Shown in pieces: positions 1 to 57,739 of a stretch of DNA of 57,739 nucleotides. The position numbers were made by a program, and so were the translations under genes. The notes beneath the pieces were generated by a model. The model did no database searches. It was not told the DNA's origin and saw nothing but the letters and a program-made list of their open reading frames with translations. This DNA is from Candidatus Acidiferrales bacterium (GTDB taxonomy: Bacteria; Acidobacteriota; Terriglobia; Acidiferrales; UBA7541): NCBI GenBank assembly GCA_031296075.1, contig JARLGK010000107.1:1-57739 (forward strand). The letters are read 5' to 3'. Position 1 is the first letter of the stretch; each line of letters begins with the position of its first letter.

Positions 1-360
1 GCCGCCGAGGCCCTGAATCACGCGAAACAAGACCAGCATTGGCAACGACGGCGCCAGTCCGCAAAGCAGAGAGCTGAGAGTGAAGAGCACCACGCAGCCG
101 AGGAAGAATCTCTTGCGGCCAAATAGCGCGGAAAACCATCCGCTCAGCGGCAGTACGATGGCATTGGAAACCAGGTAGGACGTGAGAACCCCCGTGCTCT
201 CGTCCCCCCCCGCCGAAAGATTGCCGGCGATATGAGGCAGCGAGACGTTAGCAACGCTCGTGTCCAGAACTTCCATGAACGTGGCCATCATCACCGTGGC
301 CGCAATGAGCCACGGGTTGATCGCCGGCAGAGGGTGAGCGTATTCGGCGGTGGCGGCCAT
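1..360 (-). CDS. MFS drug:H+ antiporter, DHA2 (EmrB/QacA-like) family, 3' part outside window
   Basis: Translating the minus strand from the ATG at 360 gives 120 residues that stay open to the window edge; the ORF track misses this gene. It starts MAATAEYAHPLPAINPWL, then shows the TM1 signature TFMEVLDTSVANVSLPHIAG typical of 14-TM DHA2 exporters. A loop GWFSALFGRKRFFLG follows, which is the MFS motif A position between TM2 and TM3, and then LVLFRVIQGLGG (motif B). The codon just before the ATG is TAA, which fixes the furthest possible start. The family exports drugs or other amphipaths using the proton gradient; the substrate cannot be read. No strong ribosome-binding site is visible. Confidence 0.88.
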   Translation of the reverse strand, partial: MAATAEYAHPLPAINPWLIAATVMMATFMEVLDTSVANVSLPHIAGNLSAGGDESTGVLTSYLVSNAIVLPLSGWFSALFGRKRFFLGCVVLFTLSSLLCGLAPSLPMLVLFRVIQGLGG

Positions 361-514
361 TTATTTTCAGGCGCGGATGGTTATCGGGCGGCGCATGGTG
401 GATCGATTAGGATATTTCAGCGACAAGCAACGGAAGAGATCGGGAACTCCAAACACGCTGCTGGATTCTCGCCGCATCTCGCCAGGTCAGGATATCACCG
501 GCGCTTCGAATGGC

Positions 515-1900
515 TCAAGACGCCAGCGGAGTTGAAATCGCGCGGGCTGTAAATCGTCGTTCGCTGCGGCGCCAAAAATACAGCAGCGCGCACCCGATCA
601 GGATCAGCGCCACGCACAATCCCGTCCACAATCCCGCCGCGCCCCACCCCTCGCGGAAACAAAGGTACGCGCCGACGGGCAGTCCCACCAACCAGTAAAG
701 AGCCGCCGACCAGATCATCGGTGTGCGCGTGTCGCCGGCGCCGCGCAGCGCGCCCGTAGCCACGGCTTGCAAGCCATCAAATAGTTGGAAGAACGCGGCG
801 ACGAACAGCAACCCGCTCGCGGCTCGAATCACCGCCGGATCGGGCGAGTAGATGCGCACGATCGCACCCGGCGCCAGCCAGAAAATGAGCGCCGTGCACG
901 TCATAAAGCCCGCGCCGAGTAGCATGGCAGTCCAGCCAGCGCGGCTCGCCGCGTGCGGATCACGCCGTCCGAGCGCCTGCCCCACGCGCACCGCCGCCGC
1001 CGAGCCGAGACCCAGCGGCACCATATAGGTGAAGCTCGCGGTGTTCAGCGCGATCTGGTGGCTCGCCAGCGGAACCGCTCCCAGCCTGCCAATCAGCGCC
1101 GTGGTCACCGCGAACACACCGACCTCCAGCCCCAGTTGCGTCGCCGCCGGGAATCCCAGGCTCACGAGACGCCAGACACGCGGCATGTTGGGCCACGGCG
1201 AAGCGTGGCGCAGGCCAACCTCGTAGCGAATGTCGTAATACGCGCAGTAGCCCAGCAGAACAGCAGCCATGTAGATGCGCGCCGCGCACGTCGCCCAGCC
1301 CGACCCAACCGTGCCCATGGCGCGGTGTCCCAGGTGACCGTAGATCAGCGCCCAGTTGCCCGCCACGTTCACGAGGTTCGCGGTGATCAACGAAAACATC
1401 ACCGGCTTGGCCAGATCAATCCCTTGCAGGTACCTCCGAAAAACGAAGTAGAGGAGAAGCGGAAGCGTACTCCAATTGAGCGCCCGCAGATAAGGGATCG
1501 CCTGATCCAGCACCGACTGCTGAATATGGAGCGCACGCAACACCGGCCCCCAAAGCCACACGACGCCCATCAAAACCGGCGCAAGGGCGAGGCTCAAATA
1601 GACGCCGTTCACGAGCGACCTGTGCGCATCGTGCAGGTCGCCCGCTCCGTAGGAGTGCGAAACCAGCGTGTCGAGCCCCAGCATCAGCCCGGTGCCGAAA
1701 ATTGCCACGACATAGTAAGCAATGCTCCCGAGGCTGACGGCGCCAATCGCCACGGCGCTGTTCGCCTGACGTCCGACCATCATCGTGTCCACCACGCCCA
1801 TCGTCATCCAGCCGAGCTCTGCGAGCACGAGCGGAATCGCCAGACGCAGCATCGGCCGCGCTTCTTCGGCAATGTAATGGAAAAATAAACGTTTCAGCAT
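515..1900 (-). CDS. MATE family multidrug/Na+ (H+) antiporter
   Basis: A hydrophobic protein of about 461 residues, the usual MATE length, with about 12 membrane segments. The N-terminus AEEARPMLRLAIPLVLAELGWMTMGVVDTMMVGR is the standard MATE opening (TM1, then VDTxMVG). A second half with the same arrangement starts near LVSLGFPAATQLGLEVGVFA. It should export cationic compounds across the inner membrane. The track starts 20 codons upstream at a GTG; I prefer the internal ATG (MLKRLFFHY) because the extra residues do not resemble the family. Neither start has a clear Shine-Dalgarno. It lies 154 bp from the DHA2 exporter on the same strand. Confidence 0.9.
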   Translation of the reverse strand: MLKRLFFHYIAEEARPMLRLAIPLVLAELGWMTMGVVDTMMVGRQANSAVAIGAVSLGSIAYYVVAIFGTGLMLGLDTLVSHSYGAGDLHDAHRSLVNGVYLSLALAPVLMGVVWLWGPVLRALHIQQSVLDQAIPYLRALNWSTLPLLLYFVFRRYLQGIDLAKPVMFSLITANLVNVAGNWALIYGHLGHRAMGTVGSGWATCAARIYMAAVLLGYCAYYDIRYEVGLRHASPWPNMPRVWRLVSLGFPAATQLGLEVGVFAVTTALIGRLGAVPLASHQIALNTASFTYMVPLGLGSAAAVRVGQALGRRDPHAASRAGWTAMLLGAGFMTCTALIFWLAPGAIVRIYSPDPAVIRAASGLLFVAAFFQLFDGLQAVATGALRGAGDTRTPMIWSAALYWLVGLPVGAYLCFREGWGAAGLWTGLCVALILIGCALLYFWRRSERRFTARAISTPLAS

Positions 1901-2005
1901 GATCGGAATCACGCAACGATTCGGAGAGATGATATCGCCTCTGCAAGATTGGGAAAGCACAATCGGACTGGCTGCCGCCGATTCTTGGAAGGGAATTCGA
2001 GTGCG

Positions 2006-3052
2006 TTAATCGCGCGTGGCCGGGCCGGTGACCTGTATCAGGGAACCCGGAGCAGCCGACGGGCCGCCGTCGAAAGTTTGCGGAGCGCGCCACGCGTCCA
2101 CCACGGAAATCTGGTGAACGCAGGACACGGTGCAACGGGGAGCGCAACTCTTCTTCGTGAGGAATTCGCGCTGGCGTTGCTCGGCCGTGTATTCGGCGAG
2201 CGGGATGCCCGGATAGCCGCGCTGCTGCGAGCAATAATGCACCAGGCCATCCTCGCAGATGTACAGGTAGCGCGAGCCCGCGCGGCAGCGCCACTGATTC
2301 TCGCGGCCTGCGGCGATATTGTGCTGGAATCCGTTGACGCGCGTGAACGATGCCTTGCCGAGAGACATGATCTCTTCGAAAATTTCCCGCTCGCGCGTGC
2401 CGAGCGGCTGCAGCTGTCCGTTGCCGTCGTGCAGAATCCCGACCGTGGACGTGAAGCCCAGCTCCAGTGCTCGGTGCGCCACGGTGAGCGCGTCCTCGGG
2501 ATTGCGGACGCCGCTACCGAGCACTGAATTGATGTTCACGTGGAATTCGGCGTGTTCGGCCAGCAGCGCCAGTTTCTGGTCGAGAACTTTGAGGCTCTTC
2601 TTCGAAACGTCGTCGGGCTGCACGTTGTCAATGCTGATCTGCAGGTGCTCGAGCCCTGCGCGGTTCAAGCGCGCGATGCGATCGGCCACCAGCAAGTAGC
2701 CATTGGTGATCATGCCGGCGAGCATGCCGTTCTTGCGGATGCGCGCGATGATGGCGTCGAGTTCGGGATGCAGCAGTGGCTCACCGCCGCTGATCGTCAC
2801 CGCCGCGGTGCCCATGGCGCCCAACCGGTCAATGCGCCGGAACATTTCCTCGGCCGGCACCGGTTTCGAAAAATCGTCAAACTCGTTGCAATACGTGCAG
2901 GCCAGATTGCAGCGGCGTATCGGGATGATATGGACCAGCAGCGGATGGCTGGTCGAGACGAGGGCCTTGGCGAGCTTCTGCAGTTCCCTCATCCGGCGAT
3001 GCGCCGCGGCCATCTTCTTGCGAATTTTCTGTCGAAATGTCACGAAATCCAC
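2006..3052 (-). CDS. Radical SAM protein with SPASM-like C-terminal cysteine region
   Basis: 348 residues. The radical SAM cluster motif is CNLACTYC at residues 48-55 (CxxxCxxC, binding a [4Fe-4S] and SAM), followed by the SAM-binding TISGGEP near residue 87. A second cysteine set in the C-terminal third (C256, C266, C274, C303, C307, C311) resembles SPASM/twitch auxiliary-cluster domains used in peptide or small-molecule modification. Specific chemistry cannot be assigned and no precursor peptide gene is visible nearby. The start is GTG with no good ribosome-binding site; the in-frame ATG at codon 14 is an alternative. The gene is divergent from acpP. Confidence 0.82.
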
Positions 3053-3233
3053 TAGGAGAAAGCGCCGAAATCAGTGCTCCGCCCCCGTGTGCAATATTAT
3101 GCCACACGAACTCTGCTTCCCCGTCTTGAACCGCTGCAGGTGCGTCGCATGGCCATTGGCCAAGGGCGCAAAGCGGCTGCGGAAAAAGACCCACCCGTCC
3201 GGACGGCACTCCTGCTAGAATTTGATTTCTTGC

Positions 3234-3261
3234 TTGGCATGGGCTACGTTTTGTCTATACA
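3234..3261 (+). promoter_or_regulatory. Predicted sigma70-type promoter of acpP-fabF
   Basis: TTGGCA (-35, one mismatch to TTGACA) at 3234-3239 and TATACA (-10, 4 of 6) at 3256-3261 are separated by 16 bp, about 85 bp upstream of the acpP ATG in the otherwise empty 294 bp spacer to the radical SAM gene. Sequence match only. Confidence 0.45.
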
Positions 3262-3346
3262 AACGCAACTTTCTTGGCCTGCGTGGATACCTGCGGGGGA
3301 ATTCGCCCCTGGGGACACCGCTTTTCACCGACGGGGGTGAAGTTTG

Positions 3347-3625
3347 ATGGCTGATGCGGTAGCGGAAAAAGTGATCGCCACACTCGCGTCCGTGAAGCGC
3401 ATCCCGGCCGAGAACATTAAGATCGACACCAACCTCCAGGAAATGGGCATCGATTCCCTCGATGTTTTCACGCTTCTGTTTGAACTCGAAAACGCCTTCA
3501 AGATCTCGATTCCGGACGACGACGTTCGCTCCATCAAGACCGTCAACGACATCGTCGTGGGCGTCAAGAAGATCCTCGCGGCCGCCCCGCCCAACGCGGC
3601 CGGTTCAGCCAGCCCGGCGGTCTGA
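3347..3625 (+). CDS. acpP: Acyl carrier protein
   Basis: 92 residues. The phosphopantetheine attachment site is GIDSLD with Ser37, in the normal position between helices I and II. The acidic helix II surface (LFELENAF) that docks to fatty-acid enzymes is present. The family is usually about 78-80 residues; the extra length is an Ala/Pro-rich tail (AAAPPNAAGSASPAV). The track starts one codon early at TTG; the ATG at 3347 has a good ribosome-binding site (gggggtga, 6 nt upstream). fabF follows after 3 bp, so the two are cotranscribed. Role: carrier of acyl chains in fatty-acid or related synthesis. Confidence 0.95.
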   Translation: MADAVAEKVIATLASVKRIPAENIKIDTNLQEMGIDSLDVFTLLFELENAFKISIPDDDVRSIKTVNDIVVGVKKILAAAPPNAAGSASPAV

Positions 3626-3628
3626 CGA

Positions 3629-4855
3629 ATGGCCTCGCGCCGTGTCGCCATCACAGGGCTCGGAATCATTTCAGCCCTCGGCCTGAACCTCGCTGAAAAC
3701 TGGGAATCGCTCCGCAATGGCCGCTCCGGCATTGGCCCCGTCAGCGTCCCCGATGTCGCCGGCGTCGGCCTCAAAATGCAAAACGGCGCGCAGGTCCGCG
3801 GCTTCGATCCCCTGAAGCATTTCGCGGGCGGAAAGGACACGCAGCTCGACCGCTTCGCGCAATTTTCCGTTGTCGCCGCGCGCGAAGCGTTCAAGGATTC
3901 GGGAATTTCGCTCACGCCGGAGCTGCGCGAAAACGCCGCGATCGTCTGCGGCTCGGCCGTCGGCGGCCAGTCAGCGATTGAAGTGGGCTTTGAAGACCTA
4001 TGGGTCCACGGCCGCGGCCGCGTCCACCCGCTCACGATTCCGAAGACTATGGCCAACGCCGGCGCCAGCCACATCTCGATGGATCTAGGGCTTGCGGGCC
4101 CGGTCTATACCGTTTCGACGGCCTGCTCGTCGGCCAACCACGCCATCGGACAGGCGTTTCGCCTGGTGCGCGATGGCGAAGCCGATCTCGCCGTCACCGG
4201 CGGCGCCGAGGCGTTCTTCACCATCGGCATGCTGAAAGCCTGGGAAGCCATGCGCGTGGTCGCGCCGGACACCTGCCGTCCCTTCAGCAAGGATCGCCGC
4301 GGCATGATCCTGGGCGAGGGCGGCGCGATGATGATTCTCGAGCCGATGGAAGCCGCGCAAGCGCGCGGAGCGAGAATTTACGCCGAGGTCTGCGGCATGG
4401 GCATGACTTCCGACGCTCACCACCTTACTCAGCCGACCGTGGATGGCCCTGCGCGCGCCATGCGCGGCGCTCTGCGCGAAGCGGGAATGGCGCCCGAGGA
4501 AGTCGGCTACATCAACGCGCACGGTACCGGCACGGCGGGCAACGATCCCATCGAGACGAAGGCGATCCGCGAAGTATTTGGCGCGCACGCGGACAAGCTC
4601 GCCGTCAGCTCCACGAAATCCATGCACGGCCACGCGCTCGGCGCTGCCGGCGCCCTCGAGGCGATCGCCACGATTATGGCGCTCCACCACGGCATCCTGC
4701 CGCCCACCGCCAATTTCACCGAGCGTGACCCAGAGTGCGACCTCGACTACATCCCGAATCAGTCGCGCGCCGTCCGCGTTCGCGCAGCCCTCTCGAATTC
4801 CTTCGCCTTCGGCGGGCTCAACGCCGTCGTCGCCTTCCGCGCGTACAAGTCCTAG
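3629..4855 (+). CDS. fabF: Beta-ketoacyl-ACP synthase II
   Basis: 408 residues, full length for KAS I/II. The Cys-His-His triad is visible: Cys166 in STACSS, His298 in NAHGTGT and His333 in SMHGHALGA, together with the C-terminal NSFAFGGLNA loop. It condenses malonyl-ACP with acyl-ACP in the elongation step. Direct linkage to acpP is the classic acpP-fabF arrangement. The KAS fold is also shared with secondary-metabolite synthases, but the intact triad, length and partner favour housekeeping fatty-acid synthesis. The gene is convergent with coxD. Confidence 0.93.
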   Translation: MASRRVAITGLGIISALGLNLAENWESLRNGRSGIGPVSVPDVAGVGLKMQNGAQVRGFDPLKHFAGGKDTQLDRFAQFSVVAAREAFKDSGISLTPELRENAAIVCGSAVGGQSAIEVGFEDLWVHGRGRVHPLTIPKTMANAGASHISMDLGLAGPVYTVSTACSSANHAIGQAFRLVRDGEADLAVTGGAEAFFTIGMLKAWEAMRVVAPDTCRPFSKDRRGMILGEGGAMMILEPMEAAQARGARIYAEVCGMGMTSDAHHLTQPTVDGPARAMRGALREAGMAPEEVGYINAHGTGTAGNDPIETKAIREVFGAHADKLAVSSTKSMHGHALGAAGALEAIATIMALHHGILPPTANFTERDPECDLDYIPNQSRAVRVRAALSNSFAFGGLNAVVAFRAYKS

Positions 4856-4949
4856 CCAAAGTCACTCCGCGAACTCTCATTTGGACGGAGATCGCTCGGA
4901 ATTTCGGACGATGATCGAGAGAACTATTTCGGAATTCGCTCGAACGCGA

Positions 4950-5312
4950 CTAGAAGAGGCGGGAAACGAGCGGAACGATCATGTTCCAGCCCTGCGGTAC
5001 GATTTCCCAAGTGCGGGTGAGTTCGTCCGAGCACGACAGCGTGATCATGATTCCCAGCCAGAAGAAGCCGGCCAGAATCACAACCCTCGTCAGGCCGGTC
5101 GCGTATTTCACGTGCATGAAGAACAAAACGACCAGCACCATTTTCGTGACGGCAATCGTGAGTGCCACGACCGTGTTCCAACGACCCAAGTCAATGTACG
5201 CGACGCCCGTGGTAAGGGCTGTCCCAGCCATCAGCGAAATGAAAACGATGATGTACGTGCTGACGGGCACGACGTGCCCGACGGGGCCGGATTGCTCGGA
5301 ATGATTAGACAT
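4950..5312 (-). CDS. Cytochrome c oxidase subunit IV (caa3 type, small membrane subunit)
   Basis: 120 residues with three predicted membrane helices (YIIVFISLMAGTALTTGVAYI; VVALTIAVTKMVLVVLFFMHV; VVILAGFFWLGIMITLS). This matches the prokaryotic COX4 family (CtaF/CoxD), an accessory subunit that stabilises the oxidase. It is the last gene of the respiratory operon, 6 bp after coxC. Short, poorly conserved subunits of this kind are recognised mainly by topology and position, both of which fit. Symbol left blank because naming of this subunit varies. Confidence 0.85.
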   Translation of the reverse strand: MSNHSEQSGPVGHVVPVSTYIIVFISLMAGTALTTGVAYIDLGRWNTVVALTIAVTKMVLVVLFFMHVKYATGLTRVVILAGFFWLGIMITLSCSDELTRTWEIVPQGWNMIVPLVSRLF

Positions 5313-5318
5313 CGGCGA

Positions 5319-5996
5319 TCAACTCCCCGGGTAGCGCCCGCCAATCAGGTACAGCAGCGCGAAAAGGAAAATCCAGACGATATCAACGAAGTGCCAATAC
5401 AGCCCGCTGATCTCAAGCGGCGCGTAGTATTCGGGCGAGAACTTGTTCCGCGCCGTCATGATCACCAGCACCGTCAAGATGCCGAGTCCAGCCACCATGT
5501 GGATGGCGTGCAGGCCGGTCATGAAGAAATAGAAACACATGAACATCTTCACGCCCGGGGCATGGGGTCCATTGTAAAACCACTGCACTCCCGGAATGAG
5601 ACCTTCCTGGTAGTCGCGAAACCACTCATAGTGGAGCTTGATCCCGATGAACGCGGCGCCGAGGATCATGGTCAGGATCAGCCAGAAGATGATCTGGCCC
5701 TTCTTCTTGCCGGTTTGCGCGGCGCGAATCGCGAGCGCCATGGTCAAGCTGCTGCCGATCAGCACGTATGTGTTGGTGGCGCCAAATCTGACTTTTAGCA
5801 AATGGCTGCCAGTGACGAACGACTCATAGTGCAGCGCGCGATAGATGGTGTACGAAGCGAACATCCCGCCGAAGAACAGGATTTCCGTGACCAGGAATAC
5901 CCACATGCCGAGCCGCCCAGCGTCGCGCTGCTGCTCGACGTCCTCGAACTGATGGGCGAATCCCTGCGGATGCGCGCCGTGGGCGAGTTCAGACAT
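5319..5996 (-). CDS. coxC: Cytochrome c oxidase subunit III
   Basis: 225 residues with about five membrane helices, the bacterial short form. Characteristic stretches are [19 protein letters not shown] near the N-terminus, [20 protein letters not shown] (the TGLHxxHV-like motif) and a C-terminal [19 protein letters not shown]. It binds subunit I and supports proton uptake. The first 8 bp overlap the end of coxA, indicating translational coupling. Confidence 0.95.
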
Positions 5997-7611
5997 GGGC
6001 CGCCTCGGATGCGTAGTTATATGCGTCTTCGGTCACGATGGGTATTTCCTCGAAATTCTGCGTCAGCGGCGGCGATTGCGTGGTCCACTCGAGACCCTTC
6101 GCTCCCCAGGGATTCTTGCCCGCCGGTGGGCCGTATCGCATGGACCAAATAAAATAGACGAGCGGAATGATGTATCCGATGCCGAGGATCGAGGCGCCTG
6201 CCGAAGACATCACGTTGAGCACCTGAAACTCCGCGGGATAGATCGCGTAACGCCGAGGCATCCCCAGATAGCCGAGCACAAACTGCGGGAAGAACGTCAG
6301 GTTGAAACCGATGAAAATGATCGCCGCAGCGATGCGCGCCCAGAGGTCCGGGTAGAGGCGCCCGGTAATCTTCGGCCACCAGAAGTGCAGTCCGCCCATA
6401 TAGGCCATTACCGCGCCGCCGACCATCACATAATGGAAATGCGCGACGATGAAATAGGTGCCGTTCAGATGGACGTCGGTAGCCAGCGCGGCGAGGAACA
6501 GTCCGGTCAGACCGCCGATGGTGAACAGTCCGATGAAGCCCAACGCGTACAGCATCGGCGCTTCGTAGGAAATCGAACCCTTATACAGTGTGGCCGTCCA
6601 GTTGAACACCTTGACCGCCGACGGGATCGCGACCAGGAAGCTCAACACGGAGAAGACCAGGCCCGCGTAAATCGACTGGCCCGTGACGAACATGTGGTGG
6701 CCCCAAACGACGAAGCTGATCACGGCGATGGACAAGCTCGAAAACGCCACGAAGGCGTACCCGAATATTTTCTTTCGCGAAAACGCGGTAATCAATTCGC
6801 TGACCACCCCCATGCCGGGCAAAATCATGATGTACACGGCCGGATGGGAATAAAACCAGAAAAGATGCTGGAACAGAAGCGGATCGCCGCCGACGGAGGG
6901 ATCGAAGATTCCGACGTGCAGGATACGTTCCATACCGAGCAAGAAAAGCGTGATGGCAATCACCGGCGTGCCAAGAACGAAAATGAGGCTCGTCGCGTAC
7001 ATGGCCCAAATGAACAGCGGCAGCCGGAACCAGGTCATGCCGGGCGCGCGCATCTTGTGGATGGTGACGATGAAGTTCAGCCCGGTGAGGATTGAGGAAA
7101 AACCGGCGACGAAAACTCCGAGAGCCACGGCAACCACCTGGGTATGCGAGTACAAGCTGCTGTAGGGCGGATAAAACGTCCAGCCCGTGTCCACGCCGCC
7201 GGAAAGCGTCGCATAGAGCGCGAGGGCCGCGCCGGTAATGAAAATGTACCAGCTCATCAGATTCAGTTTCGGAAACGCGACGTCGCGCGCCCCGATCATC
7301 AGGGGAATCAGGAAATTTCCGAGCGTCGCCGGAATCGACGGAACCAGAAAGAAAAACACCATGATGATCCCGTGCGTGGAAAACAGCTTGTTGTAGGTTT
7401 CCGGCTCGAACAGCGCGCCCTGCGGCTCCGTCAGATGCAGGCGCATCAGAACCGCCGCCATTCCGCCCACGAAAAACATCAGCGTGATGGACCCGAGATA
7501 CAGCAGACCGATGCGCTTGTGGTCCAGCGTCAGCAGCCACGACCGGATGCCGTAGGTTGCGTTGAGATAGTTCACGCCGGATTCGACCGGCTTTTCCTGG
7601 CTCGTACTCAT
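5989..7611 (-). CDS. coxA: Cytochrome c oxidase subunit I (A2-type heme-copper oxidase)
   Basis: 540 residues, 12 predicted helices. Ligand histidines are visible: [15 protein letters not shown] (low-spin heme), YSHPAVY and WGHHMF (CuB and the cross-linked Tyr region) and [11 protein letters not shown] (high-spin heme). The residue after HP in helix VI is Ala within YSHPAVY, where A1 oxidases have HPEVY. The YS motif is the hallmark of the A2 subfamily, as in Rhodothermus caa3. The enzyme reduces O2 to water and pumps protons. The ATG overlaps the coxB stop by 4 bp and the 3' end overlaps coxC. Confidence 0.97.
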
Positions 7612-8600
7612 TTGCCGTTCATCCTTTCTTCCGAGCCAAGCGACTTCACATAGGCGATCAGCTGGAGCATCTGTTCCTCGTCGATCTGCCCCTGGTAGGT
7701 GGGCATGATCGACTGATAGTTCGGCAAGTGAACGGAATTGGGAAAGTAGATGGCCTGCCGGATCAAAGCTTCATCCACGATTCGCGTTTCGCCGCTCTGC
7801 ATCTTTTGCGGCTTGCCGTAAATTCCCGCAAGCGATGGAGCATGGCTTCCTGCTTCCGGCGAGTGGCAGTTGCCGCATCCGAACTGGCTGTATAAGCGTT
7901 CGCCCTGCGCCGCCATCGATTCAGTTTTCTCGCCACCCGCAAGCCACACGGCATAATCCGTTGGGGACATCACGTACACCCAGCCGATCATCTCGGAGTG
8001 GTTCGTGCCGCAATATTGCGCGCAAAAAAGATGGAAGGTGCCCGTCTCGGTCGGCTGGAACCAGATCGAGGAGTAACGGCCGGGCAGCACGTCCTTCTTC
8101 ACGCGAAATGCGGGAATGTAGAAGTCGTGAATCACGTCCTGCGAAGTCATGGTCAGCTTGACGGGCACGCCCACCGGCACGTGCAGCTCGTTGATTTCGC
8201 GCGGCCCTTCCGGATGCTGCAGGTGCCACATCCACTGCTTGCCGATCACAAAGATTTCCGTCGAGGACGCCGGCGGGCGCCCGTTGCGGACGTACAGGCT
8301 CGAGGACCAGACGAACAGGCCCACGCAGATCAGCGAAGGAATAATCGTCCAGGTCAGCTCGAGGCTCATCGGGGTGTGCGTTTGGGTGCCCGATTCATTC
8401 GGTGATTTCCTGCGATACTTCAGCATGAAGTAGAAAATGATCGAAAAAATCAGCACGCTGAAGAAAATCGTGATGCCGGACAGCATCAAGTAGAGCTGGT
8501 CCACGCTATTGGCGATCGTGGAAGCAGCGGGCGGTTGCAGCGGCATCATGGCAGCCATGGCCGCCAGCGAATCAAACCCGGATTGAAGGAAGCCCATCAT
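7608..8600 (-). CDS. coxB: Cytochrome c oxidase subunit II with fused cytochrome c domain (caa3)
   Basis: About 330 residues. Two N-terminal helices ([38 protein letters not shown]) precede a periplasmic cupredoxin with CuA ligands: His in VIHDFYIP and the cluster [16 protein letters not shown]-terminal class I cytochrome c follows with the heme site CGNCHS and a downstream Met ([10 protein letters not shown]). The fused heme domain makes this a caa3 oxidase that can take electrons directly from ACIII. The track begins at a GTG one codon earlier; adjacent ATGs make the exact start uncertain by 1-2 codons. Confidence 0.95.
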
Positions 8601-8652
8601 CACAGTTCCGTTGCGATCCTTTGCAGGCCTGGCGTACTCCGCCGAGCCTGAT

Positions 8653-9567
8653 TTACGCCTTGTGCCCGGGGAGCGAGTAGTGCTCGCCCCGAAACAAAAA
8701 GATCAGAAAAATCCCGCCGACCAGCACCGTCAGAAGGCCCCCGAGCTGAAGCACGCGCGAAATCAACAGGCCGTATTTCCCGGTGTGCGGATCGTAGTGA
8801 TAGCAAAAGAGCAGAATCTGATCAACCGGCGAACCAATTTTCCCTTGCGACGCCTCGACCAGCCCCAGGCGCAAGTCGCGTTCCGGATAGCTGACGCCGT
8901 AGAAGTAACGAGAAATCTTTCCTTCGGGCGTCAGCAGCATGATCGCGCTGGCGTGGGCGTACTGCTTCGAATCGGGATCGTAGGCGTAGCGGAAGCCCAC
9001 TGCGTCCGCGAGGCGCTTGATCTCAGGCTCTTCCCCGGTCAGAAAATGCCAGCCGTACTGCGCGCCCGGCCGCTGGTACATTCCCGCATACATCGCCTGC
9101 TTGGCCTCGGCCACCACCGGCCTGTCGGTCGGGTCGATGCTCACCGTCACGACGTTGAAATCCTTGCCGATCTCCATGGGAATCGATTGCAGGCTGCGGT
9201 CGAGTCCATTGAGCACCTGGGTGCAAAGCATCGGGCAATTGTAATAGACCAGCGTGAGAATCACCGGCTTGCCGGCGAAAAACTGCGCGAGCTCGACGGG
9301 ATTTCCGTGCTCGTCGCGAAACTTGAGGTTGAGCGGAATTTCGTCATTGAGCTTCTGGTCAACGCCGACTTCCTTGAGCAGCTCCGGACGCACGCCGATC
9401 CCCTGCGTCGGGTCGGTGAATTGCGCCGCCGCTGGCGAAGGATGCACGAGCAGAGCCGCGACGAGGGCCGCGCCCATCACCCACGCTTGCGCCGAATTGA
9501 TTCGAAGCTGCACTGTTTTTCCGCTCTCTTCTTTCGCTTCCAAAATCCGTCTCGCGTTAGTGCGCAC
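8653..9567 (-). CDS. SCO1/SenC copper chaperone for oxidase assembly
   Basis: 304 residues. Thioredoxin-like fold with the copper-binding CPMLC (CxxxC) in LVYYNCPMLCTQVLNG and the third ligand His in YAHASAIMLL. An N-terminal hydrophobic segment (VMGAALVAALLVHPSPAAAQ) reads as a signal sequence, and a C-terminal helix (LGGLLTVLVGGIFLIFLF) would anchor the protein. SCO proteins insert copper into the CuA centre of subunit II, encoded next. The chosen GTG overlaps the upstream stop as TAGTG; a second GTG 18 codons downstream is an alternative start. Confidence 0.92.
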   Translation of the reverse strand: MRTNARRILEAKEESGKTVQLRINSAQAWVMGAALVAALLVHPSPAAAQFTDPTQGIGVRPELLKEVGVDQKLNDEIPLNLKFRDEHGNPVELAQFFAGKPVILTLVYYNCPMLCTQVLNGLDRSLQSIPMEIGKDFNVVTVSIDPTDRPVVAEAKQAMYAGMYQRPGAQYGWHFLTGEEPEIKRLADAVGFRYAYDPDSKQYAHASAIMLLTPEGKISRYFYGVSYPERDLRLGLVEASQGKIGSPVDQILLFCYHYDPHTGKYGLLISRVLQLGGLLTVLVGGIFLIFLFRGEHYSLPGHKA

Positions 9568-10118
9568 TACTCTTTCGCCTCGCCCGCGGCGGCGGCGCGT
9601 TCCTTATCCGCCTCGGTTGGTTCGGTCAAATACCCGCACTGGCCCTGCACATCGGCTTCGCCGGCCACGGTCGGCAGCGCCTCCGGAGTATACGAACCGG
9701 GACCGGACGCTTCGTTCGCCGCGCGCGCCGGCAATCCCCGCGCCAGAATCAATTCCATCGCGCGCTCCACCGGAATGCGCACCACCCCGCTCTGTTGGTC
9801 CACCCAGGCGTAGGAATTCACGTCCTGCTGCTGCGCGGCGCAGTAGTCCTGCAGCTCCTGATGCGGCCGCACTTGCAAAAGCGGGCCCGGCGGAATCATT
9901 CGGTCTGTCGGCTTCACCATGGGCGACATTGTTGCACCCATGGGCTGCGCCTTCTTAAATGAATCAAAGCTAAATTTCATCCCAACCAGAGTCACGGCAA
10001 GCACCACAGCCATCCAGAACGCAAACTGGAACAGGCCCTTAATATTGACGTCGCGCTTCTCGTAACCCGCGCTCGCATCCACCGGAGCATTCGGCTTCGA
10101 GGAGTGTTTAGTCGCCAT
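9567..10118 (-). CDS. Conserved membrane-anchored protein of unknown function in the ACIII-caa3 operon
   Basis: 183 residues from the ATG at 10118 (MATKHSSKP); the track start lies 8 codons upstream. One membrane helix at about residues 29-47 (LFQFAFWMAVVLAVTLVGM), then a proline-rich linker, then a periplasmic domain whose most distinctive stretch is NSYAWVDQQSGVVRIPVERA (residues 101-120). I recall similar motifs in proteins beside SCO and oxidase genes in other bacteria but cannot name a characterised family. It has no heme motif and only two cysteines. The 5' end overlaps actF by 11 bp and the 3' end touches the SCO gene, so it is made together with ACIII and the oxidase. A role in assembly or as an accessory subunit is inference. 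Confidence 0.85.
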   Translation of the reverse strand: MATKHSSKPNAPVDASAGYEKRDVNIKGLFQFAFWMAVVLAVTLVGMKFSFDSFKKAQPMGATMSPMVKPTDRMIPPGPLLQVRPHQELQDYCAAQQQDVNSYAWVDQQSGVVRIPVERAMELILARGLPARAANEASGPGSYTPEALPTVAGEADVQGQCGYLTEPTEADKERAAAAGEAKE

Positions 10119-11307
10119 GTTGATGCTCCAAGACGCCCGCAAACCGCGGATCGTGCAGCGGCAGCAGCGGCATTTTTTTCAGCTGCGCCATGTACGCGCC
10201 GACCCACACGCCGCCAATACCAATCACGGCAAATACGTCGAGCCCATGAATGCGCGGACCCGACTGCTGGAACGACGGCACGATCAGCCAGTACACGTCC
10301 ACCAGGGTAATGACCAGCATCCACACCGCCAGGACCGAAAGCCTCTGCAAGCGGCGCTTCACGCCTCGCTGCAGCAGGATGAAGAAGGGCACGAAGAAAT
10401 GCAGGATCAGCAATGCTGCCGCCACGGGAGCCCACGGTCCGAAGGCGCGCACCTTGACCCAGGGAATTTCCTGCTTCAGGTTTCCGGACCAAATGATCAG
10501 GAACTGCGCAAACGACATGTAAGTCCACAGCAACGTGAACGTCAGCATCAGGTTGCCGATATCGTTCAGCCGCGGCGGGTCGTAGGAATCGTGCAGCGGC
10601 TGATAGCCATCGAGCATCCGCAGCATCACAACCGAGAACGAAAGCGCGGCCAGGCACGCGATCACCATGAAAACCATTCCGTAGATGGACGAATACCAGG
10701 TCGGCTCGAGCGTCATGACCCAATCCACCATCGCCCAGGACCACGACAGAGCCCAGAGAATCGTTCCCGGCGCGGCCAGACTCGACATCCGATCCTTCAG
10801 GATCAGATCCCCGGTGCGGTCCTGCTCGGCCGACCATTTGTTCAACAGGGCAGCCAGCAGATTCCAGATAGCGAAGTAGATAACCGCGCGCACGATGAAA
10901 AAGTGCGGCTCGAGATAGACACGCCGGAAATGGCCCGCGGGTTCGTCGCCCAGCGAACCGGCCTGCATCCAGGGATAAAGCCGCGACATGCCGAAAAGCA
11001 CGGGGACAAAGAGGACCGTCATCGCCGGTATCGTGCGCGTTCCGGCTTCCAGGATCCGGCGAATGGGAAGGCCCCAGCGGCCGCCGGTCATGTGATGAAG
11101 CTGGAGGATGGCCATGCAGCCCATCGCGAACACCATCCAGAAGACGTACGCCACCAGGTAGGAATGGAAGAACTGCGTCCAATCCTTCAGGCCAAACGCC
11201 AGCGCCACGGTAATGATGAGGCCGACGACGCCGAAAGCCAGCGCGCGCCTCTGCGCGCGATCGATTTGCAGCCGAACGTTGTCCGGCAGTATGTTCGGCA
11301 AAGTCAT
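10108..11307 (-). CDS. actF: Alternative complex III subunit ActF (integral membrane)
   Basis: 399 residues, about 10 membrane helices (for example FGVVGLIITVALAFGL; SYLVAYVFWMVFAMGCMAIL; FGPWAPVAAALLILHFFVPFFILL). No cofactor motif is seen, as expected for ActF, an NrfD-related subunit that forms part of the membrane core of the quinol:cytochrome c oxidoreductase. Motifs such as LHHMTGGRWG and YLEPHFFIVRAVIYF fit the family. It overlaps actE by 4 bp and the downstream unknown protein by 11 bp. Confidence 0.9.
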   Translation of the reverse strand: MTLPNILPDNVRLQIDRAQRRALAFGVVGLIITVALAFGLKDWTQFFHSYLVAYVFWMVFAMGCMAILQLHHMTGGRWGLPIRRILEAGTRTIPAMTVLFVPVLFGMSRLYPWMQAGSLGDEPAGHFRRVYLEPHFFIVRAVIYFAIWNLLAALLNKWSAEQDRTGDLILKDRMSSLAAPGTILWALSWSWAMVDWVMTLEPTWYSSIYGMVFMVIACLAALSFSVVMLRMLDGYQPLHDSYDPPRLNDIGNLMLTFTLLWTYMSFAQFLIIWSGNLKQEIPWVKVRAFGPWAPVAAALLILHFFVPFFILLQRGVKRRLQRLSVLAVWMLVITLVDVYWLIVPSFQQSGPRIHGLDVFAVIGIGGVWVGAYMAQLKKMPLLPLHDPRFAGVLEHQHGD

Positions 11308-11996
11308 CGCGATTGCCCCATGGATTGTCCCGACGGCTGCTGCGCGGATTGCTGCGTCAGCTTCCCGCGCTCGGATTCCGGCACGTCGTCGATCTTGGAG
11401 TTGCGCGCGAGCTGCAGCACGCGAATGTAAGCCGCAATTCTCCAGCGATCGGCGGGTTCGACGCGCGCCGCATAGCTGTACATGGCGCCGAAGCCATTGG
11501 TCATCACTTCATAGAAATGCCCGGCGGGCGCATCGCGCAACCGCTGAATGTGATAGGAGGGCGGCTGCGGAAACCCGCGCTGGACGATCATGCCCCGGCC
11601 CGTGCCGGTGTAGTCGTGGCAGGGCGTGCAATAGACGTTGTAGCGCTCGCGGCCGCGATCGAGGTCGGCCCTGGTAATCGGGAACGGAAATTTATCCACC
11701 ACCACTCCGTTTTCCCGGCCCGTGAACATCAGCTCATCCAGACGCAATTGCCCGCGGGCGACCGTACCCGGAACAGGCTGGCGCTCCGAACGCCCGTCGG
11801 CGAAGAAGTCGGTCGGCTCGTACGGCAAATATTTCGGCTGGACGTGCATGTCCAGGCGGCAGCCGAAAAGCAAAAGGGCGACCGTGCCGAGGCAAGCGAC
11901 GGTCACGCCGCGCGCAAGCGAGCGCGCAGACCGCGTGTTGCCGCGCGCTCCGAAAACGCCGGGTATCAGGTCAGTCCTCAATTTCGAATACTCCAT
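11304..11996 (-). CDS. actE: Alternative complex III subunit ActE, lipoprotein monoheme cytochrome c
   Basis: 230 residues from the ATG at 11996 (MEYSKLRTD). The track's longer version starts 49 codons upstream inside actD and its first residues look like antisense-type shadow. A signal peptide ends in LLLFGC, a lipobox, so the mature protein should be lipid-anchored in the periplasm. A single heme c site CTPCH follows, with a likely axial Met in MTNGFGAMYSY. It passes electrons from the complex towards the oxidase. The start overlaps the actD end by 26 bp. Confidence 0.9.
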   Translation of the reverse strand: MEYSKLRTDLIPGVFGARGNTRSARSLARGVTVACLGTVALLLFGCRLDMHVQPKYLPYEPTDFFADGRSERQPVPGTVARGQLRLDELMFTGRENGVVVDKFPFPITRADLDRGRERYNVYCTPCHDYTGTGRGMIVQRGFPQPPSYHIQRLRDAPAGHFYEVMTNGFGAMYSYAARVEPADRWRIAAYIRVLQLARNSKIDDVPESERGKLTQQSAQQPSGQSMGQSR

Positions 11997-12507
11997 GCGG
12001 GTGCAAGCCTTCCAGAAACGCTTTCGTCTGCGCGAGATCAAATTTCTGGTCCCGCGCCTTGATGCACAGGAAAAAACGGTCCGTGGACGCCGCCGCGAAC
12101 CGCTCGACGTTAAACGTCGGGTGATACGGCGTAGGCAGCCCATTGAGCGCGAGCATCCCGAACACCGCCGTGAGCGCCGCGCCGAGAATGGTCAGCTCGA
12201 AAGTGATGGGAATCCACATCGGCCAGCTGTTGAACGGCTTCCCGCCGATGTTCAGCGGAAAGCTAATCACGTTGGCGTACCAGCACATGCCGAAACCCGC
12301 CAATCCGCCGCCCAGGCCACCGCAGAAAACCAGAGTCGGGAGGATCGTCCAATCAAATCCTACGGCTTCGGCCAGACCCTCGACGGGAATCGGCGAAAAC
12401 GCGTCAATGCGGCGATAGCCCGCTTCATGCGTGCGGTGGGCCGCCGCGAGCACCTCTTCGGGCGACGCGAACTCAGCCATCAATCCGTAAATAGGCCGCT
12501 TGACCAT
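11971..12507 (-). CDS. actD: Alternative complex III subunit ActD (DUF3341)
   Basis: 178 residues from ATG 12507; a GTG four codons upstream (12519) is the track start, and neither has an ideally spaced ribosome-binding site. It opens MVKRPIYGLMAEFASPEEVL, continues AGYRRIDAFSPIPVEGL and carries two central membrane helices (LPTLVFCGGLGGGLAGFGMCWYA; PITFELTILGAALTAVFGML). This pattern, an N-terminal soluble domain with a helical hairpin, is that of the DUF3341/ActD membrane subunit. No cofactor motif. It lies 32 bp after actB with no actC gene between them. Confidence 0.92.
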   Translation of the reverse strand: MVKRPIYGLMAEFASPEEVLAAAHRTHEAGYRRIDAFSPIPVEGLAEAVGFDWTILPTLVFCGGLGGGLAGFGMCWYANVISFPLNIGGKPFNSWPMWIPITFELTILGAALTAVFGMLALNGLPTPYHPTFNVERFAAASTDRFFLCIKARDQKFDLAQTKAFLEGLHPHGVFEIED

Positions 12508-12539
12508 GTTGCCGATCACACTCCCACTTGCTTCAAATT

Positions 12540-15500
12540 CTAGTCGCGAATCTCGGGGTTCGGATTGCGTACGCGCGCGAGATACGTGGTGCGCGGCCGC
12601 GTGTTCAAATCCTCGAGCAAACCGTAATCGCGCGTCTGCGCCTTGAGCTTCGCAACTTTGCTGTTCGGATCGTTGATGTTGCCGAACACGATCGCTTCAG
12701 ACGGGCAGGCGCTCTGGCACGCGGTGATGATTTCGCCGTCGCGGATCAAGCGATTCTCTTCCTCGGACCGAATCTTCGCCGCATTGATCCGCTGCACGCA
12801 GTAGGTGCACTTTTCCATGACTCCGCGGCTGCGCACGGTGACATTCGGGTTGCGCATGCCGTAGAGGCTCGGCGTCTTGTAGTCCGAGTAAAGATAGAAA
12901 TTGAACCGGCGGACCTTGTACGGGCAGTTGTTGGAGCAATACCGCGTGCCCACGCAGCGGTTGTAGGTCATGTCGTTCAGACCCTCGGCATTGTGGGTGG
13001 TGGCGCCGACCGGGCAGACATACTCGCAAGGCGCGTTCTCGCACTGCATGCAGGGCAGCGGCTCGTAGTACATCTCGGGATTGTCGAGGTTGCCGCGGAA
13101 ATACGTGTCGATGCGAATCCAGTGCATCGCACGGCCGCGCGCCACCTGGTCCTTGCCCACCACAGCGATGTTGTTTTCCGATTGGCAGGCGATCACGCAC
13201 GCGTTGCAACCCACGCAACGGTTCAGGTCAATCGACATGCCCCACGCGTAGCCTTCATATTTGTAGCCGGGGTAGATCGTCAGGTCCTTGGTCTTTTCGT
13301 CCTCGGGATTCTTGGCGAAGCTCGGATCCTTGCGGAACTCCTCCATCGTCGCAATCCGGACGAGATCGCGCCCGTGCTCGCCGCCCTGGCCCACCGCAGC
13401 GGAGCTTTCCTCCTCCACGGGGTGCCCATTGAGATCGATGTTGTATTGCGCCTGCGTGGTCGCGAATTCGTATTTCTTGCCGGTTTTCGCGACTTGCACG
13501 CCGCGCGCAATCCATGGCGCGGACGATGCGCGCAACAGATACGAATTGAAGCCAGGGCCCGTGCCCACGCTTCCGCCGCGAGAGCGTCCGAATCCGAGGT
13601 GCAGCGTCACCGAGTTATCCGCGTGCCCGGGCACGATGTAGATGCCGCCATTAATATTGCGGCCCGCGGGCGCGAGCGATAGCGTGACGTAATCACCGGT
13701 GGTCAAGCCGAGCTGCTGCGCCGTGCCCGGGCTGATCATCGCGGCGTTGTCCCAGGTGAGCCGCGTGATGGGCTTCGGGAGCTCTTGCAGCCACGAATTG
13801 TTCGAGAATTCTCCGTCACCGATTGAAGGATCGGGGCGGAAGACGACCTCGAGCGGGCTCGTATCGCTGCCCACCGCTTGGGTATGTCCCAGAGCCACGA
13901 AGTCCGCATGCGGCGCCACGGAAATTGCGGGCAGCGCGGTGCCGGCGATCAGCCCATCGTGCAACGAAGTTTCCCAGAGCGCTTCGAAAGCCTTGTCCTT
14001 TTCGGGGCGCTGGCTTTGCCAGTAGCCGCGAACCAGATCGTGGCCGGACTTTGCGGCGTCGCCGGTGAACAGGGCGATGATCTCATGCGCCGAATGACCG
14101 TCGTAAAGCGGCGCGATCAAGGGCTGGACAATTCCGGCCGTGCCGTCGTAGGCGCGGCCATCGCTCCAGGATTCCAGTGAGTGGGCAGCCGGAGCGTGCC
14201 AGTGGCAGAGCTCGGCCGTCTCGTCATTGTAGAGGCCGGAATGAACGCGCACCTTCGCGTTTTGGAGCGCCGTCGCAAAATTGAAGTCAGCCGGCGCATC
14301 GTAAACCGGGTTGGCTCCGAGGATAACCAGGAAGTCGACCTGGCCGGCATTCAAATCATTGACGAGTTCGCGCAAGGATTCGAGTTGGTTGACCGGATTT
14401 GCTTCGATGGATTCGGTATAGACGACGGTTTTGCCGACGTTGCCAAGCGCCGCGTTCATGGCGTGGGCGAGTGCGTGAACGAACGGCGGCTGGTGCTCGC
14501 CCGCAATCACAATCGAAGATCCGCGATGCGCGGCCAGATCGCGCCCGACGGCTCCGACCCACGCGGCCGGAATTTTCGCGCTGGCGTTCGCGCTTGGCGG
14601 CACGGCGACGCCCGCAGCGGCCGCAAGCTGTCGCGCCAGATCGTCAATGTCCGCCGAGCGCACGGGCAGGCGATGATCCGACACGGCTCCCGTGCTCGTC
14701 GGCATGCTTTCGGCGACGTACAGACGGTTCAACTTCGACGCCGGCCCGGCGCTGAGATCGCGGCGGGAACCAAACTCGCGCGCGTAGCGCACGTGCCCGG
14801 CGCCGCAGCTGAGAAAATCGGCGTCGAGCGAAACGATTACATCGGCCTGATCTAAATGATAGACGGTATTGACCGGCCGGCCAAATGCGAGCCGGGCGCC
14901 TTCGCGCACGGAATCTCCGCCACATACTTCGTACTGGTGCCATTTCGCTTCCGGAAACTGCCCGAGCAGGCTTTTAATCTGCGCGCCAAGCGTCGGAGAA
15001 GTGATCGTCTTGGTGAGGACGCGCATCCCCGCGCCCTTGGCGGGAGCCAGGCGCGTCCGCGCATTGCCCATTTCCGCGGCAAAATCGCTCCAGGTACTGA
15101 CGCGCCCGTCGAATACCACCGACTGCGAACGGTCGGGATCGTAGAAATTCAGGATCGAAGCCTGGCTGAAGATGTCCGAAGACCCGAGGCTTCCGGGATG
15201 CTCCGGATTCCCTTCGATCTTGGTCGGCCGGCCCGTATGGCTTTCAACCAGCACGCCCGTGGCAACTCCAGCCTGGAATAGAGATGTAGCGTAGAAGAGC
15301 GGGCGGCCGGGGAGAATTTCCTCGGGCGGACGCACGTAAGGCACGATCTTCTCGGTGGGGAGTTTCGTGCATGCGCTCAGGCCAGCCATGGCCGCCGAAG
15401 CCGCCATCAGTTTCAGCACATCGCGGCGATTGATATCATCGTTGCCTTTTCCCGCACTCGGAGGAAATTCGTGGTCGCGAAATTCGACGAACTCTTTCGT

Positions 15501-15611
15501 GCCCGAAAGCTCCTCGAGGCTCTGCCAGAGACGCGGGGCGCCTGCGCCAGCGAGCTTCGCCCGCGCCGCAGCCAGGTCGATCGAATTCTTCGCGATGGAA
15601 TCTTCGTTCAT
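12540..15611 (-). CDS. actB: Alternative complex III subunit ActB, molybdopterin-like / Fe-S protein
   Basis: 1023 residues. A twin-arginine signal NRRDVLKLMAASAAMAGLSAC lies at about 61-81, preceded by the usual ActB extension containing LWQSLEEL. The large middle region resembles molybdopterin oxidoreductases; family work shows that ActB lacks the cofactor. The last quarter is a ferredoxin-like domain with four cysteine groups: CVGCNACVIAC, CMQCENAPCEYVC, CVGTRYCSNNC and CTYCVQR with the later CQSAC. Known ActB carries three [4Fe-4S] and one [3Fe-4S] that take electrons from quinol to the ActA hemes. It follows actA by 13 bp. Confidence 0.96.
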   Translation of the reverse strand: MNEDSIAKNSIDLAAARAKLAGAGAPRLWQSLEELSGTKEFVEFRDHEFPPSAGKGNDDINRRDVLKLMAASAAMAGLSACTKLPTEKIVPYVRPPEEILPGRPLFYATSLFQAGVATGVLVESHTGRPTKIEGNPEHPGSLGSSDIFSQASILNFYDPDRSQSVVFDGRVSTWSDFAAEMGNARTRLAPAKGAGMRVLTKTITSPTLGAQIKSLLGQFPEAKWHQYEVCGGDSVREGARLAFGRPVNTVYHLDQADVIVSLDADFLSCGAGHVRYAREFGSRRDLSAGPASKLNRLYVAESMPTSTGAVSDHRLPVRSADIDDLARQLAAAAGVAVPPSANASAKIPAAWVGAVGRDLAAHRGSSIVIAGEHQPPFVHALAHAMNAALGNVGKTVVYTESIEANPVNQLESLRELVNDLNAGQVDFLVILGANPVYDAPADFNFATALQNAKVRVHSGLYNDETAELCHWHAPAAHSLESWSDGRAYDGTAGIVQPLIAPLYDGHSAHEIIALFTGDAAKSGHDLVRGYWQSQRPEKDKAFEALWETSLHDGLIAGTALPAISVAPHADFVALGHTQAVGSDTSPLEVVFRPDPSIGDGEFSNNSWLQELPKPITRLTWDNAAMISPGTAQQLGLTTGDYVTLSLAPAGRNINGGIYIVPGHADNSVTLHLGFGRSRGGSVGTGPGFNSYLLRASSAPWIARGVQVAKTGKKYEFATTQAQYNIDLNGHPVEEESSAAVGQGGEHGRDLVRIATMEEFRKDPSFAKNPEDEKTKDLTIYPGYKYEGYAWGMSIDLNRCVGCNACVIACQSENNIAVVGKDQVARGRAMHWIRIDTYFRGNLDNPEMYYEPLPCMQCENAPCEYVCPVGATTHNAEGLNDMTYNRCVGTRYCSNNCPYKVRRFNFYLYSDYKTPSLYGMRNPNVTVRSRGVMEKCTYCVQRINAAKIRSEEENRLIRDGEIITACQSACPSEAIVFGNINDPNSKVAKLKAQTRDYGLLEDLNTRPRTTYLARVRNPNPEIRD

Positions 15612-15624
15612 CGTCTCGCTTTCA

Positions 15625-16281
15625 TCACCGGTGACACGTGGAACAGGTCTGCAAACTCTTGATGTTGTATTCCGCCACGAGCTTCTTCCCCATCTTGAGT
15701 TGTTCGCCTGCGGAAGGCGGCTCGTAGTATGGATTGAAAACTTCCGATTTCGGCCGCACGTACTTCTCGGGCTGGCGATGGCACTCCAGGCACCACGACA
15801 TGTAAAGGGTGCCCGCGCGCTCCGTCAAAGGCATTTCCGCGATTTGTCCGTGGCACGTGGTGCAGCCGACGCCCTTCGCCACATGAATGCTGTGGTCGAA
15901 ATAGACGAAATCTGGCAGCGCGTTTACGCGAATCCATTCAATCGACTTGTCGTCGCGGTAGCTCGCACGCACGGGCTCGAGCATCGAAGCGTTCGTCCAG
16001 ATCTGCGAATGGCAGGTCATGCAGGTCTGCGTCGGGGGAACTCCCGCGAAGGACGATTTCTCGACCGACGTATGGCAATAGCGGCAGTCGATTCCCAGCT
16101 CGCCCGCATGGTGGCGATGGCTGAACGGCACGGGCTGCTGCCGCTTGACGTTCTGATCCGTGTACCACGGCGACATCGCGATCGCATACAGCGCGTAGCC
16201 CAACGCTCCAATGATCACCACCGCGCCGTAAATGCTCAGCCGCGAGATGAAGTTCGTGCTGCGATGAAAGATCTGTGCCAT
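15625..16281 (-). CDS. actA: Alternative complex III subunit ActA, pentaheme cytochrome c
   Basis: 218 residues with one N-terminal membrane anchor (IYGAVVIIGALGYALYAIAM) and five CxxCH heme sites: CRYCH, CMTCH, CTTCH, CLECH and CSTCH. This count is the ActA signature. The protein sits on the periplasmic face and relays electrons from the ActB Fe-S wire to ActE or directly to cytochrome c. It is placed between actC and actB, with 21 bp to actC and 13 bp to actB. Confidence 0.96.
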   Translation of the reverse strand: MAQIFHRSTNFISRLSIYGAVVIIGALGYALYAIAMSPWYTDQNVKRQQPVPFSHRHHAGELGIDCRYCHTSVEKSSFAGVPPTQTCMTCHSQIWTNASMLEPVRASYRDDKSIEWIRVNALPDFVYFDHSIHVAKGVGCTTCHGQIAEMPLTERAGTLYMSWCLECHRQPEKYVRPKSEVFNPYYEPPSAGEQLKMGKKLVAEYNIKSLQTCSTCHR

Positions 16282-16302
16282 CAGTTCTCTAAGTCGTTCC
16301 TT

Positions 16303-17691
16303 CTATGAATGACCCTTCTCTTCGTTTGTTTCGTGCACCAGCGACCGCACTTCCACGATGGATATCATCGGCAGGAAGCGGATAAAGAGAAAGAACAGAG
16401 TAAAGAACAGCCCGAACGTACCGATGTACGTCGCCCAATCCCACCTTGTCGGGTAGTACATTCCCCAGGACGAGGGAATGAAATCCCGGCTCAAGCTGAT
16501 CACGATGATCACGAACCGCTCGAGCCACATTCCCATGTTTACGACCAGCGAGAGGACGAACAGCAGCCCCACGTTGCGGCGCACTTTCCGGGACCACAGC
16601 AGCTGCGGGATGATGATATTACAGGAAATCAGCATCCAATAGAGCGGCGCGTACGGCCCGTGGAAGCGGTTCTTCATCATGTAGATTTCGTACTGGTCGC
16701 CGCTGTAGAACGCCAGGAACGCTTCGATCAAGTAACCGTAAGCCACGATCAGTCCCGTCGCCAGCATGACCTTGGCCATGATGTCGAGATGCCGGGCAGT
16801 CACCAGATCTTCCAGGTGATAGAACTTGCGAATCGGGATGGCCAGCGTCAGCACCATCGCGAAACCCGAATAGATGGCTCCGGCGACGAAATAAGGCGGA
16901 AAGATCGTGGTATGCCATCCGGGAATGATGCCGATCGTAAAATCGAAGCTCACAACGGTGTGGACGGAAACAACGAGCGGTGTCGCGAGGCCCGCTAACA
17001 ACAGTGACGCCGTTTCATAGCGCGACCAGTGGATGGCCGACCCGCGCCAGCCCATGGACAGCATCCCGTAGATGATCTTTGCGGTCTTGTTCTTGGCGCG
17101 ATCGCGCAACGTCGCCAGGTCGGGAATCAATCCCACGAACCAGAACAGCAGCGATACCGTCAGGTAGGTCGTCACCGCGAATACGTCCCAGACCAGCGGG
17201 CTGCGGAATTGCGGCCACATCCACATCGGATTGGGATACGGCATCAGATAGAAGAACATCCACGGGCGGCCCATGTGCAGCAGCGGGAACATTCCGGCGC
17301 ACATCACGGCAAAAAGCGTCATTGCCTCGGCGAAGCGGTTAATGGATGTCCGCCACTTCTGGTGCAGCAGGAGAAGAATCGCGGAGATGAGCGTGCCTGC
17401 GTGGCCGATACCGATCCACCAGACGAAGTTGACGATGGCGAAACCCCAGGCGGTCGGGACGCGGATGCCCCAGATCCCCACGCCCTTGATCATCAGCAGG
17501 GTGATCGTGAGGTTCAACAACATCAACGCGCCAAATGCGATCAGGAGACCGAAGACCCAGCCCGGCGTCACCGGGCGCGTCAGAACGATCGAACTGATCT
17601 TGTCGGTTACCGTTTCGAACGTATGACCCGGTCCGATAATTGGATCGGGATCGGCAACCCCAGCTGTGTTGTGTGAACCCTCAGATGCCAC
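16303..17691 (-). CDS. actC: Alternative complex III subunit ActC (NrfD-like quinol-binding membrane subunit)
   Basis: 462 residues, about 10 helices. Typical ActC stretches include WIGIGHAGTLISAILLLLHQKWR, GMFPLLHMGRPWMFFYLMPYPN and WSRYETASLLLAGLATPLV. The family (PsrC/NrfD) binds the quinol that feeds the Fe-S wire of ActB. It is the first gene of the operon, whereas the described actABCDEF order has it third. The start ATG leads into MASEGSHNTAGVADPDPIIGPG, a normal cytoplasmic N-terminus. The upstream 411 bp spacer must hold the operon promoter. Confidence 0.95.
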   Translation of the reverse strand: MASEGSHNTAGVADPDPIIGPGHTFETVTDKISSIVLTRPVTPGWVFGLLIAFGALMLLNLTITLLMIKGVGIWGIRVPTAWGFAIVNFVWWIGIGHAGTLISAILLLLHQKWRTSINRFAEAMTLFAVMCAGMFPLLHMGRPWMFFYLMPYPNPMWMWPQFRSPLVWDVFAVTTYLTVSLLFWFVGLIPDLATLRDRAKNKTAKIIYGMLSMGWRGSAIHWSRYETASLLLAGLATPLVVSVHTVVSFDFTIGIIPGWHTTIFPPYFVAGAIYSGFAMVLTLAIPIRKFYHLEDLVTARHLDIMAKVMLATGLIVAYGYLIEAFLAFYSGDQYEIYMMKNRFHGPYAPLYWMLISCNIIIPQLLWSRKVRRNVGLLFVLSLVVNMGMWLERFVIIVISLSRDFIPSSWGMYYPTRWDWATYIGTFGLFFTLFFLFIRFLPMISIVEVRSLVHETNEEKGHS

Positions 17692-18102
17692 GCAGTATCC
17701 CCGGACGAAATTTATGAATGCCTGTAATCTGCTGAAGGAGCGTCAAAAGCCCGGAATCAGCGCCCCCACACCCCGTGATGGCGCGATTCGCGGTCCGAAG
17801 CGGTACAGGTCTGACAGCGGCGCACGATCTTTCCGCGCCCAAATTCCGAAACCCAACTCTGTTGACCCTAGATGCTCGCTCAGGACGCAATAGGATAAAA
17901 CCTGAGAAGCTAAGACGCAAGTTTAAATCAAAATAACTTTTGCGGCCAGATTCAGCGAGATTCCACATTTGGAACTCCGCCACGACTCGGGAGACGAACG
18001 CCGCCCGCACTTCGCGCGGCGCGCTTGATCCGCGCTGTGCCATTTAGGGCATGACCCGACATTGAGCAGCCTCATGACCGTGCACCGGATTGATAGAATT
18101 GG
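17692..18102. other. Divergent regulatory spacer between the ACIII operon and a peptidase gene
   Basis: 411 bp with no convincing gene; small track ORFs here lack family features. It must contain the promoter of the minus-strand respiratory operon. One weak candidate on the minus strand is TTGCGT (complement at 17915-17920) and TATCCT (complement at 17892-17897) with 17 bp spacing, about 200 bp from the actC start. For the plus-strand gene a TAGAAT lies at 18094-18099 but is too close to the ATG to be an ordinary -10. No clear operator palindrome was seen. Confidence 0.4.
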
Positions 18103-19536
18103 ATGGTGCGCCCCGCAATGCCAGTGGCGGTTTGGCTCGTGCTCGCGATTTCTTCGTCGGCCACGGCCGATACGATCGTGTTGAAGAACGGCCGCCGCAT
18201 TGTGGCCGATAACGTCATCGAAGACGCCGCACACGTTACGTATCTGACTCCCGCCGGCCAGTTATCCATCCCCAAGTCCATCGTGGCCCGGATCGAGCAC
18301 GACGGTTTTGGATATTCGTCCGCCTCCAAGGCATCCTCCGAACCGCCTGTTTCCGCGCCGCAGGTAGAGCCGGTTCGCGGCTACGAAGACGTGCAAGCGC
18401 TGGCAGTGCACGACAATGCGATCGATTTTGCGTACCTCTCGAAACTGGATTCCGACGCGCGATCCGGCTCCGTGCCCGCCGTTGCACGAGTGGCCGCCGC
18501 GCAATACGCCGCCGCGCAATTCCTCCTCGGCAAGGGCGATACCGACGCGGCGATCGATCACTATCGCCAGGCGCTCGCGTTCGCACCCGATAATATTGGC
18601 CTGCTGTTGAATCTCGCCGTCCTGTATCTCCGCGAAAGCAAGTTCACCGAGGCTCTCGATCCGCTGGAACACGCCCGCCGCGCCTCCCCGGATTCGGCGG
18701 ACGTCGCCAAGCTGATGGGCTGGGCGTATTACGGCGCGAACAAAATGGACCGCGCCATCGAGGAATGGCAGCGCGCCGAAAAGCTGCGTCCCGATCCGGA
18801 AGTCGAGCAGGCCCTCGACAAGGCCCAGCGCGACAAGGCCGAGGAAGAAACCTATCGCGAGGGCGAGACCGCTCACTTCGCGTTGAAATACAACGGCGGC
18901 GCCACACCCGATCTCGCGCGCGGCATCTTGCACGTCCTGGAAGACGACTTCAACAACCTGGAATCGCAACTCGATTACACGCCCCGCGAACAGATCGCGG
19001 TCATCCTCTACACGGAGCAGGCTTTCGCGGACATCACCCGCGCCCCGGGATGGGTCGGCGCGCTCAACGATGGCCGGCTCCGCATTCCCGTGCAGGGCCT
19101 GACGTCCGTGACGCCGGAGCTCGCGCGCGTGCTCAAACATGAGCTTACGCACAGTTTCGTCGGGCAGAAGTCGAACAACCGAGCGCCTACGTGGCTACAA
19201 GAAGGTGTTGCGCAATGGATGGAAGGCCGCCGGAGCACGTCGAACGCCGGAGCACTGGTGGAAGCAGCCAACCAGGGCGCGGCGCCGCCGCTCGGAGCGC
19301 TCGAAGGCTCGTGGATGTCGCTCGACGGTAATTCTGCCACGTTTGCGTACGCGTGGTCGCTCGCCGTGGTGGAATCGATCATCGATTCCGGAGGCGTGAG
19401 CGACATTAGTCGCCTGCTCGAGCGCGTGGCCACTTCGCCTTCAACCGAAGCCGCCGCGCAGGAAGTGTTGCGCTCGAATTACGCCGACCTCGATCAACAG
19501 ACCGTCGCCTACCTCAAGCACGCGTACCTGCGCTAA
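18103..19536 (+). CDS. Secreted TPR protein with peptidase MA-like (HExxH) domain
   Basis: 477 residues with an N-terminal signal (VAVWLVLAISSSATAD). Tetratricopeptide-type repeats occupy about residues 130-260 (AAQFLLGKGDTDAAIDHYRQAL; LLNLAVLYLRESKFTEALDPL). The C-terminal part has the zinc motif HELTH with its first His at residue 346, followed by WLQEGVAQW, giving the third ligand Glu about 20 residues later, as in gluzincin-type 'peptidase MA' domains. It probably acts in the periplasm or outside the cell; the substrate is unknown. An in-frame ATG five codons downstream is an alternative start. It is transcribed divergently from actC. Confidence 0.85.
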   Translation: MVRPAMPVAVWLVLAISSSATADTIVLKNGRRIVADNVIEDAAHVTYLTPAGQLSIPKSIVARIEHDGFGYSSASKASSEPPVSAPQVEPVRGYEDVQALAVHDNAIDFAYLSKLDSDARSGSVPAVARVAAAQYAAAQFLLGKGDTDAAIDHYRQALAFAPDNIGLLLNLAVLYLRESKFTEALDPLEHARRASPDSADVAKLMGWAYYGANKMDRAIEEWQRAEKLRPDPEVEQALDKAQRDKAEEETYREGETAHFALKYNGGATPDLARGILHVLEDDFNNLESQLDYTPREQIAVILYTEQAFADITRAPGWVGALNDGRLRIPVQGLTSVTPELARVLKHELTHSFVGQKSNNRAPTWLQEGVAQWMEGRRSTSNAGALVEAANQGAAPPLGALEGSWMSLDGNSATFAYAWSLAVVESIIDSGGVSDISRLLERVATSPSTEAAAQEVLRSNYADLDQQTVAYLKHAYLR

Positions 19537-19589
19537 TCAACGGCAACGCGTTTCATCGGCCGATCACGCAGTGGTTGTGGCTTGCGCGA

Positions 19590-20753
19590 TTACAAAGTGG
19601 CGAGAAGCCCCGCGAGCAAAGCGGCGCGCTCAGGCAGCGAGCGAATGATCACATGCTCAACCGAGCTGTGCGCGCCATTGCCGATCGCGCCCAGACCGTC
19701 GAGCGTGGGCACGCCAAGCGCAGCCGTGAAATTTCCGTCGGAGCCGCCGCCGACCCATGCTTCGCCGAGCGACGAACCCATCTCGCGCATAAGAGACTGC
19801 GCGTGGTGAAACAATTTGACGACCTCAGCAGTCCGCTCCAGCGGCGGGCGATTGATCCCCCCGCGCACCTCCAACCGCGCGCCTGGCAAAATCGCTCGCA
19901 GGCCGCGCAGCTTGAGGTTGATCTTCGAGGCATCCGCCAGGTGCGTGTAGCGAATGTCCACTTCCGCTCGCGCGTGATGCGGCACCACGTTCGAAACCGT
20001 TCCGCCCTCGATCACGGTCGCCTGCAACGCAATCCCGCGACGCGGATCGTTCATGTGCTCCAGGCGCGATATCTGCAGCGCCAGTTCGTGCACGGCGTTC
20101 ACTCCCGCTCCCGGGTCGAGACCGGCGTGAGCGCCACGCCCGGTAATGATCAATTCCGCCGTGCCCAATCCCTTGCGCGCCGTCTTCAGATTCCCGCGTG
20201 CTCCAGCCGCTGGTTCGAGAACCAGCACCGCGTCGCTCCTTCGCGCTTCGCGCTCGATTGCCTTCCGCGACGTGTGACTGCCGATTTCTTCATCCGAGTT
20301 CCACAGAAACACCAGCCGCTTCCGCGGACGCACTCCCGCAGCGCGCAGCGCGTCCACCGCGGCGAGCGCGAGCACCAGCCCCGCCTTCATATCAAAGGTC
20401 CCCGGCCCGAATGCCCGCCCGTCGCGTACCCGAAACGGCATCTTCGCAAGCGTCCCCAGCGCATATACCGTGTCGAGGTGCCCGATGACTAAGATTTGCC
20501 CCTTCGGCCGCCCCTCGCCGAGCCAAAGCTCCGCGCGCACATGATTTCCGCGCTTCGCCTGCCGCAAAATCCGGACTTTCGCGCCACGCCGCCGCCATTC
20601 GCTGGCGATGATGCCACCGAAGCGATCCACCGCCGCCTTTTGATGGCTTGGCGATTCGCACCGGACGAACTTCCCAAGCAGCCGCACCAGCTTCTGCTCC
20701 CGGCCGCGCAGTTCACGGCGCAGGCTTCGCATCATCGTGCCGTTTTCGCTCAT
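19590..20753 (-). CDS. M20 family metallopeptidase (glutamate carboxypeptidase-like)
   Basis: 387 residues. Two-zinc M20 motifs are visible in order: GHLDTVY (first metal His and Asp), GPGTFDMKAGL (bridging Asp), WNSDEEIGS (catalytic Glu plus metal Glu) and LVLEPA. A dimerisation domain with GRGAHAGLDPGAGVNA follows, and VGGGSDGNFTAALGVPTLDGLG is the C-terminal metal-site region. This matches carboxypeptidase G2/M20A-type enzymes that cleave C-terminal amino acids, often Glu. No signal peptide is evident, so it is probably cytoplasmic. The specific substrate cannot be told. Convergent with the peptidase MA gene. Confidence 0.9.
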   Translation of the reverse strand: MSENGTMMRSLRRELRGREQKLVRLLGKFVRCESPSHQKAAVDRFGGIIASEWRRRGAKVRILRQAKRGNHVRAELWLGEGRPKGQILVIGHLDTVYALGTLAKMPFRVRDGRAFGPGTFDMKAGLVLALAAVDALRAAGVRPRKRLVFLWNSDEEIGSHTSRKAIEREARRSDAVLVLEPAAGARGNLKTARKGLGTAELIITGRGAHAGLDPGAGVNAVHELALQISRLEHMNDPRRGIALQATVIEGGTVSNVVPHHARAEVDIRYTHLADASKINLKLRGLRAILPGARLEVRGGINRPPLERTAEVVKLFHHAQSLMREMGSSLGEAWVGGGSDGNFTAALGVPTLDGLGAIGNGAHSSVEHVIIRSLPERAALLAGLLATL

Positions 20754-20894
20754 CGCGCGCGTATCCTATCAGCCGGGGCATCGAGCGGCAACGCCGCCAG
20801 GGCGTAGTGGGTCAGTTTCCGATTATCCGACCGATCAGGAGTTAGTTGGCGGGTGGACGAGCTAGAATACGACGGTTTCTTTCGGCTCCGCTTT

Positions 20895-21686
20895 CTACTG
20901 TTTCGCCGCGGAAGCGGTGGTGGTTGTGTTCTGCAGGACATCGTGCACCGTAAAATGAATGGTCTTCCCGTCGGGTGTGACTTCCATGCGCTGAACGCCG
21001 ATCACCTGTCCGTCACGCTTGTCGGTTTCTTCGATCGTGCTCTTATCGATCTGCTTCACGGAGACGCTGGTAAGGCCGGGGTCACCCCTAAACGGCGCTT
21101 CGGTCCCGTCTAACTTCGCGGCGTACGATTGACCAGTCGGATTGCTCATACGCAGGGTGCCCGCCTCTACCCTGAACGTAATCATCGAGGCATTTTCCGA
21201 CACGTTCTCCATCTTAGACATCTTCCAGGATCCCGATATCGCGTGAGATCCCGCTGGCCCCGGCGCAATACGAGTAGCGACCGCAGTTCCCTTCACGGAT
21301 TGAGCATTGGTATTGCTGCTATCGGAGAATTCAACCTTCATCGTCTTTCCGTCGGCGGAAATCGTCGTGGTTGTAGTCGTGACGATCTTCCCGCTTTTCT
21401 TGTCGCTTTCCGCGATCGACCAATCATTGATGACCTTAATGCTGACCGAGTCGTAGTATGGGGATCCGGTCGCCTTGTGATACTGGCCATCTGCCTTGAC
21501 TTCGATTGGGGGGACGCACGAGGAGCATCTGTATGTGCCATCCTTAAGCACGTATACGTAGGGTTTAGTCGGAAACTGCGCGTTGTCGATATCGACCTTC
21601 CACGTGCCGTCAAATACGCTCTGCGCAGCAGCCGCCGTTGGCATGAACACCGCGATGGCTAATCCTGCTTGAATAAGTTTTTTCAT
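20895..21686 (-). CDS. Secreted protein with two tandem homologous domains, function unknown
   Basis: 263 residues with a clear signal peptide (MKKLIQAGLAIAVFMPTAAAAQ). The mature part contains two similar halves: FDGTWKVDIDNA to ISADGKTMKVEFSDSS, and ISGSWKMSKMENV to VTPDGKTIHFTVHDV. Both carry a SGxW/DGTW start, an SVxVKxI strand, an E-x-DK motif and an ADGKTxxxxF end. This suggests an internal duplication of a beta-rich lipocalin-like unit. A CSSC pair occurs only in the first half. The ribosome-binding site gagaggg lies 6 nt before the ATG. No named family recognised. Confidence 0.8.
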   Translation of the reverse strand: MKKLIQAGLAIAVFMPTAAAAQSVFDGTWKVDIDNAQFPTKPYVYVLKDGTYRCSSCVPPIEVKADGQYHKATGSPYYDSVSIKVINDWSIAESDKKSGKIVTTTTTTISADGKTMKVEFSDSSNTNAQSVKGTAVATRIAPGPAGSHAISGSWKMSKMENVSENASMITFRVEAGTLRMSNPTGQSYAAKLDGTEAPFRGDPGLTSVSVKQIDKSTIEETDKRDGQVIGVQRMEVTPDGKTIHFTVHDVLQNTTTTASAAKQ

Positions 21687-21941
21687 GGTTTTCCCTCTCG
21701 ACTTAACTGAAATCCCAGGGGAGGGCCCAGACTGCCAACCACTCTACACCGATCGCACAGGAGCGGACAATCGATCGGGATCGAGCATTTCGTAACACAG
21801 TCCATCGGCCAAATGCCTGATTCACGCGCCAACCAGGAACTGACGCACGCCCCGCCGGAGCACTCGATTCCCACCTGCCTGCAATTTCGTATAGAATTGT
21901 TCGATTCAGCGGCCCCCAAATAAAAGGCTAAGAGGCCAACC

Positions 21942-22427
21942 ATGCTCCTCGACATCAACGAGATACAAAAGGTTCTCCCACATCGCTACCCCTTCCTGCT
22001 GATTGACGGCATTGAAGAAATGGAACGATGGAAGCGCATTGTGGGAATAAAGAACGTCTCCATCAATGAAAGCTATTTTCAGGGGCATTTTCCTGGCAAG
22101 CCGATTATGCCGGGTGTCTTGATCATCGAGTCGATGGCGCAAACTGGAGGCTTTCTGTTGCTTCAGGAAGTGGCGGACCGCGAAAAAAAGCTCCTCTATT
22201 TCGTCTCGATTGATAACGCCCGCTTCCGCCGTCCCGTCGTGCCCGGGGACCAGCTGAGGCTGGAAATGAATGTCGTCGCCTGGCGCGAAGGCCTGGGCTT
22301 CTGCAAGCTTCATGGCAAGGCCACCGTCAATGGCGAACTGGCCGCCGAAGCCATGCTGATGTGCAAGATGGTGGATCTGGAAACGGAAATGCCGCCCGCC
22401 ACGGAACCCGCCGGGAAGGCGCGATGA
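21942..22427 (+). CDS. fabZ: 3-hydroxyacyl-ACP dehydratase
   Basis: 161 residues, hot-dog fold. The catalytic motif HFPGKPIMPGVLIIESMAQ carries the active-site His and the helix Glu. The N-terminus INEIQKVLPHRYPFLLID is diagnostic of FabZ. It dehydrates 3-hydroxyacyl-ACP in fatty-acid elongation and competes with LpxA for hydroxyacyl-ACP. Ribosome-binding site aagagg, 6 nt before the ATG. The stop overlaps the lpxA start (ATGA). First gene of the lipid A run. Confidence 0.97.
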   Translation: MLLDINEIQKVLPHRYPFLLIDGIEEMERWKRIVGIKNVSINESYFQGHFPGKPIMPGVLIIESMAQTGGFLLLQEVADREKKLLYFVSIDNARFRRPVVPGDQLRLEMNVVAWREGLGFCKLHGKATVNGELAAEAMLMCKMVDLETEMPPATEPAGKAR

Positions 22428-23206
22428 GCGAAATTGATTCCCGGGCCGTCGTTTCGCCATCGGCGCGAATCGGCTGCGGCGTAAGAATCGGGCCATTTGC
22501 GGTCGTAGGAGACGAGGTCGAGCTCGGCGATGGCTGCGTTCTCGAATCGCACGCCGTGGTCAAGGGACCGTCCACATTGGGCCGCAACAATCATGTCCAC
22601 TCCTTCGCCATCGTCGGCGGCGACCCGCAGGATCTGACCTATTCGGGCCAGCGCGTGCGACTCGAAGTGGGCGAGTCGAACGAGTTTCGCGAGTTCTGCA
22701 CCGTGCACCGCGGCACGATCAAAGGTGGCGGCGCCACTCGCATCGGCAGCCACAACCTGATCATGGCTTACGCCCACATCGGACACGACTGCATGATCGG
22801 CGATCACGTGATCCTCACCAATGGAGCGCAGCTCGCCGGGCACATCGTGGTGGAGGACTACGCCGGGATCAGCGCGTTTTGCCTGCTGCATCAGTTTTCC
22901 CGCGTCGGCTCGCACTCCTACATCGGCGCGGGCACGGTGATCACGCAGGACGTCGCGCCTTTTTCGATGGTCGTAGGGCCGCGAGAAGTGCGCTGCTATG
23001 GCATCAATAAGATCGGCCTCGAGCGCCACGGATTCTCGGCGGAACGCATTAAGACGCTGGAGCAGGCTTACCGGCTCCTTCTCCGCTCGAAGCTCAATAC
23101 CTCGCAGGCCGTCGAGAAGATGCGCGGAACCCTCTCTCACTCCGAGGACGTCCAAGCACTTATACGGTTCATCGAGTCGGTTGCCGATCGCGGCTTAACG
23201 AAATAG
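22424..23206 (+). CDS. lpxA: UDP-N-acetylglucosamine acyltransferase
   Basis: 260 residues from the ATG that overlaps the fabZ stop; the track's longer start is inside fabZ. The left-handed beta-helix hexapeptide repeats cover the first two thirds (for example IGCGVRIGPFAVVGDEVELGD). The catalytic His sits in GAQLAGHIVVEDYAGISAF, and the C-terminal helical part starts at YGINKIGLERHGFS. It transfers a 3-hydroxyacyl chain from ACP to the UDP-sugar, the first lipid A step, in the cytoplasm. Confidence 0.97.
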   Translation: MSEIDSRAVVSPSARIGCGVRIGPFAVVGDEVELGDGCVLESHAVVKGPSTLGRNNHVHSFAIVGGDPQDLTYSGQRVRLEVGESNEFREFCTVHRGTIKGGGATRIGSHNLIMAYAHIGHDCMIGDHVILTNGAQLAGHIVVEDYAGISAFCLLHQFSRVGSHSYIGAGTVITQDVAPFSMVVGPREVRCYGINKIGLERHGFSAERIKTLEQAYRLLLRSKLNTSQAVEKMRGTLSHSEDVQALIRFIESVADRGLTK

Positions 23207-23214
23207 GAGCCGGA

Positions 23215-24075
23215 ATGGCAGCGACCGCGCAAAACACGGTGGTGGGCTGGGGCTTGATCGCCGGAAACGGCGATTTCCCGTTTCTGGTGCTCGAAGGAGC
23301 CCGCAGCCGGGGCATCGAGATGACCGTGATCGCCATTCGTGAAGAGGCTTCGCCGACGCTCGAGCGCGCCGCGAAGCGTTTCCACTGGATCAGCCTCGGC
23401 GAACTCAGCCGCGGGATTGAACTAATGCATCAAGAGGGAGTAAAGCACGCCGTGATGGCCGGGCAGGTAAAACACAACAAGATTTTCAGCTCGATCCGTC
23501 CGGATTGGCGTCTCGCGAAACTATTGTTTTCGCTTCCGGCGAGAAACACGGACTCCCTGATCGGAGCGGTCGCCCGCGTGCTTCAGGACGAAGGCATCGA
23601 ACTCGTGGATTCGACGAAGTTTCTCGGGCCGCTGCTGCCGGCCGCGGGAGTCCTCACCCACCGTGCGCCGGACGAAGCGGAAGCGGCGGACATCGAATAC
23701 GGCAGGCAGATCGCCGGGCAGATCGCCGGCCTCGATCTTGGGCAGACCGTCGTGATCCGCCAACGCGCGTGCGTCGCAATCGAGGCAATGGAAGGCACCG
23801 ATGAAACCATCGAGCGTGCCGCGCGAATCGCCGGCGGCCAGCGGCTCGTTGTCGTGAAGGTCAGCAAGCCGCGGCAGGATATGCGATTCGACGTGCCGGT
23901 CGTGGGAATGAAGACGATCGAGGTAATGCGCGGCTCCAATGCCACGGCGCTCGCAATCGATGCCGGGCGGACGCTTCTATTCGATCGCGACAGTCTGATT
24001 CGCGCCGCCGACGATGCGGGCATTGCGATTCAGGCATTTCCTCCGGAACCGGCGCCATCAAAGAAAACTTCGTGA
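23215..24075 (+). CDS. lpxI: UDP-2,3-diacylglucosamine pyrophosphatase, LpxI type
   Basis: 286 residues matching the LpxI (DUF1009) family, which replaces LpxH in many bacteria. Recognisable blocks are GLIAGNGDFPFLVLEGARSRG at the N-terminus, GVKHAVMAGQVKHNKIF in the middle and GTDETIERAARI with KVSKPRQDMRFDVPVVGMKT in the C-terminal catalytic domain. It hydrolyses UDP-2,3-diacylglucosamine to lipid X and UMP. Start ATG 9 bp after lpxA, ribosome-binding site taggag. The stop overlaps the next gene as GTGA. Confidence 0.95.
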   Translation: MAATAQNTVVGWGLIAGNGDFPFLVLEGARSRGIEMTVIAIREEASPTLERAAKRFHWISLGELSRGIELMHQEGVKHAVMAGQVKHNKIFSSIRPDWRLAKLLFSLPARNTDSLIGAVARVLQDEGIELVDSTKFLGPLLPAAGVLTHRAPDEAEAADIEYGRQIAGQIAGLDLGQTVVIRQRACVAIEAMEGTDETIERAARIAGGQRLVVVKVSKPRQDMRFDVPVVGMKTIEVMRGSNATALAIDAGRTLLFDRDSLIRAADDAGIAIQAFPPEPAPSKKTS

Positions 24076-25055
24076 ACGAAAGACCCATTCGAGTGGCCGT
24101 GGTTGGCGCCGGAGAGTTCGGCCGGAACCACGTTCGCGTCTGGCGCGAGCTCGACGGCGTGGAACTTGCCGGCGTGGTGGATACGAACGCGGATCGTGCG
24201 GCCAAAATCGCCGCTGAATTCGGCACGCAGGTCATTCGCGATCTCGACGCGCTGGTCGCGCAGCGCGTGAATGCCGTTAGCCTCGCCGTACCTACGAAAG
24301 AACATGCGAAGATCGGCTGCCAGCTTCTCGATGCGGGCCTGGATGTGCTGGTTGAAAAGCCGATGGCCGCCTCGCTCGAAGAAGCCGACCGGCTGATCGT
24401 GTCCGCGGCACGCTCCGGACGCATCCTGCAAGTGGGCCATGTCGAGCGTTTCAACCCGGCGGTCGTGGCGGCGAAAAAGATCGTGTTGCGCCCGATGTTT
24501 TTCGAAGTCCATCGGTTGGGCATTTTCACGCCGCGCAGCCTGGATATTGATGTTGTCTACGACGTGATGATCCACGACCTCGACATTCTCCTCTCGCTCG
24601 TGGATTCGCCGGTGGCCGACCTGAAAGCCGTCGGCATTCCCGTGATCACCGACAAGGTGGATATCGCCCACGCGCGGATCGAGTTCGAGACGGGCACTGT
24701 CGCCAACGTCACGGCCAGCCGCGTTTCGACCGAGCGCGTCCGCAAGATGCGTTTTTTCCAGGAACACGAGTACATCTCGCTCGATTTCGCGCGCCAGGAC
24801 GCACTGCGCATTCGCGTCACGCCGGGCAGTCCGCAGCCGGCCATCGGATTCGAGAAATTGGAGACCGCTCCGGAAGAACCGCTGCGCGCCGAACTCCGCG
24901 CGTTCGCTGAATCCGTTCGTACCCGCAAGCCGGGCATCGTGGACGGCGCCGCCGGGCGCCGAGCTCTCGCGCTAGCCGACCGCGTGATGGCAGGCATCCT
25001 GGACCACGCGCGCCGCGTCCAATTAGGTGCTTTCTCTCCACAGGACGTTCGATGA
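24072..25055 (+). CDS. Gfo/Idh/MocA family NAD(P)-dependent sugar oxidoreductase in the lipid A operon
   Basis: 327 residues. A Rossmann domain starts VAVVGAGEFGRNHVRVWREL (GxGxxG). The EKP motif (LVEKPMAAS) marks the catalytic lysine. VGHVERFNPAV and the later MIHDLDILLSL (with His) fit this family. GnnA, which oxidises UDP-GlcNAc at C3 for later amination, belongs here and is often encoded beside lpxA; that assignment is tempting but no gnnB aminotransferase is in the window. The GTG start overlaps the lpxI stop, and the stop overlaps the next ATG, so it is translationally coupled on both sides. Confidence 0.9.
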   Translation: MNERPIRVAVVGAGEFGRNHVRVWRELDGVELAGVVDTNADRAAKIAAEFGTQVIRDLDALVAQRVNAVSLAVPTKEHAKIGCQLLDAGLDVLVEKPMAASLEEADRLIVSAARSGRILQVGHVERFNPAVVAAKKIVLRPMFFEVHRLGIFTPRSLDIDVVYDVMIHDLDILLSLVDSPVADLKAVGIPVITDKVDIAHARIEFETGTVANVTASRVSTERVRKMRFFQEHEYISLDFARQDALRIRVTPGSPQPAIGFEKLETAPEEPLRAELRAFAESVRTRKPGIVDGAAGRRALALADRVMAGILDHARRVQLGAFSPQDVR

Positions 25056-26389
25056 TTCCGCGCACATTGGTTCCAGTCGACGTGCGCCCCGTCACCAAAG
25101 ACGAGGCCAGGAAGAGGCCGAGCCGCGTCACCACCTATCTGGATGACCGGACGGTCGTCCCCTCGGGATTGTCCGAAGCGCCTCCGCTCGACGGCAAGAC
25201 GACCATTCCCTCGCATCTTCCGCTCGGCGTGCTCGTGGATCGCACGCTCGTTTCGCGCGGCATGGCCATCAAGCCGATCGAGAGGATGCAGCACATCTCC
25301 GCCGTCACGCTCGAGATTCTCGATTCGCGCACCGTTGTGCCTGCGTACGTGGAGCCGCTCACAGCCGAGGAAATCGAAACTCCGGAGCACGCGCCGGAAA
25401 TGACCGCGGAGCTTCGCGAAATCGTCCAGCCAGACATTTTCACCACCGGCGACGCGAATCTGCTGATCGAGCCGGAAGAAAAGAAGGATGCGAAATCCGA
25501 CCTGGTGACGCGAGTCCTCTCGATTCTGGTGCACGTCGCTGTGATCGCTTTTCTGATTTTCGCGCCGAAACTTTTCCCACAGCCGTCGGCGGAGGAAATC
25601 GCTCGGAACCAATTGCCGACGAATTGGATCTATTCGCCGCCTTCGACACCCGTGCCCGCCGCGCCGACTCCCAAGGTTCGGGTCAGTCCTGAAACGTTGC
25701 ACAAGGTCGCTCCGCCCGTTGAAAAACCGCAGATCGTGACGCCGGCTCCGAGCCCGGAGAAGCCGCCAACGGATCTGCCGGAAGCGCCGCGGCCTAAGTT
25801 TGAGGTGGCGCCGAATCCTCCGCCGTCCATACCGACGACGCCTGTGCCATCGCACTTGGAGCCCGTTCTGCCCGCCACGCCAAGCAACCGGCTCAATCTC
25901 CAATTGCCCACATCGTCCCCGGGCAAGATGATCCAGGATCAGATGCAAAATGCAGCGCACGAAGGGCGCCAGGCACCTGTCTATAGCGGCGGGCCACCCG
26001 CGGCCGGAGGCGGAGGCCGTGGAGTGGGCATGGGTAACGGCGTGGATGTTCTGTCGGATACGCAGGGCGTGGATTTTTCCGCCTACATTCGCAGGCTCCT
26101 GGCCACGCTTCAACGCAATTGGGAGGCCGTGATGCCCGAGTCGGTGCGCATGGGAGAGAGGGGCGTCGTCTTCACCACTTTTCAAATCAATCCGGACGGC
26201 AGCGTTTCGGCGCCGGACCCAACCCTCGAAAGAACGTCCGGAAAGGAACCGCTCGATAATGCCGCGATGTCGGCGATCCACGCGTCGAACCCGTTCGAGC
26301 CCCTGCCTTCTCAATTCCATGGACCCTTTCTGAAATTACGAATCGCGTTCATTTACAATATTCCGCCGGAACAAGTTAACCTCCATTGA
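25052..26389 (+). CDS. TonB-family energy transducer with long repeat-containing N-terminal region
   Basis: 445 residues. The last about 90 residues (VDFSAYIRRLLATLQRNWEAVMPESVR through PFEPLPSQFHGPFLKLRIAF) form a TonB C-terminal domain. It is preceded by a proline-rich periplasmic spacer and one membrane helix at about 151-173 (LVTRVLSILVHVAVIAFLIFA). Unlike standard TonB, about 150 residues precede the helix. They contain five short similar units: RTLVP (4), RTVVP (33), KTTIP (49), RTLVS (64) and RTVVP (93). The family links the inner-membrane proton force to outer-membrane receptors or supports envelope assembly; the partner here is unknown. Coupled to the upstream gene by ATGA and to a 31 aa peptide downstream by TTGA. 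Confidence 0.85.
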   Translation: MIPRTLVPVDVRPVTKDEARKRPSRVTTYLDDRTVVPSGLSEAPPLDGKTTIPSHLPLGVLVDRTLVSRGMAIKPIERMQHISAVTLEILDSRTVVPAYVEPLTAEEIETPEHAPEMTAELREIVQPDIFTTGDANLLIEPEEKKDAKSDLVTRVLSILVHVAVIAFLIFAPKLFPQPSAEEIARNQLPTNWIYSPPSTPVPAAPTPKVRVSPETLHKVAPPVEKPQIVTPAPSPEKPPTDLPEAPRPKFEVAPNPPPSIPTTPVPSHLEPVLPATPSNRLNLQLPTSSPGKMIQDQMQNAAHEGRQAPVYSGGPPAAGGGGRGVGMGNGVDVLSDTQGVDFSAYIRRLLATLQRNWEAVMPESVRMGERGVVFTTFQINPDGSVSAPDPTLERTSGKEPLDNAAMSAIHASNPFEPLPSQFHGPFLKLRIAFIYNIPPEQVNLH

Positions 26390-26481
26390 AACTGAACCGC
26401 ACGCAAGTCGCCGGGGCCCTTCTGCTGGCCGCTCTCGTTTTGCTGGCGCTGCTGGTGCGGTACTGGATGCTTCCTAAATGA
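26386..26481 (+). CDS. 31-residue single-pass membrane peptide, between tonB-like gene and miaA
   Basis: This ORF is below the track's length limit. It starts at TTG 26386, overlapping the TonB-like stop as TTGA, and ends at TGA 26481, overlapping the miaA ATG as ATGA. The product MKLNRTQVAG continues with LLLAALVLLALLV and ends RYWMLPK: a short basic N-terminus, one hydrophobic helix and a short tail. The 4 bp overlaps at both ends are the same arrangement used by real genes in this run, so I think it is translated. Without it there would be an 88 bp gap in an otherwise overlapping operon. Function unknown. Confidence 0.65.
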   Translation: MKLNRTQVAGALLLAALVLLALLVRYWMLPK

Positions 26482-27431
26482 ACCCCCCTTCGCCGGAGGC
26501 ACTGGCGCGGCTGATCGTGATTCTCGGGCCGACCGCTTCGGGCAAATCGGCGCTGGGAATCAGCCTTGCCGAACGCCTCGGCGGCGAAGTCCTGGTTTGC
26601 GACTCCACGCAGGTCTACCGCCATTTCGACATCGGCACGGGCAAGGTCCCTTTCGTCGAGCAGCGCGGCATCCCGCACCATCTGGTTGATCTGGTCGAGC
26701 CACACGAAGTCTTCACCGCCGGAGAGTATCGCCGGCGCGCGCTCGAGGTGCTCGAAGATGTGCGGCGGCGCGGCAATCTGCCAATTATCACGGCGGGAAC
26801 GGGGCTTTATCTTCGCGCGCTGCTCGAAGGGCTGGCGGACGCACCCGAACGATCCGAAGAGCTGCGCGAACGCCTGCGAAAGAAAGCCAAGCAATACGGG
26901 CCTGGATATCTGCACCGCGTGCTCGCGCGCATGGATAAAGAGGCCGCGAGCAAAATCGCCCCGCGCGACACGCAAAAGATCATCCGCGCCATCGAAATCC
27001 GAAAGCTCGCCGGAAAGCCGGTCGGCGAAATTCATCGCGGCGGCCGAACCGCACTCGAAGGCTACGACGTAACCAAGATCGGCCTCGCGCCACAGCGCGA
27101 AGCGCTCTACGCCAGAATCAACGCGCGTGTCGAGGCCATGGTCGCGGCCGGATGGTTGGAGGAAGTACGCGGCCTGATTGCCCGAGGCGTTCCCGCAGCC
27201 GCGAAGCCCTTTCAGTTTATCGGCTACTCGGATTTGCGCGAGTACATCGAACGCGGCTACGCAACCACGGCCGATGCAATACTGCGCATCCAGCAAGCCA
27301 CCCGCCGCTTCTCCAAGCGACAAACCACATGGTTCCGCAGGGAGCCGAACGTCAACTGGCTTCCCGATTTTGGCGACGATCCCTCCGTTACATCGGCGGC
27401 CCACGTGATCACTCATCCTACGAATTCCTAA
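26478..27431 (+). CDS. miaA: tRNA dimethylallyltransferase
   Basis: 317 residues, normal MiaA length. P-loop GPTASGKSALG near the N-terminus, then DSTQVYRHFDIGTGK (the DSxQxY signature), GIPHHLVDLVEP, and TAGTGLYLRALLEGLADAP for tRNA and substrate binding. It adds an isopentenyl group to A37 of tRNAs that read UNN codons. Some MiaA proteins are encoded beside hfq, but here the context is the lipid A/TonB run. Confidence 0.96.
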   Translation: MNPPSPEALARLIVILGPTASGKSALGISLAERLGGEVLVCDSTQVYRHFDIGTGKVPFVEQRGIPHHLVDLVEPHEVFTAGEYRRRALEVLEDVRRRGNLPIITAGTGLYLRALLEGLADAPERSEELRERLRKKAKQYGPGYLHRVLARMDKEAASKIAPRDTQKIIRAIEIRKLAGKPVGEIHRGGRTALEGYDVTKIGLAPQREALYARINARVEAMVAAGWLEEVRGLIARGVPAAAKPFQFIGYSDLREYIERGYATTADAILRIQQATRRFSKRQTTWFRREPNVNWLPDFGDDPSVTSAAHVITHPTNS

Positions 27432-27435
27432 AGGC

Positions 27436-27464
27436 TTGACCGCGCGTTGGAATTCCAGTACTGT
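27436..27464 (+). promoter_or_regulatory. Predicted promoter of the tetR-type gene
   Basis: TTGACC (5 of 6 to the -35 consensus) at 27436-27441 and TACTGT (3 of 6) at 27459-27464, 17 bp apart, directly after the miaA stop. The operator palindrome begins 6 bp further on, so a start of transcription would fall inside it. Confidence 0.45.
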
Positions 27465-27470
27465 CGGGAC

Positions 27471-27490
27471 TGCATACGGTACCGTATGCA
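27471..27490. promoter_or_regulatory. Perfect 20 bp palindromic operator, probably autoregulatory for the TetR protein
   Basis: TGCATACGGTACCGTATGCA reads the same on both strands over all 20 bases. It sits between the predicted -10 and the regulator's ATG, the place where TetR-family dimers usually bind to repress their own gene. The half site GCATACGGT recurs partly as GCATACG immediately after it. Confidence 0.7.
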
Positions 27491-27501
27491 TACGCCACAG
27501 T

Positions 27502-28092
27502 ATGGCTACTTCAGCGACAGCCCGAGTCGGTTCCCTCCATCCGGACGATTGGATACGCGCCGCGCAGGCTCGCCTGGCCGGCCAGGGAGTCGAATCCGTG
27601 CGCGTCGAGGTGCTGGCGCGCGACTTGGGCGTCAGCAAGGGCAGCTTCTACTGGCACTTTCGCGATCGCGGAGAGTTGCTCGATAGTCTGCTGGTCCGCT
27701 GGGAAGACAGTGAACTCGACTGGCTGAACCGGGACGACGGAGCAAGCGCCGCAACGCGGTGGGCAAGATTCCTCGAAAGGACCGCCAGCCCGAAGCGCAT
27801 GCGCATGGAAATCGCCCTGCGGGCGTGGGCCCGCGGAGACGAGGGCGTTGCGACGCGCGTGGCGGCGATCGAAAAGCGGAAAGCGCGCCTCATCGAGGAC
27901 GTATTGCGCGACATCGGATTCGCAGAAACCGCCGCGGAATCCTGGTCCGAAGTGGCTTTGCTGATTTGCCTCGGATGGCTTGACCTCGCGACGCGCGACA
28001 AGCAGTTCCAATTCGCGAGCCGCAGCCTGGGCGATCTGCTTTCCGAATTCATACTCGCCGCTTCCGGTGGGTCGTCGGCGCCGAATCGCTGA
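27502..28092 (+). CDS. TetR/AcrR family transcriptional regulator
   Basis: 196 residues from ATG 27502 (MATSATARVG). The track's upstream extension would be read through the promoter and operator. The N-terminal helix-turn-helix runs from DDWIRAAQARL to VRVEVLARDLGVSKGSFYWHFRDRGELLDSLL, with the family's SxGxFYWHF recognition helix. The C-terminal ligand domain gives no hint of inducer. There is no good ribosome-binding site. The perfect palindrome just upstream suggests autorepression. Other targets are unknown; the neighbouring genes are housekeeping. Confidence 0.92.
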   Translation: MATSATARVGSLHPDDWIRAAQARLAGQGVESVRVEVLARDLGVSKGSFYWHFRDRGELLDSLLVRWEDSELDWLNRDDGASAATRWARFLERTASPKRMRMEIALRAWARGDEGVATRVAAIEKRKARLIEDVLRDIGFAETAAESWSEVALLICLGWLDLATRDKQFQFASRSLGDLLSEFILAASGGSSAPNR

Positions 28093-28140
28093 GCGCGCGG
28101 CTGGCCGGACACCGGAAACTGTGGCACACTCGATCATTCG

Positions 28141-29955
<1,815 letters not shown>

Positions 29956-30269
29956 CGCCCGAACTTCGCGACGTTTCACTCCGCGGCAGTCGAAATTCAC
30001 GCACAAAACTCGCGCATGACCGACGCGAAAAGTGTGACGGTTAAGCTGTGTCGCTTTCCTTTGTTTTGAATGAGATACGCGGGAAAGGACTCGGCATGGT
30101 GCGACGGGTAATTTCGGGCGAAACGAGGCCCTGCCGGCCTCGCGTACGAGGCCGCTCGACACCGCTCTACGCCGCGCCCTAAACGGGGCGTGGACTTTGG
30201 ACCATTGGCCCATGCTTCCATTTTAGTGAGCGCAAGGAGGAACACCATGGTGCGCGCCTGTGGACATTT
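29956..30269. other. Intergenic region between lepA and xseA
   Basis: 314 bp with no recognisable gene. It contains a short GC hairpin, CGAGGCC-ctgcc-GGCCTCG at 30124-30142, without a T-run. Near its end, a strong ribosome-binding site (aaggagg at 30234-30240) precedes an ATG at 30247 that opens a 35-codon ORF running antisense into xseA. I consider that ORF doubtful; see findings. Confidence 0.4.
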
Positions 30270-31634
30270 TCAGGAATTCCTTTTGCGGCGAACGGTGGCG
30301 TCGAGCTGGCCGCGGGCGAGGCGGACGGAAATGTCGTCGCCGACCGCAACTTGATCCGGCGAGCGCAGGACTTTCCCCGAGGCGTCATAGGCGATGGCGT
30401 AGCCGCGTTGAAGGAGATTCAGTGGGCTGCGCTCTTCAAGCTGAAGCTTCAGTTTCTCATAGCGATGGCGTTTGGCGATGAGCGCGCGATCGATCCTGAC
30501 ACGCAGCGCTTCGCCACGCTGTTCGATGAGCCGGCGCAGCACGGCCGCGCGCGCGCGCACATCGAAAGACGCAAGTTGCGCGCCCGATCGAGTCATACGC
30601 TGCCGCGCCATCGCAAGCTTGAGCCGCAGGACCACGCCGAGGGACGAGGAAAGCTCGTCCAGCTGTTGATGCCTCCTCCGCACGAGCAGTTCGAGCTGCC
30701 GAAATCCGCGATGGGTTTGCAGATCGCGCACGCGGTGGCGGCGCTCGGAAAGCAGATAGCGCATCTGCTGGACGAGGTCGCGGTAGTGCGCGGCGATGTG
30801 GCGCTCGAATTCCTGGCGCGACTGCACGACGATTTCAGCCGCGGCCGAAGGCGTCGGCGCGCGCAGGTCGGCCACAAAATCTGCAATCGTGAAGTCGGTC
30901 TCATGCCCGATGCCCGTGATCACGGGAATCTCGGACGCCGCAATCGCGCGCGCCACGATTTCCTCGTTGAAAACCCAGAGGTCTTCCAGCGATCCGCCGC
31001 CGCGCGCGACAATCACCACGTCCGCGAGCTTCGCGCGGTTGAAATGCCGCAGCGCCGCGACGATTTCGGCCGCCGCGCCCTCACCCTGCACCTTCACGGG
31101 ATAAAGCTGCACGTGCAGGTTGGCGAAGCGCCGCTTGAGCACGCGCAGGATGTCGCGAATCGCGGCGCCCGTAGGCGACGTGACCACGCCGATACATCGC
31201 GGCAGGATGGGCAGCGGCTTCTTGCGCGCCTCGTCGAAGAGGCCCTCATCTTGAAGTCTTTTCTTGAGCTGCTCGAAGGCGAGCTGCAACGCGCCGAGGC
31301 CCACCGGCTCGATGTGGCTGACGTACACCTGATACTCGCCGCGCGGTTCATACACGCCAAGCGAGCCGCGAACCGTGATGTGCAAGCCGTCCTCAGGGCG
31401 GAATTTCAGGCCGCGCACCTGGTCACGAAAGCAGACGCAGCGAATCTGCGAGCGCGCGTCCTTCAGGGTGAAATAGAGATGCCCCGATTGCGCGGCGTGG
31501 TAGTTCGAGACCTCGCCCTCGATCCACACGTCGCGGAACGCGTTTTCCAGGAGATCGCCGATGCGTTCGGTGATCTCGCTGACTTTCCAGATGTGGCGCT
31601 CGGGCGCGAGATCGAAAAGTGACGATTGGCTCAT
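30270..31634 (-). CDS. xseA: Exodeoxyribonuclease VII large subunit
   Basis: 454 residues. N-terminal OB-fold (VWIEGEVSNYHAAQSGHLYFTLKDA), then the catalytic region with IGVVTSPTGAAIRDI, VARGGGSLEDLWVFNEE and PVITGIGHETDFTIADFVADLRAPTPSAAAE, all standard XseA blocks. A coiled-coil region and the C-terminal LLQRGYAIAYDASGKVLRS follow. It degrades single-stranded DNA to oligonucleotides in repair. The small subunit gene xseB is not adjacent and I did not see it in the window. Confidence 0.97.
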   Translation of the reverse strand: MSQSSLFDLAPERHIWKVSEITERIGDLLENAFRDVWIEGEVSNYHAAQSGHLYFTLKDARSQIRCVCFRDQVRGLKFRPEDGLHITVRGSLGVYEPRGEYQVYVSHIEPVGLGALQLAFEQLKKRLQDEGLFDEARKKPLPILPRCIGVVTSPTGAAIRDILRVLKRRFANLHVQLYPVKVQGEGAAAEIVAALRHFNRAKLADVVIVARGGGSLEDLWVFNEEIVARAIAASEIPVITGIGHETDFTIADFVADLRAPTPSAAAEIVVQSRQEFERHIAAHYRDLVQQMRYLLSERRHRVRDLQTHRGFRQLELLVRRRHQQLDELSSSLGVVLRLKLAMARQRMTRSGAQLASFDVRARAAVLRRLIEQRGEALRVRIDRALIAKRHRYEKLKLQLEERSPLNLLQRGYAIAYDASGKVLRSPDQVAVGDDISVRLARGQLDATVRRKRNS

Positions 31635-31638
31635 GGCT

Positions 31639-31872
31639 CTAGCGGCGGAAGAAATTGACGATCCAGAAGATCAGCGTGAGGGCAACGCTCACGACAATGC
31701 AGGTGACGATCGGGAAATAGAAGCTGCCATGGCGGCCTTGATAGGAAATGTCGCCCGGCAAGCGGCCGAGTCGAAACGGAAGCCGCGCGCCGAACATCAG
31801 CAGAGCCCCGGCGCCGATCAGTACGACGCCGACGACGAGCAGCAGCTTCCCGATTTCGCGCAGCGGATCCAT
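31639..31872 (-). CDS. DUF2905 family small membrane protein
   Basis: 77 residues with two membrane helices (LLLVVGVVLIGAGALLMFG; FYFPIVTCIVVSVALTLIFWIV) separated by LPFRLGRLPGDISYQGRHG. The central RLPGDI motif is typical of DUF2905. Function unknown. The xseA start follows after 4 bp, so they are probably cotranscribed. Confidence 0.88.
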   Translation of the reverse strand: MDPLREIGKLLLVVGVVLIGAGALLMFGARLPFRLGRLPGDISYQGRHGSFYFPIVTCIVVSVALTLIFWIVNFFRR

Positions 31873-31942
31873 GGGACGATTCGAGGCCCCATTCTAGCTC
31901 GATTCCCGGCGCGATTCTCTCGAGCCGCTAGGAACGGCGAAC

Positions 31943-32362
31943 TCAGATCAGTTCGAGCCCCGCGAAAAAGTAGCCGATTTCGAACGCGGCCGTGGCGGGT
32001 GCGTCGGAGCCATGGGTGCAGTTGAACTGGATGCTCGTGCCGAGCTCCTTGCGGATGGTGCCGGGCGCGGCCTTCGCGGGATCGGTGGCACCCATCGTGT
32101 CGCGCCACTTCGCGATGGCGCCTTCCGCCTCAAGGACCATAACGACCGCTTTGCCCGAGCTCATGAAATCCGTCAGCTCGCCGAAAAACGGCCGCTCGCG
32201 GTGCACGGCGTAGAAGCTCTCGGCTTCGGTTTTCGTTAGCCGCAGCGACTTGAGCGCCACGATCTGGAACTTCGCCGCATGGATGCGGCTGAGGATTTCG
32301 CCCGTGAGTCCGCGCTTCACTGCGTCCGGCTTGATGATTGCAAATGTGCGTTCAACCGCCAT
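31943..32362 (-). CDS. ndk: Nucleoside diphosphate kinase
   Basis: 139 residues, full length. [18 protein letters not shown] at the N-terminus, and the phospho-histidine in [20 protein letters not shown] near the C-terminus. It equilibrates nucleoside di- and triphosphates. It lies downstream of sucCD on the same strand, with 49 bp between ndk and sucD. Confidence 0.97.
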
Positions 32363-32411
32363 TCGATGATTCTCCCGTGTTTTAGATTTCTTGCGCCGCT
32401 CAAATCGGATG

Positions 32412-33365
32412 CTACTTCCTTTTCTTAGCGCGCGTCTTCGCTTTACCGGCAGCGATTTTCTTCGGTGACGCCTTCAATCCAGATTTCCGCTTCGCTTTGC
32501 CGAGAACGGCGGCCATCGCCTGGCCGATCTCCGCGGGACTTTGCACGGTGTGAATCCCGGCGGCGCGCAAGGCAGCGTATTTTTCCTTGGCAGTGCCTTT
32601 CCCGCCGCTGATGATCGCGCCCGCATGGCCCATGCGGCGGCCCGGCGGCGCCGTCTGTCCGGCGATAAATCCGACGACTGGCTTCTTCACATTCTTCCTG
32701 ATGAAGTCCGCCGCGATTTCCTCGGCGTTGCCGCCGATCTCGCCGATCATCACGATGGCGTGGGTTTCCGGATCATCGTTGAACATCCGAATCACGTCGA
32801 GAAAGCTCGTCCCGATGATCGGATCGCCTCCGATGCCGACGCAAGTGGATTGGCCGATGCCGAGTCCAGTGAGCTGGCCGACAGCTTCGTACGTAAGTGT
32901 GCCGCTGCGGCTGACGACGCCGACGTTTCCCCGCTTGTGGATGAAGCCGGGCATAATGCCGAGCTTGCACTGGCCGGGAGAAATGGTTCCCGGGCAATTC
33001 GGCCCGATCAGGCGCGTCTTCGAATTCTTCAGCGCGGCGGCGACGCGCACCATGTCGAGCACGGGTATCCCTTCGGCGATGCAAATGACGAGGGGCAGCG
33101 CCGCGTCCACCGCTTCGAGGATCGCGTCCGCTGCGAACGGCGGAGGAACGAACGCCATCGCGGCGTTCGCGCCGGTCTCGCGGGCGGCTTCGGCAACTGT
33201 GTTGAAGATCGGCACGCCGAGATGCTTCGTCCCGCCCTTGCCGGGCGTGACGCCAGCGACGATCTTCGTGCCGTAGTCAATCATCTGCTGCGAATGGAAG
33301 CTGCCTTCGCGCCCGGTCAGGCCTTGTACGACCACGCGCGTGCTTTTATTTACAAGAATACTCAT
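32412..33365 (-). CDS. sucD: Succinyl-CoA synthetase alpha subunit, with Lys-rich C-terminal tail
   Basis: 317 residues; the family is usually about 290. CoA-binding Rossmann domain ([21 protein letters not shown]), ligase region ([21 protein letters not shown]) and phospho-His in [17 protein letters not shown]. After the normal end ([10 protein letters not shown]) comes a tail of about 29 residues in which 14 are Lys or Arg (for example [16 protein letters not shown]). It forms succinyl-CoA synthetase with SucC in the TCA cycle. The start overlaps the sucC stop by 4 bp. Confidence 0.96.
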
Positions 33366-34531
33366 CGCGCGCCACCCGCGAGCGCCACGGCCTTTTCCGC
33401 GCCGTCCTTCATGCCGTTCGCGACGGCGAAATTCAGCCCCGAATTCCGCAGGATTTCCTGGCCCTCGCGAACGTTAGTGCCTTCCATGCGCACGACCACG
33501 GGAACCTTGAATCGCAGTTCCTTCGCCGCGCTCACGATACCGCTAGCCAGCATGTCGCAGCGCAGAATGCCGCCGAAGACGTTGATGAACACGGCTTTCA
33601 CATTCGGATCGCTCAGCAGAATGCGGAACGCGTTTTTCACGCGCTCCTCGGAAGCATCGCCGCCCACGTCCAGAAAATTCGCGGGGCTGCCGCCGCTCAG
33701 CTGGATGATGTCCATGGTGGCCATCGCCAGGCCCGCGCCATTGACCATGCACGCAATCGTGCCGTCGAGCTTGATGTAGTTGAGCTTGTATTTGGAGGCT
33801 TCGACTTCGAGCGGCGTTTCTTCGTCCAGGTCGCGCAGTTCCTTGAATTCAGGATGCCGATAGAGTGCGTTGTCGTCGAAATTTACTTTGGCATCGAGCG
33901 CAACCAGGCGGCCGTCGCCCGTGACGACGCAGGGATTAATTTCGAGGAGCGAAGAATCCGTCTCGACAAACGCGCGGTAGAGAGATTGCAAGAACGGCAC
34001 CGCCGCTTGGACCAGGTCCGCGGAAAGTCCGAGGCCAAACGCGAGCTTGCGCGCGTGATAGGCCTGAAAACCCGTCTCGGGGCGAATCGTTTCGCGCAGG
34101 ATCGCTTCCGGATGTTCCTTCGCGACTTGTTCGATTTCCATCCCTCCGGCGGTGCTGGCCATGAACACCGGCGCTCCCACCGCGCGGTCCACGAGCACGC
34201 TCAAGTAAAGCTCGCGCTTGATGTCGAGGCCTTCTTCCACCAGAACGCGCCGGACGATGCGCCCCTCCGGGCCCGTCTGCGGGGTCACGAGTTGCATTCC
34301 CAGCATGCGTTCGGCGAATGTCGCCGCTTCTTCGGCGGATTTGGCGATTTTTACTCCGCCGGCTTTGCCACGGCCGCCCGCGTGAATCTGCGCTTTCACG
34401 ACCACGACGGGTGTCCCGAGACGCTCCGCTGCGGCTCTCGCTTCGTCCTTCTTGGTTACGACTTCGCCGCGCGGCACGGGAACGCCGAATTTCGCGAGGA
34501 TTGCCTTCGCCTGATATTCGTGAATTTTCAT
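33362..34531 (-). CDS. sucC: Succinyl-CoA synthetase beta subunit (ADP-forming)
   Basis: 389 residues. [22 protein letters not shown] is the standard start of the ATP-grasp domain; [23 protein letters not shown] and [17 protein letters not shown] are the nucleotide and subunit-interface motifs. [16 protein letters not shown] belongs to the C-terminal ligase domain. Forms the heterotetramer with SucD. Divergent from trpD. Confidence 0.97.
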
Positions 34532-34682
34532 GCTGGTTCCGCGAACGACCCGAAGCTCACCTTAATAATGCTAGAATTTGTAAACGCTCAAAGCGATTCA
34601 GTTTACTTGGAACCCGCGGGCCGGGCAAGGTGAGCATCGTCTTCTAATTCCAGCTGCATGCGGCCCGATGCCGTGAAAATCA

Positions 34683-35726
34683 ATGATCCAGCAAGCGCTT
34701 GAAAAAATCTCAGCCGGAGCGAGCCTGTCGCGAAGCGAAGCGGAGGCTGCGGCCGAACAAATCCTCTCTGGCAATGCGACGGACGCCCAAATTGCAGCGC
34801 TTCTGACGGCTTTGCGAACCAAGGGTGAAACGCTCGACGAGCTCGTTGGATTCGCCACAGCGATGCGGCGCCATGCCACGCCTATTTTCCCCGCCGGCCA
34901 CTCCAAGGCCGAAGAGGCGCTGGTCGATACATGCGGCACCGGCGGCGATGCTTCCGGCACATTCAATGTCTCCACAGCCGCCGCATTCGTGGTGGCGGGC
35001 GCCGGCGTGCGCGTGGCGAAGCACGGCAACCGCTCGATCAGCTCGCGCTGCGGTTCTGCCGATGTGCTCGAACAGCTTGGCGCGCGGATCGATTTGCCCG
35101 CGGAGCGCGTGGCGCGGTCGATTGAAGAGGTGGGCATCGGATTTCTTTTTGCGCCGGCGGTGCATGCGGCCACACGCCACGCAATGGCGGCGCGCCGCGA
35201 GCTGAAAACGCGCTCGATATTCAATCTGCTGGGGCCGCTGACGAATCCGGCGGGAGCATCGGCGCAAGTGGTTGGCGTTTACAGCGCGAGCGTGACCGAA
35301 TTGATGGCGCGCGCGCTGGGTGAACTTGGTGTGCGCCGAGCGTTCGTGGTCCACGGAGCGGACGGCCTCGATGAAATCTCCATCTCCGGTGAAACGCAGA
35401 TCGCCGAGCTGCGCGACGGCACCGTGCGGAGCTACACCGTGACGCCGGAAGATTTCGGCTTGCGCCGCGCTCCGCTCGACGCCATACGAGGCGGCGACGC
35501 GAAGCAGAATGCCGAGATCATCCACAAAATCCTCGGCCGCCCGATGCTTTACCGCGATCACGGCCCGCACCGCGAAATCGTGCTCGCCAATGCTGCCGCG
35601 GCGCTCGTTGCCGCCGGACGGGCGACAGATTTTCTCGATGGCGCGCGCCTGGCCGCGAAATCGATCGATACGGGCGCGGCGCGAGAGAAGCTCGAGGCTT
35701 TTGTCGCGTTTTCGCAGAGAGAATAG
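34683..35726 (+). CDS. trpD: Anthranilate phosphoribosyltransferase
   Basis: 347 residues. The phosphoribosyl-diphosphate site is DTCGTGGDASGTFNVSTA, followed by KHGNRSISSRCGSADVLEQLG. N-terminal helical domain LEKISAGASLSRSEAEAAAEQIL. It catalyses the second committed step of tryptophan synthesis. The spacer to the divergent sucC has a GTAAAC...GTTTAC inverted repeat (34580-34606). Convergent with trpG, 23 bp apart, so it is not in the same transcript as trpE/trpG. Confidence 0.97.
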   Translation: MIQQALEKISAGASLSRSEAEAAAEQILSGNATDAQIAALLTALRTKGETLDELVGFATAMRRHATPIFPAGHSKAEEALVDTCGTGGDASGTFNVSTAAAFVVAGAGVRVAKHGNRSISSRCGSADVLEQLGARIDLPAERVARSIEEVGIGFLFAPAVHAATRHAMAARRELKTRSIFNLLGPLTNPAGASAQVVGVYSASVTELMARALGELGVRRAFVVHGADGLDEISISGETQIAELRDGTVRSYTVTPEDFGLRRAPLDAIRGGDAKQNAEIIHKILGRPMLYRDHGPHREIVLANAAAALVAAGRATDFLDGARLAAKSIDTGAAREKLEAFVAFSQRE

Positions 35727-35749
35727 AACCGCGAACGGAAGATTCGTAG

Positions 35750-36313
<564 letters not shown>

Positions 36314-36340
36314 GTTTCGTATTCAGGATAGCGCGGATTG

Positions 36341-37828
36341 TTACTCGCCGCGACCGATGCCTCCGCGATGGGCGATTTCGAGCGCCTTTAGCACCGCGCG
36401 CGCCTTGTTCCCGGATTCCTCGTATTCGCGCTCCGGTACGGAATCGGCCACGATGCCCGCGCCCGCCTGCACGTAGGCGCGGCCATTTTTCGCGACCAGC
36501 GTGCGCAGGCCGATGCAGGAATCGAGATTGCCGGAAAAATCGAGATAGAGAATCGCGCCCGCGTAGATGCCGCGCCGCGTGGGCTCCAGCTCGTCAATGA
36601 TTTCCATGGCGCGCACCTTGGGCGCGCCCGAAAGCGTCCCCGCCGGAAAACACGCCATCAGCGCGTCGAAGCAATCCACGTCGTCGCGGAGCCTCCCGCG
36701 CAGGCTCGACGCGATGTGCATCACGTGCGAATAGCGCTCCACAAACATCAACCGCTCGGGCTTCACCGATCCGTATTCGCACACGCGGCCCAGGTCGTTG
36801 CGCCCCAGGTCCACAAGCATCACATGCTCGGCGCGCTCCTTGGGATCGGCCAGAAGTTTGGCTTCGAGTTCGCGGTCTTCCTTTTCATCGCGCCCGCGCG
36901 GCTGAGTTCCGGCGAGTGGCCGGTACGTGGCGTTGCGCCCCTGCACTTTCACGAGCATCTCGGGCGAGCTGCCCACGACGGAAACATCGTCGAGCTTCAG
37001 AAAATAAAGGTACGGCGAGGGATTCACCACGCGCAGCGCCCGGTAGATTTCAAATGGCTCGGCGCTTGTCCGGGCCTCGAATCTCTGGCTGACGACGATC
37101 TGAAATGCATCGCCCGCGCGGATATAGGACTTGGCTTTTCGCACGGCGCCCGTGAACTGAGATTTCGTCATGTTCGAGCGGACGCGCAATGGCTCTGTGG
37201 GCCGCGTTTCCTTTTGTTTCGGCAACGGCCCTTCGAGCATCCGGCGCGTCTTCTGGATCTCGCGGACGGCAGCGTCGTATTTTTCGCGGAGGCTGCCCTC
37301 CCCTTCGGTGAACACGTTGCGAATGATCCAGACGCGGTGCTGCACGTGATCGAACGCCAGCAGGCCCAGATAGAACATCATCACGCAGTCGTCGAGGCCC
37401 ACGTCGTCGCGGCCGGTCGCCGGGATTTTCTCGACGAGGCGGACCATGTCGTAAGCGAAATAGCCGATGGCCCCGGCGATAAGGGGCGGAAGCCCCGGCA
37501 CGCGCGCTGGACGAAAGCGCCGGGTTAGCCGGCGCAGGCGCTCGACCGGATCTTCGTCGGAGCGCACCAGCTTGCCGCCCGTTTCGAGCGTGCAGGAACG
37601 CCCGCGCGCCCGAAACACTTCCGCCGGGTTGGCTCCGGCGAATGTGTAGCGCGCGATCGTCTCGCCGCCTTCGACGCTTTCGAGCAGAAACGAATATTTT
37701 GCCTTGCGCGCAATGCGGAGATAGGCGCCGACGGGCGTCAGCAGGTCGGCCGTATAGGTTTCATACACCGGCACGAGATTTCCCTCCCGCGCCAGAGCGG
37801 TGAACGTTTTGAAGTCAGGTTGAATCAT
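36341..37828 (-). CDS. trpE: Anthranilate synthase component I
   Basis: 495 residues. The LLES motif in YSFLLESVEGGETIARYTF marks a Trp feedback site and favours TrpE over PabB. Chorismate-binding C-terminal blocks are present: FQIVVSQRFEART, PLAGTQPRGRDEKED, AEHVMLVDLGRNDLGRV, FPAGTLSGAPKVRAMEIIDELE and RAYVQAGAGIVADSVPE. It makes anthranilate from chorismate using ammonia supplied by TrpG. The start overlaps the aroDE stop by 4 bp. Confidence 0.97.
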   Translation of the reverse strand: MIQPDFKTFTALAREGNLVPVYETYTADLLTPVGAYLRIARKAKYSFLLESVEGGETIARYTFAGANPAEVFRARGRSCTLETGGKLVRSDEDPVERLRRLTRRFRPARVPGLPPLIAGAIGYFAYDMVRLVEKIPATGRDDVGLDDCVMMFYLGLLAFDHVQHRVWIIRNVFTEGEGSLREKYDAAVREIQKTRRMLEGPLPKQKETRPTEPLRVRSNMTKSQFTGAVRKAKSYIRAGDAFQIVVSQRFEARTSAEPFEIYRALRVVNPSPYLYFLKLDDVSVVGSSPEMLVKVQGRNATYRPLAGTQPRGRDEKEDRELEAKLLADPKERAEHVMLVDLGRNDLGRVCEYGSVKPERLMFVERYSHVMHIASSLRGRLRDDVDCFDALMACFPAGTLSGAPKVRAMEIIDELEPTRRGIYAGAILYLDFSGNLDSCIGLRTLVAKNGRAYVQAGAGIVADSVPEREYEESGNKARAVLKALEIAHRGGIGRGE

Positions 37829-39360
37829 CGTGTGGCCCGCTGCTTTCCCGTTTTCCTGCTACCAGCCGTACTTTCTTCGCGCGTAAGGGCCTGAACCACG
37901 GCGCGGCGCATGGCCGCCACCGGCGCGCGCTCGCCCATCCAGATTTCCCACTGCGCCGTGCCCTGCGCAACGAACATTTCGATGCCCGAGACAGTTTCGA
38001 TGCCGCGGCGCACCGCGAGTTGCAGCAGCCGCGTCAGGCGCGGGCGATAAATGGTGTCAAATACCAGCCGGCAATTCAATTCATTCGCTTCGAGCGGCGA
38101 GCGGCCTACCTGGGGATGCATTCCCACGGGCGTGGCGTTCACGATGGCGTCGAAGAATTCGCGCCGCACCCGGGCCCGTGCGATGGCTTCGCCGCCGACG
38201 GCTCGCGCCAGCGATTTCGCTCTCTCGTGCCGCCGGGCACTGACGCAAACGGCGGCTCCCGCCTGCGCCAGCGCGAACGCTACGGCGCGAGCGGCCCCAC
38301 CCGCTCCGACGATCAGCACGCGGCTGCCGCGCAGAGGCATGCGCCGCTCGAGAGAGCGCAGTACGCCGACGTAATCCTTGTTGTACCCGTAAAGTTTCCC
38401 GCCGCCGCGCACCACAATCGTGTTCACGGCCTCGATTCGCGCCGCGAGCGGATCGCAGCCGTCGAGGCGGCCGATGATGCGCTCCTTGTGAGGCAGCGTC
38501 ACGCTGAAGCCTCGGATGCCGAGCGGCCCGACCGAATCAAGGAAATCTTTCAGGTCGCGCACCAGGAACGGCAAATAGACAGCGTTCATCCGGCGGGCCG
38601 CGAATCCCGCATTCTGCATCGCCGGCGAGAGCGAATGGCCAATGGGATTTCCGATCACGCCGTAAACGCGGGTCCGCCCATCGAACCCGTCCGCGCGATA
38701 GACGCGTTTCATTTCTTCGAGCGTGATTTGACCCGGCGCCGTGGCGTTCTCGACGGGCGCATACGCGAACGCGCGCTTTCCGCGCAGCGCAAGGAACCGC
38801 ACAGGCAAAGCCACGTCGCCCATCGGCACGGCGACGATGTTCTTCTGCTTCTGCGCGAAATCGAGCAGTTTTCGACTATCGGCGAGCGAATCGCACTGCG
38901 CCGCGATCTTGATGGCATCGGGCCGGTGGCGCCTTAATTCGACGGCGACCCGCGAGAGATTCGGCGGCATCCCTCGAAAGAAATGCGCCGACGCCAGCTG
39001 GCGCCCATCGCCGAGAACAACATCCACCAGCTCGGGCGGACACTGCCGGACGGTTTCGACTTCCAAGTCATACCAGGTACAGCCCGCGCGAATGGCCTCG
39101 GCGAGGTGGACCAACTGCTTGGCGATGGTTCCGCGGTATCGGCCTCCTGCCTCATGGCGGCGGCATGTCGCGATCACGGTTGCTTTCGGGCGGATAGGGG
39201 CAAGTTGCCCCAGGAAATGAGTGATCTCGGCGTCGCTCGAGAGCCAGTCAAGTCGAAGCTCGATGGTGCTTGTTTCCCGGAGCGCGCGGGCGAGCTGCCT
39301 CCGCATAGACCGCGCATCAGGCGCCGCGACGACGGCGCAGAGTTTGTCTCTCCCTAACAT
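37825..39360 (-). CDS. aroDE: Bifunctional 3-dehydroquinate dehydratase (type I) / shikimate dehydrogenase
   Basis: 511 residues from ATG 39360 (MLGRDKLCAVVAAP); the track adds 18 unlikely codons. The N-terminal half is a type I dehydratase: ELRLDWLS, Schiff-base Lys in DAIKIAAQCDS, and AVPMGD. The C-terminal half is shikimate dehydrogenase: GNPIGHSLSPAMQNAGF, catalytic Lys in TLPHKERIIGRLDG, VGAGGAARAVAFALAQAG for NADP, and NATPVGMHPQ. It carries out two consecutive shikimate-pathway steps, feeding chorismate to the adjoining trpE. Such fusions also occur in plants and chlamydiae. Confidence 0.95.
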   Translation of the reverse strand: MLGRDKLCAVVAAPDARSMRRQLARALRETSTIELRLDWLSSDAEITHFLGQLAPIRPKATVIATCRRHEAGGRYRGTIAKQLVHLAEAIRAGCTWYDLEVETVRQCPPELVDVVLGDGRQLASAHFFRGMPPNLSRVAVELRRHRPDAIKIAAQCDSLADSRKLLDFAQKQKNIVAVPMGDVALPVRFLALRGKRAFAYAPVENATAPGQITLEEMKRVYRADGFDGRTRVYGVIGNPIGHSLSPAMQNAGFAARRMNAVYLPFLVRDLKDFLDSVGPLGIRGFSVTLPHKERIIGRLDGCDPLAARIEAVNTIVVRGGGKLYGYNKDYVGVLRSLERRMPLRGSRVLIVGAGGAARAVAFALAQAGAAVCVSARRHERAKSLARAVGGEAIARARVRREFFDAIVNATPVGMHPQVGRSPLEANELNCRLVFDTIYRPRLTRLLQLAVRRGIETVSGIEMFVAQGTAQWEIWMGERAPVAAMRRAVVQALTREESTAGSRKTGKQRATR

Positions 39361-39476
39361 CCTGTGTTTCCAATCTCTTCCGGAGTCTTCCCGCCGCACC
39401 TTGATGCTCTGCATACGAGGGGGTTCTTGCTTCTACCATGCGGTGCACAATGTGTAAAGCCCGGCAGACCATTGTC

Positions 39477-39505
39477 TTGACGCCGTCTAGTACGTCCATT
39501 ACAGT
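39477..39505 (+). promoter_or_regulatory. Predicted sigma70-type promoter of the repeat protein gene
   Basis: TTGACG (5 of 6) at 39477-39482 and TACAGT (4 of 6) at 39500-39505 with 17 bp spacing, about 60 bp upstream of the next ATG, which has its own strong ribosome-binding site (aaggag, 39551-39556). Confidence 0.5.
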
Positions 39506-39564
39506 CGGCTCATGGGCTGGCGCCGGGTCTCCGGCGCGATGGGTTTCCATAAGGAGCGAGTGTC

Positions 39565-40455
39565 ATGCGTGGGAAAATTGTCCTTGCAGGACTAATTCTG
39601 GGGCTGTCCGGGATGGTTGCGGCGGCGCAAGATCGGCCGACGGTTCCGCGACCGGGAGACGTCTATTGTTCGGGAATGGTCACGAGCGAATCCGTCCCCC
39701 AGGATACCTACGTGATTACCGGCGAGCAGTCGGCCACCAAGATCACGTTTGACGAGGGCGACTACGTCTACGTCAACAAAGGCTCCAGCCAGGGCGTGAA
39801 AGTGGGCGACGAATACTCGGTCGTCCGGGCAGTCAAGGACCCCATCGGAATCGAATGGACGAAGTGGGAATTCGCCATCCTCCGCAAAATGGGAACGGTG
39901 TGGGAGGATGAAGGCCGAGTGAAGGTGCTGGTCGTGCGGCCGGACGTTTCAATCGGGCAAGTTGAACACTCTTGCGATTACGTCCAGCGCGGAGATATCC
40001 TGCTGCCATTCACCGAGCGGCCCGCTCCTCCGCTGAAATCGGAAGCCAACTTTGATCGCTTTGCTCCAGCGAACGGCAAACCGCTCGCCATGGTGATTAC
40101 GGGCAAGAAATTTCAAAAGCAGGTCGGCAACGAAGACGTCATTTACGTAAATCTCGGGAACGCTCAGGGAGTGAAAGTCGGCGATTACTTCCGCATCTTT
40201 CGCTACCAGGGCACCCAGCACGAGACAGACTATCAAACGCCGCGCTATTCCTTCGACATGGAATTCCACTCGGCGGTCCCAGACGCGGGAATCTATGGCT
40301 TCGGAAGCGTTCCAAAGAAATACAACTGGAGCAATGTTCCGCGCGAGGACCTGGGCGAGGGAATCGTGCTGCGGACGGGACCTAATTCCGCGACTGTCCT
40401 GATAACGTTCTGCCTCCGCGAAATCTTTCCGGGAGACTACGTCGAGATCGAGTAA
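39565..40455 (+). CDS. Secreted protein with two FlgT-C/'QGVKVGD' type repeats, function unknown
   Basis: 296 residues with a signal peptide (MRGKIVLAGLILGLSGMVAAAQ). Two homologous beta-barrel-like units are visible: YVYVNKGSSQGVKVGDEYSVVR and VIYVNLGNAQGVKVGDYFRIFR. The xVNxGxxxGVKxGDxxxxxR pattern resembles domains at the C-terminus of FlgT and some envelope proteins. Two cysteines (VYCSG and EHSCDYV) could form a disulfide. It is driven by its own promoter and is convergent with the AMMECR1 gene, 5 bp apart. Probably periplasmic or outer-membrane associated; no partner evident. Confidence 0.82.
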   Translation: MRGKIVLAGLILGLSGMVAAAQDRPTVPRPGDVYCSGMVTSESVPQDTYVITGEQSATKITFDEGDYVYVNKGSSQGVKVGDEYSVVRAVKDPIGIEWTKWEFAILRKMGTVWEDEGRVKVLVVRPDVSIGQVEHSCDYVQRGDILLPFTERPAPPLKSEANFDRFAPANGKPLAMVITGKKFQKQVGNEDVIYVNLGNAQGVKVGDYFRIFRYQGTQHETDYQTPRYSFDMEFHSAVPDAGIYGFGSVPKKYNWSNVPREDLGEGIVLRTGPNSATVLITFCLREIFPGDYVEIE

Positions 40456-40460
40456 CGGGG

Positions 40461-41048
40461 CTAAGCCCGGCCTTCTGGGCCGGGCCGCTGTCCCGGTCGA
40501 AAGTCCGATTCACGAAATACGTCTGCGGTAAAGCAGTGGATTTTTGTATCCGGCTCCCGCCACGCGTCGCGTTCGAATCCGGCCTTTACGCAAGTCTCTT
40601 CCAGAAATCGCCCAGCCGCCCAGCGGTATTCGATCGCCACCTGCGGCAGCAGGACCCCGCGTTGCCGGCCCCGGCTGACCATGAGCCCATGCTTGCCCGC
40701 TTCAATCCGATCCGGCGCAATCTCCTCGAGTGGCGAGAGCACCGAAAGTTCAATTTCGATCTCACCGAGTTCGTCCGGGCGAACCGGATCGAATCGGGGA
40801 TCTTCTAGCGCGGCGGACTTCGAGCAATGAGCCACAACCTCGAGCAGCAATTGCCCCGAGCCGACTTGTCCGATGCAGCCGCGAAGCCGTCCTCGGTAGT
40901 GCAGCGTAACGAACGCGCCGGTTGATTCTCCGAGTTCCGTGTCTTGGGGGAGATCTTCCAGGGATTCGCGGAGTTCGGCCGCCATAGTCAAGGCGCGCCG
41001 GGCCACTTCAAGAAGCAGTTGCTTTTCGCGACTACCGAGTGAGGACAT
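40461..41048 (-). CDS. AMMECR1 domain protein (AmmeMemoRadiSam system protein A-like)
   Basis: 195 residues. The invariant motif LRGCIGQV of AMMECR1 is present, with DPRFDPVRPDELGEIEIELSVLSPLEEI and HGLMVSRGRQRGVLLPQVAIEYRW. The family is conserved from bacteria to man and its biochemical function is not settled. In bacteria it is often encoded with a Memo-like protein and a radical SAM protein; here neither is adjacent. The start overlaps the end of pgsA by 17 bp. Confidence 0.92.
   Translation of the reverse strand: MSSLGSREKQLLLEVARRALTMAAELRESLEDLPQDTELGESTGAFVTLHYRGRLRGCIGQVGSGQLLLEVVAHCSKSAALEDPRFDPVRPDELGEIEIELSVLSPLEEIAPDRIEAGKHGLMVSRGRQRGVLLPQVAIEYRWAAGRFLEETCVKAGFERDAWREPDTKIHCFTADVFRESDFRPGQRPGPEGRA
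40465..40485. terminator. GC-rich hairpin at a convergent gene junction
   Basis: An 8 bp stem GCCCGGCC / GGCCGGGC with a 5 nt loop (ttctg) lies just past the repeat-protein stop and inside the last codons of the AMMECR1 gene. It has no T-run, so intrinsic termination is uncertain; it may only reflect Gly/Pro/Arg codons. Confidence 0.3.
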
Positions 41049-41664
41049 CCTGAGGTTTGTCTTTCGATTCGACCACTACGACGCTCCGGCGATGCCGTTC
41101 CTGCACGCGAAAATTGATCTGGCTCCAGAACATCTGGAAATAATGGATCGCCGAAGCCACTGCGCTCAGCACCACCAGCCATAGCAATGTAACTCCGAGC
41201 GTCTTCAACGCGGGATGATTCGCCGTCAATATCACGGCGCAGCCAGCCAGGACTTGCAGGATCATTTTAGTCTTTCCCAGCGCCGTCGCCGGGATCACCA
41301 ATCCTTCCACGGAAGCAATCTCACGCAGTCCCATCACAATGAATTCGCGGCCGATGATGATAACCACCATCCACGCCTGCACCAGATGCATCTGCACCAG
41401 CGGAATGAACGCCGCGGAAATCAGAAGCTTGTCCGCGACGGGGTCGAGGAGAATCCCCAGCGTCGTGATTTCGCGCCGCCTCCGCGCGATGTAACCATCC
41501 GCCGCATCCGTCGCCGCGGCCACCAGCAAAATCAACACACCCCAGACTTCAAAATGAACGGGCAGGCCCCAGAAATTCCAGTTCGGCTGGCGGGTCAGCA
41601 ATACGACGACCAGGAGAGGAACAAAAAAGATTCGCAGGACCGTCAGGCTATTCGGCAGGTTCAT
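41032..41664 (-). CDS. pgsA: CDP-diacylglycerol-glycerol-3-phosphate 3-phosphatidyltransferase
   Basis: 210 residues, integral membrane. The CDP-alcohol phosphotransferase motif is complete: DAADGYIARRRREITTLGILLDPVADKL (DxxDGxxAR...GxxxDxxxD). Starts MNLPNSLTVLRIFFVPLLVVVLL, typical of PgsA. It makes phosphatidylglycerol phosphate for anionic phospholipid synthesis. Overlaps the AMMECR1 gene downstream. Confidence 0.95.
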   Translation of the reverse strand: MNLPNSLTVLRIFFVPLLVVVLLTRQPNWNFWGLPVHFEVWGVLILLVAAATDAADGYIARRRREITTLGILLDPVADKLLISAAFIPLVQMHLVQAWMVVIIIGREFIVMGLREIASVEGLVIPATALGKTKMILQVLAGCAVILTANHPALKTLGVTLLWLVVLSAVASAIHYFQMFWSQINFRVQERHRRSVVVVESKDKPQDVLTR

Positions 41665-42150
41665 TTCGTTCTCGGGAGAAACTCAACGAAGCCCGCCACG
41701 GGCTTGGTAAGCTTCTTGAATATAGTCTCCAGCCCCTGCCGAGTCAACAGAACCGGCTCCGAGATTGAACTCAACGACACCGTCCGCTCTCGGCGCTTGT
41801 CCGTAACGAGTGAGGCAAACCCCTGCGCTAGTAACTCTTAGAGGCGATGGTGCACTGCTTCTGTGCAAATTCTCGTATAGGGCGAAACGGCCCGGAAAAG
41901 AGGATCGTTTGAGCGGCGGGATACTTGCAGTGGAACTAACCTACCTATTTACAATCAGTTACACGTTCGCGTCCTTCCTAGAAATTGCCCGCATGTACGG
42001 CATGGACTCATTTCCCTGCGACAAACTGAGGCCCTTTTTCCACAGGGATTTCCACTGTCCTCCGCCGTGGCAAGTCTCGACCAGCGGCAGACTCGTGCTC
42101 CGCTGCGGGCGCCCGGGGTGGCGCGAGCCTGCCACTTCGTCTGATTGTCG
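41665..42150. other. 486 bp region without a recognisable gene
   Basis: Between pgsA and the FN3 gene. ORFs here are short shadows. I found no tRNA cloverleaf, recombinase fragment or clear riboswitch. The most promoter-like element is TTGCAG (41925-41930) and TACAAT (41950-41955) on the plus strand, spaced 19 bp, longer than optimal, with no plus-strand gene behind it. A stretch around 41930-41965 is noticeably AT-rich compared with the neighbours. Confidence 0.4.
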
Positions 42151-42573
42151 TTAGCGTGTTGGGGATTGGGGCGCCATGGCTCGCTTCGGCCTCGATCCGA
42201 CGCAACGAATCCAGCCGATGACCCGGCCATGATGTTCGCACGCGGCCTGTCGGTTGGGCGGAGGAGGAATTGCCGCGATTGCCTGGTTCGATGGCGTGCT
42301 GGCGAGACCTGCGAGAACTGCAGTGACCTGGTAGCAGTAGGCGGCTCCCGTGGCGGCGCCGGTGTCGAGGAAGATCGTAGTGGTGACCCGTGCGGCGTTG
42401 ATTTTGGTGAAGTGTCCTCCACATGTGGAGGCGCGATAGACATCGTAGGTGAGCGAGGGATTGGCTGCTGCATCCGCGCTTGCGGTCCAGGTGATTTTCA
42501 CCGTGTACTGCGCGTGTGCCGGTGACGCGCCAAATGCGATGGCGAGCGCCAGCGTTGCGGCGATTCGTTTCAT
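42151..42573 (-). CDS. Small secreted protein with one fibronectin type III domain
   Basis: 140 residues. Signal peptide MKRIAATLALAIAFGASPAHAQ, then a beta-sandwich with FN3 features: VKITWTASADAAANPSLTYDVYRAS, LDTGAATGAAYCYQVTAVLAG and STPSNQAIAAIPPP. The two Cys (STCGG, AYCYQ) may pair. After the domain comes an unusual tail, CEHHGRVIGWIRCVGSRPKR, with two further Cys. Ribosome-binding site aggaag before the ATG. Function unknown; probably exported and possibly surface-associated. Confidence 0.72.
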   Translation of the reverse strand: MKRIAATLALAIAFGASPAHAQYTVKITWTASADAAANPSLTYDVYRASTCGGHFTKINAARVTTTIFLDTGAATGAAYCYQVTAVLAGLASTPSNQAIAAIPPPPNRQAACEHHGRVIGWIRCVGSRPKRAMAPQSPTR

Positions 42574-42799
42574 ATTACTTCCTTTCTCTCCGGCGAAATG
42601 CCGGGCGAAGTGTGTTTCTGCGTCCTTCTTCGGACACTTAATCGTACCGGTGCAGGGATTGCGTTCGTGTTCGAGCGCCTGTGGACTTTTTGCGGATGGA
42701 GGCGGCTGCCCCTGGGGATTAATTTGCGGGCTATCGCTTCAGTCGATCGAAACGGGGGATCGATCTAGTGGCGGGGAAGTTAAGGCGTGTGGCGAAATC

Positions 42800-44200
42800 T
42801 TATTCCAGGACGAATTCCTGGAGCCGCCGCGCGGCGGACTGCGGCAATTCCGCTTCGAGTAGGAAGTGTCCATCCACGACTTCTGAATGCAACACGCGCC
42901 CACGCGCTTGCACCATCGAAAGATGCCGTCCATCGGCCAGCGGCATACGCAATCTTAATTTCACGATCGGATCGACAGGCATCGCTGAATCGATCCGCGC
43001 GAGCAAATCCTGAAGCCCCTCGCCGGTCACCGCCGACGTGAATACGTTGCATCCGCCGTTGCCTCTCGATTCCGTCAGCACCTTTTTATCTTCCTCGCTC
43101 AGGAGGTCCATCTTGTTGAACACATGCAGCCGTGGGCGGTCTGCGACGCCCAATTCGTGCAATACCTTGAGCACTTCGGCATCCTGCTCGGCGTGATGCG
43201 GATTTGAAATGTCGCTGACGTGCAGAATCAGTGCAGCCTCCTGCACTTCCTCGAGCGTTGCGCGAAAAGCCGCAATCAAATCAGGGGGAAGGTCGCGCAG
43301 GAATCCAACCGTGTCGGACATCAGGACCCGGCGCTTCGACGGCAGACGCACCGCCCGAATCGTCGGGTCCAGCGTTGCGAACATCTTCGAAGAAGTCAGG
43401 ACGTCCGCATGGGTCAGCGCGTTGAAGAGGGTTGATTTCCCGGCGTTCGTATAGCCGACGAATGCGATCATCCCCAGCGGCACGGCCTGGCGGGCGCGTC
43501 TCCGAGTGGTGCGCTGCCGGCGGACAGTTTCGATGGCTGCCTTGATCTTCCCGACTCGCTCGCGGATGCGCCGGCGATCGGTTTCGAGCTTTTGTTCACC
43601 GGGTCCGCGTGTCCCAATGCCGCCGCCCAACCGCGAAAGTTCCTGGCCGCGCCCGGTCAACCGGGGAAGCAAGTAATTCAGTTGCGCGAGCTCGACCTGG
43701 AGTTGGCCTTCGCGCGTGCGCGCGTGGGTTGCGAAAATATCCAGGATGAGCTGCGTGCGGTCAATCACGCGGCAGTCAGTCCCTTTTTCCATATTGCGGA
43801 GCTGCACGGGCGTCAGATTGTGATCCACGATCACCAGCGGCACGCTTCGCGCCTGTGCCTCCGCCCGGATTTCATCGAGTTTGCCTCGCCCGACCAGCGT
43901 GGCCGGATCCAGCCCATCGCGCACTTGCAGAAGGGTGCCCACAATATTGGCGCCGGCGCTTTGCGCCAATTCTTCCAATTCATTGAGTGAATCGCGACTG
44001 GTGACCGAGGGGCCGTCCGGTTTGCCGCGTGGGCGGTGTTTTAGACTCACGCCCAGGAGCAAGACACGCTCTCGGCGATCCACAGGTTGCGAAGTTTTCA
44101 TTCGGGTACGCTTTGGCGGATAGGCCGGAACCTTCGAGGGATCGCTCTCATCTCTGACCGAATTATACGCCCGTTGCGGGCAGCCAGCCACTTTCGCCAT
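42800..44200 (-). CDS. hflX: GTPase HflX
   Basis: 466 residues from ATG 44200, chosen because it has an aggag ribosome-binding site 5 nt upstream; the track starts 44 codons earlier. HflX-specific N-terminal domain (LVGRGKLDEIRAEAQ, VIVDHNLTPVQLRNMEK, RVIDRTQLILDIFATHARTREG, GIGTRGPGEQKLETDRR), then the GTPase domain with GYTNAGKSTLFN (G1), SDTVGFLRDLP (G3) and FNKMD (G4). It binds the 50S subunit and splits or rescues ribosomes under stress. The first about 45 residues before RERVLLLG are a nonconserved, basic extension. Confidence 0.95.
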   Translation of the reverse strand: MAKVAGCPQRAYNSVRDESDPSKVPAYPPKRTRMKTSQPVDRRERVLLLGVSLKHRPRGKPDGPSVTSRDSLNELEELAQSAGANIVGTLLQVRDGLDPATLVGRGKLDEIRAEAQARSVPLVIVDHNLTPVQLRNMEKGTDCRVIDRTQLILDIFATHARTREGQLQVELAQLNYLLPRLTGRGQELSRLGGGIGTRGPGEQKLETDRRRIRERVGKIKAAIETVRRQRTTRRRARQAVPLGMIAFVGYTNAGKSTLFNALTHADVLTSSKMFATLDPTIRAVRLPSKRRVLMSDTVGFLRDLPPDLIAAFRATLEEVQEAALILHVSDISNPHHAEQDAEVLKVLHELGVADRPRLHVFNKMDLLSEEDKKVLTESRGNGGCNVFTSAVTGEGLQDLLARIDSAMPVDPIVKLRLRMPLADGRHLSMVQARGRVLHSEVVDGHFLLEAELPQSAARRLQEFVLE

Positions 44201-44447
44201 ATGTACTCCTGAACAGTCCCGGATTGCCTGGCGAAGCCCGATGTCGTAGGCTGTACCGAGCTTAGGGGCTATCGGCGCCGTATCTTGCCTGGCTTCGCCT
44301 CCTTTCGCCCTCCGCGGCGTGTGCGGGGCCATGGGACGCGCAGGACATCAGGCGATATCCCGAACGCGGCGCGAATTTGATCGTGCGGGGGCTCCAAAAC
44401 GGCGATTTGCGAGCCATCCGGGAATCTAACTATCCCAAGGAGTGAAC

Positions 44448-44945
44448 ATGCACTGGTGGCTGCCGGATATTCCACTGGCCGAGAAGATTGTTCGCTCGCT
44501 CGTCGTGTATGTTTTCTTGCTCGTTCTGTTCCGCCTGATGGGCAAGCGCGAGGTCGCGCAAATGACGGTGTTCGATCTGGTCGTGCTCCTAGTCTTGAGC
44601 AACGTCCTCCAGAACGCGATGATCGGGCCAGATAATTCGGTGATCGGAGGGCTGATCGGCGCCACCACGATTATGGCGATCAACTGGGTGGTGGGACGGG
44701 CGGCCTATAGCAGCAAGTGGTTCGAGCGGGCCATCGAGGGTGTTCCCACGCTGCTCGTTCACGGAGGCCATATGGTTGAGCCAAATATGCGCCGCGTGAG
44801 CATCAGCCGCGAAGAGCTTCTCTCGAACTTGCGTTCGCAAGGCGTATTTTGCGTTGACGACGTCCGCGCGGCGGTGCTCGAGCCGTCCGGCAAACTGAGC
44901 GTCCTTAATATCGAGACGTCGCGGTCCACGGCCCCCCCGCGTTGA
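44448..44945 (+). CDS. DUF421 (YetF-like) membrane protein
   Basis: 165 residues from ATG 44448, which has aaggag 5 nt upstream; the track's GTG start two codons earlier overlaps that site. Three membrane helices (SLVVYVFLLVLFRLMGK; FDLVVLLVLSNVLQNAMIG; IGGLIGATTIMAINWVVG) are followed by a cytoplasmic alpha/beta domain with RRVSISREELLSNLRSQGV. LFRLMGKREVAQMTVFDLVV is the family hallmark. Function poorly known; homologues are linked to spore germination and stress in Bacillus. Stop overlaps the next start as TTGA. Confidence 0.9.
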   Translation: MHWWLPDIPLAEKIVRSLVVYVFLLVLFRLMGKREVAQMTVFDLVVLLVLSNVLQNAMIGPDNSVIGGLIGATTIMAINWVVGRAAYSSKWFERAIEGVPTLLVHGGHMVEPNMRRVSISREELLSNLRSQGVFCVDDVRAAVLEPSGKLSVLNIETSRSTAPPR

Positions 44946-45967
44946 ACACCGCGATCCAAAACGCATTTCAGAAGAGGCCGCGGCTGCTTCTCATCCTGGG
45001 TTACGGACTAGCCTTAGTGTGTCTCGTCTGGGTCCTGCGCGATTTCCACCTCATGCAGGAGCTGCGCCAACTCGCCAACGTCAACTGGAAATGGGTCGTG
45101 CTGGGCATGACCTGCGATGTTGTCAGCTACGGCATCCAGGCGCTGCGCTGGAAATTCCTGCTCGCTCCGTTCGGAAAGGTGCGGCTCACCCGCTCGATTC
45201 GCGCGGTGTTTTCGGGGCTTTTTGCCAATCTCGTATTCCCGTTGCGGCCGGGCGAAGTCCTCCGCAGCTACCTTCTGTCCAATTCCGAAGATATTACGAT
45301 CGGGCGCGTCCTCGGCTCGGTCGGCGTCGAGCGATTCGTGGACCTGGTGATCGCCACGGCGGCCCTGGCCGTGGTTTCGCTCTTTGTGGAATTGCCGCGG
45401 CGTTTTCAGCGCGTGGCGGATACTCTCGCAATCGTCACGCTTGTCCTGCTGACTTTAGTTGCCCTCTTGATTCTGTATCTCGAAATCAAACTCGGCGCCA
45501 GTCCTCCTTCCGGCGGCCGGCGACGCCGGTTGCCCGGGAAGTTCATGGCGGTGCTTACGGACCTCCACGCCATGGGTACCGCGCCGAGCTTTTACGCGGC
45601 GGTCCTGATGTCATTGCTGATGCCGTTTTGCCAGGTGCTTGGAATGTGGGCCATGATGCGGTCCTACGGGCTTTCGCTGTCGCTTCTGGCCGCGATGGTG
45701 GTGTTGTTGATCATCAATCTCGGCGTTTCGCTTCCAAATGCGCCCGCGAACGTCGGTTTATACCAGGTTTTCTGCGCACTCGGATTGAGCGTATTTGACG
45801 TGGACAAAACCACCGCGGCCGGACTTTCCTTTTTTGCGTGGGTGGCCCTCACTCTTCCCCTCGCTTTGCTCGGCTTCGCCGCCCTGCTGCGCAGCGGAAT
45901 GTCGCTCCGATCCATGCGGGAAAAGGTCAAGGGACTCCCGCGGAAGTCCGCTCGGTCGAGCGCTTGA
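44942..45967 (+). CDS. Lysylphosphatidylglycerol synthase TM region / UPF0104 flippase-like membrane protein
   Basis: 341 residues, about 8 membrane helices. Typical blocks are YGIQALRWKFLLAPFGKVRLTRSIRAVFSGLFANLVFPLRPGEVLRSYLL and GVERFVDLVIATAALAVVSLF. The family covers the flippase domain of MprF without the synthase domain, plus lipid-linked transport and glycosyltransferase relatives. There is no synthase domain here. It starts at TTG, coupled to the DUF421 stop. Substrate unknown; the nearby pgsA on the other strand is only suggestive. Confidence 0.88.
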   Translation: MNTAIQNAFQKRPRLLLILGYGLALVCLVWVLRDFHLMQELRQLANVNWKWVVLGMTCDVVSYGIQALRWKFLLAPFGKVRLTRSIRAVFSGLFANLVFPLRPGEVLRSYLLSNSEDITIGRVLGSVGVERFVDLVIATAALAVVSLFVELPRRFQRVADTLAIVTLVLLTLVALLILYLEIKLGASPPSGGRRRRLPGKFMAVLTDLHAMGTAPSFYAAVLMSLLMPFCQVLGMWAMMRSYGLSLSLLAAMVVLLIINLGVSLPNAPANVGLYQVFCALGLSVFDVDKTTAAGLSFFAWVALTLPLALLGFAALLRSGMSLRSMREKVKGLPRKSARSSA

Positions 45968-46051
45968 GTCCCACGGCGGATTTCGACCGCCTCACGATCA
46001 TCATCGGCACATCCCCTGGATTTCGTTTAGAGGGCCGCGAGCCGTCCGTTA

Positions 46052-46057
46052 TATAGT
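46052..46057 (+). promoter_or_regulatory. Possible -10 element upstream of the TPR-GAF protein
   Basis: TATAGT (5 of 6 to TATAAT) in the 137 bp gap before the TPR gene. No matching -35 was found at 16-18 bp, so this is a weak call. Confidence 0.28.
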
Positions 46058-46104
46058 TTAGGTTCGACCCGCGCGCCCGGCACGACTGCAGCGCGCGAAT
46101 TCTC

Positions 46105-48681
46105 ATGGCTCCGGACATCAACAAGCATCTCGAGCGGGCGCGGCGCAGCCTCGAAAAGAACAAGCTCCGCGAGGCGGTTGCCGCATACCAGGCTGCCCTG
46201 GAAGAGGTGCCCTCGCATCAGGAAGCACTGCAGGCTCTTGCGGACATCCATACCCGGCTCAACGAACCCGAACTGGCCGCCCAGTATTACGGGGCCCAGT
46301 TCGACCGCCTGCTCGAAGTGGGCGACGCCGCAAAGGCTTCCGCGATCTTCGGCCGTTTTCTCCGGCCTTATTCGCAGCCTCCCGATCGACTGATGCGCTA
46401 CGGCGGCCTGCTGCAGAAGCAGAATCACGCATCGGAGGCCATCGAGCAGTTCGCCGCCGCCGCCGAGCTTTTCCTGCAACATCAGCGCGGTATCGAGGCG
46501 CTCGCGTGCTATGAAAGTATGGCGCTGCTCGATCCGGAAAATCCATCGCGGCACGTGGTTCTCGGCGAACTCGCGGAACGGCTGCGGCACGCCGATCTTG
46601 CCGCGCGCAGTTTTCTCCGCGCGGGGCAACTAACCCAGGCCGGCGGCGGTGTGGATGAAGCGCTCGAATATTTTGGCCGGGCGCACCGGCTGCTTCCCGG
46701 TGACCGCACCGGAGCGTTGCTGTTCGCGGAAGCCAAGCTTCGCAAGGGCGATTCCGAAGGCGCGGTCGCGCTTCTCGAACCCTTTGCGCCCAATGAGAAG
46801 GACACGGCGTTCCTCGCGCTATTTGGCGAAAGCCTGCTGCGCGCGGGGCGTCTGGACCGCGCCCGCGAAGTATTCGAGGCCTACTACAAACAAAAGCCTG
46901 ACCGCTTCGAAAAACTCTTTGAGTTGACAAGCGCCTATATCCGCGCGGGCCAGGACCCCAAGGGCGCCCTGCTGCTCGCGCAGACCAAGGAATGGATGCG
47001 CGCAGGCCGGAAAGACAGCGAACTTTCCGCGCAAATGGATCGCCTCTCAGCCGCTCATCCCGACTCGCTGCCGCTCGCCGAAACGATCGCCCATTCTTTC
47101 GAGGAGATGAACCGCGAGTCGAAATACTTTGACGCGCTGCTGCGCCTATTCGACCTCTATTACGGCGCGTCGCGATTGAAGGAAGCCTGCGAAACGCTCG
47201 ATCGGCTCGTGGATATCGACCCCTACGACTATCGCAACCAGGAGCGCATCGCCAAGCTCGAAGGAAAAGTAGACCCGGCATTCCTGCAGAACGTGTTATC
47301 GCGCGCGGCTAAGGCTGCAACCGTTTCCACTCGCACGGACGGTTTCACCGGCGCCGGCTCCGAGGCAGGAGCAACCGCGGGACCCGTCTCCGAGGAAGCT
47401 CGCGCGCAGCAGGCGCTAGAAGACCTGGTCGTGCAGGTGGAGATTTTTCTCCAGTATTCGCTCCAGACCAAAGCCGTCGAGCGTTTGGAGCGCATCGCCG
47501 AACTCTTTCCGGGCGAAGAAGATAAGAATGAGCGCTTGCGCGCTTTGTACGAGCGTGCCAATTGGTGGCCGAAGGGCGCGCCTCGCAAGGCAGTTCCCCC
47601 GGCGCCATCGAGTCCGCGGCCTGCGCCCGCCGAGGTTGCTCCCGCTCCTCCGTCTGTCGCCGCGCCGGTGCCCGCGGAGACGCATCGCGATCTTGCGGCG
47701 ATCGCCGAAATCAACCGGCTGATGTACCGGCAGTCCACGCCGCGCGAACTGCTCGCGACGACAGCAGCCGAAATCGGCAAATATCTTCAGGTGACGCGCT
47801 GCCTGATTGCGGTGGGAGCGGCAGGCGAAGCGCCGCAACTGACCGCGGAGTACTACGCCGCGGGGACGGTTGCGGCCGGCACGGCGTGCATTCCCTCCAT
47901 CATCTCGCTGGTCACCAAAGCCACGCCCGACGCTTTGGGCGGGATCGAGCTTCATGCATCGAGCGCGCCTGCGTTGCGTGAATTGGGCCTCGATTCGGCT
48001 CTTGCCGTCGAGCTGACGGACAAGGAAACGCAGGCGCCGGCCGGCGCACTGCTCGTGGGGGACGGGGCCGCGCGAAAGTGGAAGCCGAACGAGAGCTTTT
48101 TCCTGCAAGCCGTCGGCGACCAGTTGGTGATGTCGGTGACTCACACGCGATTGCGCTCGCTCGTTCGCTCGCTCGCCGTCGCTGATGAAAAGACCGGCCT
48201 GCTGAGCCGCGGCGCCTACATCGATTGTTTGCTGGTCGAGTCCAACCGCTCGCGCACGCAGGGAACGCCGCTTTCGCTTATCATCGTGCACATTGACCGC
48301 GGCGGCGATCTCCTGCGGCAACATGGCGACGCGGCCGTCGAGCAATACGTCGAGCAATTGGCGCGCGCGCTTTCCTCTGCCGTTCGTCAGACCGATATCG
48401 CCGTGAAGCATACGGCATGGTCGCTCGTCTTCGTCTTGCCCAACACGTCGCTTGAAAACGCCCGCGCGCTTGCGGAAAAGCTTCGCCAGGTCGCCGGCAC
48501 GGTCCAGCCTCCCTGGGGCGAACAGGATCTTACGGCCAGCGCCATCGTGGCGGAGGCTTCCTCGCGCCCAGGCGATGAAACCGAAGACCGCGTCACCGAA
48601 TGGATCAATCGCGCCGAAGCAGGACTTGATGAGGCGCGCCAGCGCGGTGGTAACATCCTCGTGCCGCTCGCAACTCCCTAA
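46105..48681 (+). CDS. TPR-GAF-degenerate GGDEF protein
   Basis: 858 residues, no signal or membrane segment. About residues 1-480 are TPR-like helical repeats (LREAVAAYQAALEEVPSHQEAL; AGRLDRAREVFEAYYKQKP). A Pro/Ala-rich linker (about 495-530) leads to a GAF-like domain (AEINRLMYRQSTPRELLATTAAEIG to GDQLVMSVTHTRLRSLV). The last about 165 residues align by pattern to a GGDEF domain: DEKTGLLSRGAYIDCLLVE at the start and FVLPNTSLENARALAEKLR after the active site. The catalytic GGDEF is replaced by TAWSL (770-774), while RQTD (761-764) sits at the I-site RxxD position. Likely not a cyclase; possibly a c-di-GMP sensor. Runs into ribH with 18 bp between. Confidence 0.85.
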   Translation: MAPDINKHLERARRSLEKNKLREAVAAYQAALEEVPSHQEALQALADIHTRLNEPELAAQYYGAQFDRLLEVGDAAKASAIFGRFLRPYSQPPDRLMRYGGLLQKQNHASEAIEQFAAAAELFLQHQRGIEALACYESMALLDPENPSRHVVLGELAERLRHADLAARSFLRAGQLTQAGGGVDEALEYFGRAHRLLPGDRTGALLFAEAKLRKGDSEGAVALLEPFAPNEKDTAFLALFGESLLRAGRLDRAREVFEAYYKQKPDRFEKLFELTSAYIRAGQDPKGALLLAQTKEWMRAGRKDSELSAQMDRLSAAHPDSLPLAETIAHSFEEMNRESKYFDALLRLFDLYYGASRLKEACETLDRLVDIDPYDYRNQERIAKLEGKVDPAFLQNVLSRAAKAATVSTRTDGFTGAGSEAGATAGPVSEEARAQQALEDLVVQVEIFLQYSLQTKAVERLERIAELFPGEEDKNERLRALYERANWWPKGAPRKAVPPAPSSPRPAPAEVAPAPPSVAAPVPAETHRDLAAIAEINRLMYRQSTPRELLATTAAEIGKYLQVTRCLIAVGAAGEAPQLTAEYYAAGTVAAGTACIPSIISLVTKATPDALGGIELHASSAPALRELGLDSALAVELTDKETQAPAGALLVGDGAARKWKPNESFFLQAVGDQLVMSVTHTRLRSLVRSLAVADEKTGLLSRGAYIDCLLVESNRSRTQGTPLSLIIVHIDRGGDLLRQHGDAAVEQYVEQLARALSSAVRQTDIAVKHTAWSLVFVLPNTSLENARALAEKLRQVAGTVQPPWGEQDLTASAIVAEASSRPGDETEDRVTEWINRAEAGLDEARQRGGNILVPLATP

Positions 48682-48699
48682 ACTGATGGGTGCTGATTG

Positions 48700-49254
48700 A
48701 TGGCAGGACATGGAAAACCGAACGTGCGCCTCGGCGGGAACGATGGGCTCACTGCAGAGGGACTGCACTTCGGAATCGTCGTAAGTGAGTTCAATAGCTT
48801 CATCACGGACCGGCTGCTCGCCGGTGCGCTGGACGCGCTCGCGAGCGCCGGAGCGCGCAAAGATCAAGTGGAAGTCGTCCAAGTGCCGGGAGCGTTCGAA
48901 TTGCCCATCGCAGCCAAGAAAATGGCGGCGACGAAGCGCTTCGATTCGTTAATCTGCATCGGCTGCGTCCTGCGGGGCGAGACGTCGCATTACGATTACG
49001 TCTGTTCGGAGACAGCGCGCGGCATTCAGCTCGCGCAACTCGATACCGGCGTGCCCATCGGCTTCTGCGTGCTCACCTGCGACACGCGCGAACAGGCCCT
49101 TGCCCGCGCCGGCGAAAAGAGCGGCAACAAGGGTTACGAAGTGGCCGTCGGTGCAATCGAGATGGCCCGCTTCTCACGCAAGTATTCCGGCGACACCGCC
49201 GCCTCAAAACCTCGGGAACGCCGCCGCGAGCGTGGCCCCAAACGCCGCCGATGA
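48700..49254 (+). CDS. ribH: 6,7-dimethyl-8-ribityllumazine synthase with Arg-rich tail
   Basis: 184 residues from ATG 48700; the track uses the adjacent TTG. Core motifs: GIVVSEFNSFITDRLLAGA, VPGAFELPIAAKKM, CIGCVLRGETSHYDYV (catalytic His region) and TGVPIGFCVLTCDTREQALARAG. It makes the lumazine precursor of riboflavin. Usual length is about 155. Here an extra tail SKPRERRRERGPKRRR has 10 basic residues of 16. nusB starts within the stop (ATGA), a common ribH-nusB pairing. Confidence 0.96.
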   Translation: MAGHGKPNVRLGGNDGLTAEGLHFGIVVSEFNSFITDRLLAGALDALASAGARKDQVEVVQVPGAFELPIAAKKMAATKRFDSLICIGCVLRGETSHYDYVCSETARGIQLAQLDTGVPIGFCVLTCDTREQALARAGEKSGNKGYEVAVGAIEMARFSRKYSGDTAASKPRERRRERGPKRRR

Positions 49255-49667
49255 GCCTCCGGCACAAATCGCGCGAGTTCGCCCTGCAGATGCTTTTTGA
49301 ATGGGATATGACGCGGCAGGAGCCCGCGCGCGTCGAAAACCTTTTTTGGAAGTCGGCGCGAGCGTCGGCGTCAACGCAGAAATTCGCAGATGAACTTTTC
49401 GAGGGCGCGGTCGCCCAAGCGGGCGCGATTGACGAAATCGTCGGGAAACTCGCGGAAAACTGGCGGCTCGACCGCCTTGCAGCCGTTGATCGCAGCATCC
49501 TGCGCCTGGCGATCTACGAGCTGCGCGTCGGCGCCGTCCCTCCGAAGGTCGTGATCGATGAAGCCCTCGAGCTCGCGAAGAAATTCTCCTCCGCGGAGGC
49601 GCCCGCGTTCCTCAACGGAATTCTCGACGCCGCTTTTAAGAACCTCGAAGCAAAGGCTTCCGGCTAA
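49251..49667 (+). CDS. nusB: Transcription antitermination factor NusB
   Basis: 138 residues, all helical. RHKSREFALQMLFEWDMT start, then LDRLAAVDRSILRLAIYELRVG and PPKVVIDEALELAKKFSSAEAPAFLNGILD, the standard NusB blocks. With NusE it binds boxA RNA for rRNA antitermination. The 3' end overlaps the convergent phosphomutase gene by 4 bp. Confidence 0.96.
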   Translation: MSLRHKSREFALQMLFEWDMTRQEPARVENLFWKSARASASTQKFADELFEGAVAQAGAIDEIVGKLAENWRLDRLAAVDRSILRLAIYELRVGAVPPKVVIDEALELAKKFSSAEAPAFLNGILDAAFKNLEAKASG

Positions 49668-51103
49668 AGTTTTTTGACAAGAGTTGTGACTTCGTCCAGC
49701 AAGCGCCGCGTGGTATCGGCGCGGGTTGTCTCGGCATAAACGCGCAGCATCGGCTCCGTTCCTGAAGCGCGAACCATCACCCAGCCGATATCGCCCAAAT
49801 AGTCTTTCACGCCATCGAGGTCTTCGCGGCGGACGATCGGCCAATCCAGAAAACGATTCAGTTTTGGCGCGGCGAAATATTCCAGAGCCTTTTCCTTCTG
49901 CCCAACTTTCAAAGTAAGGTCCACGCGGCCGTAGTGATATTCGCCAAATTCGCGCTGCAGCATGGCGACGAGTTCGCCCAGGCGCTTCCCGTGCCAGGCC
50001 ATCACCTCGGCGAGCAGCAGCGCGCTCACCGTCGCATCGCGCTCCGGGAGATAGAGCTTCGTCCCGATCCCGCCGCTTTCTTCTCCGCCCAGGAGAATGT
50101 CGCTTTCCAGCATGCGCTCGCAGATGTATTTGAAACCAACCGGCGTCTCCCAGACTTTGCGGCCAAACTTCTGCGCAATCTTGTCAATCATCTTGGTGAC
50201 GGTAAAGGATTTCGCGACGTCGCCGGGGAGGTTGCGCGTGCCCGCAAGATGCCAGAAGAGAATCGAGAAAATCTGGTGTGGCGTGATGAACGTGCCGTCG
50301 GGATCCATCGCGCCGATGCGGTCCGCGTCGCCATCGAGCGCGAACCCCGCGTCGTAGCCGCCCGCGCGCATCGCCTGGCGCAGGGCCTCGATGTGCGGCT
50401 CGATCGGCTCCGGATTCACGCCGCCGAAAAGAGGATCGCGCTCGCCGCGGATTTCTCCGGCCTCGATTCCCTGGCGGCGAAACAGCTCGCGCAGCAAGCC
50501 TCGTCCCGCTCCGTGCATCGGATCAATCAGGAAGCGGAACTTCGAAGCTCGCAAACGGTCCCAATCCACGAGACCGGCGAGCGTCTCGAGATATGGAGTG
50601 CGCACGTCGAGCGAATGAATCAAATCATCGCGCGGCGGAAGCGCGGGAACTCCGTCGCGCAAGACTCGCGCGAGTTCCTGCTCCACCTGCGCAACGATGG
50701 CGGGCGACGCCGAACTTCCGTAACTCGCCTTCAGTTTCATTCCGTTCCAGCGATACGGATTGTGGCTCGCCGTGATTTGAATTCCGCAGGCGGCGCCTCG
50801 CTGCCGCACGAGCAAGGAAACCGCGGGCGTGGGACACGCGGTGTCTGAAAGCCAGACGGGCGTGCCCGTGGCGGCCACGGTTTCCGCCGCGACGCGTGCG
50901 AAGCGCTCGGAGGCAAACCGCGTGTCGTAGCCGACGACGACACCGGCGCCCGGCTTCTCGGCACGAACCACGTAGCGCGCGATCGCGTGCGCGACCTTGC
51001 GGACGTTTTCGTTCGTGAAATCCTCGGCGATGACGCCGCGCCAGCCGTCGGTGCCAAACTTTATGGCGATGCCGGGAGGGTGCGATTCGTGTCGATTAGA
51101 CAT
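49664..51103 (-). CDS. Phosphomannomutase / phosphoglucomutase (alpha-D-phosphohexomutase)
   Basis: 479 residues. N-terminal KFGTDGWRGVIAEDFTNENV; phospho-Ser loop ITASHNPYRWNGMKLKASYG; metal loop ALDGDADRIGAMDPDG; substrate loop GGEESGGIG; phosphate-binding ASGTEPMLRVYAE. All four domains are present. Located with ManC and ManA genes on the same strand, so phosphomannomutase activity (Man-6-P to Man-1-P) is the most likely role. Related enzymes also act on glucose phosphates, so no symbol is given. Confidence 0.93.
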   Translation of the reverse strand: MSNRHESHPPGIAIKFGTDGWRGVIAEDFTNENVRKVAHAIARYVVRAEKPGAGVVVGYDTRFASERFARVAAETVAATGTPVWLSDTACPTPAVSLLVRQRGAACGIQITASHNPYRWNGMKLKASYGSSASPAIVAQVEQELARVLRDGVPALPPRDDLIHSLDVRTPYLETLAGLVDWDRLRASKFRFLIDPMHGAGRGLLRELFRRQGIEAGEIRGERDPLFGGVNPEPIEPHIEALRQAMRAGGYDAGFALDGDADRIGAMDPDGTFITPHQIFSILFWHLAGTRNLPGDVAKSFTVTKMIDKIAQKFGRKVWETPVGFKYICERMLESDILLGGEESGGIGTKLYLPERDATVSALLLAEVMAWHGKRLGELVAMLQREFGEYHYGRVDLTLKVGQKEKALEYFAAPKLNRFLDWPIVRREDLDGVKDYLGDIGWVMVRASGTEPMLRVYAETTRADTTRRLLDEVTTLVKKL

Positions 51104-51417
51104 GGTCGCCAGTCTTTGTTTTCAATGAGTTAGAGGCGTTTGTAATCGCCTCAATGTCGATTAGAAATCGGGCGCGCGGACTGATAGGGGTGACTCGTGA
51201 ATCGTAACTCGTGACTCGTGATCTCCGAACCCAACGCGGCGATTCAATCGGCGCAGCCAAACGGGCGCGTGGTTCCACGAGCCCCCTAGCCGGGAGCCGG
51301 CTGGTCGATGCCGCGCTGCCCTTCTTCAGCACAAATGTCTCCACATCGACGCTGCCATGAATCGGAGCAAATTTCAAAGGGTAGTTGGTGTGGAGATTTC
51401 CTCGAAAGGGCCATGGA
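51104..51417. other. Intergenic region between mannose-1-phosphate guanylyltransferase and phosphomutase genes
   Basis: 314 bp without a recognisable gene. It contains three near-adjacent copies of ACTCGTGA (51193-51200, 51207-51214, 51214-51221) and a small inverted repeat GAGGCG/CGCCTC (51133-51152). Presumably it carries the promoter of the phosphomutase gene. Confidence 0.4.
51191..51222. repeat. Short tandem-like ACTCGTGA repeats
   Basis: The 8-mer ACTCGTGA occurs three times within 29 bp, plus a partial TGAATCG variant. Low-complexity intergenic sequence of unknown role. Confidence 0.5.
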
Positions 51418-52551
51418 TCACAGGAGCCGATGAATGCCCTTTTCTTCGAGCCATTTGACGATTTTGCCGACGTCCTGCGAGCGGTCGCGGGAGCAAAGGA
51501 GCAGGGCATCGTCCGTTTCGACGAGGATGAGATTATGGACACCGATGGCGGCGACGAATTTCTTGGGACTCCAGAAATAGTTGCCATGCGCGTCGTGCGT
51601 GAACGAAGCTCCGGCAGAAACATTCGCGCCGAGCTTCGCCGCCAGAAGTTCGTGCACGGCAGCCCAGGAGCCGATGTCGCTCCAGCCGACCTTGGCGGGA
51701 ATCACGAACACGCGCTGCTTGCCTTTGGCACGCGTGGCCGGCTCCATGACGGCGTAATCCACCGAAATATTTTCGAGCTGGGGATAGATGCGGCGCAACG
51801 CCGAGGCGCATCGAGGCGTGCCGATTGATTTGGCGAGTTCCTGCAGAGCCTCGTGCGTCGCAGGGAGGAAGTGCTTCAAATTGTCGAGGAAGGTCGAAGC
51901 GCGCCAGAAAAACATCCCTGCGTTCCAAAGGTACTTTCCAGAGGAAGCGTATTTCTTGGCGAGGGGCAGAGCCGGTTTTTCGGTGAAGCGCCGGACGGCG
52001 TATGCCGCGACGCCGCGGGGGCGCGCCGCGACGCCGCCACGTTCGATATAGCCGTAACCGGTCTCCGGCCGCGAAGGCGGAATGCCGAGAACCACAAGAT
52101 TCCCCGGCGTGCGGGCCAGGTCGAGCGCCGCGCGAACCAAGCGACGATAGCCCGCCGCATCGGCGATGTAGCTATCGGAGGGCTGCACGACCATCAACGC
52201 GTCGCCATGTTCGTGGACCAAGTGAACGGCCGCGAGGCCGATGGCGGCCGCGGTGTTGCGTCCAGCAGGCTCGGCAAGAACGTGCGACGCCGGAACTTTC
52301 CGCAATTCGCGCCTCACGGCCGAGGATTGCTGGGTGTTGGTGACAACCCAGACGTTTCGCGGCGGGAAAAGCGGCGAAAGCCGCGCCAGCGTCTCGCGCA
52401 GCATGGTCTGGTCACCAACGATATTGAGAAGTTGCTTCGGGGTGCGCGTGCGACTGCGCGGCCAGAAACGAGTGCCGCGTCCTCCGGCCAGCAAGACGGC
52501 GCAGGCCGGGAGCTGGTTCGGTTTTTTGCCAGCGTTTGCGCGTGGTTTCAT
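51418..52551 (-). CDS. manC: Mannose-1-phosphate guanylyltransferase
   Basis: 377 residues. The nucleotidyltransferase signature is AVLLAGGRGTRFWPRSRTRTPKQLL. VLAEPAGRNTAAAIGLAA and VQPSDSYIADAAGY follow, then the sugar-binding PETGYGYIERGG and FTEKPALPLAKKY. It lacks the fused isomerase domain of type II enzymes. It makes GDP-mannose from GTP and Man-1-P. The isomerase is supplied by the separate gene immediately upstream. Confidence 0.94.
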   Translation of the reverse strand: MKPRANAGKKPNQLPACAVLLAGGRGTRFWPRSRTRTPKQLLNIVGDQTMLRETLARLSPLFPPRNVWVVTNTQQSSAVRRELRKVPASHVLAEPAGRNTAAAIGLAAVHLVHEHGDALMVVQPSDSYIADAAGYRRLVRAALDLARTPGNLVVLGIPPSRPETGYGYIERGGVAARPRGVAAYAVRRFTEKPALPLAKKYASSGKYLWNAGMFFWRASTFLDNLKHFLPATHEALQELAKSIGTPRCASALRRIYPQLENISVDYAVMEPATRAKGKQRVFVIPAKVGWSDIGSWAAVHELLAAKLGANVSAGASFTHDAHGNYFWSPKKFVAAIGVHNLILVETDDALLLCSRDRSQDVGKIVKWLEEKGIHRLL

Positions 52552-52691
52552 TGAGAGTTACATGTGAGCTGGTCGCGCGTTTCAATCCCTGCGACGAATT
52601 AACATAGCACGTGGCCTATAGCCGCGGGACCAAAACGCAAATACTTGCTGCGAGAGAGGCAGCGCATCGGTACGCGCTCCGCGCGACGTTC

Positions 52692-52722
52692 TATTGTCGC
52701 GGCTGAAGCCCCGACCCATAAA
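52692..52722 (+). repeat. Dispersed palindromic element, copy 1
   Basis: TATTGTCG-CGGCTGAAGCCCCGACCC-ATAA, with GGCT-ga-AGCC stem. It closely matches copy 2 at 53914-53948 (TATGTCG-GAGCTGAAGCTCCGACCC). Both lie in intergenic DNA flanking the mannose isomerase gene. Confidence 0.5.
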
Positions 52723-52753
52723 CCGAGCGGTGCAAGGACTCCTTGCGTCCGAT

Positions 52754-53806
52754 TCATCGGTACACCAATCGCGACCACTCCGCTTCGCTCACGCCACGCT
52801 GTGTGAGACCGGGTCCAAACTCGCCCGGCTGGCGCGGGACGTATGTTCGCAACAGACTGGTCCGCGAGCCAGGGGCAACCTGGAACGAGCCGAGCGCCGC
52901 AGGAATCATCCATACCTGCGCCGGCGCATACGCCGCATTTTCGCGGTCCCACCGAATCGTGCCGGAGCCTTCGAGAAAAATCAGCAAGTCGAAATAACTT
53001 TGCAAACTGACCATCTGCGCCGGCTGGGAAAATTCCCAGCGCGCAGTTTCAAAATACCGGCAGGAGGCGAAATACGTCTTCTCCGCGCCCGCCTCCTGAA
53101 TTCGAACCGGAGCGATCTTTCCGCCGGATTGCTTGCCAAACCGCATCACTTCGAGCGCTTTCTGGACATGCAGCGGGCGCGCCTGGCCGTTCGCATCGCG
53201 CCGATTGTAATCGTAAACGCGGTAAGTGATGTCGGAGTTCTGCTGGATTTCGCAAAGCACCAGGCCGGGACCGATGGTGTGGGCGGTGCTCGCGGGAACG
53301 AAGACGGCGTCTCCGGCGCGCAAGGGAACGTGTTCCAGGCAATCCTCGGCCGAACCATCGGCGATGGCGCGCTCAAAAATTTCGCGCGTGACGCTGGGCT
53401 TCAAGCCGACGAGCACTTCCGCTCCGGGACGCGCCTGGAGCGCGTACCACATCTCCGTCTTGCCGCGGCCTCCGGCGGCCTGCTCGTGACGCGAGGCGTA
53501 TTCGTCGTCCGGATGGACCTGCACGGAGAGCTTTTCCTCCGGAAAAATGAACTTAACCAGCAGAGGAAAAGCGGCGCTTCGGTTCGCACCGGTGCCAGTC
53601 CATTCCGGCGGCATTTCGGGCCACGCTTCACCTAGCTTTTTCCCGGCGAACGGACCGTTGGCAATGTGACATTCGCTGCCGGTCATCCAGGCTTCGCCAA
53701 GAGGCTCAGCGAGGCCTGATTTTTCGGGGAAAAATGGCGCGAGCGAAAGCGAACCCCATGGGCGCGGGCTGAAGATGGGCTCCAGACGCGCTGGACAAAG
53801 AATCAT
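52754..53806 (-). CDS. manA: Mannose-6-phosphate isomerase, type I (class I)
   Basis: 350 residues. RPWGSLSLAPFF near the start; zinc ligands in LSVQVHPDDEYA (Gln and His), KTEMWYAL (Glu) and ASTAHTIGPG (His); YDYNRRDANGQARPLHVQKAL is the C-terminal region. It interconverts fructose-6-P and mannose-6-P, supplying the phosphomutase and ManC encoded downstream on the same strand. Confidence 0.93.
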   Translation of the reverse strand: MILCPARLEPIFSPRPWGSLSLAPFFPEKSGLAEPLGEAWMTGSECHIANGPFAGKKLGEAWPEMPPEWTGTGANRSAAFPLLVKFIFPEEKLSVQVHPDDEYASRHEQAAGGRGKTEMWYALQARPGAEVLVGLKPSVTREIFERAIADGSAEDCLEHVPLRAGDAVFVPASTAHTIGPGLVLCEIQQNSDITYRVYDYNRRDANGQARPLHVQKALEVMRFGKQSGGKIAPVRIQEAGAEKTYFASCRYFETARWEFSQPAQMVSLQSYFDLLIFLEGSGTIRWDRENAAYAPAQVWMIPAALGSFQVAPGSRTSLLRTYVPRQPGEFGPGLTQRGVSEAEWSRLVYR

Positions 53807-53882
53807 CGGAGTAGTGTAGTGTGCCAGAACCGCCTGACGAAATGGATTCGGCTTCAGTGAAAAAAGGCGATGAAGAGTGTCC

Positions 53883-53948
53883 TCAGGCGCTAAAGCGCAT
53901 TGAGTGCAAGCTCTTTATGTCGGAGCTGAAGCTCCGACCCCCTAAAGA
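53883..53948 (+). repeat. Dispersed palindromic element, copy 2 with an extra hairpin
   Basis: Two small hairpins: GCGCT-aa-AGCGC (53887-53898) and CGGAGCT-ga-AGCTCCG (53921-53936), the latter followed by ACCCCCTAAAG. The second hairpin and its flanks match copy 1. It resembles REP-like elements. It occupies most of the 211 bp gap between manA and the aminotransferase gene. Confidence 0.5.
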
Positions 53949-54017
53949 GCTCTCGCTGGCGTCGCTCTACCAGATAGACACGCAAGAAACTCCGAATCGC
54001 CGCACAGCACTCGGCGT

Positions 54018-55229
54018 TCACTTCGCCTTGCCGAAGAAGCGACCCATCCGCATCAGGCCTTCGTCAATGCGATCCATCGAAGTAGCGTAGGAAATGCGGA
54101 GGTGGCCGGGCGCACCGAACGCTACGCCGGGAACGACAGCGACGTGCTCCCGTTCGAGGAGGAGCCGGGAGACCGCCATGTCGTCCGGCATTTCGGCGTT
54201 GTAGTGCGCCGAGATATTCGGAAAGACGTAGAACGCGCCCTGCGGCGCCGTGCAGGTTACGCCGGGAATCGCGCGCAGACCCGCGACGATGCGCTCGCGA
54301 CGCCGCGCATATTCAGCGAGCATGGTGGCGACGCCGTCCATCGGCCCGCGCATCGCGGCGAGGCCCGCATATTGCGCGATCGAGGTCGGGTTCGATGTGG
54401 ACTGGCTCTGCAATTTTGTTACGGCATTGACGAGCGGCTGCGGCGCGAGCACGTATCCCAGGCGCCATCCGGTCATCGCGAAAGTCTTCGAGAACGATCC
54501 GATGACGATGAGCGCGTTCTTCGAACCCGGGACGCTCGCGATCGAGAAAGGCTTTGCGTCGCCGTAAGTGAAGTGCGAATAGCACTCGTCGGCGAGCAGC
54601 CAGACGCCCTTGCGCTGGCAGAGCGCCAGAACCTTCGCGTATTCGTCCGGCGGGATCACCGCGCCGGAGGGGTTGCTCGGCGAATCGGCGATGACCATGC
54701 GCGTCCGCGAAGTGATGAGTTTTTCGAGCGCGGCCGCGCGCATCACGAAATTGTCGCTCGCAGCCGTTTCGAGGATGACCGGCTTACCGCCCGCGTACTT
54801 AACGATATCGGGATAGCTGACCCAGTAGGGCGCGGCGATGACCACTTCGTCGCCCGGATTGATCAGCGCGCATACGGCATTGAAGATGGAATGCTTGCCG
54901 CCCACGTTGACCACACATTCGGCCGACTGGTAGGACGAGCCAAGCTCTTTCGCGTGCCAATCGCAGATGGCCTGACGGAGCGCAGGAATGCCCGGCACCG
55001 GCGTGTATTTCGTCAGATTCTGCTCGAGCGCCTGAATCGCGGCGCGCTTGATGTGCTCCGGCGTGGGAAAGTCCGGCTCGCCCGCGCCAAAATCGGCAAC
55101 GTCAACGCCCTTGGCCTTAAGCGCAGCCGCGGCCTGCAGCACCACCATCGTGGGCGACTCGGCGATGCGGTTGACGCGATCGGAAAGCTGGAATAGCTCC
55201 TCTGCCTTCACGGCGGTGCCCGGCTCCAT
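54018..55229 (-). CDS. Pyridoxal-phosphate aminotransferase, aspartate aminotransferase type (class I)
   Basis: 403 residues from ATG 55229 (MEPGTAVKAEEL), which is preceded by a gagggtagg ribosome-binding site. The track's 112-codon extension runs through coaD in another frame. Motifs: DFGAGEPDFPTPEHI, GGKHSIFNAVCALINPGDEV, SPSNPSGAVIPPDEY, PLP lysine in IGSFSKTFAMTGWRLGYV, and the C-terminal Arg in GHLRISYATSMDRIDEG. This is the bacterial Igamma subgroup (AspC/AspB-like); some members also act on prephenate, so substrate range is uncertain. Confidence 0.94.
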   Translation of the reverse strand: MEPGTAVKAEELFQLSDRVNRIAESPTMVVLQAAAALKAKGVDVADFGAGEPDFPTPEHIKRAAIQALEQNLTKYTPVPGIPALRQAICDWHAKELGSSYQSAECVVNVGGKHSIFNAVCALINPGDEVVIAAPYWVSYPDIVKYAGGKPVILETAASDNFVMRAAALEKLITSRTRMVIADSPSNPSGAVIPPDEYAKVLALCQRKGVWLLADECYSHFTYGDAKPFSIASVPGSKNALIVIGSFSKTFAMTGWRLGYVLAPQPLVNAVTKLQSQSTSNPTSIAQYAGLAAMRGPMDGVATMLAEYARRRERIVAGLRAIPGVTCTAPQGAFYVFPNISAHYNAEMPDDMAVSRLLLEREHVAVVPGVAFGAPGHLRISYATSMDRIDEGLMRMGRFFGKAK

Positions 55230-55267
55230 TTGCCTACCCTCTAATTGGTTTTGGACAACAATGTATT

Positions 55268-55753
55268 CTAGCCGACTTTTGCGCGCAAACGCTCTACTAC
55301 GAGGGGTGGGACGAGATCCTTCACCGGGCCGCCCAGGCGCGCGAGTTCCTTGACCAGGCGGGAACTGATATAGCTGTAAGCTTCGGCCGGCAGCATGAAA
55401 ACAGTTTCGATATCCGGCTCGATCTTGCGATTCATCATGGCCATTTGCAGTTCGTATTCGTAATCGGAGACGGCGCGGATGCCGCGCATGATCACACTGG
55501 CGCCCTGGTTCCGGGCATATTCGACAAGGAGCCCGTCGAACGTGTCCACTTCGACATTTTTCCATTCAAAGGTTAGGGATTCAAGCATCTCGATGCGCTC
55601 TTTCACGGCGAAGAGCGGTTCCTTCTCAAGGTTCTGCGCCACCGCAACGATCAACTGGTCGAAGATCATCGCGCCGCGCGCGATCAGATCGAGGTGGCCG
55701 TTGGTCACCGGATCGAATGAACCGGGATAGATTGCCGTGACGGGTTTGCTCAT
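55268..55753 (-). CDS. coaD: Phosphopantetheine adenylyltransferase
   Basis: 161 residues. AIYPGSFDPVTNGHLDLI contains the TxGH nucleotidyltransferase site; MRGIRAVSDYEYELQMAMMNR and FMLPAEAYSYISSRLVKELARLGG are the standard CoaD blocks. It catalyses the fourth step of coenzyme A synthesis, which supplies the phosphopantetheine arm used by AcpP. Located 38 bp upstream of the aminotransferase gene on the same strand. Confidence 0.97.
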   Translation of the reverse strand: MSKPVTAIYPGSFDPVTNGHLDLIARGAMIFDQLIVAVAQNLEKEPLFAVKERIEMLESLTFEWKNVEVDTFDGLLVEYARNQGASVIMRGIRAVSDYEYELQMAMMNRKIEPDIETVFMLPAEAYSYISSRLVKELARLGGPVKDLVPPLVVERLRAKVG

Positions 55754-55812
55754 TGGGAAACCTCCAGGAATCTTAACCTAGAATCGCGGCGGCGCGCAGC
55801 GATCCTCCCGAT

Positions 55813-57739
55813 TCATTTCTTAGGCGCGGCCTGCTGCTTGTTGTAGCCGTCCCAGGCGAGCGAAATCAGGTACGCGTGAATCGCGTCGACATCGGCCTGC
55901 GTGAGAACGCCGTCCCACGGAGGCATGCCCGCACTTTTCAGGATGCCGCCGAGAATAATTTGATTGAAAGCTGCATGCGTTTCGGGCGCCATGCGGCGAA
56001 GATCGGGCGCTTCTGAGCGCGGCTGATTGACGTGGCAGACGGCGCAGCGCGCGGCGAAAAGCGCGCGGCCACGCTCAACGACGTCCGGCGAGGCAGTCTG
56101 CGGCGGAGGCTGCGGAATCGGCTGGATGGGCGGGAGGAGCGGAGGGATCGGCGTCGCGCTTCCATCCAGTTTGAACACGATGATCCGCCCCTCGTTGCCG
56201 CGCTGGTAGGCGGCGTTTTCCGGGTGCACGTAGCTCCAGCCGCCGCCTCCCCAGGCGGCCATCACCGCGACGTACTGCACGCCGCCGATTTCATAGCTCA
56301 TCGGCGCGGCGATGATGGTCGAACCGACGTCGATATCTTTCAGTTTCCTTCCTGTGGCGGAGTCGTAGGCGATGAAGTGTCCCGGAGCGTTGCCTTGAAA
56401 AACCAGGCCGCCGGCGGTCGATAAGACGCCGGCGTGATCCCACCAGTCGCCGAATGGCTCTTCCCAGACAGTGTTGCTGCGAACCGGATCCCAGGCGCGC
56501 AGATACGTCTTGCCGGTGAAAGTCCCGGTCTCGCCGTTTTCGATTTCCGGGATATAGACCAGCCCGGTTTTGGGATCGTAGGACATCGGATTCCAGTTGT
56601 GCCCGCCCATCGATGCAGGATGGACGTAATTCTTGCCATTGAACTCGTTTTTGTAATCGCGCGCGCCCGCGGCTTCGATGGGGCGGCCGGTTTTCAGATT
56701 GACGCGCTCGGCCCAGGTGACCGGCACGAATTTTTCGGCGGAGAGAAGTTGGCCCGATTTGCGATCGATGATGTAGAAGAAGCCGTCCTTCGACGCCTGC
56801 ATCAGGACCTTGCGCGAAGCGCCGGCGATTTTCAGGTCGGTGAGGATGATGGGCTGAAGCGTGTCGTAGTCCCACTGGTCGCCGGGGACTTCCTGATAGT
56901 GCCAGACGAGCCGGCCGGTGTCCGGATTGATCGCCAGGATCGAGGCGATGTAGAGATTGTCTCCGCCCGAGGGACTGCGGCGCGATTGATCGAAAAACGT
57001 GCCGTTGCCGGTGCCGAAATAGAGAAGATTCAGCTCGGGATCGTAAACCATCGAGTCCCAGACCGTTGCGCCTCCGCCCATATCCCAGCGGCTCTTCGCG
57101 TCCCAGGTCTTTACCGCCACTTCAAGCTCGGGAGATTCCTGCGGCTTCGACGGATCGCCGGGAACGGTGTAGAAGCGCCAGGCGAATTTGCCGGTGTCGA
57201 GATCGTAGGCGCTGACGTAGCCGCGGGCGTCATATTCCGCGCCGGCATTTCCGATGACGACGACGTGGCCGGCGACTTCCGGAGCGCCGGTGACGGAGTA
57301 GCCGATTTTCTTGTCGGTGATCGTGTCGGCGTGCCAGAGGATTCTGCCGGTGGCGGCATCGAGCGCGTACAGGATGCCGTCGAAGCTCGCGACGTAAACT
57401 TTGCCGCGCCAGACGGCGACGCCGCGATTGACTTCATCGCAGCAGGCCGCGCGATTGACGCGCAGGTCCGCGTGCGGATCGAAGCTCCAGAGTTCTTTTC
57501 CGGTTTTGGCGTCGAGAGCGTAGGCCTTGCCGGTCGAGCCGGAGGTGTACATCACGCCATCGACGACGATGGGAGTGGCTTCGAGACCGCGGTTGGTTTG
57601 CGTGCCGTATTCCCAGGCGAAGCCGAGGCGGCCGATGTTTCTCGAGTTGATCTGGGCGAGCGGCGAATAGTGGCCTTTGCCGAAATCGCGGCCGGTGGTC
57701 AACCATTCGCCGGGATGTTTATCCGCGGCCATCAGGCGC
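55813..57739 (-). CDS. PQQ-dependent quinohemoprotein alcohol dehydrogenase, 5' end outside window
   Basis: At least 639 residues; the frame stays open to the edge (codons CGC CTG before the track ATG), and the signal peptide is missing, so this is a partial gene. Eight-bladed propeller with tryptophan-docking repeats (GKAYALDAKTGKELWSFDP; GILYALDAATGRILWHAD). The vicinal disulfide AACCDEVNRG lies over PQQ. The catalytic site is PGDQWDYDTLQ, with a DYD motif. A C-terminal cytochrome c (CAVCH, axial Met in AGMPPWDGVL) makes it a type II quinohemoprotein. It oxidises alcohols or aldehydes in the periplasm and passes electrons to a c-type cytochrome. Confidence 0.93.
   Translation of the reverse strand, partial: RLMAADKHPGEWLTTGRDFGKGHYSPLAQINSRNIGRLGFAWEYGTQTNRGLEATPIVVDGVMYTSGSTGKAYALDAKTGKELWSFDPHADLRVNRAACCDEVNRGVAVWRGKVYVASFDGILYALDAATGRILWHADTITDKKIGYSVTGAPEVAGHVVVIGNAGAEYDARGYVSAYDLDTGKFAWRFYTVPGDPSKPQESPELEVAVKTWDAKSRWDMGGGATVWDSMVYDPELNLLYFGTGNGTFFDQSRRSPSGGDNLYIASILAINPDTGRLVWHYQEVPGDQWDYDTLQPIILTDLKIAGASRKVLMQASKDGFFYIIDRKSGQLLSAEKFVPVTWAERVNLKTGRPIEAAGARDYKNEFNGKNYVHPASMGGHNWNPMSYDPKTGLVYIPEIENGETGTFTGKTYLRAWDPVRSNTVWEEPFGDWWDHAGVLSTAGGLVFQGNAPGHFIAYDSATGRKLKDIDVGSTIIAAPMSYEIGGVQYVAVMAAWGGGGWSYVHPENAAYQRGNEGRIIVFKLDGSATPIPPLLPPIQPIPQPPPQTASPDVVERGRALFAARCAVCHVNQPRSEAPDLRRMAPETHAAFNQIILGGILKSAGMPPWDGVLTQADVDAIHAYLISLAWDGYNKQQAAPKK

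Follow-up and report, generated by a model that had tools for sequence, protein, structure and literature searches.

Organization of the locus and domain layout of the protein

The window analyzed here is a stretch of 57,739 nucleotides of a Candidatus Acidiferrales bacterium (contig JARLGK010000107.1). At positions 46105-48681, it carries a plus-strand gene for a protein of 858 amino acids, which combines an SgmX-like TPR array with a GAF domain and a putatively inactive GGDEF domain. The ATG start codon is located at 46105 and the stop codon ends at 48681, as read from the ORF and its translation; full-length homologues of the protein were found (loci L083-L162). All features described below lie on the same strand.

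The TPR array (residues 3-484; 46111-47556) consists of about 11 TPRs (residues 3-407), a disordered loop, and one extra helical pair. It was delimited from repeated matches to Pfam TPR families, collinearity with the NF052243 model, hhalign alignments with register controls, and the AF2 model. The array is followed by a disordered Ala/Pro-rich linker (residues 485-522; 47557-47670), in which pLDDT falls below 50 over residues 493-507 and 509-522. In the case of the GAF domain (residues 523-653; 47671-48063), the Pfam score of the window protein was just below the cut-off (PF01590, 20.0 versus 22.4 bits), and the family profile clearly matched GAF structures (6oap, E 1e-9). A predicted signalling helix (residues 661-690; 48085-48174) lies between GAF and the GGDEF domain (residues 691-855; 48175-48669). 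The latter was recognized by Pfam over residues 692-850 (PF00990, 53.3 bits, E 3.6e-14); among the twelve GGDEF domains found in the genome, it is by far the lowest scorer (57 bits in that comparison versus 125-180 bits).

An AF2 model of residues 525-858 was built on an alignment of 46 homologues and reached a mean pLDDT of 86. The GAF region was predicted to adopt a GAF-like fold. Foldseek matched the model to GAF-GGDEF and phytochrome-GGDEF cyclases, to PleD with c-di-GMP, and to c-di-GMP-bound GGDEF domains, of which 3ign gave a TM-score of 0.84 (by target length) and an rmsd of 2.6. In the predicted GGDEF fold, the RxxD tetrapeptide discussed below is located in the loop preceding the hairpin that formerly carried the catalytic motif at its turn. 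The full-length model showed about 11 TPRs (3-407), a helical pair at approximately 430-467, a disordered linker at approximately 485-522, and GAF (523-653), signalling helix (661-690), and GGDEF (691-855) in the C-terminal half. The full-length model showed no membrane segment.

The ribH and nusB genes (48697-49667) start 15 bases past the stop codon of the receptor gene, and the three genes likely form one operon here. Most of the 80 named loci have ribH and nusB downstream of the receptor gene; in distant relatives, genes for thiolase, 3-hydroxyacyl-CoA dehydrogenase, and enoyl-CoA hydratase intervene. The neighbours (ribH, nusB, hflX, and lipid and phosphate genes) do not point to pili or c-di-GMP, and a scan for promoters and terminators revealed nothing above chance. 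The gene context, made up of housekeeping genes, was rejected as a clue to function.

The catalytic motif and the I-site of the GGDEF domain

Residue equivalences were determined by a gapless HMMER alignment of residues 689-791 to PleD, using the numbering of 2wb4. The earlier note had reported RQTD at residues 761-764 and TAWSL at 770-774, separated by five residues, and this was borne out by the ORF and the alignment. The RQTD tetrapeptide (48385-48396) corresponds to the primary I-site RxxD (R359/D362 of PleD), and TAWSL (48412-48426) replaces GG(D/E)EF, which is GGEEF 368-372 in PleD. The five residues between them are IAVKH, and the spacing is the same as in PleD. R715 (48247-48249) is the equivalent of PleD R313, the second half of the I-site, and K792 (48478-48480) that of R390. 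The remaining equivalents are H729 for D327, L737 for N335, and E746 for D344.

The I-site was then examined in an alignment of 122 distinct family members with 37 canonical-type GGDEF domains of the same phylum, in which columns were counted over 120 rows. GG(D/E)EF was present in none of the approximately 120 family members. Of the positions that are strongly conserved in the canonical domains, those binding metal and guanine were lost, with the metal ligand D327 kept in 2%, N335 in 1%, and H340 in 0% of the homologues; of the catalytic motif, G368 and G369 were kept in 3% each, and E371 and F372 in 0%. The I-site residues were kept in 98% (R359, 118/120), 100% (D362, 120/120), and 97% (R313). 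At the position of PleD R390, we observed Lys in 118 of 120 rows and Arg in the other two, which is a conservative and near-invariant exchange but also the single weak point in the case for c-di-GMP binding. When the 163 columns of the domain were ranked by conservation, D764 was 2nd, R761 6th, K792 7th, and R715 15th, and the examined catalytic columns took only the 48th to 123rd places. The pairwise identity of the homologues has a median of 46% and a minimum of 21%, so the retention of the I-site is not due to recent ancestry. RxxD was present in 118 of 120 members, and the two exceptional rows (L071 and L167) represent a single gene that was retrieved twice. It is an additional copy in genome G075 and the only member that lacks the I-site Arg, having PETD instead; another copy of the receptor in that genome retains RQND.

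RxxD was also found in 36 of the 37 canonical-type GGDEF domains compared. The motif is therefore inherited, and taken alone it is weak evidence for a receptor; we rejected it as proof of c-di-GMP binding. The strong evidence is that the entire I-site is retained after the loss of every catalytic residue. In terms of column conservation, purifying selection on R715, R761, D764, and K792 was shown. Judged by its residues, the domain is almost certainly inactive as a cyclase.

The last long helix of the domain contains a family-specific motif, EDxVTExINRAE (residues 827-838; 48583-48618). Its D828, T831, I834, N835, R836, and E838 are invariant or nearly so in the homologues. N835 and R836 are unconserved in canonical GGDEF domains, and the motif is possibly a new contact surface.

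The earlier note had proposed that the protein is a c-di-GMP effector of the inactive-GGDEF type. Two of the refuting observations it had named were looked for, a lack of RxxD conservation among homologues and a predicted fold at odds with the I-site, and neither was made. Since the catalytic residues are lost, the I-site is kept, and the predicted fold is close to that of c-di-GMP-bound cyclases, an assignment to c-di-GMP receptors of the PelD/CdgA kind appears well supported by the alignments and the model. By analogy with these proteins, the C-terminal domain probably binds c-di-GMP at its I-site. If binding is confirmed, the window protein belongs with the degenerate-GGDEF I-site effectors (PelD/CdgA/PopA kind). 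PleD shares the GGDEF fold and aligns without gaps over the I-site and motif region, but it has receiver domains and cyclase activity, and its I-site serves feedback inhibition.

In domain make-up, PelD of Pseudomonas aeruginosa and Bacillus cereus is the nearest known protein. It consists of GAF followed by a degenerate GGDEF domain, which binds c-di-GMP at an intact I-site composed of RxxD and a third Arg; in the B. cereus protein, substitution of the corresponding residues R363, D366, and R395 by Ala abolishes binding (PMC7112168). PelD is membrane-anchored and encoded in the pel operon, whereas the window protein has neither pel context nor a membrane segment in the model; it has an array of about 480 residues of TPRs before GAF; and the third I-site Arg (R402 of PelD, R390 of PleD) is replaced by Lys. 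The earlier note could not match the architecture to any characterized receptor. This no longer applies to the combination of GAF with an inactive GGDEF domain and I-site, which occurs in PelD (PMC7112168), and it stands for the fusion to an SgmX-like TPR array. This fusion is what is new here. No description of a TPR-GAF-inactive GGDEF architecture was found in our literature search, in which subscription papers were thinly covered, nor did this search turn up any c-di-GMP receptor reported for Acidobacteriota.

CdgA (Bd3125) of Bdellovibrio bacteriovorus has a degenerate motif, GVNEF, with RxxD five residues upstream of it. It binds c-di-GMP with a Kd of about 2 uM and is devoid of cyclase activity (PMC3271064). 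CdgA is polar and contacts the TPR protein Bd2492 (SgmX1) in a two-hybrid assay (PMC3983030); a later study doubted the contact between RomR and SgmX1, but not that between CdgA and Bd2492 (PMC11025332). In Bdellovibrio, the receptor and the TPR protein are separate, whereas the window protein is one polypeptide with GAF between the two parts. By this analogy, it looks like a fused version of the CdgA and Bd2492 pair.

The TPR array and the SgmX-like paralogue

The best non-orthologous relatives of the window protein in these genomes align over its residues 1-490. In the same genome, we found an SgmX-like protein of 970 amino acids (G000:C217:7543-10452, locus L163, also L225), which scored 183 bits against NF052243, the NCBIfam model of the SgmX family. 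The score of the window protein was 29.5 bits and those of the tested homologues 48-90 bits; the curated full-length cut-off of 1800 bits was not reached. NF052243 is collinear with the TPR array of the homologues from model position 2 and was the top NCBIfam match for three of the six homologues tested; the top single NCBIfam TPR match of the window protein itself was PrsT, not SgmX.

A profile-profile alignment (hhalign) of the window TPR part with SgmX-like proteins extended over 480 columns, end to end, from the first residue. Since TPR arrays align promiscuously, register controls were run. The halves scored 301 and 175 in register but 106 and 88 when the register was shifted, and general TPR promiscuity was rejected on this basis as the cause of the match. 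The C-terminal TPRs of SgmX-like proteins aligned poorly with the window array (hhalign score 36). Because the in-register scores exceed those of the shifted controls, the alignments show that the window TPR part and the SgmX-like protein are paralogues along the whole array and differ in their C termini.

SgmX of Myxococcus xanthus (MXAN_5766) is a type IV pilus activator with 14 TPRs, of which the three C-terminal ones (12-14) bind MglA-GTP. They act as a regulatory lid, masking the polar-binding site until MglA-GTP is bound (PMC7668184, PMC11580455). It follows that 11 TPRs precede the regulatory unit of SgmX, compared with about 11 in the window protein, the two arrays being aligned from their first residues. 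The MglA-binding TPRs are absent from the window protein, and GAF-GGDEF stands at their position; this and the NF052243 score, far below the cut-off, set the window protein apart from SgmX. In this genome, the two paralogous genes are on different contigs, and the trmD-rimM-ffh neighbourhood of the SgmX-like gene is uninformative on function. In some distant families, a single contig carries both genes at a distance of only about 18-40 kb (G067:C31, G073:C1, G081:C17, G088:C3).

In named records, close relatives come from soil and peat MAGs of Acidobacteria, Terriglobia, and Candidatus Acidiferrales. Most genomes of the family of the window carry an orthologue, as do several further families within the class; some genera of Acidobacteriaceae have the gene as well. 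When 247 genomes were sampled evenly across the phylum, it was confined to the same class, and the best matches outside the class were canonical GAF-GGDEF cyclases, whose motif is GGEEF or GGDEF. Two public MAG records titled Betaproteobacteria and Bacillota (L128 and L147) carry the gene with the Acidobacteriota gene order, and their titles are probably mislabels.

Co-occurrence was scored by hand from searches of 101 relatives and counted in the 66 genomes that are at least 90% complete. The SgmX-like gene was present in 40/40 receptor-positive versus 3/26 receptor-negative genomes, and PilM in 40/40 versus 15/26. The corresponding Fisher values (7.5e-15 for the SgmX-like gene, 7.2e-6 for PilM) overstate the co-occurrence, since the genomes share descent and the counts are not independent. 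PilT is a less clean pilus marker than PilM because of cross-hits with PilB/GspE. In one genus inside the family of the window (g12), both the receptor and the SgmX-like gene were lost.

MglB (PF03259) was detected in only 8 of the 101 relatives and was not found in the family of the window or in the Acidiferrales searched. No clear MglA was found in this genome, where the Arf matches were weak and partial (at most 26 bits). The Myxococcus circuit is therefore not present as such, and a direct link to MglA/MglB was dropped from consideration. The SgmX-like proteins of Terriglobia seem to work without this pair.

A putative c-di-GMP receptor on an SgmX-like scaffold

We consider it reasonably probable that the window protein functions as a c-di-GMP receptor rather than as an enzyme and is built on an SgmX-like scaffold that may regulate type IVa pili. 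The I-site of the dead GGDEF domain would bind c-di-GMP, probably as an intercalated dimer between two domains, as suggested by PleD and PelD. GAF and the signalling helix would connect this domain to the N-terminal scaffold of about 11 TPRs, the part paralogous to the SgmX-like protein. GAF-GGDEF sits where SgmX has its regulatory TPRs, and from this we infer that c-di-GMP may take over the role of MglA-GTP on the scaffold. Its binding would switch the C-terminal module to another state and thereby free or block a TPR surface, which would then regulate the type IVa pilus machine, perhaps jointly with the SgmX-like paralogue. The parts of this proposal are not equally probable. An output on type IVa pili is plausible, at somewhat less than even chances. 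We put forward more tentatively that the protein is an SgmX-type pilus activator, in which the MglA-controlled C-terminal TPRs were swapped for a c-di-GMP-binding GAF-GGDEF, and which acts beside an SgmX-like paralogue without MglA/MglB. That GAF-GGDEF would work as a lid in place of the C-terminal TPRs, by analogy with SgmX, is a little more doubtful still.

The receptor could instead have an output other than type IV pili, such as polysaccharide export, the cell envelope, secretion, or a polar hub. TPRs bind many partners, the pilus genes are not adjacent to the receptor gene, many receptor-less genomes have type IV pilus genes (as the PilM count above exemplifies), and PelD, its closest counterpart in domain make-up, is a regulator of polysaccharide export. 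However, the array resembles SgmX-like proteins specifically, and the distribution of the receptor gene follows that of the SgmX-like paralogue very closely, which leaves such an output rather unlikely, though a serious contender. Somewhat less probable, and compatible with pilus control by the receptor, is that it works by pairing with the SgmX-like paralogue, in analogy to RcbB and RcbA at the Vibrio pole. RcbB of Vibrio vulnificus also has N-terminal TPRs, a C-terminal GGDEF domain, and a paralogous TPR partner, and this precedent (PMC12282931), the two paralogous arrays, and their tight co-occurrence speak for pairing. On the other hand, the two genes are on different contigs in this genome, and RcbB, with its 7 TPRs, is an active cyclase inhibited by its own TPR part, which the window protein is not.

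The dead GGDEF domain might also be only a protein-interaction or dimerization module, in which RxxD and its neighbours are kept for the fold or for contacts. GGDEF domains can be used for docking, as in PdeB with the landmark HubP (PMC9061725); the non-ligand positions G698, D828, T831, and N835 are as invariant as the I-site, and R390 is replaced by Lys. We regard this as improbable, given that the four kept positions, spread along the sequence, are exactly the c-di-GMP ligands of PleD, while structural positions of the canonical domain, e.g., K696, T718, and A816, are freely changed in the family. That the domain still binds GTP, as a sensor or a weak cyclase, was rejected as very improbable because all substrate residues are lost: some GGDEF domains with an altered motif stay active, such as VCA0965 with AGDEF (PMC3974145), but here essentially all members lack D327, N335, and H340 together with the two Gly and the two acidic residues of the motif.

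We thus favour a c-di-GMP receptor that may act on pili. Control by MglA and SgmX in Myxococcus was reported to be independent of c-di-GMP (PMC7519303). If our reading is true, the protein would join in one polypeptide two logics of pilus control that have been treated separately, namely c-di-GMP, which controls pili via FimX in Pseudomonas, and MglA/SgmX. It would also be a fused counterpart of the CdgA-TPR contact of Bdellovibrio. Acidobacteriota are a very abundant phylum in soil, and to our knowledge, there are few known receptors of c-di-GMP beyond Proteobacteria and Actinobacteria; the protein described here would provide Acidobacteriota with a class-wide receptor of c-di-GMP.
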